Shown: in pieces, positions 1 to 46,672 of the stretch
Layout of the letters: every line of letters starts with the position of its first letter
Numbering within the stretch: the stretch's first letter is position 1
From: Nitrospira sp.
GTDB taxonomy: Bacteria > Nitrospirota > Nitrospiria > Nitrospirales > Nitrospiraceae
Direction of reading: 5' to 3'
Assembly (NCBI GenBank): GCA_019636945.1
Contig: JAHBWO010000015.1
Span: 1 to 46,672 of the forward strand
DNA: 46,672 nucleotides
Notes under the pieces: model-generated
Databases searched by the model: none
Told to the model about the DNA's origin: nothing
What the model saw: the letters and a program-made list of their open reading frames with translations, nothing else
Position numbers and translations under genes: made by a program

Positions 1-1
1 A

Positions 2-175
2 TATAATCTCGTGCTGGGCGAGCGTCGGGCCAAGAACGTCAAGGCCTATCTTCGGCGACTCGGTGTCTTGACAGACATCTCAACCACCAGCTACGGCAAA
101 GACCGTCCGCTCTGCTTTGAACACAGCAGCGAATGTCGACAAAAGAATCGAAGTGTTCATCTGGTCGTCCAGTAG
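2..175 (+). CDS. pal: Pal/OmpA-family peptidoglycan-associated lipoprotein, C-terminal fragment
   Basis: Partial gene whose 5' part lies left of the window; the open frame runs from base 2 to a TAG at 173-175 and gives 57 residues. The visible segment begins YNLVLGERRAKNVKAYL and continues with SYGKDRPLC and a terminal KNRSVHLVV. These match the end of the OmpA-like peptidoglycan-binding domain, including the N-x2-L-G-x2-RA helix and the final R-V/H-basic strand of Pal. Pal proteins bind meso-diaminopimelate in peptidoglycan and link it to the outer membrane as part of the Tol-Pal system. It lies 129 bp upstream of the Ppx/GppA-like gene on the same strand, so the two could be cotranscribed. 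The assignment rests only on this fragment; another OmpA-C lipoprotein is possible. Confidence 0.82.
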   Translation, partial: YNLVLGERRAKNVKAYLRRLGVLTDISTTSYGKDRPLCFEHSSECRQKNRSVHLVVQ

Positions 176-304
176 ACCATCGGATAGAACTGCGCCACGC
201 CGGCAGACTCTCCCGCGATTGTCACACGTTGTTCACACTCCGCTTCTTGACAGACCCCTTGTTGTTCATTAAGGTCCCTACTGGCTTGCAAGAGAGGTCG
301 TGTC

Positions 305-1858
305 GTGTCCAAACTTGCCGTTATCGATATCGGAACAAACTCCATTCACATGGTGCTGGCAGAAATCCTACCTGATGCCAGCTTCAAAATCCTGGATCGG
401 TTCAAAGACATGACCCGATTGGGCAACGGCGTGTTCGCCACCAGGCGCTTGTCCGACGAATCCATGGCTCGTGCGATGAATGTACTCAAGACATTGGTCA
501 CACTCGCCCGCAACAAGGGGTTCGAGCGTATCATCGCCGTGGCAACCAGCGCGGTACGTGAAGCTCAAAATGGCGGCGAGTTTGTTGCGATGATTCTGGA
601 ACAGATCGGCCTACGAGTACGTGTGATCAGCGGGGTGGAAGAAGCCCGGCTCATCTTTCTCGGCGTCAAACACAGTATTGCCCTCCCGGACGGACCGACG
701 TTGGTTGTTGATATCGGCGGTGGATCGGTCGAGTTGATCGTGGGGAATCGAGATGGCCTGATGCACGGCACCAGCCTTAAACTGGGGGCAATCCGGCTCA
801 CCGAGCAATGCCTCCCGAAGACACCGCCATCGCAAGCCATGATGCGGACACTCGAAACCCTCGTCACGACCCATCTCCGTGACGCCATTGGATCCTTTAA
901 GATGAAGAAGTTTCACTCGCTGGTCGCCACCTCAGGCATGGCCGGCAACGTGGGTGAGGTCGTCCATCTTCGTCAAACGGGTCGGCCGCTTCCACAACAC
1001 AACCTGGCAACCGTTCTCTTGAAACATATCCGAAGCCTTGAAGCTGAGCTGGCCCGTTCATCGGTGAAAGACCGTTTGGCTATTCCAGGTCTGGATCCCA
1101 AACGAGTCGATACCCTACTGCCCACCACCGTCGTGCTTCGATGCCTGCTCGAACTATCCGGTCTTCAGCAGATCACGCTCTGTGACAAGGCCATTCGAGA
1201 GGGAATCATCTATGACTTTATCGCCCGTCATCGCGAAGGATTGAAGGCCGAACAGGATTTTCCTGACGTCCGCCGTCGAAACGTAATCGGTCTGGCTCGG
1301 CGCTGTCATGCCCCGGAGAGTCATTCGCTCCATGTGGCTGATTTGGCCTTGCAGTTGTTTGACCAGACCAAGCGCGAGCATCACCTCGGAGACCAGGCAC
1401 GTACCTGGCTCGAATATGCCGCCATCCTGCACGACGTGGGGTATCATATTAATCCCAGACAACATCACAAGCACGCGTACTACCTCATCAAACACAGCGA
1501 TCTTGGTGGGTTGACGGCTGAAGACATTGATGTGGTCGCCAATATCGCTCGCTACCACCGACGGTCTTTGCCGACGCTCAAACACGAAGAATTCACTAGC
1601 CTGCCGCCTCGCCTCCAACGCACTGTCAAGATCCTAGCCTCGCTGTTGCGAATCGCGGATGGGCTCGACCGGACCCATTTTTCGCTGATCCAACGGCTAC
1701 AGGTGAAGTTTGGGAAGCTGGTGACCATCGAGGTACAGCTCACGGGCGACGCAGAGATGGAACTCTGGGCCGCGAAGAGCCGAGCCGATCTTTTCGAACA
1801 GGTCTTTCGCCGGCGGGTTCAATTCACCGGCGTACCGATGGAAATCCGGAAATCATAA
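305..1858 (+). CDS. Ppx/GppA family phosphatase with C-terminal HD domain
   Basis: A 517-residue exopolyphosphatase / guanosine pentaphosphate phosphatase family protein. The N-terminal actin-fold half starts AVIDIGTNSIHMVLAE (phosphate 1 loop) and carries VVDIGGGSVELIVG near residue 140, the second nucleotide-binding loop of the ASKHA superfamily. The C-terminal third has an HD-type hydrolase signature: HSLHVADLA near residue 340, ILHDVGYHI near 375, and downstream histidines in HHKHAYYLI and ARYHRRS. This long two-domain form is the usual bacterial Ppx/GppA layout. The expected substrates are inorganic polyphosphate or pppGpp; the sequence does not say which. The start is GTG at 305, preceded by an AGAGGT Shine-Dalgarno at about 293. 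It follows the Pal-like gene and is the last plus-strand gene before a long run of minus-strand genes. Confidence 0.9.
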   Translation: MSKLAVIDIGTNSIHMVLAEILPDASFKILDRFKDMTRLGNGVFATRRLSDESMARAMNVLKTLVTLARNKGFERIIAVATSAVREAQNGGEFVAMILEQIGLRVRVISGVEEARLIFLGVKHSIALPDGPTLVVDIGGGSVELIVGNRDGLMHGTSLKLGAIRLTEQCLPKTPPSQAMMRTLETLVTTHLRDAIGSFKMKKFHSLVATSGMAGNVGEVVHLRQTGRPLPQHNLATVLLKHIRSLEAELARSSVKDRLAIPGLDPKRVDTLLPTTVVLRCLLELSGLQQITLCDKAIREGIIYDFIARHREGLKAEQDFPDVRRRNVIGLARRCHAPESHSLHVADLALQLFDQTKREHHLGDQARTWLEYAAILHDVGYHINPRQHHKHAYYLIKHSDLGGLTAEDIDVVANIARYHRRSLPTLKHEEFTSLPPRLQRTVKILASLLRIADGLDRTHFSLIQRLQVKFGKLVTIEVQLTGDAEMELWAAKSRADLFEQVFRRRVQFTGVPMEIRKS

Positions 1859-2437
1859 CACAATCCGTGCTGCTCAAGACCACGCCGTACCCGAGAGGTA
1901 AACTTCTTTCGTTTCTCCACAACCAGGCACCTACGTTCAACACCAAGGCCCTGCCTTCCTGACCACACTCAACCGACTTCCCTGCCGGAGTCACACACCC
2001 CAAGGGTCTGCAACAGTCCAGACTGCTTCCATCAGCGCAGCCACGCTTGTCCGAATTTGACACCATCCCATAGTTGGAACTCTGAAAACAGTGTATTGAA
2101 CGACCTCACCGTGGTTGAAACGAAATGCATGTTATACCAACCGCCGGAGTTCAGCTGCTCCCCGCCAGAACCACTCCAAGCAGAGGCACCTGAAATCCTT
2201 TATATGCTTGGGAAAACCAGGAGGAAGACAATGACTCAGCAGATATCGACCACATTACTTGCGATCGTTCAAGAGCCTCAGCAGATCTAACTGGAGGACC
2301 TTCCGTCATACCGACCTGAATGAACCTGGAATCAAATACTCCTGCCCGCAGATGATCTCATCCGCCGGAAACTCATGCGCTTGCAGCGGCGAGAATCTGA
2401 TTGCCAAATGTAGACACCTGCAAAGTTTACCTGGGCA
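1859..2437. other. Gene-free interval between convergent genes, with a possible decayed short ORF
   Basis: No convincing gene lies between the Ppx/GppA-like stop and the end of the minus-strand TPR gene. The only suggestive piece is on the plus strand. An AGGAGGA Shine-Dalgarno at about 2220 precedes ATG 2231, and the frame then runs to TAG at 2411-2413 but is broken by in-frame stops at 2288 and 2321. The last stretch contains a basic segment, DLIRRKLMRLQRRES. This may be the remnant of a small gene or chance. No obvious terminator hairpin with a T-run was found for either flanking gene. Confidence 0.4.
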
Positions 2438-2866
2438 TTAATTCTTTTTCGTACCGACAGCCGGACGCCTGGTACTCAAACGCGCAATCCGTACTGTCAC
2501 ATCTCGGTAGTCCGGATCTTCCCGTCGAATCCACCGATACGCTTCGAGTGTTTCCGCAACACGCCCTAATGATTCCAGCGTGCGACCGAGAACATACAGG
2601 ATCTGCACGGTTTCCTTTGATGAGGCCGTCGTCACATTCAGCGCCTTTTGAAAGGCCGGAACAGCCTCTTCATAGCAACCAGCCAGTTTATAGCACAGTC
2701 CGATCTGTGCATACGCCTTCAATGCCAATGCGGCCTCGACAGCAGCCATTTCAAACTGGTCGATCGCAGCCTTATGCAGTCCAGCCTGTTTGAGCGCAAG
2801 TCCTCGCTCATAGCGCTCCGCAGGACTGACGGACAGATCGGAGATATCCTGTGATGAATCAGACAT
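2438..2866 (-). CDS. Small TPR-repeat protein, paralogue of the adjacent ATPase tail
   Basis: A 142-residue soluble protein made almost entirely of tetratricopeptide-like helices. Readable units are AERYERGLALKQAGLHKAAI, then AYAQIGLCYKLAGCYEEAV, then QILYVLGRTLESLGRVAETL. No signal peptide or membrane segment is seen, so it is probably cytoplasmic. It is the last gene of the minus-strand cluster, 38 bp downstream of the ExeA-like ATPase gene. Its whole length aligns with the C-terminal TPR tail of that ATPase (see findings), so it looks like a duplicated and separated module. TPRs mediate protein-protein contact; a role as adaptor or competitor for the ATPase partner is inference. The upstream Shine-Dalgarno is weak, so expression may depend on coupling to the upstream gene. 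Confidence 0.75.
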   Translation of the reverse strand: MSDSSQDISDLSVSPAERYERGLALKQAGLHKAAIDQFEMAAVEAALALKAYAQIGLCYKLAGCYEEAVPAFQKALNVTTASSKETVQILYVLGRTLESLGRVAETLEAYRWIRREDPDYRDVTVRIARLSTRRPAVGTKKN

Positions 2867-2904
2867 GAAGGTCTTCGAGGATCACACTGAATGGTGGAAC
2901 ACAC

Positions 2905-4311
2905 TCACTTGTGGCTGCCAATAAGAAACCGCTGCACATTGTCAATCATTCCACTGAACCAAGAATGTCTGGCTGGAGCCTGCCCATCAACTTTCTCCGA
3001 TCGCTTCGAAGACGTTCCCGGTTGTCTCAACCGACTGGGAACATCTCTATAAGATGGAGTGGACTGATTGATCCGGTCATACACCTCTCGAGCCTGATCG
3101 ACCTTTCCAACGGATTCAAGACTGCGCCCCAAACAGTAGAGGACATCCGTGATCTCGTTCGGCGGTGCCATCGGATCATCCAGAGCGGTGCAAAAGGCTT
3201 GGATCGCCGCCTGAGGCTCCCGCATCTTGACATAGCAAAAACCGACCTGCGCATTGGCCTTGAACCACAGGGACTTGTCCCTGGCAGCTGCATGAAAGAG
3301 TTCCACGGCCTCTTTGAATTGCGCGTGCTCTTTTAAGACCATGGCTCGTTGATAGCTCTCCTCCGAAGACTGACTCAAAGCGGCTTCGGAAGGTTCATCG
3401 ACAACCAGCTCCAATGAGAGCGTTCGGCCGGAACCTTGGTGTTCCGTGGGCTCGTCCGGGGCTGATGCAAGGGCAACCAATTCTTCCGTGGCAGCGAGCG
3501 GGAGAATTCGCCCCTTGATCCGGTCAATGGCGGCCTGAGCGACCAACTTTGCGGTAATGGTTCGTGCTTGTTCAGCGTATCCATAGGTCAAGGTAATATC
3601 TGCGACTTGATTAATCAGTCGTGGATTCCCTTGGCTCAATCGATGCACAAGCGCACAGGCCTGATCGGTAAAAAGCGTCGGACGCCCACCCGCGACATGG
3701 AGTCGATGGCGAATACAATTCGCCGTATCGGTTTCCGACAATGGCTTGAGATGATAGTCGACGACAATCCGTTGTGCGAACTGAGTCATATCGATCCGTT
3801 GAAGCAGTGTATAGAGATCGGGCTGACCCGATAGGATGATCTGCAGTCTTAATGTCCTCCCATCGTTCATATTCGACAACAATCGCAGCTCTTCAAGCAA
3901 CTCAGCACCCAAACTTTGAGCTTCATCGATAATGAGAATGACCCGTCGAGACCGTTTCGACTCTTGTGACAGAAACTCAGAAAACAGGTGGCAGGCTTCG
4001 ATAGGATCAAGCCGTTTGGTGCTTAATCCGAGGGACAACAGAATCCATGGCAAGAGCTGCTCGATATCGTACCGCGCGTTGGTCACCAACCCAATCTTGT
4101 GCCGGGCACCATGTTCAGCGATGAGCTTCTGGAGGAGGGAGGTCTTCCCGACACCGGGATCGCCCGTCAGCACCATAAACGGGGCCTCACTCAGAATGCC
4201 GTATTCCAATAGACTATACGCCGCCTGATGTTCTGTGCCCTGATAGAGGAAACTGCTGTCCGGTAGGAGAGCGAACGGTTTAGCCTTGAGCTGATAGAAG
4301 GATTCGTACAT
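2905..4311 (-). CDS. ExeA-like AAA ATPase of PEP-CTERM/exosortase loci, with C-terminal TPRs
   Basis: A 468-residue protein. Residues 1-270 form an ExeA/GspA-type AAA+ ATPase. It opens with MYESFYQLKAKPFALLPD, which is typical of the family, has a Walker A GDPGVGKTS at 50-58, a Walker B ILIIDEAQ at 125-132, and a sensor-type segment QIILSGQPDLYTLL followed by FAQRI. ATPases of this subfamily are regular members of exosortase/PEP-CTERM exopolysaccharide loci; the biochemical role is unproven. After a linker (about 270-310) there is a TPR tail containing SYQRAMVLKEHAQFKEAVELF and YCLGRSLESVGKV. The usual family member ends after the ATPase part, often with a membrane segment and a peptidoglycan-binding region; here that part is replaced by TPRs. 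No clear transmembrane segment is visible. The gene lies between the CpsD-like gene, from which it is separated by an inverted-repeat element, and the small TPR gene. Confidence 0.85.
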   Translation of the reverse strand: MYESFYQLKAKPFALLPDSSFLYQGTEHQAAYSLLEYGILSEAPFMVLTGDPGVGKTSLLQKLIAEHGARHKIGLVTNARYDIEQLLPWILLSLGLSTKRLDPIEACHLFSEFLSQESKRSRRVILIIDEAQSLGAELLEELRLLSNMNDGRTLRLQIILSGQPDLYTLLQRIDMTQFAQRIVVDYHLKPLSETDTANCIRHRLHVAGGRPTLFTDQACALVHRLSQGNPRLINQVADITLTYGYAEQARTITAKLVAQAAIDRIKGRILPLAATEELVALASAPDEPTEHQGSGRTLSLELVVDEPSEAALSQSSEESYQRAMVLKEHAQFKEAVELFHAAARDKSLWFKANAQVGFCYVKMREPQAAIQAFCTALDDPMAPPNEITDVLYCLGRSLESVGKVDQAREVYDRINQSTPSYRDVPSRLRQPGTSSKRSEKVDGQAPARHSWFSGMIDNVQRFLIGSHK

Positions 4312-4405
4312 AGGGATCAGCCGTTCTCACAGTTTACTGAAAAGCTTGTTTATTTCCAAACAAGTCGATGGAATGTTGCCTACCGGAACGCCTCTCAACA
4401 ACTTC

Positions 4406-4512
4406 AGGATGCTCAAAAAGGCCGCAGCAAGCGAAGAGGTGAGGTGTACACTTCGGTACGTTGATCCTCTGAGCGATGCGGGAACGTCGCCGGCGGACGT
4501 TTTCAGCATCCT
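4406..4512. repeat. 107-bp imperfect inverted-repeat element (intergenic, REP/MITE-like)
   Basis: The interval between the CpsD-like gene and the ATPase gene holds a structured element. The left end (AGGATGCTCAAAA) and the right end (TTTTCAGCATCCT) are inverted repeats, and the complementarity continues inward for about 23 bases with roughly 18 matches. An inner dyad pairs AGAGG near 4435 with CCTCT near 4466 around a centre containing two GTAC sites. This layout resembles a mobile non-autonomous repeat or REP-type element. I associate closely similar sequence with Nitrospira intergenic regions, but that is recollection and was not checked. The element also creates a short spurious minus-strand ORF. 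Confidence 0.6.
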
Positions 4513-4532
4513 GCTAGACACGACGGTGCAGG

Positions 4533-5360
4533 TTAGGTAGCCAACATGGTTTTCATGTCCGCAAGGGTTAAGGACGATCGGCCAGCCTTATTGAGGACCG
4601 TTCCTAGGACCGGCCGTGAATTCTTGACCAACGAGAGTGCACGCTGCAATTCCTCCCCCGTCGTCTTTCCCTCCTCCACGACCATCAGAAGCGCGTCCGT
4701 GTACGGAGAGAACGCCAAGACATCAGCCGTATGGAGCAATGGAGGGAGGTCAAAAATCACGACCCGAGAGGGATAGCGATGCTTCAACTCCTCCACCAGC
4801 GCAACCATCTTCGGGGCGGTCAAGATTTCCGTGGAGTTCGAGATTGCGCGCCCTCCAGGTAACAAGACGAACCGCCCGATCCCAGGATGCAACAACAAAT
4901 CCTCAACAGGGTGATCATCAAGCAGGTAATCGGCCAGACCGAGACAGTCTTTCAGGCCAAAGACCTGGTGTACTGTAGGATCCTGAAGGTCCGAATCCAC
5001 CAACAAGACGGTCTGCGTTGTTTCCATGGCAAGACTGACCGCCAAATTGACGGCCGTCAACGTTTTCCCTTCTCCGTACCCGGGACTTGTTACACCGACG
5101 ACATTCCATCCGTTTTCCCGAAGCCGCTGTGTCACCTGGGTTCGAAGAATTTTATACGCATCGACAAACGGCCCCTTCTTGTGCGCGGCCATCACTCGAT
5201 GCTCCCGTAAAACGGTGTGTGAAATGCTCAGCGATCTGGTCTTGGTATACGTAATCGGAGGCGGTACCGACTGGGTGGCCGCTCGCCCCGAGGTCTCACT
5301 ACGAATAAAAGAACCCCTGTGGTCCTTATACAGATCTAGTGCGGCACGGATACGATCCAT
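4533..5360 (-). CDS. CpsD/CapB-like P-loop ATPase (exopolysaccharide tyrosine-kinase family)
   Basis: A 275-residue MinD-like P-loop protein of the bacterial tyrosine-kinase (BY-kinase) family that partners with Wzz/GumC proteins in exopolysaccharide synthesis. Visible motifs are Walker A TSPGYGEGKTL at 91-101, Walker A' VLLVDSDLQDP at 118-128, and Walker B VVIFDLPPLL at 200-209. The first 60 residues form a linker ending REHRVMAAHKKGPFVDAYKILRTQV, the typical approach to the domain. It is encoded 15 bp downstream of the chain-length determinant gene, so the two-part (separate membrane and cytoplasmic subunit) arrangement applies. Oddly, the C-terminus (LADMKTMLAT) lacks the tyrosine cluster that BY-kinases autophosphorylate. 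It may therefore be a regulatory ATPase or phosphorylate elsewhere. Family assignment is secure; kinase activity is not. Confidence 0.88.
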   Translation of the reverse strand: MDRIRAALDLYKDHRGSFIRSETSGRAATQSVPPPITYTKTRSLSISHTVLREHRVMAAHKKGPFVDAYKILRTQVTQRLRENGWNVVGVTSPGYGEGKTLTAVNLAVSLAMETTQTVLLVDSDLQDPTVHQVFGLKDCLGLADYLLDDHPVEDLLLHPGIGRFVLLPGGRAISNSTEILTAPKMVALVEELKHRYPSRVVIFDLPPLLHTADVLAFSPYTDALLMVVEEGKTTGEELQRALSLVKNSRPVLGTVLNKAGRSSLTLADMKTMLAT

Positions 5361-5375
5361 ACATAGCCTTCCGGG

Positions 5376-7148
5376 TTACTCCACTCCAAACCGTCTCAAT
5401 GCAGAAAACCACAGGACATCCAATGGGGTCACAAAGACATGTACCAATACAATTGCCGTCGCGACCATGCCGACTCCCGCAGTTTGCACGACCCGTCGCC
5501 TGAGCTTGACGTGGGACACGTCTTCTTCATTCGGCATGAATGGAATCACCGCAAGGGGAAACTGTTGCGTCAGGGCGACAAGCTGTTCGGGAGTCCGGAT
5601 GGAATGGTCAAGTGCTTCCGCAGCCGCGCCCACGCCGATTCCCCCGCCCACTGCGAGAAGGAACCCAAGAAGAACGATTGCGAATCGATTAGGTTTATAC
5701 GGTTTCTCGGGAAGACTGGGTGGGTCAATGAGCGAGAAGCGTTCGCCTTTCCGCTGAACCTCCAATCCCTCAGATACCTTTGCTTCGAGCAATCTGGAGC
5801 GAATTTCTTGATACTTTTGTCCGGAGGTATCTCGGTCTCGCATCAGTACCAAATACTCCGGCTCAATCTCAGGCCCGCGCTCCAGCCTGGTCGCATACCC
5901 TTGTAACCGTCGTTTGATATCGGTGCGGGTATTTCGGAGTGCCTCCAACGAAGACGTCACGGAGTTCAACTGGGCCTGCAGATTGATATAGGCCGGATTC
6001 TCGGGCCGTTGATTGACAACCTTCCGTGGCACGCTTCCAAGTCGAGACACTTCCTGTTCAAGTCTTGCGATTTTTCTACGAGCCTGGAGCACGTCGGGAT
6101 GCTCGGGTCCCAATCGTTCTGAATCCGCTGCCAGCCCTGTACGTGCCTCCGTAAGCCGCTTCGAAGCTTCATCGGCATCGGATGTCTCCCCTGCCTCCTT
6201 CTCCAACGCTTCGATTTCCTGTTTCATCTTCACGATGTCAGGATGCTCAGGAGATAGATTCGCGGTGGCGCCGGCATATTCAGCACGCAGAGCGCGCAAC
6301 CGTTCCGTCGAATCGAGAATACGTTCCCCCGTCACGGATAGGATGGGAGTATTCGGCTTCACTGTGGCCAATTCCCCTTCAAGATAGGTCTTGCGTTCTT
6401 CCAGGCTCCGAATCTGCTGATCGACATCCATCGATTCACGTTCGGCTTGATTCAGCAGTTGCTGATTCAACGGCATCAATTCCGGGAGCGCTCCCTTCGC
6501 GCGGTGTTTGAACGATGCGATACGTTCATCGATTTCCTTGATATGACGTGCAAGGTTTTCCGCTTCCTGCTGAAGGAACGACGTGGCTTCCTGCGCCTGT
6601 CGTTCACGGCTCTTCAAGTTCTCTCCCAAGAATAAGCTTGTCAGCTCATTGGCCACCTTCTGAGCCAATTCGGGAGTTCGGTTTTGATAAGACACGGTAA
6701 AGGCAATGGTTGCCTTAGTGGCATGTTGCGTACGCTTATCCACGACATCCGCGCTGATCACTTCAACTTCAATATCCTTGATGAATCTCTTCACAATCTC
6801 TTCTGCCGGTGTGTTTTTGCGAAGGTCCTGGTACAAATTAAATTGCTCGACCACTTTCCAGAGCGTTGTTCGACTCATCACTTGTTGTTTGATCGTCTCA
6901 ATCCGTTGGTCGGCATAACTCGTAATGGTCGATCGAACAAGATCTGATGGAATTTCCTGTTCCTCGATCAGGATCGTGGCCGTGGACTTATACGTTGGCG
7001 GCCAGAGAAACGCCAAGAGCAACGACGCCATCAAAAGACCGAGGCTGGTGAGGAGGACCAGCTTGCGACGCCGATGAAACGCCGTGATGTAGTCCTTCAC
7101 GCTCATGACTCGCTCGAAATGCTGTCCGGATCCTTGTGTCTGTCCCAT
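5376..7148 (-). CDS. Wzz/GumC-like polysaccharide chain-length determinant
   Basis: A 590-residue inner-membrane polysaccharide co-polymerase of the type found in exosortase loci. An N-terminal membrane segment at about 30-50 follows a basic stretch (FHRRRK) and precedes the conserved PPTYKSTATILIEEQEIPSDLV. The long middle part is predicted coiled coil, rich in Glu, Arg and Gln with heptad-like spacing (for example EEASKRL..ARTGL and KIARLEQEVSRL). The closing proline-rich motif (DPPSLPEKPYKPNR) leads into a second membrane segment at about 495-515. An extra hydrophobic stretch follows near 560-580. Such proteins control polymer length and interact with a CpsD-like ATPase, which is encoded next. 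An internal ATG at codon 15 (MSVKDYIT) is an alternative start that would remove a polar N-terminal stretch. Confidence 0.9.
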   Translation of the reverse strand: MGQTQGSGQHFERVMSVKDYITAFHRRRKLVLLTSLGLLMASLLLAFLWPPTYKSTATILIEEQEIPSDLVRSTITSYADQRIETIKQQVMSRTTLWKVVEQFNLYQDLRKNTPAEEIVKRFIKDIEVEVISADVVDKRTQHATKATIAFTVSYQNRTPELAQKVANELTSLFLGENLKSRERQAQEATSFLQQEAENLARHIKEIDERIASFKHRAKGALPELMPLNQQLLNQAERESMDVDQQIRSLEERKTYLEGELATVKPNTPILSVTGERILDSTERLRALRAEYAGATANLSPEHPDIVKMKQEIEALEKEAGETSDADEASKRLTEARTGLAADSERLGPEHPDVLQARRKIARLEQEVSRLGSVPRKVVNQRPENPAYINLQAQLNSVTSSLEALRNTRTDIKRRLQGYATRLERGPEIEPEYLVLMRDRDTSGQKYQEIRSRLLEAKVSEGLEVQRKGERFSLIDPPSLPEKPYKPNRFAIVLLGFLLAVGGGIGVGAAAEALDHSIRTPEQLVALTQQFPLAVIPFMPNEEDVSHVKLRRRVVQTAGVGMVATAIVLVHVFVTPLDVLWFSALRRFGVE

Positions 7149-7152
7149 AATG

Positions 7153-8379
7153 TTAATGAGAGAACGAGAGGTGCGAGGGGGAATATGTCACCATAAACGT
7201 GGTGCCATGAGATTCGGCCGCACTAATCGCAATGTCAGTATCGCGCCATCGATACATGTATGACACTTCTGCCCGCCACCATTCGAGAAACTGCCACGTC
7301 AACTTCGGTGCCACACTGACATACCGGCTTTCCGGAAAGATTGCTCCGATAGCCGTGCCTGCCTTTCCGGTCGTGATCATTCCAACCAAATTCAGCTCCA
7401 AGGCCAGAGTCTCCGAAACGCCATAGGTGCCGGAGACTTCGCCTCGATTCGTCTGAATTAAGAGTCCGAATCCACTAGGGCTCAGATCTCGAGCAAACGT
7501 AACTTGGACCATAGCTCGTTCAAACTTTTTCGTCATACTGGCCCCGGCCAACCACACGGTCTCATTGGCATCAAAGGAGCCGACGGGTGTCTGCGTCGTG
7601 GAGGACAAAAACCTGGGTCCGCCATAGACTGTTCCCGTCAACGATTCATCAAAGGCATGGGTAAGACTCATATTGATTCCTGGGAAATTGGCTCGAAATG
7701 GGAATGGTGAATCCGTTGTACGGAAATCCGTGTAGGATCCTAATAGTAGAATCTGGTCGCGCTCTGTCAACTGATACTGCAGTCCACCGGACCCACCCAC
7801 CACCCGATGGTCAGCCAACCTGGCAGTTTCATACGTCGTGTCGGACAACTGTACGCTTGACTGAACTGACAACTTTTCCGTCACCGTTCTTGTCCACGTT
7901 GGATTAAAGGTCCACTGATTACGTTGGGCGAACTGCAGAACAACCCCGGTCGCCTGCAATTCACTGAGCAACGTATTGTCCCGGGTGAATCCTCCGTTGA
8001 AGCCGAAGAGATCCTTGTCGGTTCTATAACGCACCGACAAGGGAGCAAAGACGTTCGTAAACTGCCGATCCTCACCGCCGAAATACCCAACAATGTCTGC
8101 GGCGAGCCTACTACTGACGTCCAGGCGCTCGGTCTTACCGGAGAATTCCGTCGCGGGGGTAACCCAATACCCATAGGTGTCGTGATGGGGAAGCGGTGTC
8201 AACAATAGATTACTGTTGTAGACTCCCTTCGCCCCAATCGATGGAGCCAAGGACCACTCTGCTGCCTCGCTTTGGCCTGCCGTAGTGCATTCCAAGAGCC
8301 AGAGCAGCACCAAGAGCCGCCCGACGCCTCGCACATATCGATAGTGGTTACGACCTCGAGCCCCATCCCTTTCATGCAT
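7153..8379 (-). CDS. Outer-membrane beta-barrel protein of the PEP-CTERM/exopolysaccharide locus
   Basis: A 408-residue protein with a signal peptide: basic n-region RGVGR, hydrophobic LLVLLWLL, likely cleavage after SEAA near residue 40. The rest is an alternating amphipathic pattern typical of beta-barrels (for example VSRLAADIVGYFGG and KLSVQSSVQLSDTTY). It carries many aromatic girdle residues and a C-terminal strand ending in aromatic and polar residues. This fits the family of conserved PEP-CTERM-associated outer-membrane proteins of unknown function that occur between the export protein and chain-length genes. It starts only 3 bp after the stop of the Wza-like gene and ends 4 bp before the chain-length gene, so the three are certainly cotranscribed. 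It could be an outer-membrane export or anchoring pore for the polysaccharide; this is inference. Confidence 0.78.
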   Translation of the reverse strand: MHERDGARGRNHYRYVRGVGRLLVLLWLLECTTAGQSEAAEWSLAPSIGAKGVYNSNLLLTPLPHHDTYGYWVTPATEFSGKTERLDVSSRLAADIVGYFGGEDRQFTNVFAPLSVRYRTDKDLFGFNGGFTRDNTLLSELQATGVVLQFAQRNQWTFNPTWTRTVTEKLSVQSSVQLSDTTYETARLADHRVVGGSGGLQYQLTERDQILLLGSYTDFRTTDSPFPFRANFPGINMSLTHAFDESLTGTVYGGPRFLSSTTQTPVGSFDANETVWLAGASMTKKFERAMVQVTFARDLSPSGFGLLIQTNRGEVSGTYGVSETLALELNLVGMITTGKAGTAIGAIFPESRYVSVAPKLTWQFLEWWRAEVSYMYRWRDTDIAISAAESHGTTFMVTYSPSHLSFSH

Positions 8380-8382
8380 CGA

Positions 8383-8982
8383 TTACGGCACCATGACGAC
8401 GTCGCCGCGTTGGAGAAGAATATTCTGCTCCAAGTCTCTCCCTTTTCGAATATCTCCATAGCGGAAGGGAATGGCCTGCTGCCCCCCCCTCACTCGCCGC
8501 ATCACTTTAATATCGTTTTCTCCAGCGAACGGAGTGAGCCCTCCGGCAAGACTGAGCGCCTGTAAGACATCAGTGTAATGGCCAATCACGTATTCACCCG
8601 GTTTATTGACTCGCCCAACGACATACACCTTGTAACTAGCCACTTTCGTCACAGCCACGGAAACATTGGGATTCGGTATATACTTCGTGAGGCGCTTGAC
8701 CAGTTCTCCACGAATATCTTCAACTGTTTGATTCTCCGCTTGGATGTCTCCGACGAGGGGGAACGAAAACATGCCGTCCGGACGAACCACGACCTCGCGT
8801 GTCAACTGCTCATCTTTCCACACCGATACCAACAGGACATCTTCTGCACCGAGTCGATATCCCGGCTCAAATTGCGAGACCAGCGACGCAGGCATCGCAT
8901 CTTCGGCATGAACGGGCATCACCGCTAGCACGACACCTATGATCAGTCCCCCACTCAGCATTGATCGAACTAAACGACCCAT
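8383..8982 (-). CDS. Wza-like polysaccharide export protein with SLBB domain
   Basis: A 199-residue periplasmic/outer-membrane polysaccharide export protein. It has a cleavable signal peptide (hydrophobic LIIGVVLAVMPVHA, cleavage near residue 26). The Poly_export domain follows, beginning YRLGAEDVLLVSVWKDEQLT and VVRPDGMFSFPLVGDI. After it comes one SLBB-type domain with VYVVGRVNKPGEYVIG and ALSLAGGLTPFA. It is short, like the single-SLBB forms of exosortase loci, compared with about 380 residues for Wza. There is no lipobox cysteine, so it is not an evident lipoprotein. It lies 10 bp downstream of the TPR lipoprotein gene and 3 bp upstream of the barrel gene; the barrel may supply the outer-membrane channel that this short protein lacks. 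Confidence 0.9.
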   Translation of the reverse strand: MGRLVRSMLSGGLIIGVVLAVMPVHAEDAMPASLVSQFEPGYRLGAEDVLLVSVWKDEQLTREVVVRPDGMFSFPLVGDIQAENQTVEDIRGELVKRLTKYIPNPNVSVAVTKVASYKVYVVGRVNKPGEYVIGHYTDVLQALSLAGGLTPFAGENDIKVMRRVRGGQQAIPFRYGDIRKGRDLEQNILLQRGDVVMVP

Positions 8983-8992
8983 GGCTTCTTCT

Positions 8993-11380
8993 TTACCCCC
9001 TTAGCTGTGCGAGGGCCTGCTCGGCCTCTCGTCGCCCTTCAAATAGATCTGGACTTTTCAGTGCTCTGGAGAGGTAGGTGCGAGCCTCAGCTCGTTGACC
9101 GGACCGCAAGAATGCAATCCCAAGGTGATAATTAAGGATAGACATTTCTGGAGATTTCGCGACCGCATCTTTCATGAGACGGATCGCTTCCTCCTGTTGA
9201 CCCATCTTGAATCGAACCCACCCGAGTGTATCGATGAACAACGGATGCGGTGCCTCCTTCTCAAACTCTCTGCTGAGACCGAAGGCTTTCTGCAAACTTG
9301 CCGGATCTCCTTTGTGATCGACAAGCAGCACAGCCAAGTTGTTCGCCGCCAACACGTTGTGCGGATTGATTCGCAAGGTGGCCTCATACGCGCCCATAGC
9401 CAGATCGAGCTGTCCTCTCTCGGACTGCACCGAGGCCAATAGCATATGCAACTCCTCGCTCTCGGCGTTCGCTGTAAGTGCCTCTTGTACAATCTGCAAC
9501 GCCTCGTCAGGTTTCTTCTGAGACAATGCCACTGTGGCCCAATTGAGCCACGGGGTCACCCACTTCGGATTGACTCGAACTGCTTCCCTATAGTGGGATG
9601 CAGCCTCTTCGTGCAGCTGTGCACGAGACAAAATCTCCCCCAGGAGTCCGTGCGCGAAGAGATGGTTCTGATCGGTAGCCAGGATAGACTCCAGCCTGGT
9701 CTTAGAGCGGGCAGCCTGCCCTAACGCTACCTCCACCTTCACAAGCGACAGTAACGGCTCCGGCGAATTTGGAGCGACTGCCGTTGCTCGCTCGTAGGCC
9801 CGACTTGCCTCACTCAGGCGGCGTTGCGCTTCATAGAACCGCCCTTCAGCCACCAACGCAATAGCCTGATTGCCCCCCGACACCTGGCGAAGTCGTGTTA
9901 ATGTTCTCTCCCCTTCCTGCCAATTCTTCGTCACCACATCCAACGTCATCAGCATGTCGAGCGCGGTAATATCATGAGGACGTTGCTTCAAGAGATCCTC
10001 GAGTCGCGCACGGGCCTGCTGGTGTCGTCCGCTTCGGCTCTCCAGCAATGCCAAGGATCGTTGGGCATCCACTTGGTCCGGGTACAGTGCCACTGCCCGT
10101 TCCAAACTGTCCTTTGCAAGATTGATATCACCGGCAAGTTGATACGCCTGGCCAAGCAGATAATGCACCGTGGCTAACTCTGGCCGATCATGCAGAACGG
10201 TGCGAAAGGCCTGGACCGCGTCCTTCCCGTTCCTTCTGGTCAACGCCATCCGCCCCGTGAGGATCAACCCTTCCGTTGATCGAGGGTTCTCTTTCAAGAC
10301 ATCCTGCACTTGACGTTCCGCGTCGATCTGTTTGCCGGCACGGAAATCCATCTCCGCCAACTTCACCTTAGCTTCCAGTCCAGCCGGCTTCTCGTGGTAT
10401 TCACGGACCAAGGCAGCATACTGATCGCGCGCCTTGGCCTCCTGGCCCATCCTCTCATAGAGCGCAGCAACTCCAAATTGAAGTTGGCTCGCATACGGTA
10501 ACTGCGACGTGGCCTCCAAGAGTACGCGTTCAGCGGACGAGAGATCGTTCCTATTGACAAAGAACTCTGCCAATACAAGTCTGCGCTGCTCACTGTTTGG
10601 GTCACGCGCCACCGCATCACGAAGCACGATTTCCGCCTGACCATAGGCGCTTTCCTTAACATAGAACTGAGCCAGTCTCAGCCGGTGATCAAGCGACTCC
10701 GGCTCGACGTCGATCATCCGGCGAATCACTCTCTCCGCACCGGCTGAATCATTGGCTCTCGTCAATACCGCATTCAAACTATTCAGGAGATCGAGATCAG
10801 CTGGATGTGCCTTTAAGGCGGATCGCAATACGTTCTCGGCATCATGATAGCGCTGACGCTGGCCGTACAACGTCGCGAGAAGAATCGCAACGTCCGGTTC
10901 CGCAGGAAATTCTCTGGCCAGTGCCTCCGCCTTGGGAATCGCTGGAAGAACGGCTGCGTCCGAGACCACCTGTGAGGCAATCTTTAGCGCCTGCGCCTGA
11001 GCATGGCCGGGATTGCCCCTGAGCACTGCCTCTGCCACTTCCACTACACGATCGGTCAAACGCGCTTCCAGGTAGTATTTGCCCAAGGCAATCAACGCCG
11101 CGGTATGATCAGGACTCAGTCGTACGGCTTCCTGATAGAGCTGCACCGCATTGCGCCAATTTTTTTCCTTCTCTTCAACTCGAGCAAACAAAACGTAGGC
11201 ATCCGGATCCTTGGGATCAATTTTCAATACATTTCTCAGTGCCACCCTTGCCTTGGGATAATTGGCGGCATCCATGTACTCAGTTGCTCGGGCGAAATAT
11301 TTCGCCTTCCGCTCTTCCGGACCGCCGCACGCGGTCACGAGGACGGCTGCGAGAAGCATGATGCCGACCATCCCGCTCAT
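8993..11380 (-). CDS. prsT: PrsT-type TPR-repeat lipoprotein of the PEP-CTERM system
   Basis: A large periplasm-facing TPR lipoprotein (795 residues from the chosen ATG at 11380). This start gives a compact lipoprotein signal (MSGMVGIMLLAAVLVTACGG) with lipobox V-T-A-C and is preceded by GGAG seven bases upstream. An in-frame ATG at 11425 adds a polar 15-residue extension and has no good Shine-Dalgarno. The mature protein is a near-continuous chain of 34-residue TPRs, such as KARVALRNVLKIDPKDPDAYV, NAVQLYQEAVRLSPDHTAALI and AAIHLE-like units, ending ARTYLSRALKSPDLFEGRREAEQALAQL. Family members are consistently found in exosortase loci next to the initiating transferase and exosortase. It probably scaffolds polysaccharide or protein assembly at the envelope. 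Confidence 0.88.
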   Translation of the reverse strand: MSGMVGIMLLAAVLVTACGGPEERKAKYFARATEYMDAANYPKARVALRNVLKIDPKDPDAYVLFARVEEKEKNWRNAVQLYQEAVRLSPDHTAALIALGKYYLEARLTDRVVEVAEAVLRGNPGHAQAQALKIASQVVSDAAVLPAIPKAEALAREFPAEPDVAILLATLYGQRQRYHDAENVLRSALKAHPADLDLLNSLNAVLTRANDSAGAERVIRRMIDVEPESLDHRLRLAQFYVKESAYGQAEIVLRDAVARDPNSEQRRLVLAEFFVNRNDLSSAERVLLEATSQLPYASQLQFGVAALYERMGQEAKARDQYAALVREYHEKPAGLEAKVKLAEMDFRAGKQIDAERQVQDVLKENPRSTEGLILTGRMALTRRNGKDAVQAFRTVLHDRPELATVHYLLGQAYQLAGDINLAKDSLERAVALYPDQVDAQRSLALLESRSGRHQQARARLEDLLKQRPHDITALDMLMTLDVVTKNWQEGERTLTRLRQVSGGNQAIALVAEGRFYEAQRRLSEASRAYERATAVAPNSPEPLLSLVKVEVALGQAARSKTRLESILATDQNHLFAHGLLGEILSRAQLHEEAASHYREAVRVNPKWVTPWLNWATVALSQKKPDEALQIVQEALTANAESEELHMLLASVQSERGQLDLAMGAYEATLRINPHNVLAANNLAVLLVDHKGDPASLQKAFGLSREFEKEAPHPLFIDTLGWVRFKMGQQEEAIRLMKDAVAKSPEMSILNYHLGIAFLRSGQRAEARTYLSRALKSPDLFEGRREAEQALAQLRG

Positions 11381-11454
11381 ATTGACACTCCGCCCACGAC
11401 GATCATGCAGCTGCCCAACTTTCATGCTTGTAGGTTATTACGTAACGTGCTCCG

Positions 11455-13089
11455 CTACAACAAAATCCGAATTCCCAACCCGAAGAGAATCCAGAGCGAC
11501 ACAAGTCCCAACTGCCTGACCCGAGTGGAAAACGCGTGAAGGAGCAACTCGAAGGAAAAGAAGAGCACGAGCAATTTGGCGGCAAACATACCCAAATGCG
11601 AGGCATCCGCGCTGACCCCGGGAAGCAGCGGAAACGTCACGGCCAAGAATACCATCAAATAGTCGAGCGGTGTCGTCTGGAAGCGGCTCTCCTGATTGAA
11701 TCGAAGACTAAGAAGCACCATGACGGCGGCGACGACAAAAAAAACGTTGTGCGCCATTGCGACAGCAGAAACAGCACCTATCCGAGAACCCTCACAGACA
11801 TAGAGCAAGAATGTGGTCCCAACATAAAGCCCTCCTCGCACAAAGTAGGGAGCCACCTGCGACGAGCAGGAGAGTCCGATCAGCACCACCGCAAACAGCA
11901 CGATGGAGACATACCCCACGTCGTTGGGAACCGAGGAGGGCAGAAATACCAGCGCAATCAGAAACAACGGAACAGTCACCGCCAGGAACTGGATCGGCAC
12001 ATCCGTCAGCCAAGGACCGTTGACGAATCTGGCGATGGTAGCATTTGCAAACACATGGCCTGCTCGAGAAGTTGGAGCGGAAAGGAGCCCTCGTCCCGCC
12101 GCAATAAACAGTATTAAGACCAAGAACACGAGTGTCAGATAGAGCGGAACAATGAGTGTGTCGGACTGCCAGCGTAGCAGATAAGCCACCCCCAACATGC
12201 CAGCTTGTATCAGATAGATCACGGTCACGGCTTCATAGTGCGTGAGCCCCACTTTAAGTAATTTATGATGGATATGAGCGCGATCCCCAACGAATGGCGA
12301 TCGCCCCTCAGCCAACCGCTGCGCCGTGACTCCGAGCGTGTCCAAGAACGGCAATCCCAATAGAAATAATGTGAGGCTAGGGCTGAAGGGACCACGGGAT
12401 GAGTCTGTCAGCAAGACGGCCAGCACACCCATCATAAATCCCAAGAGTTGGCTACCTCCGTCCCCCATGAAGATACGGGCGGGATAGGTGTTGTACCGCA
12501 GAAACCCCAAGATCGCTCCAAGAAAGGGAACAGCGAGCACGAGAACCGTCGAGTCTCCAGAAAGATAGGCCAGATAGGCGATCCCACTGAGCGTGAGAAA
12601 CGACAGTCCACCAGCCAGACCATCCAAACCATCTGTCAAATTGACGGCGTTGGACACGCCGATCAGGAAAACCACCGTCACAGACATCCCGATCCATGCC
12701 GGCACTTCCACATCGGGGAGAAAGGGAAGAGTGGTAAACCAGATATCTCCGCCTAATACTACAGCAAGAGCCGCGCACAGCTGTCCGACTACTTTGGTTC
12801 TATAGCCCAGATCAACGCGGTCATCCCATACACCGAAGATCACGATAATCCCACATCCTGATAACACCGAGAATGTTGTGATATCCTTAGGCCCCCACCA
12901 GGCAATCGAGGCGCATGCACCGACGGCAAATGCGATCCCACCGATCCGTGGCACCGCATGCGCATGAACTTTCCGGCCTCCCGGTTGATCCATGATCTGG
13001 AAGCGTTCTGCCACAATCCGTAAGAATGGAATCAGAGCCATGCAGACCAGCAAGGCAGTCATGGAACTGAAAAAGAGTTCATTCAGCAT
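11455..13089 (-). CDS. WecA/MraY-family undecaprenyl-phosphate sugar-phosphate transferase with extra C-terminal membrane domain
   Basis: Polytopic inner-membrane protein, 544 residues. The first about 330 residues are a polyprenyl-phosphate HexNAc-1-phosphate transferase. It has the DDR..DLGYRTK loop (Asp89-Asp90), NLTDGLDGLAGG at 150-161, FMGDGGSQLLGF at 207-218, and the cytosolic GDRAHIHHKLL motif near 269-279 typical of WecA/TagO rather than MraY. It should load the first sugar of the repeat unit onto undecaprenyl phosphate. Beyond the normal end there are about 200 additional residues with several hydrophobic segments (for example IQFLAVTVPLFLIALVFL and YVSIVLFAVVLIGLSC). They have no motif I recognise, so this is a fused or extended membrane module. 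It is encoded between the exosortase and prsT genes with short gaps. Confidence 0.88.
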   Translation of the reverse strand: MLNELFFSSMTALLVCMALIPFLRIVAERFQIMDQPGGRKVHAHAVPRIGGIAFAVGACASIAWWGPKDITTFSVLSGCGIIVIFGVWDDRVDLGYRTKVVGQLCAALAVVLGGDIWFTTLPFLPDVEVPAWIGMSVTVVFLIGVSNAVNLTDGLDGLAGGLSFLTLSGIAYLAYLSGDSTVLVLAVPFLGAILGFLRYNTYPARIFMGDGGSQLLGFMMGVLAVLLTDSSRGPFSPSLTLFLLGLPFLDTLGVTAQRLAEGRSPFVGDRAHIHHKLLKVGLTHYEAVTVIYLIQAGMLGVAYLLRWQSDTLIVPLYLTLVFLVLILFIAAGRGLLSAPTSRAGHVFANATIARFVNGPWLTDVPIQFLAVTVPLFLIALVFLPSSVPNDVGYVSIVLFAVVLIGLSCSSQVAPYFVRGGLYVGTTFLLYVCEGSRIGAVSAVAMAHNVFFVVAAVMVLLSLRFNQESRFQTTPLDYLMVFLAVTFPLLPGVSADASHLGMFAAKLLVLFFSFELLLHAFSTRVRQLGLVSLWILFGLGIRILL

Positions 13090-13120
13090 TGGTACGCTCG
13101 CTCATCAGGTACAGGGTTGT

Positions 13121-14695
13121 TTAGTCCGGCACAAACCTCGGCAGCTCTCCCCCAACTGCTACGGCAAATTCCTGGAGACGTTGGTCGACTGTGGATTCGG
13201 ATTCACCAGGGCTGACAAGCGCAGCTAACCTTACCAGCGCTCCGTCAGTCCGCTGCCGAGAAAGCCCGTCCCACAATAAGTACAGCTTGACCAGATATTC
13301 GCTCGTGAGCTGACGCTCACGTTGTTTAAACCAATATAAAACAATTTGCTTTTGATCCCCTTTCTGAATGACCGCACGATTGGCCCACAACGGCTGCATG
13401 GTCGGATCCGAGACCGGTAATTCGGCTTGTGTCAATGAGGCAATTTCCCAACCACCACCTGGCAGGCAGCTTTGAGGTGAATGGGCAGACTGTCCTTTCC
13501 GTTGTGACCGATAATAGGCAGCATAGAAATTCACCTGCTGCTGCGGACTCAATCGATAATCCGCGAGAACATAATCGTCAAACCGAAGGGTATCGATGTA
13601 CTGCTGTTCGAGCGGATAGGTCTGGCCACGCCACCCGCTGATTTGCATCGGGAAATCTACAAAGGCGGTTCGGGGAGGAGGACTTTCCTCACGATCCATA
13701 AGCAGAGTACCGAACAATGTACATGGCGCAAACAGCGCCACACTGCATAAGTAGGCTGGCCCTGGGGAAAAGATCCGGTTGGGGAGAACATTCACCTCCC
13801 CCTTCACGACGGTCTCCACTTCCTGAGTCTTCCATTTCAAATGTTCGCGCAACGATCGCCCTGGTGTCTCTGTGCCGAGTCTTCCGAGCCATGCCACTTC
13901 GAGGATCAGCAACCCAAAGCTGACCATAAAAATGACCCATCCCTCAAAGAGATGATAGAACCCTTCTGCTGCACCTTTCCCATAGAGCTCGACCAAGACG
14001 CCGATCATGCCAATCCGGAACCCGTTAATCAGTATTGAGATGGGGACGGCAGAGAGTACTAAGATGACTCGCTTCCACATCCTGTCTTTGAAGAGATAAG
14101 CGCAGAGCAACGCAAGCGAGAGCAGAGGAAGCAGATAGCGAATCCCACTGCAGGCTTCGACGACTTGCAGCTGAACCGGCCCGAGATCGATGACATTACC
14201 TTCACGAAATGCCATCACCCCAACAAGTTGGAGACAGCCGACACCGAGCGAAGACGACCACAATTGAAGTTGGCTTGACAGATTTGCATAAAAAAACGTG
14301 GGAAGCGGGATCGCCGTCAGGAGATAGCCGAGGGGGAACGCAATCGTCTTCGTTCCACGAATCCCAACGAGAGTCATCGCCAGTCCAACCAGTACGATCC
14401 ATAACGAAAGGTGCAAGACGAGAAAGAGCGTCGAGAGTTCACCGACCACATAGAGAAGGAGACCAAGACCAATAACAGCCAGGCCCCACCATGATTGGTC
14501 TCTTGGCAGTTGAGACAACCGATGGCGGGATTGCCAAATGAGGAACCCTGAAATAAGAGGGACGAACAATCCATGACTATAGTCTTCACTCCCTAACCAC
14601 CGACTGATCAGAAACACAAGACTGTCGGCATAGAGATAGCCAAGAAATGCGATGATCACGACCGACGAAACACATAGAGCTCGGGTGCTGGCCAT
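13121..14695 (-). CDS. Exosortase fused to an EpsI-like C-terminal domain
   Basis: A 524-residue polytopic transpeptidase-like protein. The N-terminal about 275 residues carry some eight hydrophobic segments and the exosortase catalytic triad positions: Cys182 in VVEACSGIRYLLPLL, Arg227 in ILINGFRIGMIG, and His248 in GFYHLFEGW. Exosortases cleave PEP-CTERM tails after Sec export and are thought to transfer the protein to another molecule. From about residue 312 a membrane segment is followed by a periplasmic EpsI-type domain (FPMQISGWRGQ..DDYVLADY, FYAAYYRSQRKGQSAHSPQSCLPGGGW). The fusion occurs in XrtA and in the VPLPA-dedicated XrtD type. The neighbouring operon is of XrtA style while the substrate tail is VPLPA, so I do not assign a subtype. 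The substrate gene lies immediately upstream. Confidence 0.93.
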   Translation of the reverse strand: MASTRALCVSSVVIIAFLGYLYADSLVFLISRWLGSEDYSHGLFVPLISGFLIWQSRHRLSQLPRDQSWWGLAVIGLGLLLYVVGELSTLFLVLHLSLWIVLVGLAMTLVGIRGTKTIAFPLGYLLTAIPLPTFFYANLSSQLQLWSSSLGVGCLQLVGVMAFREGNVIDLGPVQLQVVEACSGIRYLLPLLSLALLCAYLFKDRMWKRVILVLSAVPISILINGFRIGMIGVLVELYGKGAAEGFYHLFEGWVIFMVSFGLLILEVAWLGRLGTETPGRSLREHLKWKTQEVETVVKGEVNVLPNRIFSPGPAYLCSVALFAPCTLFGTLLMDREESPPPRTAFVDFPMQISGWRGQTYPLEQQYIDTLRFDDYVLADYRLSPQQQVNFYAAYYRSQRKGQSAHSPQSCLPGGGWEIASLTQAELPVSDPTMQPLWANRAVIQKGDQKQIVLYWFKQRERQLTSEYLVKLYLLWDGLSRQRTDGALVRLAALVSPGESESTVDQRLQEFAVAVGGELPRFVPD

Positions 14696-14772
14696 AAGGC
14701 AGATTCACTCACTCAATAATGATGAATGGATCAAATAAATAACGCCGATCCGAACAAGCGGGGCGAAACCTG

Positions 14773-14801
14773 ATTGTCTATCGGAACCGATTCTCTGTCG
14801 A
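14773..14801 (-). promoter_or_regulatory. Candidate sigma-70 promoter for the exosortase gene
   Basis: On the minus strand TCGACA (14801-14796) and GACAAT (14778-14773) are spaced by 17 bp. A perfect 5+2+5 dyad (ATCGG-AA-CCGAT, plus-strand 14780-14791) sits in the spacer and could be an operator. The site lies between the terminator hairpin and the exosortase start, where a promoter would be needed. The match to consensus is only moderate. Confidence 0.25.
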
Positions 14802-14820
14802 TTGATTTCGGAGAAAGAGC

Positions 14821-14852
14821 GGGCTTGATACCTATGTAGAGGTATCAAGCCC
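14821..14852 (-). terminator. Terminator-like hairpin downstream of the PEP-CTERM gene
   Basis: A perfect 13-bp inverted repeat (GGGCTTGATACCT and its complement) around a 6-base loop begins 26 bp after the minus-strand stop of the PEP-CTERM protein gene. On the minus strand the stem is followed by a pyrimidine-rich run (GCTCTTTCTCC), only partly a T-tract. It should end or attenuate transcription from the sigma-54-type promoter before the exosortase operon. Confidence 0.75.
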
Positions 14853-14877
14853 CAGCAGTCGGAAACGAGGGAATCGT

Positions 14878-15558
14878 CTAGACCTTGGATGTACGAAGAT
14901 TTCGCAATCCGCCAGCCCCCAGCCCCACCAATGAGATCAGCCCCGCACCGAACAGCAGCACCGCCGCCGGCAACGGCACGGCCGTGAGGCTGCTGATATT
15001 CCCTACATAGGCGCCGGGAACACCATCCGCATCCTCAAAAAGAAGTCGCCACCTCGCACTCCCGCCGTTCAGGCTGCCCAAACCGGGAGGATCCTGAACG
15101 TTCAGATTCAATCCTCCTCCAATCTGGTTTAGGCGAAGACCAAAACTAAATGGGGTGCTGCCATCAGAAAGGGAATCACCGCTAGCGGCAGTAACTAATT
15201 CCCATCGGTCACCAATGCCGCCTCCTAATGGAATATTCTTCGAAATCGTGACAGCATTCGCACCTGCTGAGAACGATGACGTGTAGAGAAGCTGTGGGCC
15301 ACTAGGGCCCAGAAACCTCAGATTGAAGTTGTAATCCTTTACCGTGCCGTTGAAGACACCACCGCTCCCGACCGTCGAGCTCTCATATTTAAACAGTCCG
15401 TCAATTTGAAACGAACCAGTCGAGTCACCGTCGAGATTGCCGGCAAAGGAGTATGTCATCAATGCTGCTTGGGCTGCCGTGACTGGAACCGAGAGGACAC
15501 ATATCGCTGCAGCCGAAAGCATGAATCCTCGCCTAAACCATTGTTTCATCATCTGCAT
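14878..15558 (-). CDS. PEP-CTERM (VPLPA-type) sorting-domain protein, exosortase substrate
   Basis: A 226-residue exported protein. It has a Sec signal peptide (basic KQWFRRGF, hydrophobic MLSAAAICVLSVPVTA, cleavage near AAQA^A at about 32). The body is Gly/Ser/Asn-rich and beta-predicted, with no recognised fold. The C-terminal tripartite sorting signal is VPLPA at 194-198, a hydrophobic helix LLFGAGLISLVGLGAGG, and a basic tail ending RNLRTSKV. The tail is what exosortases recognise; the VPLPA variant of the PEP motif is clear. It is encoded alone between its own promoter and a terminator hairpin, directly upstream of the exosortase gene, and is the only such substrate in the window. The Shine-Dalgarno AGGAGT lies 6 bases before ATG 15558. 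Likely a secreted, possibly glycosylated matrix protein; function unknown. Confidence 0.9.
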   Translation of the reverse strand: MQMMKQWFRRGFMLSAAAICVLSVPVTAAQAALMTYSFAGNLDGDSTGSFQIDGLFKYESSTVGSGGVFNGTVKDYNFNLRFLGPSGPQLLYTSSFSAGANAVTISKNIPLGGGIGDRWELVTAASGDSLSDGSTPFSFGLRLNQIGGGLNLNVQDPPGLGSLNGGSARWRLLFEDADGVPGAYVGNISSLTAVPLPAAVLLFGAGLISLVGLGAGGLRNLRTSKV

Positions 15559-15947
15559 ACCACGACTCCTGTTAAAGGTTTTCGAATGGTTACTCTATTA
15601 GAGACATGTAGGAATGGATACCTGACTAGCAAACCTCGGGCCAACCGATAAAGCTCATATGTCTCTGAAAACTAAGGCGGCAAACAAGTGTGGATCGCCG
15701 TCCATGTGTCAACATTCCTGCAGTTGCGTTCAAATCTGTAACGGGGCTGGATCGAGCGGTAAAATTTTCCTACTATTCTGCACCTGGCCAAACATGCGTT
15801 GCTCTGCACAGCAATACCTTGCTCCTGAACGATAGAACCTCCACACCAACAACATCCATTCGAACAATTCACCACTACTTGAGCCATCCCTCGAGCACCT
15901 TTGTCTTGAACTCGAATATCTCAAGCCATGAAACCCCTGGCACAAGG
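15559..15947. other. Intergenic region upstream of the PEP-CTERM gene
   Basis: This 389-bp interval separates the PEP-CTERM gene from the end of the first glycosyltransferase gene. It contains the sigma-54-like promoter described separately and AT-rich sequence around 15760-15780. A small dyad TTGCT-CTGCAC-AGCAA (about 15798-15813) lies roughly 170 bp upstream of the promoter, at a distance where an enhancer-binding activator could sit. No coding region is convincing here. Confidence 0.5.
15628..15643 (-). promoter_or_regulatory. Sigma-54 (-24/-12) promoter of the PEP-CTERM protein gene
   Basis: The minus strand reads TGGCCCGAGGTTTGCT. It matches the RpoN consensus TGGCAC-G-N4-TTGCW at every fixed position except one (C for A), with the required 10 bases between the GG and GC doublets. 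The -12 GC lies about 70 bp upstream of ATG 15558, predicting a leader of roughly 60 nt. RpoN control of PEP-CTERM genes through the PrsK/PrsR pair is known from other bacteria; no prsK or prsR is in this window. Confidence 0.65.
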
Positions 15948-17210
15948 TTATCGAGCAGGAATCGACACTCTTCCAGCCTGAAGGGCGGACCTTCCGCAAA
16001 CCATCTCAGTCACGGAAGCGAGTTTTCTGGCCAGAACGATACGATCAAACTGTTCCATCACAAACCTTCTTCCGTTCCTACCTAATCGCTGACACAGCTG
16101 CGTGTCGCGAGAGAGTTCCAGCACACGAGTAACCAACTGATCAGCATCTTCGGGCTCAATACAGTGACCAGCCTGAGCAGCCCGGAGCAAGTCCGCACTC
16201 TCTCCCTCTACACCTAGAACGATCGGTTTCGCCATGGCCAAACTTTCAAAAATCTTTGAAGGGATAACGGTCTTAAACAAATCAGACTTCTTGAGGAGAA
16301 CAAGACTGACGTCTGAAAGAGCCCACAGCTCCGGCATACGGCTCTTCGGTTGCTGATCAAGCATCATCACGTTCTTAAGTCCCATCGCGTCTCGCATCCG
16401 AACAAGCGTCTGCCGTTCAGCTCCATCGCCAACCATCAAGAAGACAATGTTTGGGGTATTGCTCAGTCGACGAGCTGCGTCCAAAATTGTTACCAAATGG
16501 TGAGCCATACCATGGGTCCCGAAGTAAGACGCAACAAACTTTCCTGTGAGTCCAAGTTCTTCGGCAAGCCCGGATACACCGTCAACCGGTCTATACTGAG
16601 CGAGATCCACACCATTCTTCACCACGGTAATCTTGCCCGCCTCAATCCCCTTGCCTAACATGTACGCTTTGAACGAATCGGTCACAGGAACAATGTGGTC
16701 TGCGTTTCGATAGGCAAATCGTTCCATCCATTCCAGCATCTTAATGACTGCCTGACTCTTGATCGCCCCTACGGCAACGATTGATTCCGGCCAGAGGTCA
16801 CGGATCTCCAGCACCCACGGAATCCTCCTCATCTTGCCGACGAAGTACCCGGCGAGACCATTAAAGAATTGTGGAGAGGTAGAAAGAACGACGTCTGCTT
16901 TCGGCAGAAGAAGTGAGAGAACGACCGCAGAACACATGTACGATATGTAGTTCAGGGATCGCTTGAAGAAGCCTTCATTCGCCGTCACGAAGGTCCAAAC
17001 CCTGATTACAGTGATTCCGTCTTTTGTTTCCCGTTGATAGAGCCGATTACGGTAACCCTCGTACACTCGTCCTTGAGGATGGTTTGGTGCACACGTGACA
17101 ACGGTCACGTTGTGTCCGTCTTTCACCCATTGTCGGCAATGTTCATAGGTTCTCGTTGCCGGTGCGTTCACCTCGGGCGGGAAGTAATGTGACAGGAAGA
17201 GAATCCGCAT
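15948..17210 (-). CDS. GT4-family (WbuB-like) glycosyltransferase
   Basis: A 420-residue GT-B fold glycosyltransferase acting on the cytosolic side of lipid-linked polysaccharide assembly. The N-terminus MRILFLSHYFPPEVNAPATR, followed by WVKDGHNVTVVTCAPNHPQG, is typical of WbuB/WcaI-type GT4 enzymes. The C-terminal nucleotide-sugar domain has VKNGVDLAQYRP, FLMVGDGAER, and the E-x7-E type motif in PSKIFESLAMAKPIVLG. No transmembrane segment is needed, although one hydrophobic stretch (CSAVVLSLLLP) may attach to the membrane. Donor and acceptor sugars cannot be read; amino-deoxy hexoses such as fucosamine are common in this subfamily. It overlaps the 3' end of the heparinase-like gene by 68 bp, so translation is coupled. 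It is the last gene of the island before the exosortase section. Confidence 0.9.
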   Translation of the reverse strand: MRILFLSHYFPPEVNAPATRTYEHCRQWVKDGHNVTVVTCAPNHPQGRVYEGYRNRLYQRETKDGITVIRVWTFVTANEGFFKRSLNYISYMCSAVVLSLLLPKADVVLSTSPQFFNGLAGYFVGKMRRIPWVLEIRDLWPESIVAVGAIKSQAVIKMLEWMERFAYRNADHIVPVTDSFKAYMLGKGIEAGKITVVKNGVDLAQYRPVDGVSGLAEELGLTGKFVASYFGTHGMAHHLVTILDAARRLSNTPNIVFLMVGDGAERQTLVRMRDAMGLKNVMMLDQQPKSRMPELWALSDVSLVLLKKSDLFKTVIPSKIFESLAMAKPIVLGVEGESADLLRAAQAGHCIEPEDADQLVTRVLELSRDTQLCQRLGRNGRRFVMEQFDRIVLARKLASVTEMVCGRSALQAGRVSIPAR

Positions 17211-18930
17211 GTCTGTATGACTCAGTGTAATGAGCCGACGTCTTTGTGATTCGGTAACTCAACTGAAGAGGAAGTTCTCCCGAACAAGAAAAGGCTATCA
17301 TGGGATTCTTGTAGCTCAAACCAAACTCGGGGAAATAGCATCCCAGTCCAACCATAGCCTGACAGATGCTCAACACTTCGATGATTGCAATACAGTTTCC
17401 ACATCGCTCAACCCGAAAGCTCTCATCTCCCGATCTTGCGATTGTGAAATCAGGATGAATGTGGATGATGGTCTCCATCTGATGAATTCCTGTTCCTGTC
17501 AGTTCATCTGTGACGTCCCAACTCCCCGGCTCGTGGTAGCGGATACGCCTGTGATGAATCGGCCTACCCGCCAATCTCCTATATCCGTCATGGGCTCCCT
17601 CAAACAGAACTGCCCCATCCTCCGTCTTGTCGATACGACTCTGGATTGGCCTTGCCCGTCGTGCCACCCGAAACACACCCCATATTTCAGATTGTTCATT
17701 GCCATCGACGATGACCGTATTGTGAGCCCTCGTGCTTCTCGCATAGGCCCGTTCCCAACTTGGCTCATAATCAAACACGCCGCTATCAACAACAACTCGC
17801 TGTCCATCAATCGCAAGCTCATAACTCAGAGTATCGCAATGCGCATGGCCAGGCTGGTAGTCAGGACCAATCGCCCCACAGTCAATGATGATCATGTCAT
17901 TTTCCTTACGGCAAGCATAATATCCGCTCGCCGAAAACGCAGTGACCGTCAGACTCGTCGATTGCGGTGGCTGCGTGTATCCAATCACCCGTTCAGCGTA
18001 TTCAAATATCTGAGACGGAGTAGGAGCAATACCGAATGCCGAATCGTTGAAGAGAGGGATACCTCCGTCTGGCAGACAGATGCCGTTTAAAAAGTCCAGA
18101 GCAGTCGTCAGTTTGCCGATAAACTCGTTGGTGATCTCACATGAGATCACTGAGGGTGAGTTCTTGGTGAGATTCAAGACATCGAGATAGTCAACCACAC
18201 AGATGGAGTGGTACAGAGGGCTTCGCTCAAAATGTCCTCCATCGGCAAGAAACTGTTCCTCAATTTCCTCCTTGAGAATCTCTAAACCTTTTCGAAACCA
18301 CCGCTCCCCATCAGCGCCATGGAAATAGAAGCCAGCAAAAAACAACGCCAGGCCATTCTTGAGATAGTGATTCGCCAAGATGTGGTATTCGATGTTCTGT
18401 TCCAGCCACATGGCCTGTTGATAGAGGCTTTGCTCCCACTCACGTCGCAGTGCTCCTTCACTGTGCTCTTCGAGACGAGCACCCGTCGGCAATAGAAGGA
18501 ACTTTATCCAGTTCACTATCCTGAGCGAGACTGTATAGGCCTCCCACGCATCCTCCGTGCCTGGCGGGTTGTGCTGAATCCAATCCCCAACGAGGAAACA
18601 CTTATTTTCAAATGAACGCTGTGGATCATGGAGATAGTCAAAATAGTGCAGGTTATAGCGCCAGAGCTTCGGCATGTCCTTGCAAAGCCAATCAGCACTT
18701 TCCGACGGAATGCACTTTGACTGCCTCAGGAAACAGAAATGCGAATCGTCTCCGGTTGGCTTCGATACTGAAATACCAGGAAGCATTGAGCCGACGCCAA
18801 GACGCCTTCCGGCCGTGCCCATTTTGGTTACAGACTGAAACTGTGGAAGAATTCGTCGGTGAAGAAAGTACGCGACCTGTGAAGGACGAAGATACGCGAG
18901 CGTCCTAGCATAGAGGCCCAAGCACTTCAT
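17143..18930 (-). CDS. Heparinase II/III family protein (polysaccharide lyase-like)
   Basis: About 595 residues from the chosen ATG at 18930 (MKCLGLYARTLAYLRPSQ), which sits 10 bases after an AGGTG and avoids overlap with the upstream gene; an in-frame ATG at 18969 is the alternative. The N-terminal alpha-toroid part contains LWRYNLHYFDYL, WEAYTVSLRIVNWIKFLL and LADGGHFERSPLYHSI, all characteristic of this family in polysaccharide clusters. The C-terminal beta-sandwich has GHAHCDTLSYELAIDGQRVVVDSGV and RSTRAHNTVIVDG. Members associated with assembly clusters are thought to cleave or epimerise uronic-acid-containing polymer. No signal peptide is evident, so the site of action is uncertain. The last 22 codons run into the glycosyltransferase gene, suggesting an extended C-terminus. 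Confidence 0.9.
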   Translation of the reverse strand: MKCLGLYARTLAYLRPSQVAYFLHRRILPQFQSVTKMGTAGRRLGVGSMLPGISVSKPTGDDSHFCFLRQSKCIPSESADWLCKDMPKLWRYNLHYFDYLHDPQRSFENKCFLVGDWIQHNPPGTEDAWEAYTVSLRIVNWIKFLLLPTGARLEEHSEGALRREWEQSLYQQAMWLEQNIEYHILANHYLKNGLALFFAGFYFHGADGERWFRKGLEILKEEIEEQFLADGGHFERSPLYHSICVVDYLDVLNLTKNSPSVISCEITNEFIGKLTTALDFLNGICLPDGGIPLFNDSAFGIAPTPSQIFEYAERVIGYTQPPQSTSLTVTAFSASGYYACRKENDMIIIDCGAIGPDYQPGHAHCDTLSYELAIDGQRVVVDSGVFDYEPSWERAYARSTRAHNTVIVDGNEQSEIWGVFRVARRARPIQSRIDKTEDGAVLFEGAHDGYRRLAGRPIHHRRIRYHEPGSWDVTDELTGTGIHQMETIIHIHPDFTIARSGDESFRVERCGNCIAIIEVLSICQAMVGLGCYFPEFGLSYKNPMIAFSCSGELPLQLSYRITKTSAHYTESYRHADSLPVTLLPARGERTGNENL

Positions 18931-18943
18931 GAATAGAAGGCAC

Positions 18944-21076
18944 CTATGTGAGTGAGTCCACAATATCAAAGGTGACTTGCGTAACCTCTACGAGGTCGTC
19001 CCAAGGAATTGGAGAGCATTCGCCTTGACGAATTGCATTCACAAAAGCGGCAACGCAAGCCGTCTGTCCCTTGTCCTGGCTCCACAGGTTCATTGTTTGA
19101 AACTCGGACCAACCGTAACCACGGAGTTTTCTGAAGTTGTCTAGCTGCAGCACCTTACCACCACAAAATACCTCAAGCTGCTCTTTGGGGAACGATTTGT
19201 GGCCATTGGAGAAATAGTGGACGGTGCCGATCGATCCGTCCGCGAATCGTAGTGTCGCGGTCACACTGTCTTCGCCCGCCGATGTCGCCTGCACGCCAAC
19301 AATCGACGAAGCAGCAAGAAATCTGAGCAGATCGACAAAATGGCAGCCTTCCCCAATGATCCGTCCTCCCCCGATCAGTCGGTCCTGTGTCCAATGGTCA
19401 CGGGGAATACGGCCTGCATTGATCGTCATCACAAAGATCTTGGGTTCCGTCACTCCATTTAGCAACTGTTTCATGCGCTGGACTTGCGGGGCAAACCGAC
19501 GATTGAACCCAACCATCATGAGCGGAGGCGATGCCTGTTGCCTGATACAGGCTTCATAGATCTGGCAGAGTGTCGTCAATTCTTCCCGCGTGATTGCTAA
19601 CGGCTTTTCAAGAAACACATGCTTGCCCGCCTTTAAGGCTTCAGCAGCGAGTGCTGCATGGCTATCGTGCCTCGTCGCGATGATGACAGTATTGTTATCC
19701 GGAGATTCAATTACAGTCCTACTATCGCTCGTGATTTTAGAAAATCCAAACTTGCTTCCCGCATGAGCAGCACTCACACCTGTGCTACTCGCAACCGTTC
19801 TGAAGGCGACTCCTGTCTTCTTAAAAGCCGGCAACAGCACTTGCGTAGCATAGTTTCCTGCCCCAATGCATCCGACGACCGGAGTAGCAGGAGAACGTTC
19901 CCCCTCGAGCGGTTCCTCCAATCTGGCAATCGTTCTTTGCAGTAATCGACTGTGAGAAAACGCATCTGATTCAGGATATTGCAAAATAATCCCGAGCGAG
20001 GGAGCTCGACTCGCAATCAAATCATAGGCGGTCGTAGCCTCGTCAAAATGGATTCGATGTGAGATGAGCGCATCTGTCTGAAGACGGCCATCAGCCAACA
20101 TATCGAGAACAGCCTCAAAGTTACGTTGCTCCGTCCAGCGAACGTAGCCAATAGGATAGTCCTGTCCATTGTCCTCATATGAGCTGTCATAACGCCCAGG
20201 GCCGTAGGAGCAAGACACCTGAAAACTGAGTTCCTTTTCGTAGAAATCTGCGCGGGACAGTTCCAGTCCTGTGACTCCGACAAGCACAATGCGTCCTCGT
20301 TTTCGGCACATTTGCGCAGCTTGATGCACCGGCTCATTGCTTTTTGTGGAGGCTGTGATAATCACCGCATCCACACCCCTCCCCCGAGAAAACGCCATCG
20401 CCGCGCTAAGAGGGTCAGCATTCTGGTTCAGATCAACCGTTTCTGCACCGAGCTTCTGAGCGAGAGCTAATTTACTTGCGTCGTAATCCAACCCCAGCAC
20501 TCGACACCCATGGGCCTTCAACAACTGAACGGTCATTAGCCCAATCAGTCCTAGACCCGTCACCACCACAACCTCACCCAGCGTGGGTTGAATCAACCGG
20601 ATCCCTTGTAGTCCGATCGCACCGATCACGGTGAACGCAGCCGCCTCGTCACTCACGCAATCCGGAACCTTCGCACAGAGGTTCTTAGGAACACAGACGA
20701 CCTCAGCGTGCTTTCCGTTTGAGGACACTCGATCCCCGACTGAAAAACCAACGACTCCTTGGCCAACCTCCAGCACTGTCCCAACGTTGCAGTACCCCAT
20801 CGGTAACGGTTGGTCCAGCTTGTTGCGCACGGCCTCAAGTGTCGGCAGGATGCCATCGGTCTTCACTTTGTCCAGCACCATCCGAACTTTCTCCGGCTGC
20901 TGACGGGCTTTATCGAAGAGATTGGCCTTGCCGAATTCGACGAGCATGCGCTCTGTCCCTACCGATACAAGAGACCTCGTTGTTTTGATCAGAAGATGGG
21001 CCTCTCTGATCTTCGGACTTGGAATTTCGGCGATGTTGGTGATACCAGAGGCAAGATTCTGCAATATTTGTTTCAT
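18944..21076 (-). CDS. Bi-domain oxidoreductase: zinc-type alcohol dehydrogenase fused to Gfo/Idh/MocA
   Basis: A 710-residue cytosolic fusion. Residues 1-370 are an MDR-type zinc-binding dehydrogenase: TRSLVSVGTERMLVEFGKANL, GVVGFSVGDRV, and the NAD-binding loop VVVVTGLGLIGLMTVQL. Residues from about 395 on are a Gfo/Idh/MocA oxidoreductase: VVGCIGAGNYATQVLLPAF, HVFLEKPLA with the catalytic-type EKP, and GFNRRFAPQV. This architecture is typical of surface-polysaccharide clusters, where it sits with heparinase-family and CapK-like genes. It presumably oxidises and reduces a nucleotide sugar or sugar acid; the substrate is unknown. The start codon overlaps the stop of the CapK-like gene by 4 bp and the end lies 13 bp before the heparinase start, so the three form one translational unit. 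Confidence 0.92.
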   Translation of the reverse strand: MKQILQNLASGITNIAEIPSPKIREAHLLIKTTRSLVSVGTERMLVEFGKANLFDKARQQPEKVRMVLDKVKTDGILPTLEAVRNKLDQPLPMGYCNVGTVLEVGQGVVGFSVGDRVSSNGKHAEVVCVPKNLCAKVPDCVSDEAAAFTVIGAIGLQGIRLIQPTLGEVVVVTGLGLIGLMTVQLLKAHGCRVLGLDYDASKLALAQKLGAETVDLNQNADPLSAAMAFSRGRGVDAVIITASTKSNEPVHQAAQMCRKRGRIVLVGVTGLELSRADFYEKELSFQVSCSYGPGRYDSSYEDNGQDYPIGYVRWTEQRNFEAVLDMLADGRLQTDALISHRIHFDEATTAYDLIASRAPSLGIILQYPESDAFSHSRLLQRTIARLEEPLEGERSPATPVVGCIGAGNYATQVLLPAFKKTGVAFRTVASSTGVSAAHAGSKFGFSKITSDSRTVIESPDNNTVIIATRHDSHAALAAEALKAGKHVFLEKPLAITREELTTLCQIYEACIRQQASPPLMMVGFNRRFAPQVQRMKQLLNGVTEPKIFVMTINAGRIPRDHWTQDRLIGGGRIIGEGCHFVDLLRFLAASSIVGVQATSAGEDSVTATLRFADGSIGTVHYFSNGHKSFPKEQLEVFCGGKVLQLDNFRKLRGYGWSEFQTMNLWSQDKGQTACVAAFVNAIRQGECSPIPWDDLVEVTQVTFDIVDSLT

Positions 21077-22437
21077 GACAGTTCACTCACCACAAAACGA
21101 AGCTTTCCCGTTTGACTGCGTTCAAGAGAATCGACATATTCCAACCTAATTGCAATGCTTCGTCCTACACGTTTGTATGCTTCATCAAGAAGACGTCGTT
21201 CATCATCAGGACCATACCCTTTTCTTTTTACAACCTTGAAGATGATTCTTTCTCGGTCTGGTTGGTAAATCTGAGCTTCCCTAATCTGAGTTAGATCTTT
21301 GAAAATATGATCCAGCCTTCCCAACCGGACTCCTGACGGAAGTATGACATAGTCCTCCTTCCTGCCATCAATGGACTCCACCACTCGGCCAGATATCCGG
21401 CAGGATGGGCTCCCGCTCGGAAGGCGCACACGATCGCCCGTGTCGTACCGAATTAGCGGAAAAGCGTGATTACTCCAATTGGTTCCAACAATTCTATACA
21501 CATTGGACTGCTCTTCTACCGGCAGGAATTCTACGAGTGCGAAGTCTTCATCCACATGGAGGTGACCCTCTGGACATTCAGAGATATTTGCAACGGACTC
21601 CGCCTGTCCGTAATGCTGGCGAACAGGGCAGCGAAAAGCCTTTTGCATCAACTCCTTTTGTTGCGGAAGCAAGTTCTCTGCGCCAGTCGTAACCACCGTT
21701 GGCGTTCTCTTTAGCGGTCTTCCTCTTTCCAAGAGATACCCGGCAATGAGCGAGAGCAACGAGGGATAGCCATGGAGCCAAGAGGGCGCATACTTATCGA
21801 GTGCCTCGAGATACACCTCGGCCGTGGCGGGTGACAGATGATATCCGCTAAATAGAATCTGTCGGCCAGGATAGTTGAGTCTCCAGAATGGTGGAGCAGA
21901 CTGCGTCAAGGGGACGACCGATCGACCACCAAAATACCCACACCACATATCTTGAGTCAGACCGTGCCATGCTCGATATCGCCACCAGACAGCCCATCGC
22001 TCCTTCTCTGCGGTCGACGTTTCATAAAACACCAAGCCGCTGCCGGTCGTCCCACTCGTATGGCTCGATAAAAGGCGATCCTTTTCAATGCCAGGATTTC
22101 GAATCATCTCCGCGTGCTCTTGCACTTCCGTCTTTGTCAAGACTGGTAGCTTCTTTACTTCATCCTCTAGATTCTCAACCGACGCGTTGACCCCATACCG
22201 CTCACATCGTTCTTTCCAGAATGGGGAACAGAGAGCCGCTTGAACGTGAGCTTGCAGACGAACCCTTCTGAGCTGCCTCTGCTCCTCTAATCGCCATCCT
22301 ACACGTCCATCTAATGTCTTCTGGATTTTCCAGAACTCATGGTTATATCTACGGGTGGACAGTCTCCAACCCTCAACGGAGCAAGCCACATGTTGGAGGG
22401 TAATAGGAAGGGACTTGTACACATCCTCGGTAGTCAT
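21073..22437 (-). CDS. CapK/PaaK-like adenylate-forming enzyme
   Basis: A 454-residue member of the ANL superfamily in the phenylacetate-CoA ligase-like (CapK) branch. The P-loop-like motif is LSSHTSGTTGSGLVFYET near residue 125. Further motifs are GAENLLPQQKELMQ, REHYGQAES-type QHYGQAESV, and the YDTGDRV motif (LIRYDTGDRVRLPSG). The C-terminal segment with KVVKRKGYGPDDE and TGKLRFV follows the family pattern. CapK-like proteins occur widely in capsule clusters with no settled substrate; they may activate an acyl or amino-acid group for sugar decoration. ATPGA-type 4-bp overlap with the bi-domain dehydrogenase indicates a shared pathway step. No membrane segment. The 182-bp region upstream holds no gene. 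Confidence 0.9.
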   Translation of the reverse strand: MTTEDVYKSLPITLQHVACSVEGWRLSTRRYNHEFWKIQKTLDGRVGWRLEEQRQLRRVRLQAHVQAALCSPFWKERCERYGVNASVENLEDEVKKLPVLTKTEVQEHAEMIRNPGIEKDRLLSSHTSGTTGSGLVFYETSTAEKERWAVWWRYRAWHGLTQDMWCGYFGGRSVVPLTQSAPPFWRLNYPGRQILFSGYHLSPATAEVYLEALDKYAPSWLHGYPSLLSLIAGYLLERGRPLKRTPTVVTTGAENLLPQQKELMQKAFRCPVRQHYGQAESVANISECPEGHLHVDEDFALVEFLPVEEQSNVYRIVGTNWSNHAFPLIRYDTGDRVRLPSGSPSCRISGRVVESIDGRKEDYVILPSGVRLGRLDHIFKDLTQIREAQIYQPDRERIIFKVVKRKGYGPDDERRLLDEAYKRVGRSIAIRLEYVDSLERSQTGKLRFVVSELS

Positions 22438-22619
22438 TGGTCGGTCTCTTGACAGAAACTCGAAGACCTAGATAGCGTCATTCTTGGGACCATCCACGAA
22501 TCCAAGACCCAAACACCCCTGCTTCCTAATCGTACATTAGATGGTCGTGACACACTGCACGCGTGCCCAAGGGGATTCGTATTCCGCGCACTGTTGGACG
22601 GTTCTGATATTCACCTTCG

Positions 22620-23675
22620 TCAACGCAAACCACCCTTCAGCTGGGTCGCCGATGCAAAACAGACCAACAAATGTCGCCCCTTCACCCATACATCTCTCAG
22701 TTTATTCCCAACGTAAGAACGAGAATCCTGATACACGGGAAGGAGAATTTTCTTTCGACGGTGGCGCTTGAACCATTTCACATATTCGTGGTGCTCCATC
22801 CCACCAAACGGCGTCAGCTCGGCGATGGCTACAGATTCTCGCAACACCTCCGACGACTCGTAGTCAACAGCACCAGTCCTTCGATTGTACGAAAACCAAT
22901 GACAATTCATTTCCTGAGTAGGGAAGATCCATTCAAATGCGAGCTGGCGCAGAGCGAAATCAGGGAATCGAACATTTCGGCCAAATATCTGACCTTCTGG
23001 AAAAAACCAATTGCCGAGCCCATACACAATGGGCATGTTCTTGTACAATTCGATCCCCTGGACACAATGGCTGTGGCATCCCACTACAGCGGAAGCTCCA
23101 TGATCGATTGCCATGTAGGCAATTTGACGATGCATCGGTTGGGGATAGAGCTCCAACTCGTAGTCCCAGTGCATGAGCAAGACAATCGGCTTCCCTGGAA
23201 ATGCCTTTCGTGCGTTCTCAATACCGACAAGGACTGTATCCCAGGAAAGTGGGTTGACACCGGCCCTATTCAGAGATGCTATCCGACATCCAATGATGTC
23301 CCAACCGAAACTTAAAAACACAACATCACCTTCTGCATCCTCTAAAAGGACGGGGCGTGACGCCTCTTCTAATGAATCGCCTGCACCACATGATAGGATC
23401 CCGTGTTCGCGTAGCAGTTGAATTGTCATCCGCGGAGAACGATCGATATCGACAATATGGTTGTTCGCAAGTGAGACCAAACGAACGCGATTTCTCTGGA
23501 GGTAGGCCAGTACGCGCTGATCATTGTATAAGTGTGTGCCGCGAGGCTTCACACCCGCGTGAAGAATGGCCCCCTCAAGATTCGCAACAACCGTGCTCGC
23601 ACCAAAATACCGTTCGGTCAATGGCGGCTCCCCACATGCCCCCTTTGGAACAGCTATATCTCCCACAAAAATCAT
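22620..23675 (-). CDS. CapA-like metallophosphatase-fold protein
   Basis: A 351-residue protein of the CapA/PgsA family, a calcineurin-like metallophosphatase fold. Metal-binding motifs are readable: FVGDIAVPKG (D-x-A start), VVANLEGAIL, VSLANNHIVD, LMHWDYELE, VVGCHSHCVQGIE and YGLGNWFFPEG. CapA proteins take part in poly-gamma-glutamate capsule synthesis and also occur singly in exopolysaccharide clusters. No signal peptide or membrane anchor is visible, unlike PgsA, so a cytosolic sugar- or phosphate-modifying role is possible. The glycosyltransferase gene ends 19 bp upstream of its start. No CapB/CapC ligase partner is present, so poly-glutamate synthesis is unlikely. Confidence 0.87.
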   Translation of the reverse strand: MIFVGDIAVPKGACGEPPLTERYFGASTVVANLEGAILHAGVKPRGTHLYNDQRVLAYLQRNRVRLVSLANNHIVDIDRSPRMTIQLLREHGILSCGAGDSLEEASRPVLLEDAEGDVVFLSFGWDIIGCRIASLNRAGVNPLSWDTVLVGIENARKAFPGKPIVLLMHWDYELELYPQPMHRQIAYMAIDHGASAVVGCHSHCVQGIELYKNMPIVYGLGNWFFPEGQIFGRNVRFPDFALRQLAFEWIFPTQEMNCHWFSYNRRTGAVDYESSEVLRESVAIAELTPFGGMEHHEYVKWFKRHRRKKILLPVYQDSRSYVGNKLRDVWVKGRHLLVCFASATQLKGGLR

Positions 23676-23694
23676 GTGTCGCCTGGATTACCTT

Positions 23695-24891
23695 TTAGTG
23701 GTTCAGAGGCTCGGCTTGGTCATTTCTACGAAACGGCTTTCCCTGATTGTTGAATCGATAATACAAGTCCTCAATGCAGTTCCTGTACAGCTCATACTTC
23801 ATCTCTTGGTTTGGCAACAATCGAAGGATGCGTTTACCCTCTGCCACCAAAGACTTCCATAACCCCTCATCCTCGCAGAGCCTCCCGATTGTATGCGCAG
23901 CATCCCTTGCATTCATTGGTTCAAAATAGGCACCCGCTGCTCCACACACATCCCTCGCGAACCTTAGATTTGTCGTCACAATGGGAAGGCCCATCGCCAT
24001 GGCCTCTGGGTAATTTGCGGAGAAGGTCTCTAGGACTGAGGGAAGAAAGAGCATATGGCAGGTTTGATACAATTCAGGGCCTCGGCTGACTGGAACAGGC
24101 CCCACATTGACGATCCGATCGTCTACGCCAAGCGCAGCAGCCTGTGAGAGAATCTTCTTGAGGCCAGAACTCTCCGCCGGCAATGTCAGGACAAACTTGA
24201 CCTGACGACCCGGGCAACGAATCTGGAGTTCCTTGGCAACAGCCGGAATGATCTCAAGATTCTTGTGCTTATAATAGGCAGACAGGCAGAGAATATTTAG
24301 AGTCCCATAGAGCGATGGTCTCTCTGCAATCGCTTCTGAACGTATGTATTGATCGGCACAATTATTTGGGACCACTGTGATGTTCTCTTCTGGAATACGC
24401 AGTCTTCTGACCAACCCTGTTTTTGCAGTCACGGATTCCGTAACCCATGCATCCGCCCTTCTGAACATCAGTGCTTTATACAGGATAGTTCCCAACAATT
24501 TAGTGGCCTCAACGGGGCTACGTACCGTCCGCCATGCCCATTGATCTCCATGCGTCACCCACCCATCTGCGACTCCACAGAGATGTAGAATTTCAATATC
24601 TGCGTACGCAGGGCCAAAGAACGTGAACACAAGATCAGGCTTAACTGCTTTCACCAGCGCTTGAAGCGTCTTCCGGCTTCGATTGCTTCTTGCCGGAGAT
24701 TCCTTGATGACCGACATCTGTTGTGATTGAGGCATTCGACCGGCCCCCTGAAGTTCCGCCGCTACGTTCGGTGACATCACAAAATACCATCTAATGTGAT
24801 CAACTTTGGTGAGGGCTGTACCAATAAACGCCACCGCCGCTTGCAACGCTCCTCCCTTTATAAGGGTTGAACAATTAAGCAGAACGTGCAA
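23695..24891 (-). CDS. GT4-family glycosyltransferase
   Basis: A GT-B glycosyltransferase. I chose the TTG at 24891 (protein starting LHVLLNCSTLIKGGALQ, 398 residues) because GGAGGGGG lies just upstream and homologous proteins begin at this beta-strand. The GTG at 24969 would add 26 unlike residues (424 total). The N-terminal domain ends with THGDQWAWR. The C-terminal domain has VVPNNCADQYI, LNILCLSAYYKHKNLEI, and the E-x7-E region PSVLETFSANYPEAMAMGLPIVTTN. Donor sugar unknown. It is followed 19 bp later by the CapA-like gene and preceded by a 274-bp non-coding gap from the methyltransferase gene. One of only two dedicated glycosyltransferases seen in the island. Confidence 0.87.
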   Translation of the reverse strand: MHVLLNCSTLIKGGALQAAVAFIGTALTKVDHIRWYFVMSPNVAAELQGAGRMPQSQQMSVIKESPARSNRSRKTLQALVKAVKPDLVFTFFGPAYADIEILHLCGVADGWVTHGDQWAWRTVRSPVEATKLLGTILYKALMFRRADAWVTESVTAKTGLVRRLRIPEENITVVPNNCADQYIRSEAIAERPSLYGTLNILCLSAYYKHKNLEIIPAVAKELQIRCPGRQVKFVLTLPAESSGLKKILSQAAALGVDDRIVNVGPVPVSRGPELYQTCHMLFLPSVLETFSANYPEAMAMGLPIVTTNLRFARDVCGAAGAYFEPMNARDAAHTIGRLCEDEGLWKSLVAEGKRILRLLPNQEMKYELYRNCIEDLYYRFNNQGKPFRRNDQAEPLNH

Positions 24892-25165
24892 GACACCCCC
24901 TCCACTCAGGCTGTTTGCATGTGTGTACGACGCTGAAGTCTCTGATCGCCGTTCGTATGAGTACGGCACTCACTTGCGCTCAAGCCATTCTCGAATGCAA
25001 GACACCTGCGGCAAGATCATGATTGGATGTGGCATGCGTGAGCGAGCGTGATGGATAAACGCGGCTAGGTGCTACTAAATGAGCATGTGCCTTAACAGTT
25101 CGCTTCATCTGCGCGAAAGAGTATGGACACCTAAATGCAGAACCCGCGGTTCCATTCTGATTGCC

Positions 25166-26017
25166 TTAGGCTACGGCCTCGGGCACCGCTCTGGATATAG
25201 CGGCCCTGAATGCCTCGAGATCCTCTCCTTGAGGTTTCCATGATGCTGGTTTCCGACAAATCACCAACAGGCCGCTCCCCAATGTGGGAACGATCGAAGT
25301 TAGCATCAGATAGAATTCCCGTAAAGGAGTCCGCAATTTCTTGCAAGCGAGATGTTCAAATGTACGTTGTGTTAGAATTTCGAAACCTGCCGCCTGACAG
25401 ATGAAGGCCGCCTCACTCAAGGTGTATTCGCGCACATGTCCCCGCCACTGCCCGGACGAATAGTAGAACGCATCAATGGATGGGTAATTAGTCCGCCCTA
25501 ACAGAACCGAGAGCCGCTTTCTGAGATTCACCGAGTTTGGCATTGCGATGACAAGCAATCCATCTCGACGCACGAACCTGCCCATCGTGTTGAGTAAGCC
25601 GCGAGGTGACTCGTGAAGATGCTCTATGACTCCAAGCGCACACACCACATCAAAAGACTCTGGCTCAAATGGGATGGCGTAATCGGTGGCTGTCTGATGA
25701 CAGAACTCAATTCCCGTCACGGCAGCAAACTCCTTGATTTTGTCCGCATTGTTATTTCTTTGATGCCACGGGTCAGTGAGATCATCTGCGGCACAGCACT
25801 GGAACCCTAGAAGCTTAAACATCGCCGTCTTGTCCATTGGGCCACTCCCAATATCAAGCAAACGCCTATGATCAAAATCCGGTAGATACTTACGCAGCTC
25901 TCGGACAATCACGGTGATCTCTTCCAGCATTGATCGATCACAGTAGCCGGGAAACGGGAACATCGTCTGAAGTTTCTCAAAGATGTTACGAAGCACCTGA
26001 TCAGTTACCGCATTCAT
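25166..26017 (-). CDS. Class I SAM-dependent methyltransferase
   Basis: About 283 residues from ATG 26017 (MNAVTDQVLRNIFEKL), preceded by GAGGGGG with good spacing; an in-frame start at 26053 adds 12 residues. The SAM-binding motif I is LLDIGSGPMDKTAMFKLLG near residue 60, followed by ADDLTDPW as motif II. The motif IV region is SFDVVCALGVIEHLHESPRGLL, as in methyltransferase type 11/12 enzymes. A hydrophobic segment near the C-terminus (FYLMLTSIVPTLGSGLLVIC) could bind the membrane. Probably O-methylates a sugar of the polymer or a lipid-linked intermediate; the substrate cannot be inferred. It lies downstream of the polymerase-like gene. Confidence 0.85.
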   Translation of the reverse strand: MNAVTDQVLRNIFEKLQTMFPFPGYCDRSMLEEITVIVRELRKYLPDFDHRRLLDIGSGPMDKTAMFKLLGFQCCAADDLTDPWHQRNNNADKIKEFAAVTGIEFCHQTATDYAIPFEPESFDVVCALGVIEHLHESPRGLLNTMGRFVRRDGLLVIAMPNSVNLRKRLSVLLGRTNYPSIDAFYYSSGQWRGHVREYTLSEAAFICQAAGFEILTQRTFEHLACKKLRTPLREFYLMLTSIVPTLGSGLLVICRKPASWKPQGEDLEAFRAAISRAVPEAVA

Positions 26018-26127
26018 GTAAGCCCCCTCATCACACACACGATCATTGGACACATTTTGCCTTCCCCACTCACCTTACAGCCCCCACGCGTGCAACCAGA
26101 ACGCTCGGCACGAGAACACTTGTTCCA

Positions 26128-27516
26128 TCACTCCTGTAATAGACACAACTTCTTTCGAGTTCCTTCCCTGCGGCCTTGCAAGATCTCATTCACTGGATCG
26201 ATGCTACCGCCTTCCGGAATTACCTGAGCTTCATACGTCCTTTGCAAACTGCACAATGTAGCCCCCCCTAAACCGAAGCCCAGAGTTGTGACGATCGAGT
26301 TGGCAAATACATCCGCGGTATTTGACCAGAACATTAGACAAATCATCCACATGCCAAAAAACAACGCCCCGGATGCTGCAGGAGACCCATTGTGGTTGCG
26401 ATAGAAATACCAGGCTCGAGTAACCATCGTCAGATAAGCCAGGATTATGGTCATAGCAATCAGAAGCCCCACTTCTCCAGAGAGTCTGATGAGTGAACTC
26501 TCACCCAGACCCTCCAGCTTGATTCCTTCATACACCAGAGTGCCGCCAAAACTACGCGCTCCGAAAGTAAAATACCCCAATCCCTCTCCTGAGATGAGAT
26601 GGTCTTCCATTACGGTCTGGATCGGGAGCCAGAGATTTCCTTCCAGCCGGATAGGGATTGCCGTGAGAACACTGGCGAACCGCTCATAGACGGCAATTGC
26701 CATGTCTGGCTTTGCAACCCAGGCCCCGGAGAGTCCACTAATGATGACCAGGCTCAGAACTAGAACCTTCCAAACACCTGCGCCATGCTGTCGGGTACAC
26801 ACAACCACAATACTGATGGAGAGGACGAGAAATAGAAGGGCTGCCCTCTGGCCAGAGATCAGGATTACGGTCAAATCAAAAAGCATGAGCGCATACGGCC
26901 CTGCCGAGCGCCTTACGCCTGAAAACAACAGATAGCACCATTTGAAGAGGACGAGGGTAAAGATGACCTGTCCGAACTTGCCGGTATGGGTAAAAATAGA
27001 GGTCGGCCGAAACATACCGGGGATCAGAACCCCTTTATCTGTTGTGGCAAAGTCCCCGACTCCCAGCGCCGATGTTCCCCAAACCGCGTTGATGGGGTGA
27101 TCTTTACCCAACGCAATCTGCGTGATCGCCATAATACCGATGATCACGATCCAGATATTGACGCAGGAGAATATGCCCTCATAGCCGTTTTCGACCACGG
27201 ACAAATATCTGGCCGACACCAGCATATACACCAACGGCAGAAACGTTGCTCGCAATCCCACCCCATAGACTCCTATATGGTTTCCACTCATTGCATGATT
27301 GACTGCCGTGACGGACAGAAAGACTCCGCTCAACACGAAGAATGCCATCGGAACGTTTTTCACCTTTAATCGACCTTGAAGGCCAATGGCGATCAGGGTC
27401 ATCAATACCAGTACATCTCCGCCTAAGAAGACGAGATCCGAGTGAATCAGGTATTTCCTGACAGTCTCTTGCAGTAGAGGCACATTCAGGACGAATAGCA
27501 GCCACCAATGGCCCAT
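26128..27516 (-). CDS. O-antigen polymerase/ligase-like membrane protein (Wzy/WaaL fold)
   Basis: Polytopic protein of about 462 residues with ten or more hydrophobic segments, for example DVLVLMTLIAIGL, MAFFVLSGVFLSVTAV, NIWIVIIGIMAITQIALG and VLSLVIISGLSGAWVA. A large periplasmic loop after residue 290 carries ISGEGLGYFTFGAR, the G-x-G-x-G type loop seen in O-antigen ligase-domain proteins. A candidate arginine-rich loop with LISGQRAALLFL precedes it. In a Wzx-dependent cluster this protein most likely polymerises the repeat units (Wzy). ATG 27516 has GGAAG eight bases upstream; a TTG two codons earlier is possible. It lies 27 bp downstream of the flippase gene. Confidence 0.85.
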   Translation of the reverse strand: MGHWWLLFVLNVPLLQETVRKYLIHSDLVFLGGDVLVLMTLIAIGLQGRLKVKNVPMAFFVLSGVFLSVTAVNHAMSGNHIGVYGVGLRATFLPLVYMLVSARYLSVVENGYEGIFSCVNIWIVIIGIMAITQIALGKDHPINAVWGTSALGVGDFATTDKGVLIPGMFRPTSIFTHTGKFGQVIFTLVLFKWCYLLFSGVRRSAGPYALMLFDLTVILISGQRAALLFLVLSISIVVVCTRQHGAGVWKVLVLSLVIISGLSGAWVAKPDMAIAVYERFASVLTAIPIRLEGNLWLPIQTVMEDHLISGEGLGYFTFGARSFGGTLVYEGIKLEGLGESSLIRLSGEVGLLIAMTIILAYLTMVTRAWYFYRNHNGSPAASGALFFGMWMICLMFWSNTADVFANSIVTTLGFGLGGATLCSLQRTYEAQVIPEGGSIDPVNEILQGRREGTRKKLCLLQE

Positions 27517-27543
27517 ACTCAATACTTCCGCCTCACTTTTCGT

Positions 27544-28875
27544 TTACCCTTGATGCAGCTTCATCGACCAGCTCGGCCATATATTCCCACCCAGAACATA
27601 GCGTGAGGACACGTACACATACCCCATCAGTAAGGACACTTCCGTCACGATCCTGCTCAGGATGGCTCCGTTGATTCCATAGTGAGCGATGAGTACGTAG
27701 GCAGAGGAGACACCGATGCATGTCGAGACAACTTGGCAGTACAGTCTATACTTCCCATACTCTCCGGACATGAGTGCGCTTTCCACGCTGCTTGAAACAA
27801 ATCGCAGTGCGATACAAGTGGACAAAACGGAGAGTATTTGACCGGACTCACTAAATTTTTCTCCGAAGAATAACTTCACAAGCAACGCTCCCCACCAGTA
27901 CGTGGCGACGGTGCATCCAATTCCCAAGATGGTCATGACGGCACAGCCCAGACGATAGACAGACAGAAACTTTGGCCAATCCCCGTAATACCAGCGGTGT
28001 ATTTTTGGCATAAGAAATTTCTGATAGATCGCCTGAGGGACAAGAAATACCACCAGCAGAAATGTTCCCGCTATGGCAAATTGTCCCGCTGCAGTGGGGC
28101 TGACCAGAGCTGCGAGCAGCACGATATCGGCTCGGCCGTAGAGCATGGCCAGTGCGGCTGACCCGGCATACGGCCATGCAAGATTGATGAGGGCCTTGTA
28201 ACTGGGCTCGTGGTTCGAGCTCTCTGGAGCAGAACCGCTCTCCAACACGTGCCCTGACAACCGCATCCTCGTTGGCGTCAGCGAGAATAATCCGAACCCT
28301 GACGCCACAATGAGGGCCACCGAAACGATACCGTAGCCTCTTACAACAACATCGAGCACCGGAGCTGCAGAAAGATAGATAGCAACGGCAACTATCAGTC
28401 GACCCAGATGTGGGAGCAGTTGCCAGACTGAAAGTGCCCCATATCGTGCTTCGAGTTGCAGTTTGGCAATGAGTAGTTCCGCCATGACTTGCATGATCAC
28501 CATCAGCTGCAGCCACCCAAACATCTGCAAAAGACGCGAATCATCGAACAATCCCAGAAGTATGACCCAAGATATGGCCAGGACAAACACTCCCCAGACC
28601 ATCAGAAACTTGAGTGATTGTCGTATCCAACGTAACCCACCCAGTCCTTCTTGGCCGACAATCAATAACCAAACACTCGGCATCCCGAATCCTATGACAC
28701 CACTCATGACGACTACGATTGACATTGCCATACTGAGCCATCCAAACGCTTCGACCGTTAGGCTGCGCCCAAGTAGCACTTGAGTGAGAAAAGCAAGGAA
28801 GCCGGAGCCTGCCAAGCTTACAAAGATTGGGACAATGGCCTTGAGCCCGGCCTTAATGTCTGCTGTGCCAGTCAA
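27544..28875 (-). CDS. Wzx-like oligosaccharide flippase (MOP/PST family)
   Basis: A 443-residue membrane protein with about 12 hydrophobic helices spread evenly along its length, such as AIVPIFVSLAGSGFLAFLTQVLLG, MVIMQVMAELLIAKLQ, IVSVALIVASGFGLF and FLLVVFLVPQAIYQ. It has the polysaccharide-biosynthesis MATE-like pattern: an N-terminal GSGFLAFLTQVLLGRSL start, and a middle segment with YAGSAALAMLYGRADIVLLAALVSPTAAGQFAIA that is highly typical. It should translocate undecaprenyl-linked repeat units across the inner membrane. The start is TTG at 28875 after AAAGGG. It lies 48 bp downstream of the DUF4091 gene and directly upstream of the polymerase-like gene, forming the Wzx/Wzy pair. Confidence 0.9.
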   Translation of the reverse strand: MTGTADIKAGLKAIVPIFVSLAGSGFLAFLTQVLLGRSLTVEAFGWLSMAMSIVVVMSGVIGFGMPSVWLLIVGQEGLGGLRWIRQSLKFLMVWGVFVLAISWVILLGLFDDSRLLQMFGWLQLMVIMQVMAELLIAKLQLEARYGALSVWQLLPHLGRLIVAVAIYLSAAPVLDVVVRGYGIVSVALIVASGFGLFSLTPTRMRLSGHVLESGSAPESSNHEPSYKALINLAWPYAGSAALAMLYGRADIVLLAALVSPTAAGQFAIAGTFLLVVFLVPQAIYQKFLMPKIHRWYYGDWPKFLSVYRLGCAVMTILGIGCTVATYWWGALLVKLFFGEKFSESGQILSVLSTCIALRFVSSSVESALMSGEYGKYRLYCQVVSTCIGVSSAYVLIAHYGINGAILSRIVTEVSLLMGYVYVSSRYVLGGNIWPSWSMKLHQG

Positions 28876-28923
28876 CTTGTGTACCCTTTACCAGTCGTTC
28901 AACGGTATGACGATGGGCTGTTG

Positions 28924-30759
28924 TCAATTGATATCTAGCGATACACCGGATGGCGCCGTATGACTGAGAGAAGACAACTGAAGGATGTGATGGACTAGTT
29001 TTGACCGCACCTCTTGCAAGTTCGGAGGAAGAGAGGCCCTCAAACTTTCGAGGTATCGGCGAGCTTCAACGGCCGCAGTCGTGTGAGGCTTGGGAAGGGT
29101 TTCCAGCATATCCTCCAGGGTTGTGACATACCGGACATCGTCAACGCCTTCTCGAAACCCTTCCCATGCGAGCGTATCAATCACACCATCAACAGTGGGA
29201 TAAGTAAAATTATGATCCCGATAACGGGCGTGGTCGAAATCATTCCACGTGAAGGCCATGGAATCTTGATAGGCATAGGGCATGGCCCCATCATAGTTAT
29301 TTCTCCATAATTCAAGTCCATAGTTTCGTCTGAATATATCCGGATTCTCAGGCCCAGTTGGCGGATTAGCGTAGGAAAACACCTTGTGCCCTATCTTGTG
29401 AATGTTCTCCGCCTGTGTCCGCTGCAGTTTGCCGGCCATCACAAGCAAATCCAACACGTCTCCCACCAAAGGAAAGGCTTCGGCCTGTCCGGCCGTAAAC
29501 ACCTTGACCCCTTCATTTCTGACGAGTTGCCAGGCTCTCCTCTGAGAAACCAACTTTTCCCCTTTGGCTTCGTCCATGCCGTACAGGTAGACCTTCTCAA
29601 TACCGTACACACCAGCTATTTCCTTAAGTACATTCACTCGACGTTTCAATCCATCGAGTTCGCCTGATGTCTCAGGATTTCCGGTGCCACTGCCAAGATA
29701 AAACAGCGCGGACGTATCTAGTCCGACTTGTTTACGCATCTCCAGTGCATTTTGGAGTTCCGCTCGGTCTAACCGTTGATACATCGTCGGATTTGTCACT
29801 CCATGTGCCAACATATTGCGCAACTCTGCCAAAAATTGTGCCTGCCCCTTCCGTTCCGATGAAATGCTTGGGACGTCCGAAAGCGTTCCCCGATAGTAGA
29901 TGCTGTATTGGATCCTTGAAGGATGAAGGTCTACGGGAAGGACCTGAAGGGTAATCTCGAGGTTCTCACGCAGCCCCTTGTCATCTGTAAGAATCAGCTT
30001 CCCACTATAGCTTCCATCCCTAGCGGCAACAGGAACATGCACTGTCAGCCACAGTTGTTTGGCATCACCACGACGAATCGTGATCGGTTGAAGCTCAGTC
30101 GCATCCTTAATAGGAAATTCGTCTATAGAAGCCACAATACGACCGCTCTGTGCCGCTGGCTCGCTCACTAATACCAGCTTGGGACCAGAAGGAAACTTCA
30201 ATCTGAGGAAATTGGCCCTAGCGTCCTCACTGAGCTGAACGAGACCATCATCTTTGAGGAGGAGCTCCGGCACTAAGACCTTCGTCTGCCCCATATGAGA
30301 CAAGCCGACGGTATGCCACCCGCCACCTGCCTGGAACCACACTTTCACAAACCTTACGTCCAGATGGGAACTTGCGATAGTCCCGCTACTACCGACAAGA
30401 TCACTGACTGAAATCCTCAAGTTTTCTAGATCACGAACCATAGGCCGCACAACAAAGCTCGCTGGTTCGTATTCATCTCGACAAGCGACCATCTGTATGC
30501 TCGTAGCCTGCTTTCCCGGAAGAGAAGCCATAGTGGGAAGAATCTGTTCTCCACTGATGGGATTCACGACATGCACAAGGACAGGACCGAGATTGGACGT
30601 TGCAGCATTTCCAGGAAGACTAAGGTGGGACACTGCACCGAATACCAAGCAACCGGCACTCACTACCAGGGACAAGGATCTCAATTTATTACTGGGTGTC
30701 CTCACTTTAACCTCACGCGTGGTTGCATTACCATCAACGTCGATGTTGGGCGTAGCCAT
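28924..30759 (-). CDS. Membrane-anchored DUF4091-type glycoside-hydrolase-like protein
   Basis: About 611 residues from ATG 30759 (MATPNIDVDGNATTRE), which follows AAGGGGTG; a TTG at 30834 would add 25 residues. An N-terminal signal-anchor (LRSLSLVVSAGCLVFGAVSHLSL) places the rest outside the cytoplasm. An Ig-like segment follows, with ACRDEYEPASFVVRPM. Then comes a beta-alpha barrel-like region with DLHPSRIQYSIYYRGTLSD, EKVYLYGMDEAKGE and the closing DUF4091 segment with WNNYDGAMPYAYQ-like sequence, DGVIDTLAWEGFREGVDDVRYVTTLEDML. DUF4091 proteins resemble glycoside hydrolases, but activity is not established. Here it could trim or remodel the polymer at the cell surface. It is encoded between a methyltransferase and the flippase. 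Confidence 0.82.
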   Translation of the reverse strand: MATPNIDVDGNATTREVKVRTPSNKLRSLSLVVSAGCLVFGAVSHLSLPGNAATSNLGPVLVHVVNPISGEQILPTMASLPGKQATSIQMVACRDEYEPASFVVRPMVRDLENLRISVSDLVGSSGTIASSHLDVRFVKVWFQAGGGWHTVGLSHMGQTKVLVPELLLKDDGLVQLSEDARANFLRLKFPSGPKLVLVSEPAAQSGRIVASIDEFPIKDATELQPITIRRGDAKQLWLTVHVPVAARDGSYSGKLILTDDKGLRENLEITLQVLPVDLHPSRIQYSIYYRGTLSDVPSISSERKGQAQFLAELRNMLAHGVTNPTMYQRLDRAELQNALEMRKQVGLDTSALFYLGSGTGNPETSGELDGLKRRVNVLKEIAGVYGIEKVYLYGMDEAKGEKLVSQRRAWQLVRNEGVKVFTAGQAEAFPLVGDVLDLLVMAGKLQRTQAENIHKIGHKVFSYANPPTGPENPDIFRRNYGLELWRNNYDGAMPYAYQDSMAFTWNDFDHARYRDHNFTYPTVDGVIDTLAWEGFREGVDDVRYVTTLEDMLETLPKPHTTAAVEARRYLESLRASLPPNLQEVRSKLVHHILQLSSLSHTAPSGVSLDIN

Positions 30760-30856
30760 AGACACCCCTTCATCAATTCTGTCCGTTTGAAGCTGGCGAT
30801 CTGATCCGCACGGACGGCTTGCTTCGTGCGACAAGGATCCTCACATTCCCTGATAT

Positions 30857-31561
30857 TCACTTAGCTAAGACCAGTAACGAATATCCCCCTAACACACGAG
30901 CGGTGAAGGGCACGCTTAGCTTAGAACAGAGATATCGCGGAACATTAGCAACAGCTTTTCGGATTGACGGGTGCTCCCTAAAAAGCTCAAGAGCCGGATT
31001 GGTGTAGAAGCAGTCTATGATTTCATGTCCGGTGTCTGTTAATGTGGCAAGAGCTGAATCAGCGGTAAAGTAGTGGAGATGCCCAACTGCATATCGACTT
31101 CTCATGAACGTATTTCTCAGTACCGACGACACATGAAGATCGAGCGGGACATGGTAGACCTTGTATGCGGCCTTCTGCTTACACTTCTCCAGGAATCCCA
31201 TATAGTCCGGGACATGTTCATAGACGTCGATTGCAATGAGCACATCAAACTGTGCGGCATTGTTCTCCGAAAGCAGATCTTCGCAATAGAATTGGATTTT
31301 CTCCCCTTCCGCCTGTTTGGCCAATCCAATTGCTTGCGGAGAAATGTCATACCCCCTGAATTCTGTATGAGAGAGACTCTCCATCCTGGATAACTCCCGT
31401 AGAATAGCTCCGACACCACACCCAATCTCCGCGATCCTTTGAGGTTGAACATGATTCCTTGAGAGAATTTTCCAGATTTGAGACGCTTTCCAATGCGAAT
31501 CCTCCGCATGCCACGTCCGAGTCACTTCTAGGTACTTTCCACTCGTATAAATCGTGCTCAT
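30857..31561 (-). CDS. Class I SAM-dependent methyltransferase
   Basis: A 234-residue methyltransferase with motif I RIAEIGCGVGAILRELS near residue 40, motif II FRGYDISPQAIGLAKQ, and motif IV FDVLIAIDVYEHVPDYMGFLEKC. A C-terminal part carries HLHYFTADSALATL and ends YSLLVLAK. The ATG at 31561 is preceded by a strong GGAGGAAG. It is the first gene after a 430-bp gap and is unlike the other methyltransferase of the island beyond the shared fold, so two different methylations are possible. Substrate unknown; sugar O-methylation is the likely role from context. Confidence 0.85.
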   Translation of the reverse strand: MSTIYTSGKYLEVTRTWHAEDSHWKASQIWKILSRNHVQPQRIAEIGCGVGAILRELSRMESLSHTEFRGYDISPQAIGLAKQAEGEKIQFYCEDLLSENNAAQFDVLIAIDVYEHVPDYMGFLEKCKQKAAYKVYHVPLDLHVSSVLRNTFMRSRYAVGHLHYFTADSALATLTDTGHEIIDCFYTNPALELFREHPSIRKAVANVPRYLCSKLSVPFTARVLGGYSLLVLAK

Positions 31562-31992
31562 CTTCCTCCATCTTCATACTCCGCCCCGATAGTGCTCTCC
31601 TCCGCCTTGCCATCACACCGTGATAGATACTGTTCCTCTGACATACCCTGATGATCGCACATGGAAGAACTGGGCACTTGCGTCGGGTTCTACGCCCGGG
31701 AGTTCAACAAACAAGGCACGTTGCATGATGGCTGTCTGAACTGAGCACCGACGGTCGCGCGCCGATTGAGTCAGAATGGTTTCATGATGATATTGGTTGC
31801 CTCAACTTGTGACAACTTAAAATCAGTTTTTGACAGGACCAGTTGGGTTAGGAGAAGGAATACTTGTTACAGATACTTAGGTAAGTTACGAGGCACACAT
31901 GGAATCTGAGGAGCTACCTAAATAAACACCGTCACGGAAAGGAGCAGAGAATTAAGATGTTCTTGGGCCATGTTACTGAATTCCACCCCGAG
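31562..31992. other. Gene-free interval between wecB and the methyltransferase gene
   Basis: No coding sequence is convincing in these 431 bases. The stretch from about 31800 to 31900 is AT-richer than its surroundings. A 7-bp inverted repeat (TTAGGTA at about 31879 and TACCTAA at about 31915) encloses 32 bases. The region probably carries the 3' end of the wecB transcript and the promoter of the downstream minus-strand genes, but no clear -35/-10 pair stood out on that strand. Confidence 0.5.
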
Positions 31993-33087
31993 TCACCTCA
32001 ACACTCGCTCCAAACACTCCACAATCCGTTCCGCTGCCTTCCCATCCCAGAGCGGTGGGATCGCCCCTTTCTTCCATTGTCCGGCCATCAGTCGCGCGAG
32101 GGCGGGAGGGAGCTTGCTTGGATCGGTCCCGATGAGCTCGTTTGTTCCAATCAAGATGGTCTCCGGTCGTTCGGTGTTGTCTCTCAGAGTCAGGCAGGGC
32201 ACGCCAAGAACAGTCGTCTCTTCGGTAATCCCGCCGGAATCGGTAATCACACCTTTGGCATGTTTGACGAGATAGTTGAACTCCAGGTAACCCAGGGGAT
32301 CGATATAGTGCATGGACGGAAGTTTCTGCCCCCCCTCTCGCAGATTCTTGGCAGTTCTGGGATGGACAGGAAAGATAACCGGAAGGCCTTGCGTACCCGC
32401 TGCAATCGCGTACAGCAACCGGAGCAGTTGCTGTTCTCCATCGACGTTCGCAGGACGATGTAACGTGATCACAAAGTATCGTTGCGGCTCCAGCTTGAGC
32501 GACTGCCAGCAAGCCGGAGGCCGCAAGCGCGCCACGTTCTTGAGCAACGTATCAATCATGGTATTCCCGACGAAAAAGATTCGCTCATCGGTGACGCCAG
32601 CATGTCGCAGGTTCTGGTTAGCCGTCTCGCTGGTTGTAAAAAACCAATTGGTGATCGAGTCGGTCACCACTCGGTTGATCTCTTCCGGCATTGTCCAATC
32701 CCTGGATCGAATCCCACCTTCGACGTGGGCCACCGGGACACCCAGCTTGCGCGCGACGATGGCACAGGCCATGGTCGACGTCACATCACCGACGACCAGA
32801 CAGAGGTCGCTCTTCTCCTTCAGCAGAACCTTTTCATACCCGACCATGATCCCGGCGGTTTGCTCGGCTTGCGTCCCCGATCCCACCTCGAGATTGATGT
32901 CCGGATCGGGAATCCCGAGTTCTTCGAAGAAGCTACCCGACATCGCTCGGTCGTAATGCTGGCCGGTATGGATCAATCGGTACCGGAGCTGCCCACCACG
33001 ATGTTCAGCAGCCTTGATCGCCTCGATAATCGGCGCGATTTTCATGAAATTGGGACGTGCTCCAGCGATGATATCAATGCGCTTCAC
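31993..33087 (-). CDS. wecB: Non-hydrolysing UDP-N-acetylglucosamine 2-epimerase
   Basis: A 364-residue cytosolic enzyme that interconverts UDP-GlcNAc and UDP-ManNAc. The family start IIAGARPNFMKIAPII, LIHTGQHYD, VVGDVTSTMACAIVA, VAHVEGGIRSRDWTMPEEINRVVTDSI and the C-terminal DSGGITEETTVLGVPCLTLRDNTERPET are all present. These cover the catalytic Asp/Glu/His positions and the UDP site. The GTG start at 33087 lies shortly after AGGTG. No UDP-ManNAc dehydrogenase (wecC) is in the window, so ManNAc itself, or a product made elsewhere, enters the polymer. It lies 139 bp downstream of fcl and is separated from the rest of the island by a gene-free gap. Confidence 0.95.
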   Translation of the reverse strand: MKRIDIIAGARPNFMKIAPIIEAIKAAEHRGGQLRYRLIHTGQHYDRAMSGSFFEELGIPDPDINLEVGSGTQAEQTAGIMVGYEKVLLKEKSDLCLVVGDVTSTMACAIVARKLGVPVAHVEGGIRSRDWTMPEEINRVVTDSITNWFFTTSETANQNLRHAGVTDERIFFVGNTMIDTLLKNVARLRPPACWQSLKLEPQRYFVITLHRPANVDGEQQLLRLLYAIAAGTQGLPVIFPVHPRTAKNLREGGQKLPSMHYIDPLGYLEFNYLVKHAKGVITDSGGITEETTVLGVPCLTLRDNTERPETILIGTNELIGTDPSKLPPALARLMAGQWKKGAIPPLWDGKAAERIVECLERVLR

Positions 33088-33226
33088 TCAACACCTCATT
33101 GTGCAGTGATCTCGTCACGTAATTCACGTGATGGTAATCACTCTCCACGCTCAGGGCAACTGTATAGTATTTCCGAACCAGCGGACGTGATCGCCGAGGA
33201 AACGATTCAACCCAGGACGAGAACTT

Positions 33227-34186
33227 TCAGAAATGCACTTCGCGGATCGACTGGCTATTGGCCTGAAACCACTGGACGGTTTTCTTCATTCCATCGTTTA
33301 ACCGATGCTTGGCTTGAAATCCGAAGAGCTCTTTGGCCCGGCTCACATCAAGGCAACGGCGAGGTTGGCCGTTCGGCTTCGTCGCATCCCACTGAATCTG
33401 ACCAGTAAACCCAACTTCCGCCGCAATCAATTTAGCGAGATCACGAATCGCAATTTCCTCTCCTGTTCCCAAGTTCACGGGTAGATTGCCGTCATAGTGC
33501 TCAGCCGCAAGGACAATCCCTTCGGCGGCATCCTCCACATACAAGAATTCCCTGGTCGGTGATCCATCTCCCCACAGGGTAATCGCCGCACGCCCCTCCT
33601 CCTTTGCCGACGCGCATTTTCGGATCAAGGCCGGAATTACATGGGATGTCTGTAAATCAAAGTTGTCTCGCGGGCCGTACAAGTTCACAGGAAAGAGGAC
33701 GATCGAATTGAATCCGTATTGATCATGATAGGCCTGTGATTGCGCCAGCATCATTTTCTTTGCCAGACCGTATGGCGCATTCGTTTCCTCGGGATAGCCG
33801 TTCCAGATATCGTCTTCCTTGAATGGAATCGGGGCAAATTTCGGATACGCACAGATCGTTCCCGTGGCCACAAACTTCTTGAGCCCCCGTTGACGCCCCA
33901 CCTCAATCAGCTGCGTACCCATCATCAGGTTGTCATAGAAGAATCGACCGGGATTGGCCTGGTTCGCCCCGATCCCGCCGACGCGTGCCGCCAAATGAAT
34001 CACCAGATCGGGTTTGGCATCGCTGTAGAGTTGCTGAACAGCGTCCATCTGCACCAAATCGTAGTCTCGACTTCGTGGGATAACAATCTCAGCACAGTCT
34101 TTAGCGCGCAACTGCTCGACGACGAATGAGCCCAAAAACCCAGCTCCCCCCGTGACCACGACCCTGCGCTCACTCCAAAATGACAT
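33227..34186 (-). CDS. fcl: GDP-L-fucose synthase
   Basis: A 319-residue short-chain dehydrogenase/reductase. The Rossmann motif GGAGFLG at 13-19 binds NADPH. The catalytic Tyr-x3-Lys is in [14 protein letters not shown] near residue 140. [20 protein letters not shown]-like sequence and [15 protein letters not shown] complete the extended-SDR pattern. It performs the 3,5-epimerisation and 4-reduction of GDP-4-keto-6-deoxy-D-mannose made by Gmd, whose gene lies 27 bp upstream. Length is normal for the family. Together they provide GDP-L-fucose to the glycosyltransferases of the island. Confidence 0.95.
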
Positions 34187-34213
34187 GCCCTGCCCTTTCC
34201 GTTCCTGTAGCCG

Positions 34214-35227
34214 TTAACGTCGACCCGTTTGACCAATTCCCTCGATGCGCTCTTTTTCTGAGGCCAAATCCGCATCCACCATCATAGCGATCAATTCTTC
34301 AAATCCGACTTTTGGCTGCCAGCCGAGTTGTGTCTTCGCCTTGCTGGCATCCCCGATCAGGAGATCCACTTCCGTCGGACGATAGTATTTCGTATCGATC
34401 TTCACGTGTTTCTTCCAATCGAGTTGCAAACGATCAAAGGCCAGCTCAAGCATTTCCTTGACCGTGTGCGTCTCTCCCGTAGCAATGACATAGTCTTCCG
34501 GCGTTGGAGCTTGCAACATCATCCACATCGCCTCGACATAGTCCCCGGCATAGCCCCAGTCGCGCTTCGCATCGAGATTGCCGAGAAACACATCCTGTTG
34601 GATGCCAAGCTTGATCCGGGCGGCCGCCTTGGTGATTTTCCTTGTGACAAAGGTTTCTCCGCGGCGCGGCGATTCGTGATTGAACAAAATGCCGTTGCAT
34701 GCAAACAGGTTGTAGGCCTCGCGGTAGTTGACGGTGATCCAGTAGGAGTAGACCTTCGCGGCTCCGTAGGGACTTCGTGGATAGAACGGAGTGGTTTCCT
34801 TCTGCGGCACCTCCAGCACCTTGCCGAACATCTCGCTGGATGAGGCCTGGTAGAATTTCGGCTTGAGCCCTGACTCTCGAATGGCCTCCAGGAGACGAAT
34901 CGTGCCGAGTCCTGTGATCTCTCCTGTATATTCGGGAATATCGAAACTGACCCGGACGTGACTCTGGGCGCCAAGGTTGTAGATTTCATCGGGCTGGACC
35001 GTACGCAAAATCCGATTCAGAGAGCTGGCATCGTTCAAATCGCCATAGACCAAATGGAGCCGCCGATGCGGCACGTGCGGATCCTCATAAATCGGGTCGA
35101 TACGCCCCGTATTGAACGAGCTCGAGCGCCGAATGATGCCGTAGACTTCGTATCCTCGCGCGAGGAGAAATTCCGACAGATAGGAGCCGTCTTGACCGGT
35201 AATGCCGGTGATCAACGCTTTTTTCAC
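34214..35227 (-). CDS. gmd: GDP-mannose 4,6-dehydratase
   Basis: A 337-residue enzyme from GTG 35227 ([17 protein letters not shown]), chosen because AAGGAG lies nine bases upstream and this is the normal N-terminus of the family; an ATG at 35248 would add seven unlike residues. Motifs: GITGQDG for [40 protein letters not shown] with the catalytic Ser/Glu, and [15 protein letters not shown] with Tyr-x3-Lys. It converts GDP-D-mannose to GDP-4-keto-6-deoxymannose. First gene of the minus-strand polysaccharide island; a good sigma-70-type promoter lies just upstream, in the region shared divergently with gspC. Confidence 0.96.
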
Positions 35228-35262
35228 GTGTGTGGTCTCCTTGAGCAAGAAGGCGAGAGCGG

Positions 35263-35291
35263 ATTATTACGTGCTTCGATCGACTTGTCCA
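35263..35291 (-). promoter_or_regulatory. Sigma-70-type promoter for gmd and the polysaccharide island
   Basis: On the minus strand TGGACA (35291-35286) and AATAAT (35268-35263) are separated by exactly 17 bp; each hexamer matches the consensus at five of six positions. Transcription would begin near 35256, giving a leader of about 29 nt that includes the AAGGAG of gmd. This fit supports the GTG start at 35227 over the ATG at 35248. Confidence 0.55.
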
Positions 35292-35327
35292 GTGAGAGCA
35301 GGTAAACAGATCGTTAATAAAAGAATC

Positions 35328-35357
35328 TTGCGACGAACAAGAGAGACCAGGTACGAT
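35328..35357 (+). promoter_or_regulatory. Candidate sigma-70 promoter for gspC
   Basis: TTGCGA (35328-35333) and TACGAT (35352-35357) are 18 bp apart, with four of six consensus matches each. The predicted start near 35364 would give a leader of about 24 nt before GTG 35388. The match is modest; it is proposed because the first gene of the plus-strand operon needs a promoter in this 160-bp divergent region. Confidence 0.3.
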
Positions 35358-35387
35358 GTTCTATGGTAAGGCTAGAGAGACAATACT

Positions 35388-36308
35388 GTGACAACTGTGG
35401 CTCCTCAACATATGCGGCGGATCTGGTTGTTCCTGACCCTCATGGCTTCCGGTCTCCTCGTCGCGCACACCATCAATGCATTTGTGGCTGATACGCTGTA
35501 CGTTATCCCTGAACAGGTTGCAGGATCAGGAAGTGACGCCTCAGCCAGCACGCCGTTGCTCGCATCCTATTCGCCGACACAAGCCATTGAGCAGATTCGT
35601 GCCAGCGGCCTCTTTGTGCTTCCGCCGCCGACTGACAAGGGATCAAGCAGTGTCACATCGCCCGGGCGACGAGGCTCCAACGGCCCAGTGGTTCGAGCGT
35701 CACTCGGGCTGGCAGGGAGGCTTCGCTTGATCGGCACAGTCCTCGGCGATGAACGTGGCGTCTTTGCCATCGTGGAGGAACTGGCATCCAAGCAGCAATC
35801 CTTGTATCACTTGCATGACTCCGTACTCGATCTGGGTGAAGTCGCCGAGATCCGTCGAAACGGGATCGTCATCCGTCAAGGTAATGTTGAAGAATTGTTG
35901 GAGTTGGGCATCTCAGAAGGTCAGGCCGCACTGACCGGTGCTTCCGGCACCGCTCCCAACCCTCAGGCGAGTCCCGCCCCGATCGCACCGCTTCGCAAAG
36001 TGGTGGATCGCCGTGAGGTGGAACAGGCCATGAACGATCTGCCGAAACTCCTTTCGCAGGCGAGAGCCGTACCGAACACGGTCAACGGCGCTATCAATGG
36101 ATTTCGTCTGGACTACATTGCACCCACTAGTTTTTATGAGAAAATCGGAGTCCAGACTGGGGACGTGCTGCAACGGGTCAATGGAGTTGATATTCGAGAC
36201 CCGAGTACCATGTTGAACCTGCTTCAGCAACTCAAGAACGAACAAACGGTCAAACTCGATCTGGTCCGGAACAACCAGCGCTCCACCATTACGTACGAGC
36301 TCCGCTGA
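35388..36308 (+). CDS. gspC: Type II secretion protein GspC
   Basis: A 306-residue inner-membrane clamp protein. After a short cytosolic start (MTTVAPQHMRR) there is one membrane segment (IWLFLTLMASGLLVAHTI). A periplasmic linker follows, containing QIRASGLFVLPPP. The homology region is LRLIGTVLGDERGVFAIVEE..QSLYHLHDSV..GEVAEIRRNGIVI. A C-terminal PDZ domain (GFRLDYIAPTSFYEKIGVQTGDVLQRVNGVDI) completes the usual GspC layout. It should bind the GspD secretin through the homology region and the inner-membrane platform through its N-terminus. The start is GTG at 35388 with AGAGAGA eight bases upstream; an ATG at 35412 lacks a Shine-Dalgarno. The gene next downstream is gspE, not gspD. Confidence 0.9.
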   Translation: MTTVAPQHMRRIWLFLTLMASGLLVAHTINAFVADTLYVIPEQVAGSGSDASASTPLLASYSPTQAIEQIRASGLFVLPPPTDKGSSSVTSPGRRGSNGPVVRASLGLAGRLRLIGTVLGDERGVFAIVEELASKQQSLYHLHDSVLDLGEVAEIRRNGIVIRQGNVEELLELGISEGQAALTGASGTAPNPQASPAPIAPLRKVVDRREVEQAMNDLPKLLSQARAVPNTVNGAINGFRLDYIAPTSFYEKIGVQTGDVLQRVNGVDIRDPSTMLNLLQQLKNEQTVKLDLVRNNQRSTITYELR

Positions 36309-36356
36309 TCCCACCTGTCCAAGATCTCGATTTTGCATGACAATTTCGCCATGTTC

Positions 36357-36386
36357 TTGCCAGGGCGTGATCAGGGAGAGTATCTT
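36357..36386 (+). promoter_or_regulatory. Candidate promoter in the gspC-gspE gap
   Basis: TTGCCA (36357-36362) and TATCTT (36381-36386) are 18 bp apart. The gap of 151 bp between gspC and gspE is unusually long for a secretion operon and may hold an internal promoter. No trace of a gspD coding remnant was seen in it. Weak evidence. Confidence 0.25.
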
Positions 36387-36459
36387 TACGCTGGAAACGA
36401 TAGAGACTCAATAGTAATCCCCCATTCCAGTCCGTTACGGGTTAGAGGTCAGGGAACCA

Positions 36460-38211
36460 GTGTCTGAACAAGACGAGCCGCAACAACCCACTGTCAGCGT
36501 GACGCGACCACGCCTGGGTGAAATTCTCAGAGCAAAGTTTCACCTCCCGGAATTGAAACTTGAGGAGGCCCTCGCCTACCAGCAGGAGAAAGGCGGACGG
36601 TTAGGAGACGTATTGCTGCACCTGCGCGCCCTGCGGGAAGAACAGGTGCTGGAAGCGCTGGCCCAGCAATTCGATATGACCTGGGTTCCCCATCTCGACA
36701 CCACCCATGTCGATCACGAGGTCATCAAAAGGGTGCCGATCGCCTTTTGCCGACGATACCGGGTTCTGCCGCTGCGTGACGAAAACGGAGCCATCCTCAC
36801 GGCAACAACCGATCCGTTGGAAACCGTCGCCCTGGACGATCTTCGCTTGCTGTTGGGGAAACCAATCGCGCCGGTCCTGACCAGCACTGTCGCGCTCCTC
36901 GCGAGGCTCAATCGAGCCTACGACGACATTGCGAATCCGGCAGGCGCCGAGGAAGTGATGGAGGATATCGCAGCGAACGAAAGCCTGGACCAGTTGGCCC
37001 ATGAGCTCGACGAACCGCAAGACCTGCTCGATGCGACCGACGAAGCCCCGATCATCCGACTGGTCAACTCCGTTCTCTTTCAAGCCGTCCGGCAACGGGC
37101 CAGTGATATCCACTTCGAATCGTTTGAACGGGGGCTGGTCATCCGCTATCGGATCGACGGCGTCCTTTATCCGGTCCTCACACCACCCAAACATTTGCAG
37201 CCCAGCATCATCGCGCGCCTCAAGATCATGGCGGGTCTGAACATCGCCGAGAAACGCCTGCCGCAGGACGGCCGGTTCGCGATTCGAACCGCCGGGAAGG
37301 ACGTCGATCTCCGCGTGTCCGTCCTCCCCACCTCCCACGGGGAGCGGGTCGTGCTGCGGTTGCTCGAAAAAGAAAATCGTCTACTCAATCTCTCCGAAAT
37401 GGGGTTTTCGAAAGAACGCCTGACGGTCATTCACCAACTCATCCAACTCGCACACGGGATTATGCTCGTCACCGGACCGACGGGAAGCGGAAAAACGACC
37501 ACCCTGTATGCCGCACTCAGCCACATCAACTCGCCGGACAAGAACATTATCACCGTCGAGGATCCGGTCGAATACCAGCTGCTCGGCATCGGACAAATGC
37601 AGGTCAACCCGAAAATTAATCTGACGTTCGCTGCCGGTCTACGGTCGATTCTTCGACAAGATCCCGATGTGATCATGATCGGAGAAATCCGCGATCGTGA
37701 AACGGCGGAGATCGCCATTCACGCCTCTCTCACCGGGCATTTGGTCTTTTCGACCCTCCACACGAATGACGCCGCCAGCGCTGCTACACGCCTCATCGAC
37801 ATGGGGATCGAACCATTTCTCGTCGCCTCATCGGTCGTCGCCGTGCTGGCACAACGGTTGCTCAGACGGATTTGTCCCGACTGCAAGCGTCCCTATCGGG
37901 CCAGTGAAGAGGAACTGAGTCGGCTGGACTTGCCGCCTGCTTCTGCGGTGACACTGTATCGAGGAGCGGGCTGCACCGCCTGTTCCCAGACCGGCTATCG
38001 CGGACGAACCGGCATCTTTGAGCTGATGGTGCTGGACGATGACATTCGACGACTCATCGGCGGCAAGGCGGACTCGACCGCCATCAAACAGACGGCGATC
38101 GCGAAAGGTATGGTGACATTGAAGCAAGAGGGTGCGGAGCGAGTCATCCAGGGACACACCACGCTGGAAGAAGTCATGCGGATCACCCAACAGGAAATCG
38201 ACGTCGACTAG
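36460..38211 (+). CDS. gspE: Type II secretion ATPase GspE
   Basis: A 583-residue hexameric traffic ATPase at the cytosolic face. The N-terminal MshEN-like domain (residues about 15-150) includes RLGEILRAKFHLPELKLEEALAYQ and QFDMTWVPHLD. The core has Walker A GPTGSGKTT at 339-347, the Asp box ITVEDPVE at 364-371, Walker B VIMIGE at 404-409, and the His box HLVFSTLHTNDA near 427-438. The zinc-binding pairs Cys472/Cys475 and Cys505/Cys508 are intact. Length and motifs are those of canonical GspE. The GTG start at 36460 has AGGGA four bases upstream. It drives pseudopilus assembly with GspF and GspL. Confidence 0.95.
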   Translation: MSEQDEPQQPTVSVTRPRLGEILRAKFHLPELKLEEALAYQQEKGGRLGDVLLHLRALREEQVLEALAQQFDMTWVPHLDTTHVDHEVIKRVPIAFCRRYRVLPLRDENGAILTATTDPLETVALDDLRLLLGKPIAPVLTSTVALLARLNRAYDDIANPAGAEEVMEDIAANESLDQLAHELDEPQDLLDATDEAPIIRLVNSVLFQAVRQRASDIHFESFERGLVIRYRIDGVLYPVLTPPKHLQPSIIARLKIMAGLNIAEKRLPQDGRFAIRTAGKDVDLRVSVLPTSHGERVVLRLLEKENRLLNLSEMGFSKERLTVIHQLIQLAHGIMLVTGPTGSGKTTTLYAALSHINSPDKNIITVEDPVEYQLLGIGQMQVNPKINLTFAAGLRSILRQDPDVIMIGEIRDRETAEIAIHASLTGHLVFSTLHTNDAASAATRLIDMGIEPFLVASSVVAVLAQRLLRRICPDCKRPYRASEEELSRLDLPPASAVTLYRGAGCTACSQTGYRGRTGIFELMVLDDDIRRLIGGKADSTAIKQTAIAKGMVTLKQEGAERVIQGHTTLEEVMRITQQEIDVD

Positions 38212-38227
38212 ACGACGTGAAACGGGA

Positions 38228-38333
38228 GCGAGACAGGCCCGCTTCGCCGACTCAGCGAGGCGGGCACGACACGCGCGGCGGGACGCACGATGACAAAACA
38301 TCCTGCCCGGCACGCCTTTCTCGCCTGTCCCGC
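38228..38333. repeat. Nested inverted repeats between gspE and gspF
   Basis: The 185-bp gap holds a strong inner hairpin at 38237-38265: an 11-bp stem GCCCGCTTCGC with one wobble pair, and a 7-base loop. It is enclosed by a wider pair GCGAGACAGGC (38228-38238) and GCCTGTCCCGC (38323-38333) with one mismatch. No T-run follows the inner stem. This may be an interspersed intergenic repeat or an mRNA-processing structure inside the operon. Confidence 0.5.
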
Positions 38334-38396
38334 GAGTCCTGCGTGGAAAGACGAGATATGATTCACGAATGACGGCTCACGTAGGAGTACAGTAAC

Positions 38397-39635
38397 GTGC
38401 CTGTGTATCAGTATCAAGGTTACCGGAGCGACGGTGGAACAGCAACGGGAATCATCGACGCTGAAAACGTCAAAGTCGCACGGTTAAAACTTCGCAAAGA
38501 AGGCGTCTACCCGACCGACGTCGTGGAGCAAGGACAATCGTCCGGTCGTGCACCAGCCACACGCCGCACCAAACCTTCTCGGATGGTCGGCCGAACATCG
38601 GTGCTCAGCGCCAACGATTTATCCCTGCTCACCAGGCAGTTTGCCACGTTGCTCGTCGCCGGCTTACCGCTGGTCGACGCCCTTGGCGTGCTTGTCGACC
38701 AGGCCGAAAAGAAACCGATCAAGTCCCTCCTCGCCGATATCCGAGAGCAGATTCGAGGAGGGAAAGCGTTGAGCGCGGTCCTGGAAACCTACGACAAGGA
38801 TTTTTCTCCTATCTATGTCCACATGGTGCGAGCCGGTGAAGCCAGTGGAGCCCTCGATCAGATTTTATTCAGACTGGCGGAGTTTTTGGAAAAACAGCAA
38901 GCGCTCCGGACCAAAGTCACCAACGCGATGCTCTACCCGGTCATCATGTTGGTCATCGGAACCGTGATCCTATTTTTCCTCATTACCTTCGTCGTTCCCA
39001 AGATCACGCAGGTGTTTGCTCAACAAAAGCAGGCCCTGCCATGGCCGACCGTCGCCCTCATGTCAACCAGCCAATTTTTTTCTGACTATTGGATGGTACT
39101 GATCGGGCTGGTGCTCGCTGGCATCTACGGAGCTCGACGCTTTATCCGCACAGAACGAGGCCGCATGGTGGTGGACCGTCTGACGCTGAAACTCCCGTTG
39201 ATCGGAGACGTAGCGCGAATGGTGTCCATCTCCAGGTTGACGAGTACCTTGTCCACCATGTTGGCAAGCGGCGTGCAGTTGCTCGATGCCTTGGATGTCT
39301 CCAAGCGCGTCATGAACAATCGGGTACTCGAGGAAACGGTCGAATCCGCCAGACAGAATATCCGCGAGGGGGAAACGATTGCGGATCCCTTGAAGCGGAG
39401 CGGGGAATTCCCCGCCCTCGTCACACACATGATCGCCGTCGGAGAAAAAAGCGGTGAGATGGAGGAGATGTTGCGCCGGGTGAGCCACATCTATGACGGC
39501 GAAGTTGAACGAGTCATTACACGGTTGACCTCACTGATGGAACCGATCATGATTCTCGTGATGGGCGTGATCGTGTTTTTCATCGTCGTGGCGATACTGC
39601 TCCCCATCTTTGAGATGGGCCAGATGGTCCATTAA
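38397..39635 (+). CDS. gspF: Type II secretion inner-membrane platform protein GspF
   Basis: A 412-residue polytopic protein with the duplicated GspF/PilC domain. The first copy runs from SANDLSLLTRQFATLLVAGLPLVDALGVL. The second runs from VARMVSISRLTSTLSTMLASGVQLLDALDV to VTHMIAVGEKSGEMEEML. Hydrophobic segments lie at about 185-205 (YPVIMLVIGTVILFFLITFVVP), 225-245 and 380-405 (IMILVMGVIVFFIVVAILLPIFEM). It forms the platform that couples GspE rotation or hydrolysis to pseudopilin addition. The GTG start at 38397 follows AGGAG with good spacing. Normal length; nothing missing. Confidence 0.95.
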   Translation: MPVYQYQGYRSDGGTATGIIDAENVKVARLKLRKEGVYPTDVVEQGQSSGRAPATRRTKPSRMVGRTSVLSANDLSLLTRQFATLLVAGLPLVDALGVLVDQAEKKPIKSLLADIREQIRGGKALSAVLETYDKDFSPIYVHMVRAGEASGALDQILFRLAEFLEKQQALRTKVTNAMLYPVIMLVIGTVILFFLITFVVPKITQVFAQQKQALPWPTVALMSTSQFFSDYWMVLIGLVLAGIYGARRFIRTERGRMVVDRLTLKLPLIGDVARMVSISRLTSTLSTMLASGVQLLDALDVSKRVMNNRVLEETVESARQNIREGETIADPLKRSGEFPALVTHMIAVGEKSGEMEEMLRRVSHIYDGEVERVITRLTSLMEPIMILVMGVIVFFIVVAILLPIFEMGQMVH

Positions 39636-39687
39636 AGTAAAGGGCTGAGTACCCGGTGATAAGCGGCAAGAACTAGGGAGGCACTCG

Positions 39688-40242
39688 ATGAGTGAACAAG
39701 CGCAGACCACACCGCAGCAGACAATGACCTGGAGACGGAAGCAGAGCGGCTCCGATCTTCACCCGTCACCCGTCATCCCTCACCCCTCACGCGGTCCTCT
39801 TTATGATGATCGCGGCTTTACCTTCATCGAAATCATGGTCGTCGTGGCCATTTTAGCCATTCTCGCGGCACTGGTCGTCCCTCGCATCATGGGGCGGACC
39901 GACGATGCGAAGCGCACAGCGGCCAAAGTACAGATCCGCAATCTTGAAGGGGCGCTCCAGCTCTATAAACTGGATAACGGCATCTACCCCACCACGGAAC
40001 AGGGCCTGAAGGCGTTGGTTGAGAGACCGTCTGTTGGCGTTGTGCCCAAGAAATGGAAGATCGGCGGATACCTGCCCAAACTCCCTGAGGATCCATGGGG
40101 CAATCCCTACAAATATCTCAGCCCGGTCCAACGGGCGGATCAAAAACTCGACTACGAAGTGACCTCGCTCGGCACCGATGGGGAGGTTGGCGGTGAAGGC
40201 GTGAACGCCGACATCACCAATTGGAACCTGGACAAGGAATAA
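39688..40242 (+). CDS. gspG: Major pseudopilin GspG with an unusually long leader
   Basis: A 184-residue precursor of the main pseudopilus subunit. The prepilin peptidase site is DDRG43^FTFIEIMVVVAILAILAALVVP, with Glu at +5 of the mature protein. The globular part has the family motifs YPTTEQGLKALVERP and DPWGNPYKY and a Ca-site region near the end (SLGTDGEVGGEG). A leader of 43 residues compares with the usual 6-12. The extra part includes HPSPVIPHPSR, encoded by five phased 7-bp repeats (39759-39793). The ATG at 39688 is well supported, with AGGGAGG six bases upstream, and no start codon closer to the cleavage site has a Shine-Dalgarno, so the long leader is probably real. The gene begins 52 bp after gspF. 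Confidence 0.94.
   Translation: MSEQAQTTPQQTMTWRRKQSGSDLHPSPVIPHPSRGPLYDDRGFTFIEIMVVVAILAILAALVVPRIMGRTDDAKRTAAKVQIRNLEGALQLYKLDNGIYPTTEQGLKALVERPSVGVVPKKWKIGGYLPKLPEDPWGNPYKYLSPVQRADQKLDYEVTSLGTDGEVGGEGVNADITNWNLDKE
39759..39793 (+). repeat. Five phased heptads inside the gspG leader
   Basis: Five consecutive 7-bp units of the form TCACCCG/TCATCCC/TCACGCG lie within the coding sequence just upstream of the prepilin cleavage site. They are the same CT-rich type as the units of the array between gspG and gspH and translate to a proline/histidine-rich stretch. Confidence 0.75.
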
Positions 40243-40249
40243 GTAGTCA

Positions 40250-41071
40250 ATGGTCAACAGGGGATGGTCGATGGTCAAGGGTCAAGGGTTAATCGATTCG
40301 GACCTCTCACGTCCCCTGTCCCCTCGTCCCTCGCCACTCGCCACTGCCCCCTTCCCCCATGCTCCATTCTCCATTTTCCATTCTCCATTCCCCCTCACCC
40401 GTCACGTTTCACGTTTCACGCTTCACGCTTCACGCTTCAGGTCTCACCCTTCCCCCCTCACCCTTCACCCCTTACGCTCTTCCATGGGCTTCACGCTCCT
40501 GGAAATGCTGATTGCTTTGTTTCTGCTGGGTGGAGTCCTCGCCGTGATATTGCCTCGCATCAGCTTTGAAGAAGACCTGCGCTCGACCGGGAGGAAACTC
40601 GTCGGACTGCTTCGAACCTTCCAGGGACAGGCAGCCATCGATCAAACACCTCTCAGGCTCTACCTGGATATAGACCAAGGACTCTACTGGATGATGGTGA
40701 TTGAAGGGAAAGAGGAGCGCCTTCCCCTGGATCCCGCATGGAAATTACCGAGACCGCTTCCGGAATCTATCCGCCTGACCGAAGTCTCTATCGGACAGGA
40801 CAAACGCATGTCCGGACGAGTCGGAGTCACATTCTTCCCAAATGGACGGATCGAGCCGGTGACGATGTATCTCATGGACGACAAAAGTAATCTCTTGGGG
40901 GTGGCGGTCGATTCCTTGACCGGAGCCATTCGAGTCAGTGACGAACGCTTTGATCCGCCACCAAACCGCCTGATCCCTGACCGTGTGAAAGTCCTCTTAA
41001 AAGCCAGCGCCCAAGCAGGCGCCGGCGGAACGGCACGAGGAGGCCCTCCACCCCCCCGTGGGGTCCAATGA
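40250..41071 (+). CDS. gspH: Minor pseudopilin GspH
   Basis: The secure part is the mature pseudopilin from 40490: M-G^FTLLEMLIALFLLGGVLAVILPRISF, with Glu at +5. A beta-rich domain of about 190 residues follows (GRKLVGLLRTFQGQAAIDQTP, LRLYLDIDQGLYWM), and the end is Pro/Gly-rich (GGPPPPRGVQ). The start is uncertain. ATG 40250 opens the frame 7 bp after gspG but yields an 80-residue leader made almost wholly of translated heptad repeats. ATG 40484 leaves only Met-Gly before the cleavage site and has no Shine-Dalgarno. Prepilin leaders normally have 5-15 residues with a positive charge, and RSSMG fits only the long form. The stop overlaps gspI by 4 bp. GspH is part of the pseudopilus tip complex or shaft. 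Confidence 0.85.
   Translation: MVNRGWSMVKGQGLIDSDLSRPLSPRPSPLATAPFPHAPFSIFHSPFPLTRHVSRFTLHASRFRSHPSPLTLHPLRSSMGFTLLEMLIALFLLGGVLAVILPRISFEEDLRSTGRKLVGLLRTFQGQAAIDQTPLRLYLDIDQGLYWMMVIEGKEERLPLDPAWKLPRPLPESIRLTEVSIGQDKRMSGRVGVTFFPNGRIEPVTMYLMDDKSNLLGVAVDSLTGAIRVSDERFDPPPNRLIPDRVKVLLKASAQAGAGGTARGGPPPPRGVQ
40251..40474 (+). repeat. 224-bp array of 32 degenerate heptads in continuous phase
   Basis: From 40251 the sequence can be cut into 7-bp units without a single phase slip for 32 units. Unit types change along the array: TGGTCAA/GGGTCAA first, then CCCTCGT and CACTCGC, then four TCCATTC-like units, then CGTTTCA twice, CGCTTCA three times, and finally CCCTTCA-like units. Neighbouring units are nearly identical while distant ones differ, as expected from repeated local duplication. 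The array is free of stop codons in the gspH frame. Confidence 0.88.
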
Positions 41072-41505
41072 TCTTCTCGACAAACTACCCCATGGCCAGT
41101 GAGCGTGGATTCACGCTCCTGGAAGTCCTCCTGGCCATTGCCTTGCTGGCCATCGCACTGCCTGTCCTCCTGGGTCTGAGAAACTTTGACCTGGATCTCC
41201 AAAGCCGCGCCACCGAACTCACTGGCGCCACCCTGTTGGCTCAGGAAAAACTGCTGGAGGTTGAACTCGCCGGCCAGTATTCCGTCGGGGAAACCTTGGG
41301 CGAGTTCTTGCCTCTCCCGCTGGGATCTCAAACCGCACTCCAAGCGGTTCCACGAGCAGTCGGCTACCGGTGGAAACGCACCATCGCGCCGACTCCGCTG
41401 GAGTTCGTTCGAGAGGTTCGCATCAAGATATCGTGGCCGCGCGGTGATCGAGAAGAATCCTTGGAGGTCAGCACCTATGTGCTTGCAACCCGCCTTCCCT
41501 CATAG
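41068..41505 (+). CDS. gspI: Minor pseudopilin GspI
   Basis: A 145-residue precursor. Prepilin site SERG14^FTLLEVLLAIALLAIALPVLLGL with Glu at +5. The mature domain includes RATELTGATLLAQEKLLEVEL, the conserved A-x2-LAQEKL-E pattern of GspI/PulI, and ends VREVRIKISWPRGDREESLEVSTYVL. Together with GspJ and GspK it forms the pseudopilus tip. ATGA overlap with gspH and a 29-bp overlap with gspJ indicate tight translational coupling. Length is normal for the family. Confidence 0.92.
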   Translation: MIFSTNYPMASERGFTLLEVLLAIALLAIALPVLLGLRNFDLDLQSRATELTGATLLAQEKLLEVELAGQYSVGETLGEFLPLPLGSQTALQAVPRAVGYRWKRTIAPTPLEFVREVRIKISWPRGDREESLEVSTYVLATRLPS

Positions 41506-42112
41506 GGCAAGCGCGCAACAAGGCTTCACCCTCGTTGAAGTCCTGGTCGCCGTGACCCTGCTTGGTACCGTCGCAGCGATGGTCTTTGCATCGCTCCTGA
41601 CGACGACACAGACCGTAGAGGCAGGGAGGGAACATACGAGCAGAGAACAGACGGTCAGAAAGATTCTCCGTTTGATGGCCGAAGAAATTGCACTCAGTAA
41701 GCGATCGATCATGTACCCCTGGGTGGGGATGAACGGGACACAAGACGGTCAGCCGGCCGATACGCTGGCGATTCTCGCCATGAGCCAGGAGTTACCGACT
41801 GTGATCACCACGGCCAAGGAAAGCGACACCGTTCGAGTCGTGTACACCCGCGAACGCGATCGATTGATTCGGTTCGTTCGAAAAAATCTCTATACGCTCA
41901 CAGATACCAACGAGTCGCTTGATCAAATGGAGTTGGCCGACCGTGTCCACGCGTTTAATATCCGATACTATGATGAGCAGAACCGCATCTGGCTCGACGA
42001 ATGGCCAAACGCCAGCAAGCTGCCCAAAGCCGTGTTACTAGAAATTACGTTTCAGTACCCCGATGCCGCACCCTGGACAATTCGCGAATGGATCACCATC
42101 GGAACATCATGA
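41477..42112 (+). CDS. gspJ: Minor pseudopilin GspJ
   Basis: A 211-residue precursor starting at ATG 41477, inside the end of gspI, with GGAGGT eight bases upstream. Prepilin site SAQQG16^FTLVEVLVAVTLLGTVAAMVFASLL with Glu at +5. The mature protein contains REHTSREQTVRKILRLMAEEIALS, VRVVYTRERDRLIRF and the closing segment ending IREWITIGTS. The open frame extends far upstream (to 41186) but that part overlaps gspI and is not coding. The last 33 bp are repeated 83 bp downstream (see findings). The original junction with the next gene is likely the ATGA at 42109-42112. Confidence 0.92.
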   Translation: MCLQPAFPHRASAQQGFTLVEVLVAVTLLGTVAAMVFASLLTTTQTVEAGREHTSREQTVRKILRLMAEEIALSKRSIMYPWVGMNGTQDGQPADTLAILAMSQELPTVITTAKESDTVRVVYTRERDRLIRFVRKNLYTLTDTNESLDQMELADRVHAFNIRYYDEQNRIWLDEWPNASKLPKAVLLEITFQYPDAAPWTIREWITIGTS

Positions 42113-42195
42113 TCATCACCACTTCCGACATCTGCATAGAGCTGTCTAGCCTGGCAAGAAAGATCCGGGAGTGGGTCACCATTGGAACATCATGA
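42080..42195 (+). repeat. Direct repeat of the gspJ 3' end around a 28-codon orphan ORF
   Basis: The last 33 bases of gspJ (42080-42112) recur at 42163-42195 with 28 of 33 identical. They encode IREWITIGTS-stop in the first copy and IREWVTIGTS-stop in the second, but in a different frame relative to gspJ (offset 83 bp). The second copy ends a 28-residue ORF (42109-42195) whose ATG overlaps the gspJ stop. Four of the five differences fall at third codon positions. Confidence 0.85.
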
Positions 42196-43076
42196 CCATC
42201 AAATGGCCTGACGCATGGAGAGAAATTCTGGCATGGACGATCGGAGGCATCTGCATCCTGGCCCTCGCCCTGATTGCCACGTTCCCTTATAGCTTGCTCC
42301 AGAACCGGATCGTGACAGAGCTCAAACGCGCGACCGGCTTGGACATCCGTATTGCGGATTGGGCGATCGGACTGCCGCTCAGCCTGGAATGGCGGAATGT
42401 GAGTCTCTCAAAACCAAACCTCGATCCGGTTGAGATAGCGGGTCTGCAAGCCAAACTCGGCGCTTTCCAGGCACTGACGGGAAGCCTCGGTCTTGACCTC
42501 TTTGTCCAACTGAATGAACAGGCGGCTCGCACAAACTTCGTCAAGGGGACACTCACCGCTGCTTCCTTCTCCCTTGCCGGACCATTGACCGTCAAGGGAC
42601 AGCTCCAACAGGTGGATTTGCCGAAGATCATCCGTCGGTACGTCACCCGCGGGATCCTCACCGGGGAGTTCTCCCATCGCATGGATACCGACCCCGCTTC
42701 TCCCAATGTGCTCAGGAGCGAGGGAACTTGGCTCGCGGAAGCAACGGACCTGGAGATCGACCAAATTCCGCTGGCGAATGGCAAAATGCTCATGCTGACA
42801 TTCAGCAAGGCCGCAGCCGGGCTGTCCTGTCGAAACCTCGTCTGCGACGTCACACAATTGAGGGGCGAGGGAATGGACGGATCCTTTGAAGGCCAGGGAC
42901 AAATCACTCTTCAGCAGCAACTCCCGAACAGTCAACTGGCGCTCACAGTGACGATCATCCCTGGTCCTGGGTTCGCATCAAAGGCGGTCACGCTAGGGCT
43001 CCCGCCGTTCCCTTCTGGAACTCCCATCACGGTCAAGATCGTGGGAACCTTGGCACAGGCACGGATCGCGTTGTAG
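42192..43076 (+). CDS. gspN: Type II secretion protein GspN
   Basis: A 294-residue protein from ATG 42192 (MTIKWPDAWREILAWTIGG). One N-terminal membrane segment (AWTIGGICILALALIATFPYSLL) is followed by a periplasmic domain. It opens NRIVTELKRATGLDIRIADWAIGLPLSLEWRNVSL, a GspN/AsmA-like start. Later parts include FSLAGPLTVKGQLQQVDLPKI and MDGSFEGQGQITLQQQLPNSQLALTV. A GTG at 42171 would begin inside the repeated gspJ tail and is less likely. The Shine-Dalgarno is weak; the ATG overlaps the stop of the repeated gspJ-tail ORF, so coupling from that 28-codon ORF is plausible. GspN is an accessory T2SS component present in only some systems. Placement before gspL rather than after gspM is unusual. 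Confidence 0.85.
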   Translation: MTIKWPDAWREILAWTIGGICILALALIATFPYSLLQNRIVTELKRATGLDIRIADWAIGLPLSLEWRNVSLSKPNLDPVEIAGLQAKLGAFQALTGSLGLDLFVQLNEQAARTNFVKGTLTAASFSLAGPLTVKGQLQQVDLPKIIRRYVTRGILTGEFSHRMDTDPASPNVLRSEGTWLAEATDLEIDQIPLANGKMLMLTFSKAAAGLSCRNLVCDVTQLRGEGMDGSFEGQGQITLQQQLPNSQLALTVTIIPGPGFASKAVTLGLPPFPSGTPITVKIVGTLAQARIAL

Positions 43077-43094
43077 AGTAGGCGGGGCTTCCAG

Positions 43095-43192
43095 GTTTCG
43101 CAGTGTGAGTTTCGCGTTTCTAGTTTCGAGTTTTATGCTGTCGGAATACTTGAAACCTGACATGTGAAACATGAAACGAAAGTAGAAACATG
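43095..43192 (+). repeat. 14-heptad array between gspN and gspL, with inversion of the motif
   Basis: Fourteen 7-bp units run in phase from 18 bp after the gspN stop to the gspL start codon itself. The first six are GTTTCNN-like (GTTTCGC, GTTTCTA, GTTTCGA). The later ones are of the reverse-complement type (TGAAACC, TGAAACA, TGAAACG). The outer parts can pair (CAGGTTTC at 43092 with GAAACCTG at 43152). The array occupies the position of the gspL ribosome-binding site, and no standard Shine-Dalgarno is left. Confidence 0.8.
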
Positions 43193-44779
43193 GCAATTGT
43201 CAACGAATGTGTCGGGTTGGATATCGGACAAACCGGGTTGAAGGCCGTCCGGTTCCGTCGCCGGCTGAGCGGGCGCGAAACCGTCGATTACTTTCAACAC
43301 CCCTTGCCGTTTTCCCGCCCGGAGGATCTGGAACCGGCGCGGCGCGTCCAATCTCTTCGAGGCTTCCTGTGGCGCCATGGACTCTACGCCACTGATCGAT
43401 TGGTCACGGCGATTCCCTGCCAAGATCTCTTCGTTCGCACCCTCTCCTTCCCCTTCAATGACGCCGCCAAGCTCGCGCAAGTCGTCCCCTTTGAAGTTGA
43501 GAACCTCGTCCCGATGCCGCTTGAGGATCTGGCGGTCGACAGCCTCGTCCTGCCTCCCGGTCTGTCGCATGAAAGACCACCTCGAGAAACCAAGGGTTCC
43601 GAGGTGCTCGTCACGGCAGCACCCAGGGACAAGGTGGCCGAGCACCTCCGGTTTTTAGCCCAAGCCGATATTGAACCCTCGGCGATCAACGTCGATGCCA
43701 TGGCGCTGTTTTCTGTGACGCAATACCTTCAAGAAGAAGGGGCTGCCGTCCCACAAGACTTAGCGATCATCGATATCGGGGCCTCGAAAACCACGCTCTG
43801 TCTGATAGAAGGTGGACGCCCCGTCATGCTCCGAACGATTCTCTGGGGTGGCAACCACCTCACACATGCGTTGGCCCTCCGGCATGCCTATAGTTTCGCC
43901 GACGCCGAACGCCACAAGAGAACGATCGCGGTGGATCAGGTGAGCGGCTTGCTGGAGCCGATCGTGAAAGAACTTCGTATTACCTTGCAGGCCTACCAAG
44001 GAAGCGAACGCAGTCGGTTGACCCACTGCTGGATCTGCGGAGGCGGGTCAAAGATGGTGGAGATCGGCGGGCACCTCTCCCGGCAATTAGGACTCTACGC
44101 AGTCGGGCCACGACAGGGCTTTGGAGCCGACACCCCGAGAGCCTTTTCCATCGCATTCGGTTTGGCCATTCACCCAAAAATTGTTCGTCCACGGTGGCGA
44201 TTCAAGTCATCCCCTTTGGGACTCGCGCTTGACCTCAAGAGCGTGACGGACGCCGCATCACCGGATGCGGCCACCATGAAGCAGAATCGCCGCTTGGCGG
44301 CCGTCGCGGGGCTGGTCATCGCCCTGCTGGCACTCGTGGACTTCTCGGTTCACTACTTCCTGCAAGATCAGCGTGTCGCACGATTAAAAACCGCGCTCCT
44401 CAGTCAGTATGAGCAGATCTTTGGAACAGGGACGGGCGCCTCACCGGGAGAAGAGGTCGATCAAGCGAAGTACCGCATCGGCGTCCTCGATAAGGCACTC
44501 GGATTGGTCGATGCCACGGACGGGAAAGTCCTCTTCACGCTCTCGACATTCGTGAAGCAACTTCCACCTGGAACGCTGATCAAGGTCCGCGAACTGACGG
44601 TGGATGGATCGATCATCCTCATGGAAGGCGAAACCTCCTCATTCGACGCAGTGGAGCGAATCAAGCAGGCCTTTGAAGGAAGCCCACGCTTGAAGGAGGT
44701 CTCCGTCACAGAAACCCGCGTCGGCGCCTCGCCCAATCAAGTCGTCTTTCGCATGACTGTCACGGTGGAGAAACCATGA
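43190..44779 (+). CDS. gspL: Type II secretion protein GspL (PilM-like cytosolic domain plus membrane/periplasmic part)
   Basis: A 529-residue protein. Residues 1-340 form an actin-like PilM/GspL cytosolic domain: GLDIGQTGLKAVRFRR, LVTAIPCQDLFVRTLSFPFND, VVPFEVENLVPMPLEDLAVDS and LAIIDIGASKTTLCLIEGG, then HCWICGGGSKMVEIGGHLS. One membrane segment lies at about 368-390 (LAAVAGLVIALLALVDFSVHYFL). The periplasmic part has the PilN-like coiled stretch and ferredoxin-like fold (VRELTVDGSIILMEGETSSFDAVERIKQAF). It links GspE to GspM and GspF. This PilM-like version is longer than the usual about 400 residues. The ATG sits at the end of a heptad array without a normal Shine-Dalgarno. The stop overlaps gspM by 4 bp. 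Confidence 0.9.
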   Translation: MAIVNECVGLDIGQTGLKAVRFRRRLSGRETVDYFQHPLPFSRPEDLEPARRVQSLRGFLWRHGLYATDRLVTAIPCQDLFVRTLSFPFNDAAKLAQVVPFEVENLVPMPLEDLAVDSLVLPPGLSHERPPRETKGSEVLVTAAPRDKVAEHLRFLAQADIEPSAINVDAMALFSVTQYLQEEGAAVPQDLAIIDIGASKTTLCLIEGGRPVMLRTILWGGNHLTHALALRHAYSFADAERHKRTIAVDQVSGLLEPIVKELRITLQAYQGSERSRLTHCWICGGGSKMVEIGGHLSRQLGLYAVGPRQGFGADTPRAFSIAFGLAIHPKIVRPRWRFKSSPLGLALDLKSVTDAASPDAATMKQNRRLAAVAGLVIALLALVDFSVHYFLQDQRVARLKTALLSQYEQIFGTGTGASPGEEVDQAKYRIGVLDKALGLVDATDGKVLFTLSTFVKQLPPGTLIKVRELTVDGSIILMEGETSSFDAVERIKQAFEGSPRLKEVSVTETRVGASPNQVVFRMTVTVEKP

Positions 44780-45324
44780 TGCAGAGCTTCAGAGACCGCT
44801 GGCACCAGATGTCACGGCGAGAACGGACGCTCGTGCTTGCAGGCGGGATCGTGCTCGGACTCAGTTTGTTGTTCATCCTGATTGTCGACCCACTGTTGGA
44901 TAACTTGGATCGTCTGGAGCGCCAGGCCCTGCGCAAGCAGAAAGACCTTGCCGAATTGGCCCAGCTCAGCCAATCCTATGTCTCCAAGCGAGATCGCTTG
45001 CGTGCGATCGAGAGCCGCATGCCCCAGGCCGAGAGCCATTTCTCACTCCTGACATTCATCGAAGAGGCGGCGACGACCGCGCAGGTGCGAGAACAAATCA
45101 CCGGCATGCAGCCGCACGTCCAGACGTTGGCGCAGGGCTACCAGGAAACAGCCGTCGATCTCAGATTGGAAGGTGTTCAACTCCCGGAGTTATTGGCGTT
45201 GCTGGCCGCGATCAATCAGGCTCCCTACGAGCTACAGGTTCGCCATCTGCAGATCCGTCCAAAGTTCGACAACCCCGTCAATCTGGATGCCACTGTTCGG
45301 GTCTTGAGTTATGCCAAGAGCTGA
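44776..45324 (+). CDS. gspM: Type II secretion protein GspM
   Basis: A 182-residue bitopic inner-membrane protein. A short cytosolic start (RDRWHQMSRRERTLVLAGG) contains the W-x3-S-x-RER motif of GspM. A membrane segment (IVLGLSLLFILIVDPLL) and a coiled-coil stretch (RLERQALRKQKDLAELAQLSQSY) come next. The C-terminal ferredoxin-like domain ends YELQVRHLQIRPKFDNPVNLDATVRVLSY. It pairs with GspL in the platform. The start overlaps the gspL stop (ATGA), and gspK begins 14 bp before its end. Confidence 0.9.
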   Translation: MMQSFRDRWHQMSRRERTLVLAGGIVLGLSLLFILIVDPLLDNLDRLERQALRKQKDLAELAQLSQSYVSKRDRLRAIESRMPQAESHFSLLTFIEEAATTAQVREQITGMQPHVQTLAQGYQETAVDLRLEGVQLPELLALLAAINQAPYELQVRHLQIRPKFDNPVNLDATVRVLSYAKS

Positions 45325-46255
45325 TGACCGCGGGATCGCGTTACTACTCGCGCTTCTGGTCCTGACCCTGCTCACCGCCCTCATCCTCGAATTCGACGCG
45401 GAGGCCAGACGGGAATACCGGGCAGCCGCCACCTTTCGGGACGACTATAAGGCCACCATGCTGACGAGGGCCGCGGTTCAGGCCACCAAGGCCGTACTGC
45501 TGCAGGATCTCATGCGGGAAAAGATGACCGGCCAAAAATACGACAGTCCGACCGATATCTGGGCCATGCCGATCACTAAGTTTCCGATCGGCGACGGGTT
45601 CCTGACCGCAAAAATTCAGGACGAGACGGGGAAAGTGAACCTGAACGATCTCGCATCAAGCTCAGGCGGTGAGCTGGAGCAGAAAAAGAAGATCGCCCGG
45701 GTCAAGCGGCTCTTTGAGTTGCTCAGACTCAGCCCCAGCCTGGTTGATGCGCTCATTGATTGGGTGGACCAGGACGAAGCGCCTCAGCCGGCCGGCGCCG
45801 AGAGCCTTTACTATCAATCCTTGCGCCCCCCCTACCGCGCCGCCAACAGCCCCCTTCCGGGCTTAGGAGATCTGCGACTCATCAAGGGATTTACGCCGGA
45901 GATCATTGAACGGATCACACCCTACGTCACCGTCTTCCCCCTGGAGGGCAGTGCTGCCATGAATGTCAACACCGCCGATCCGATCGTGCTGCAAACCCTG
46001 GATCCGGCCGTCACCCAAACCGTGGCGATGGAGATCGTCCAGGGACGGCCCTTCAAGACCAAGGTGGAACTCGACCGGGTCAGTAGCTTTCAGGAAATCG
46101 GCAGAACCCTGCGGAACGACTATGACGTGAAATCGGATTATTTCTCGGCACGCCTGGCCATCACCGTCAATGAAACCACCAAGAGCTCGCTGGTCATTTT
46201 GAAACGAGATGCCAGTAAGGGGGATAGCACGGTGGAGTATCAGAAGGTGTTGTAG
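45311..46255 (+). CDS. gspK: Minor pseudopilin GspK
   Basis: A 314-residue precursor. Prepilin site RADDRG8^IALLLALLVLTLLTALILEF. It lacks Glu at +5, as is normal for GspK, which caps the pseudopilus tip. The large alpha domain includes KIQDETGKVNLNDL, RLFELLRLSPSLVDALIDWVDQDEAPQPAGAES and NVNTADPIVLQTL, the helix-hairpin-helix-like repeats of the family. The gene is last in the operon instead of preceding gspL. It overlaps gspM by 14 bp and ends three bases before a heptad array. Confidence 0.94.
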   Translation: MPRADDRGIALLLALLVLTLLTALILEFDAEARREYRAAATFRDDYKATMLTRAAVQATKAVLLQDLMREKMTGQKYDSPTDIWAMPITKFPIGDGFLTAKIQDETGKVNLNDLASSSGGELEQKKKIARVKRLFELLRLSPSLVDALIDWVDQDEAPQPAGAESLYYQSLRPPYRAANSPLPGLGDLRLIKGFTPEIIERITPYVTVFPLEGSAAMNVNTADPIVLQTLDPAVTQTVAMEIVQGRPFKTKVELDRVSSFQEIGRTLRNDYDVKSDYFSARLAITVNETTKSSLVILKRDASKGDSTVEYQKVL

Positions 46256-46257
46256 GA

Positions 46258-46320
46258 GTTTCGAGTTTAAAGTTTCAGGTTTCAAGTTCAACGTTTCACG
46301 TCGCAAGAAACTTGGAACCT
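46258..46320. repeat. Nine-heptad array between convergent gspK and the GHKL ATPase gene
   Basis: Nine in-phase 7-bp units fill the space between the two stop codons. They begin as GTTTCGA, GTTTCAG and GTTTCAC types and switch to GAAACTT and GGAACCT. AGGTTTCAAGTT (46277-46288) and AACTTGGAACCT (46309-46320) can form a 12-bp stem with one non-Watson-Crick position. The array may therefore act as a transcription terminator for both convergent genes. Confidence 0.78.
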
Positions 46321-46672
46321 AAACGAGCGGCACCCTAATCGTGACCTCGTTCCCCCGTTCATTGTAGGTCAGATCGGGGAAGAAGGCTTTGGTGAGAAAT
46401 ATCCCCCGGCCACTTGCAGCCTCGGAGTCCTCCACCTCTTGAGAGCGTGCGAGCACAGTCTGCCACGGGAATCCCTTTCCCTCATCGGTGATCCGGTACT
46501 CCAGGTGATTGTCACTCCGTTCGTGAAACACACGGATCGTCACCCGGCGCTCTCTGAGACGAGGCTGGGCCAACCGTTTCGCCACCAGCTGATCATAACA
46601 CCCGTCGGCCAGAGCCTTCTGTTTTTCCTGCCCCTGGATCTCGAGATTCCCATGTTCAACGGCATTGAAGAG
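46319..46672 (-). CDS. RsbW-like GHKL ATP-binding protein, partial
   Basis: Partial gene; its 5' end lies right of the window (118 codons visible, the first codon at 46672). The reading starts LFNAVEHGNLEI, an exact N-box of the anti-sigma-factor kinase type. DEGKGFPW (G1 box) and ASGRGIFLTKAFFPDLTYN (G2 box) follow, and it ends NEVTIRVPLV. This is the HATPase_c_2 fold found in RsbW/SpoIIAB-like serine kinases and in response-regulator or phosphatase proteins that carry such a domain. It probably acts in a partner-switching or stress-signalling pathway. Gene context beyond the window is unknown, so it could be a stand-alone protein or the C-terminal domain of a larger one. It is convergent with gspK. 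Confidence 0.88.
   Translation of the reverse strand, partial: LFNAVEHGNLEIQGQEKQKALADGCYDQLVAKRLAQPRLRERRVTIRVFHERSDNHLEYRITDEGKGFPWQTVLARSQEVEDSEAASGRGIFLTKAFFPDLTYNERGNEVTIRVPLV

Follow-up and report, generated by a model that had tools for sequence, protein, structure and literature searches.

Heptanucleotide arrays raise a particular question when they turn up in an operon: do they fill a gap between genes, or can a unit whose length is not divisible by three belong to one of them? This question is posed by a stretch of degenerate 7-bp units at 40251-40474 of a 46,672-nucleotide segment of Nitrospira sp. DNA (contig JAHBWO010000015.1, positions 1 to 46,672 of the forward strand, assembly GCA_019636945.1), the whole of which is referred to below as the window. 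The units lie just upstream of the predicted site at which GspH, a minor pseudopilin of a type II secretion system (T2SS), would be cleaved, and their phase, reading frame, variation among relatives, and distribution in the genome are considered here.

Periodicity and composition of the array

The interval 40251-40474 has a lag-7 identity of 0.700, followed by 0.610 at lag 14 and 0.522 at lag 21, and neighbouring lags all fall at 0.24-0.35. In 10,000 dinucleotide shuffles of the interval, the lag-7 value has a mean of 0.299, a standard deviation of 0.030, and a maximum of 0.415 (z = 13.5), a clear excess that bears out the 7-bp periodicity first proposed in a sequence-only reading of this DNA. 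When the window was scanned for periods 4 to 24, segments appeared at 7 and its multiples only. The same reading had described an unbroken run of 32 units without phase slip. Of this, the strong periodicity stands, and neither a lag-6 nor a lag-8 slip is visible inside the long block at 40296-40475, but the lag-7 detector resolves two blocks (about 40244-40292 and 40296-40475) that are separated by a non-repetitive stretch, with local lag-7 identity dipping to 0.38 around 40286-40306. Several unit families do lie side by side, as had been stated: GGTCAAG, CTCGCCA, CCATTCT, TCACGTT/TCACGCT, and CCCTTCA. The 7-residue period predicted for any translated product also holds, in that the gspH frame reads ...SRFTLHASRFRSHPSPLTLHPLRSS... 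Within the sampled part of the genome (1.36 Mb), this is the longest heptad array.

Location within the type II secretion operon

The array had been placed between gspG and gspH; it lies instead inside a GspH open reading frame (ORF) that begins with the ATG at 40250. The features concerned are listed below.

39688..40242, + strand: gspG, encoding the major pseudopilin, with heptads in its leader too (Pfam T2SSG, E 5e-38; N_methyl, 2.1e-8 at residues 41-63)
39753..39795, + strand: short heptad array (TCACCCG/TCACCCC) in the leader-coding region of gspG, detected as a lag-7 array
40234..40238, + strand: AAGGA, candidate ribosome-binding site of gspH within the last gspG codons, read from the sequence
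40244..40292, + strand: left heptad block, GGTCA-type units (lag-7 scan)
40296..40475, + strand: right heptad block, pyrimidine-rich units of several families (lag-7 scan, maximum 0.88 over 42 positions)
40250..40489, + strand: leader-coding part of gspH, 80 codons including the Gly at -1, which holds the heptad array (frame open, conserved across 77 junctions)
40487..40504, + strand: predicted prepilin cleavage site G/FTLLE, the slash marking the cut (sub-threshold Pfam N_methyl and NCBIfam prepilin matches from residues 79-80 of the ORF)
40490..41071, + strand: mature GspH coding region plus stop (NCBIfam TIGR01708 GspH; dN/dS 0.11)
46253..46307, + strand: further heptad array (GTTTCAA-type), just past the gspK stop (lag-7 scan)

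The operon is recognizable as one for type II secretion from gspE, gspG, gspJ, gspM, and gspK, which match Pfam models, and from gspI, which carries a prepilin motif; the position of gspH between gspG and the prepilin-like gspI is backed by T2SS synteny. The TIGR01708 GspH match covers residues 79-208 (E 6.3e-8) and is sub-threshold, its 32.8 bits standing against a curated cut-off of 80, and the full gspH ORF likewise falls just below the cut-offs of both Pfam N_methyl and NCBIfam GFxxxE. The prepilin motif GFTLLEM starts at 40487, and the ORF fits a class III signal peptide (GFTLLEMLIALFLLGGVLAVILP), in which the hydrophilic leader is followed by Gly (-1), Phe (+1), Glu (+5), and a hydrophobic stretch. 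For the prepilin peptidase, one Peptidase_A24 gene over the cut-off is present in the genome. The closest named gspG records are from Nitrospira metagenome-assembled genomes, with 98-99% protein identity over the mature part. Another heptad array is found in the same operon at 43095-43133, upstream of a PilM-like gene.

Conservation of the reading frame across Nitrospira

Pyrimidine-rich heptads are poor in stops in any frame, so that the window alone, with 0, 1, and 0 stops in the three frames, leaves the frame test powerless, and the gspG-gspH junction was therefore compared genus-wide, with 80 named Nitrospira contigs set beside the window. Three loci in which the motif search took a later gene were discarded, as was one truncated locus, and 77 distinct junctions were kept, sampled at one genome per species with drafts among them; the G-F prepilin motif behind the leader, present in all 77 loci, was a requirement of the search itself. 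One gspG record titled Nitrosospira takes a tree position among Nitrospira.

Across the 77 junctions, the GspH frame contains 4 stops in 2,972 codons, whereas the other two frames contain 51 and 71. It is open throughout in 73/77 loci (40 and 34 in the other frames), and a start codon can be reached without a stop in 76 loci (37 and 39 in the others). Since the species are related, these stops are not independent events, which thinned sets correct in part: with 56, 46, and 36 divergent species, 3 stops remain in the GspH frame, against 35/51, 28/42, and 24/35 in the other two. The 34 heptad-rich loci alone give 2 stops in the GspH frame versus 16/24. On these counts, the array very probably encodes the prepilin leader of GspH and is not intergenic DNA, with its frame kept genus-wide.

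The start of gspH was taken, by convention, as the farthest ATG. In the window, the candidate AAGGA lies 11 nt upstream of ATG 40250, and the only other in-frame ATGs, at 40271 and 40484, are both without a Shine-Dalgarno (SD)-like word (40484 as judged by eye). Among the junctions, an SD-like word at least 4 letters long precedes 40/62 first in-frame ATGs versus 9/26 later in-frame ATGs; some loci have no clear ribosome-binding site, or GTG/TTG starts only. In one species (L064), the ATGGTCA unit is doubled at the start codon, and it is the second copy that supplies the in-frame start.

Variation of the leader

Before the Gly, the leader measures 10-128 residues across the junctions, and the distance from the gspG stop to the cleavage site ranges from 34 to 388 nt, with 40 distinct gap lengths in codons. 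A frequent tail in relatives is LRSSA, directly followed by GFT. Several species have short leaders with no heptad array, and the array is thus not needed; the shortest leaders (MVTGHRSLERA before the Gly) are themselves spelled as GGTCA heptads, which may have been the seed of the arrays. Constraint on the leader sequence is slight, dN/dS in 14 close pairs being 0.81 for the leader and 0.11 for mature gspH. While the sequence-only reading had counted an identical fixed array with codon-level conservation in relatives as evidence against itself, what is seen is an array that varies, with only the frame conserved. Even sister species may differ entirely in this region: L047 matches the window at 89% of nucleotides in gspG and 88% in mature gspH, yet its leader is almost without an alignable match. 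Parsimony on the 77-species tree gives about 19 changes of the heptad-rich state, of which 13 or more fall on well-supported branches.

Indels that align cleanly measure 21 bp and 42 bp between the window and L049/L050, and 21 bp between L074 and L076; in other pairs, the length differences do not divide by 7 and stem from changes of mixed kinds. Close species often have exactly the same length (181/181 in L049/L050; 202/202 in L074/L080). In L049 and L050, neighbouring units carry an equal substitution, CACGTGT twice versus CACGTTT twice, and such paired substitutions, together with the 21- and 42-bp changes, would fit ordinary slippage. The active mechanism of expansion and drift that had been read from the divergent units is weakly supported: lengths are often equal in close pairs, and orthologous intergenic arrays at three junctions showed no clear length change by whole units in the closest genomes. 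A hypermutable length was considered and rejected, such change being unseen between the closest species in several leader pairs, and not clearly seen in the compared intergenic arrays.

Heptads and other repeats in the genome, genus, and phylum

Genome-wide counts rest on a 1.36-Mb sample of this genome, in which 23 period-7 arrays were found, each other period from 4 to 13 giving at most 1 at the same threshold. Nearly all of these arrays are in gaps or at gene ends. In the phylum, TCANNNN repeated five times is present in 212/395 Nitrospirota genomes in a patchy manner, and a period-8 control pattern occurs in 2/59 Nitrospira genomes. A 400-kb sample of another genome (G012) yielded no period-7 array strong enough to pass this threshold, so that abundance varies by lineage. 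Some distant Nitrospirota, including G376 and G184, contain dozens of TCANNNN or ACTNNNN heptad matches, and others none.

Pooled lag-7 identity is 0.445 in GspH leaders, 0.239 in mature gspH, and 0.268 in the gspH-gspI gap; in the second half of gspG leaders it is 0.407, versus 0.25-0.30 at lags 5, 6, 8, and 9. A general heptad periodicity of all Nitrospira gaps was set aside, as its excess is very slight (0.262 versus about 0.255). Because ordinary gaps barely exceed the background, the leader is a special place; the GspH and GspG values, compared with the low values of gaps, make the two long pseudopilin leaders hot spots, and the GspH leader is an exceptional one.

The unit families seem to be lineage dialects. 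Furthermore, a reverse-complement partner is found in the own flank of 11/27 heptad arrays, versus 9.7% in the flanks of other arrays (genome sample L127-L206), an excess which indicates that many arrays are arms of imperfect hairpins. The unit type differs by clade at two intergenic junctions (L148 5500-6500 with orthologues L207-L211, and L147 11500-12700 with L215-L219), with TTTCACG-type heptads in the clade of the window (G000, G006, G011) and CTCAGCA-type heptads in another clade (G001, G012, G016); reverse-complement copies upstream change in step, at least at the L148 junction.

Heptads are not the only repeats in these leaders. In L090, L099, L119, and L121, the GspH leader includes a palindromic element of the dispersed kind (core CTCAACGTACCCCAGAGGGTACGCCTC), which is read through in frame; the core occurs in 48/59 Nitrospira genomes, with up to 23 copies per genome. 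GCGAGAC-type repeats are found in the leaders of L048, L096, L106, and L110. The sharing of the leader by these two kinds of element supports the view that Nitrospira pseudopilin leaders are refuges, which heptads, GCGAGAC-type inverted repeats, and the roughly 130 bp palindromic element colonise, where they are read in frame and soon replaced, a view that we put forward tentatively, as possible and not yet as probable. If true, non-coding repeats would find in a removable leader a safe place to turn coding.

Alternative explanations

The array might be an untranslated spacer, that is, an intergenic heptanucleotide repeat, with GspH starting near the cleavage site at ATG 40484. Such a start codon is present, directly preceding the Gly, and similar arrays in the genome are mostly in gaps or at gene ends; however, stops are avoided genus-wide in the GspH frame alone, no sequence resembling a ribosome-binding site stands before 40484, and most relatives have no equivalent of this ATG or other near in-frame start (counting starts at least 4 codons upstream, the shortest usable leader has 20 or more residues in 44/76), all of which makes the spacer unlikely. 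It is also quite unlikely that the array serves dosage control at the RNA level, its inverted heptad arms forming a hairpin that would reduce the translation of GspH compared with that of GspG. Strongly folding leaders do exist in some species (z of -6.3 in L112, -6.0 in L110, and -5.0 in L093), and the excess of own-flank partners (11/27 versus 9.7%) points in the same direction, but the stretch in the window shows no stronger folding than its shuffles (z -0.4), 64 loci have a mean of -0.9 with only 23% below -2, and short array-free leaders occur in several species. As a general function, an RNA or DNA hairpin was rejected on the value for the window stretch.

Since 3 does not divide 7 and the array sits close to the N terminus, a position at which such repeats are active in other bacteria (discussed in PMC4692102), the gain or loss of a single heptad could shift the frame and toggle GspH, making the array a contingency locus for phase variation. 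This is very unlikely, as stops in the GspH frame past the first few codons occur in only 4/77 junctions, the units are degenerate, which reduces slippage, and several close species pairs have equal lengths. Finally, an artefact in the assembly of this metagenome-assembled genome is scarcely credible: the genome, a 267-contig draft, is listed as 88% complete and with 6 in the contamination column, yet independent assemblies of relatives have alignable arrays (L049, L050), and the complete chromosome of Nitrospira moscoviensis has its own heptad-rich version (L086).

Proposed origin and significance of the repeat-built leader

The reading preferred here, which we consider likely from the sequence comparisons, is that the heptads are part of gspH and are translated as a long hydrophilic leader removed at G/F, the frame being selected and the sequence almost free. 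Translation from ATG 40250 would give the minor pseudopilin GspH a hydrophilic N-terminal leader of unusual length, which the prepilin peptidase would then cut off at G/F. Within the leader-coding region, 7-bp repeats, and in other species other dispersed repeats, would build up via slippage, point mutation, and insertion, with selection keeping mainly the start codon, the frame, and the cleavage site. Because the leader peptide would be discarded, its sequence would be almost unconstrained, allowing repeats to accumulate, and because the frame would be selected, heptads would be gained and lost in frame-keeping steps, the clean cases being 3 or 6 units (21 or 42 bp). Slippage is suggested by the equal changes in neighbouring units and by these steps.

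With leaders of 10 to 128 residues in about 77 species, in which frame and cleavage site are kept while drift of the sequence is almost unhindered, the genus provides a natural experiment on the requirements of a prepilin leader. It also illustrates how a repeat unit not divisible by three can live inside a gene, and it calls for caution, as gene callers and repeat finders may misassign such leaders as intergenic. A literature search for heptamers in Nitrospira found nothing, and for degenerate heptads to reside in frame, across a whole genus, in a prepilin leader that is predicted to be cleaved would be new, as far as the searched literature shows.

Comparison with known repeats and prepilin leaders

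Heptanucleotide repeats are known from cyanobacteria (Calothrix, Nostoc), Xanthomonas (PMC4692102), and Beggiatoaceae (PMC4679880), among them the GGGAATC / GGGGA(C/T)T repeats of Xanthomonas and Nostoc (PMC4692102). For the favoured unit of 7, polymerase footprint effects have been suggested by others, and the enrichment of simple repeats near N termini is cited in the Xanthomonas study (both in PMC4692102). The likeness to the short tandemly repeated repetitive (STRR) sequences of cyanobacteria, drawn in the sequence-only reading, is supported, as the heptads are likewise tandem and dispersed in this genome. Like STRR and Xanthomonas repeats, they are 7-bp tandem units that are dispersed in the genome, are often found by gene ends, and vary between close species (PMC4692102). 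In contrast, the Nitrospira array is highly degenerate, has several families, and forms an in-frame prepilin leader, whereas STRR and Xanthomonas sets are mainly non-coding and have one or few fixed units. STRR-like repeats are characterized by residence in non-coding DNA, and the gspH array is within the gspH frame. A search for CCCCA[AG]T, which we take to be the type of the cyanobacterial STRR unit, returned 3 matches with 3 mismatches versus 1.8 expected, a number not beyond chance.

In Beggiatoaceae, TAACTGA direct repeats are located directly upstream of coding sequences and, inside genes, at protein ends (PMC4679880). The Nitrospira heptads resemble them in lying directly upstream of coding sequence or at gene ends (PMC4679880). 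However, TAACTGA is one invariant unit that brings a stop into each of the three forward frames, and thus it allows no read-through in that orientation, whereas the Nitrospira units are degenerate and readable; a TAACTGA dimer, looked for in the window, is absent.

With respect to the leader itself, type 4 pilins and pseudopilins have class III signal peptides, in which a hydrophilic leader of variable length remains in the cytoplasm and is cut off on that side of the membrane by prepilin peptidase (PMC10191384). GspH of Nitrospira is similar in its variable hydrophilic leader, in the residues Gly -1, Phe +1, and Glu +5, and in the hydrophobic stretch behind them (PMC10191384). The difference is in size and origin: the predicted GspH leader has 80 residues in the window, including the Gly, and up to 129 in the genus, and is built of DNA repeats, whereas the leaders depicted for pilins of S. 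sanguinis have 8-18 residues (PMC6497953).
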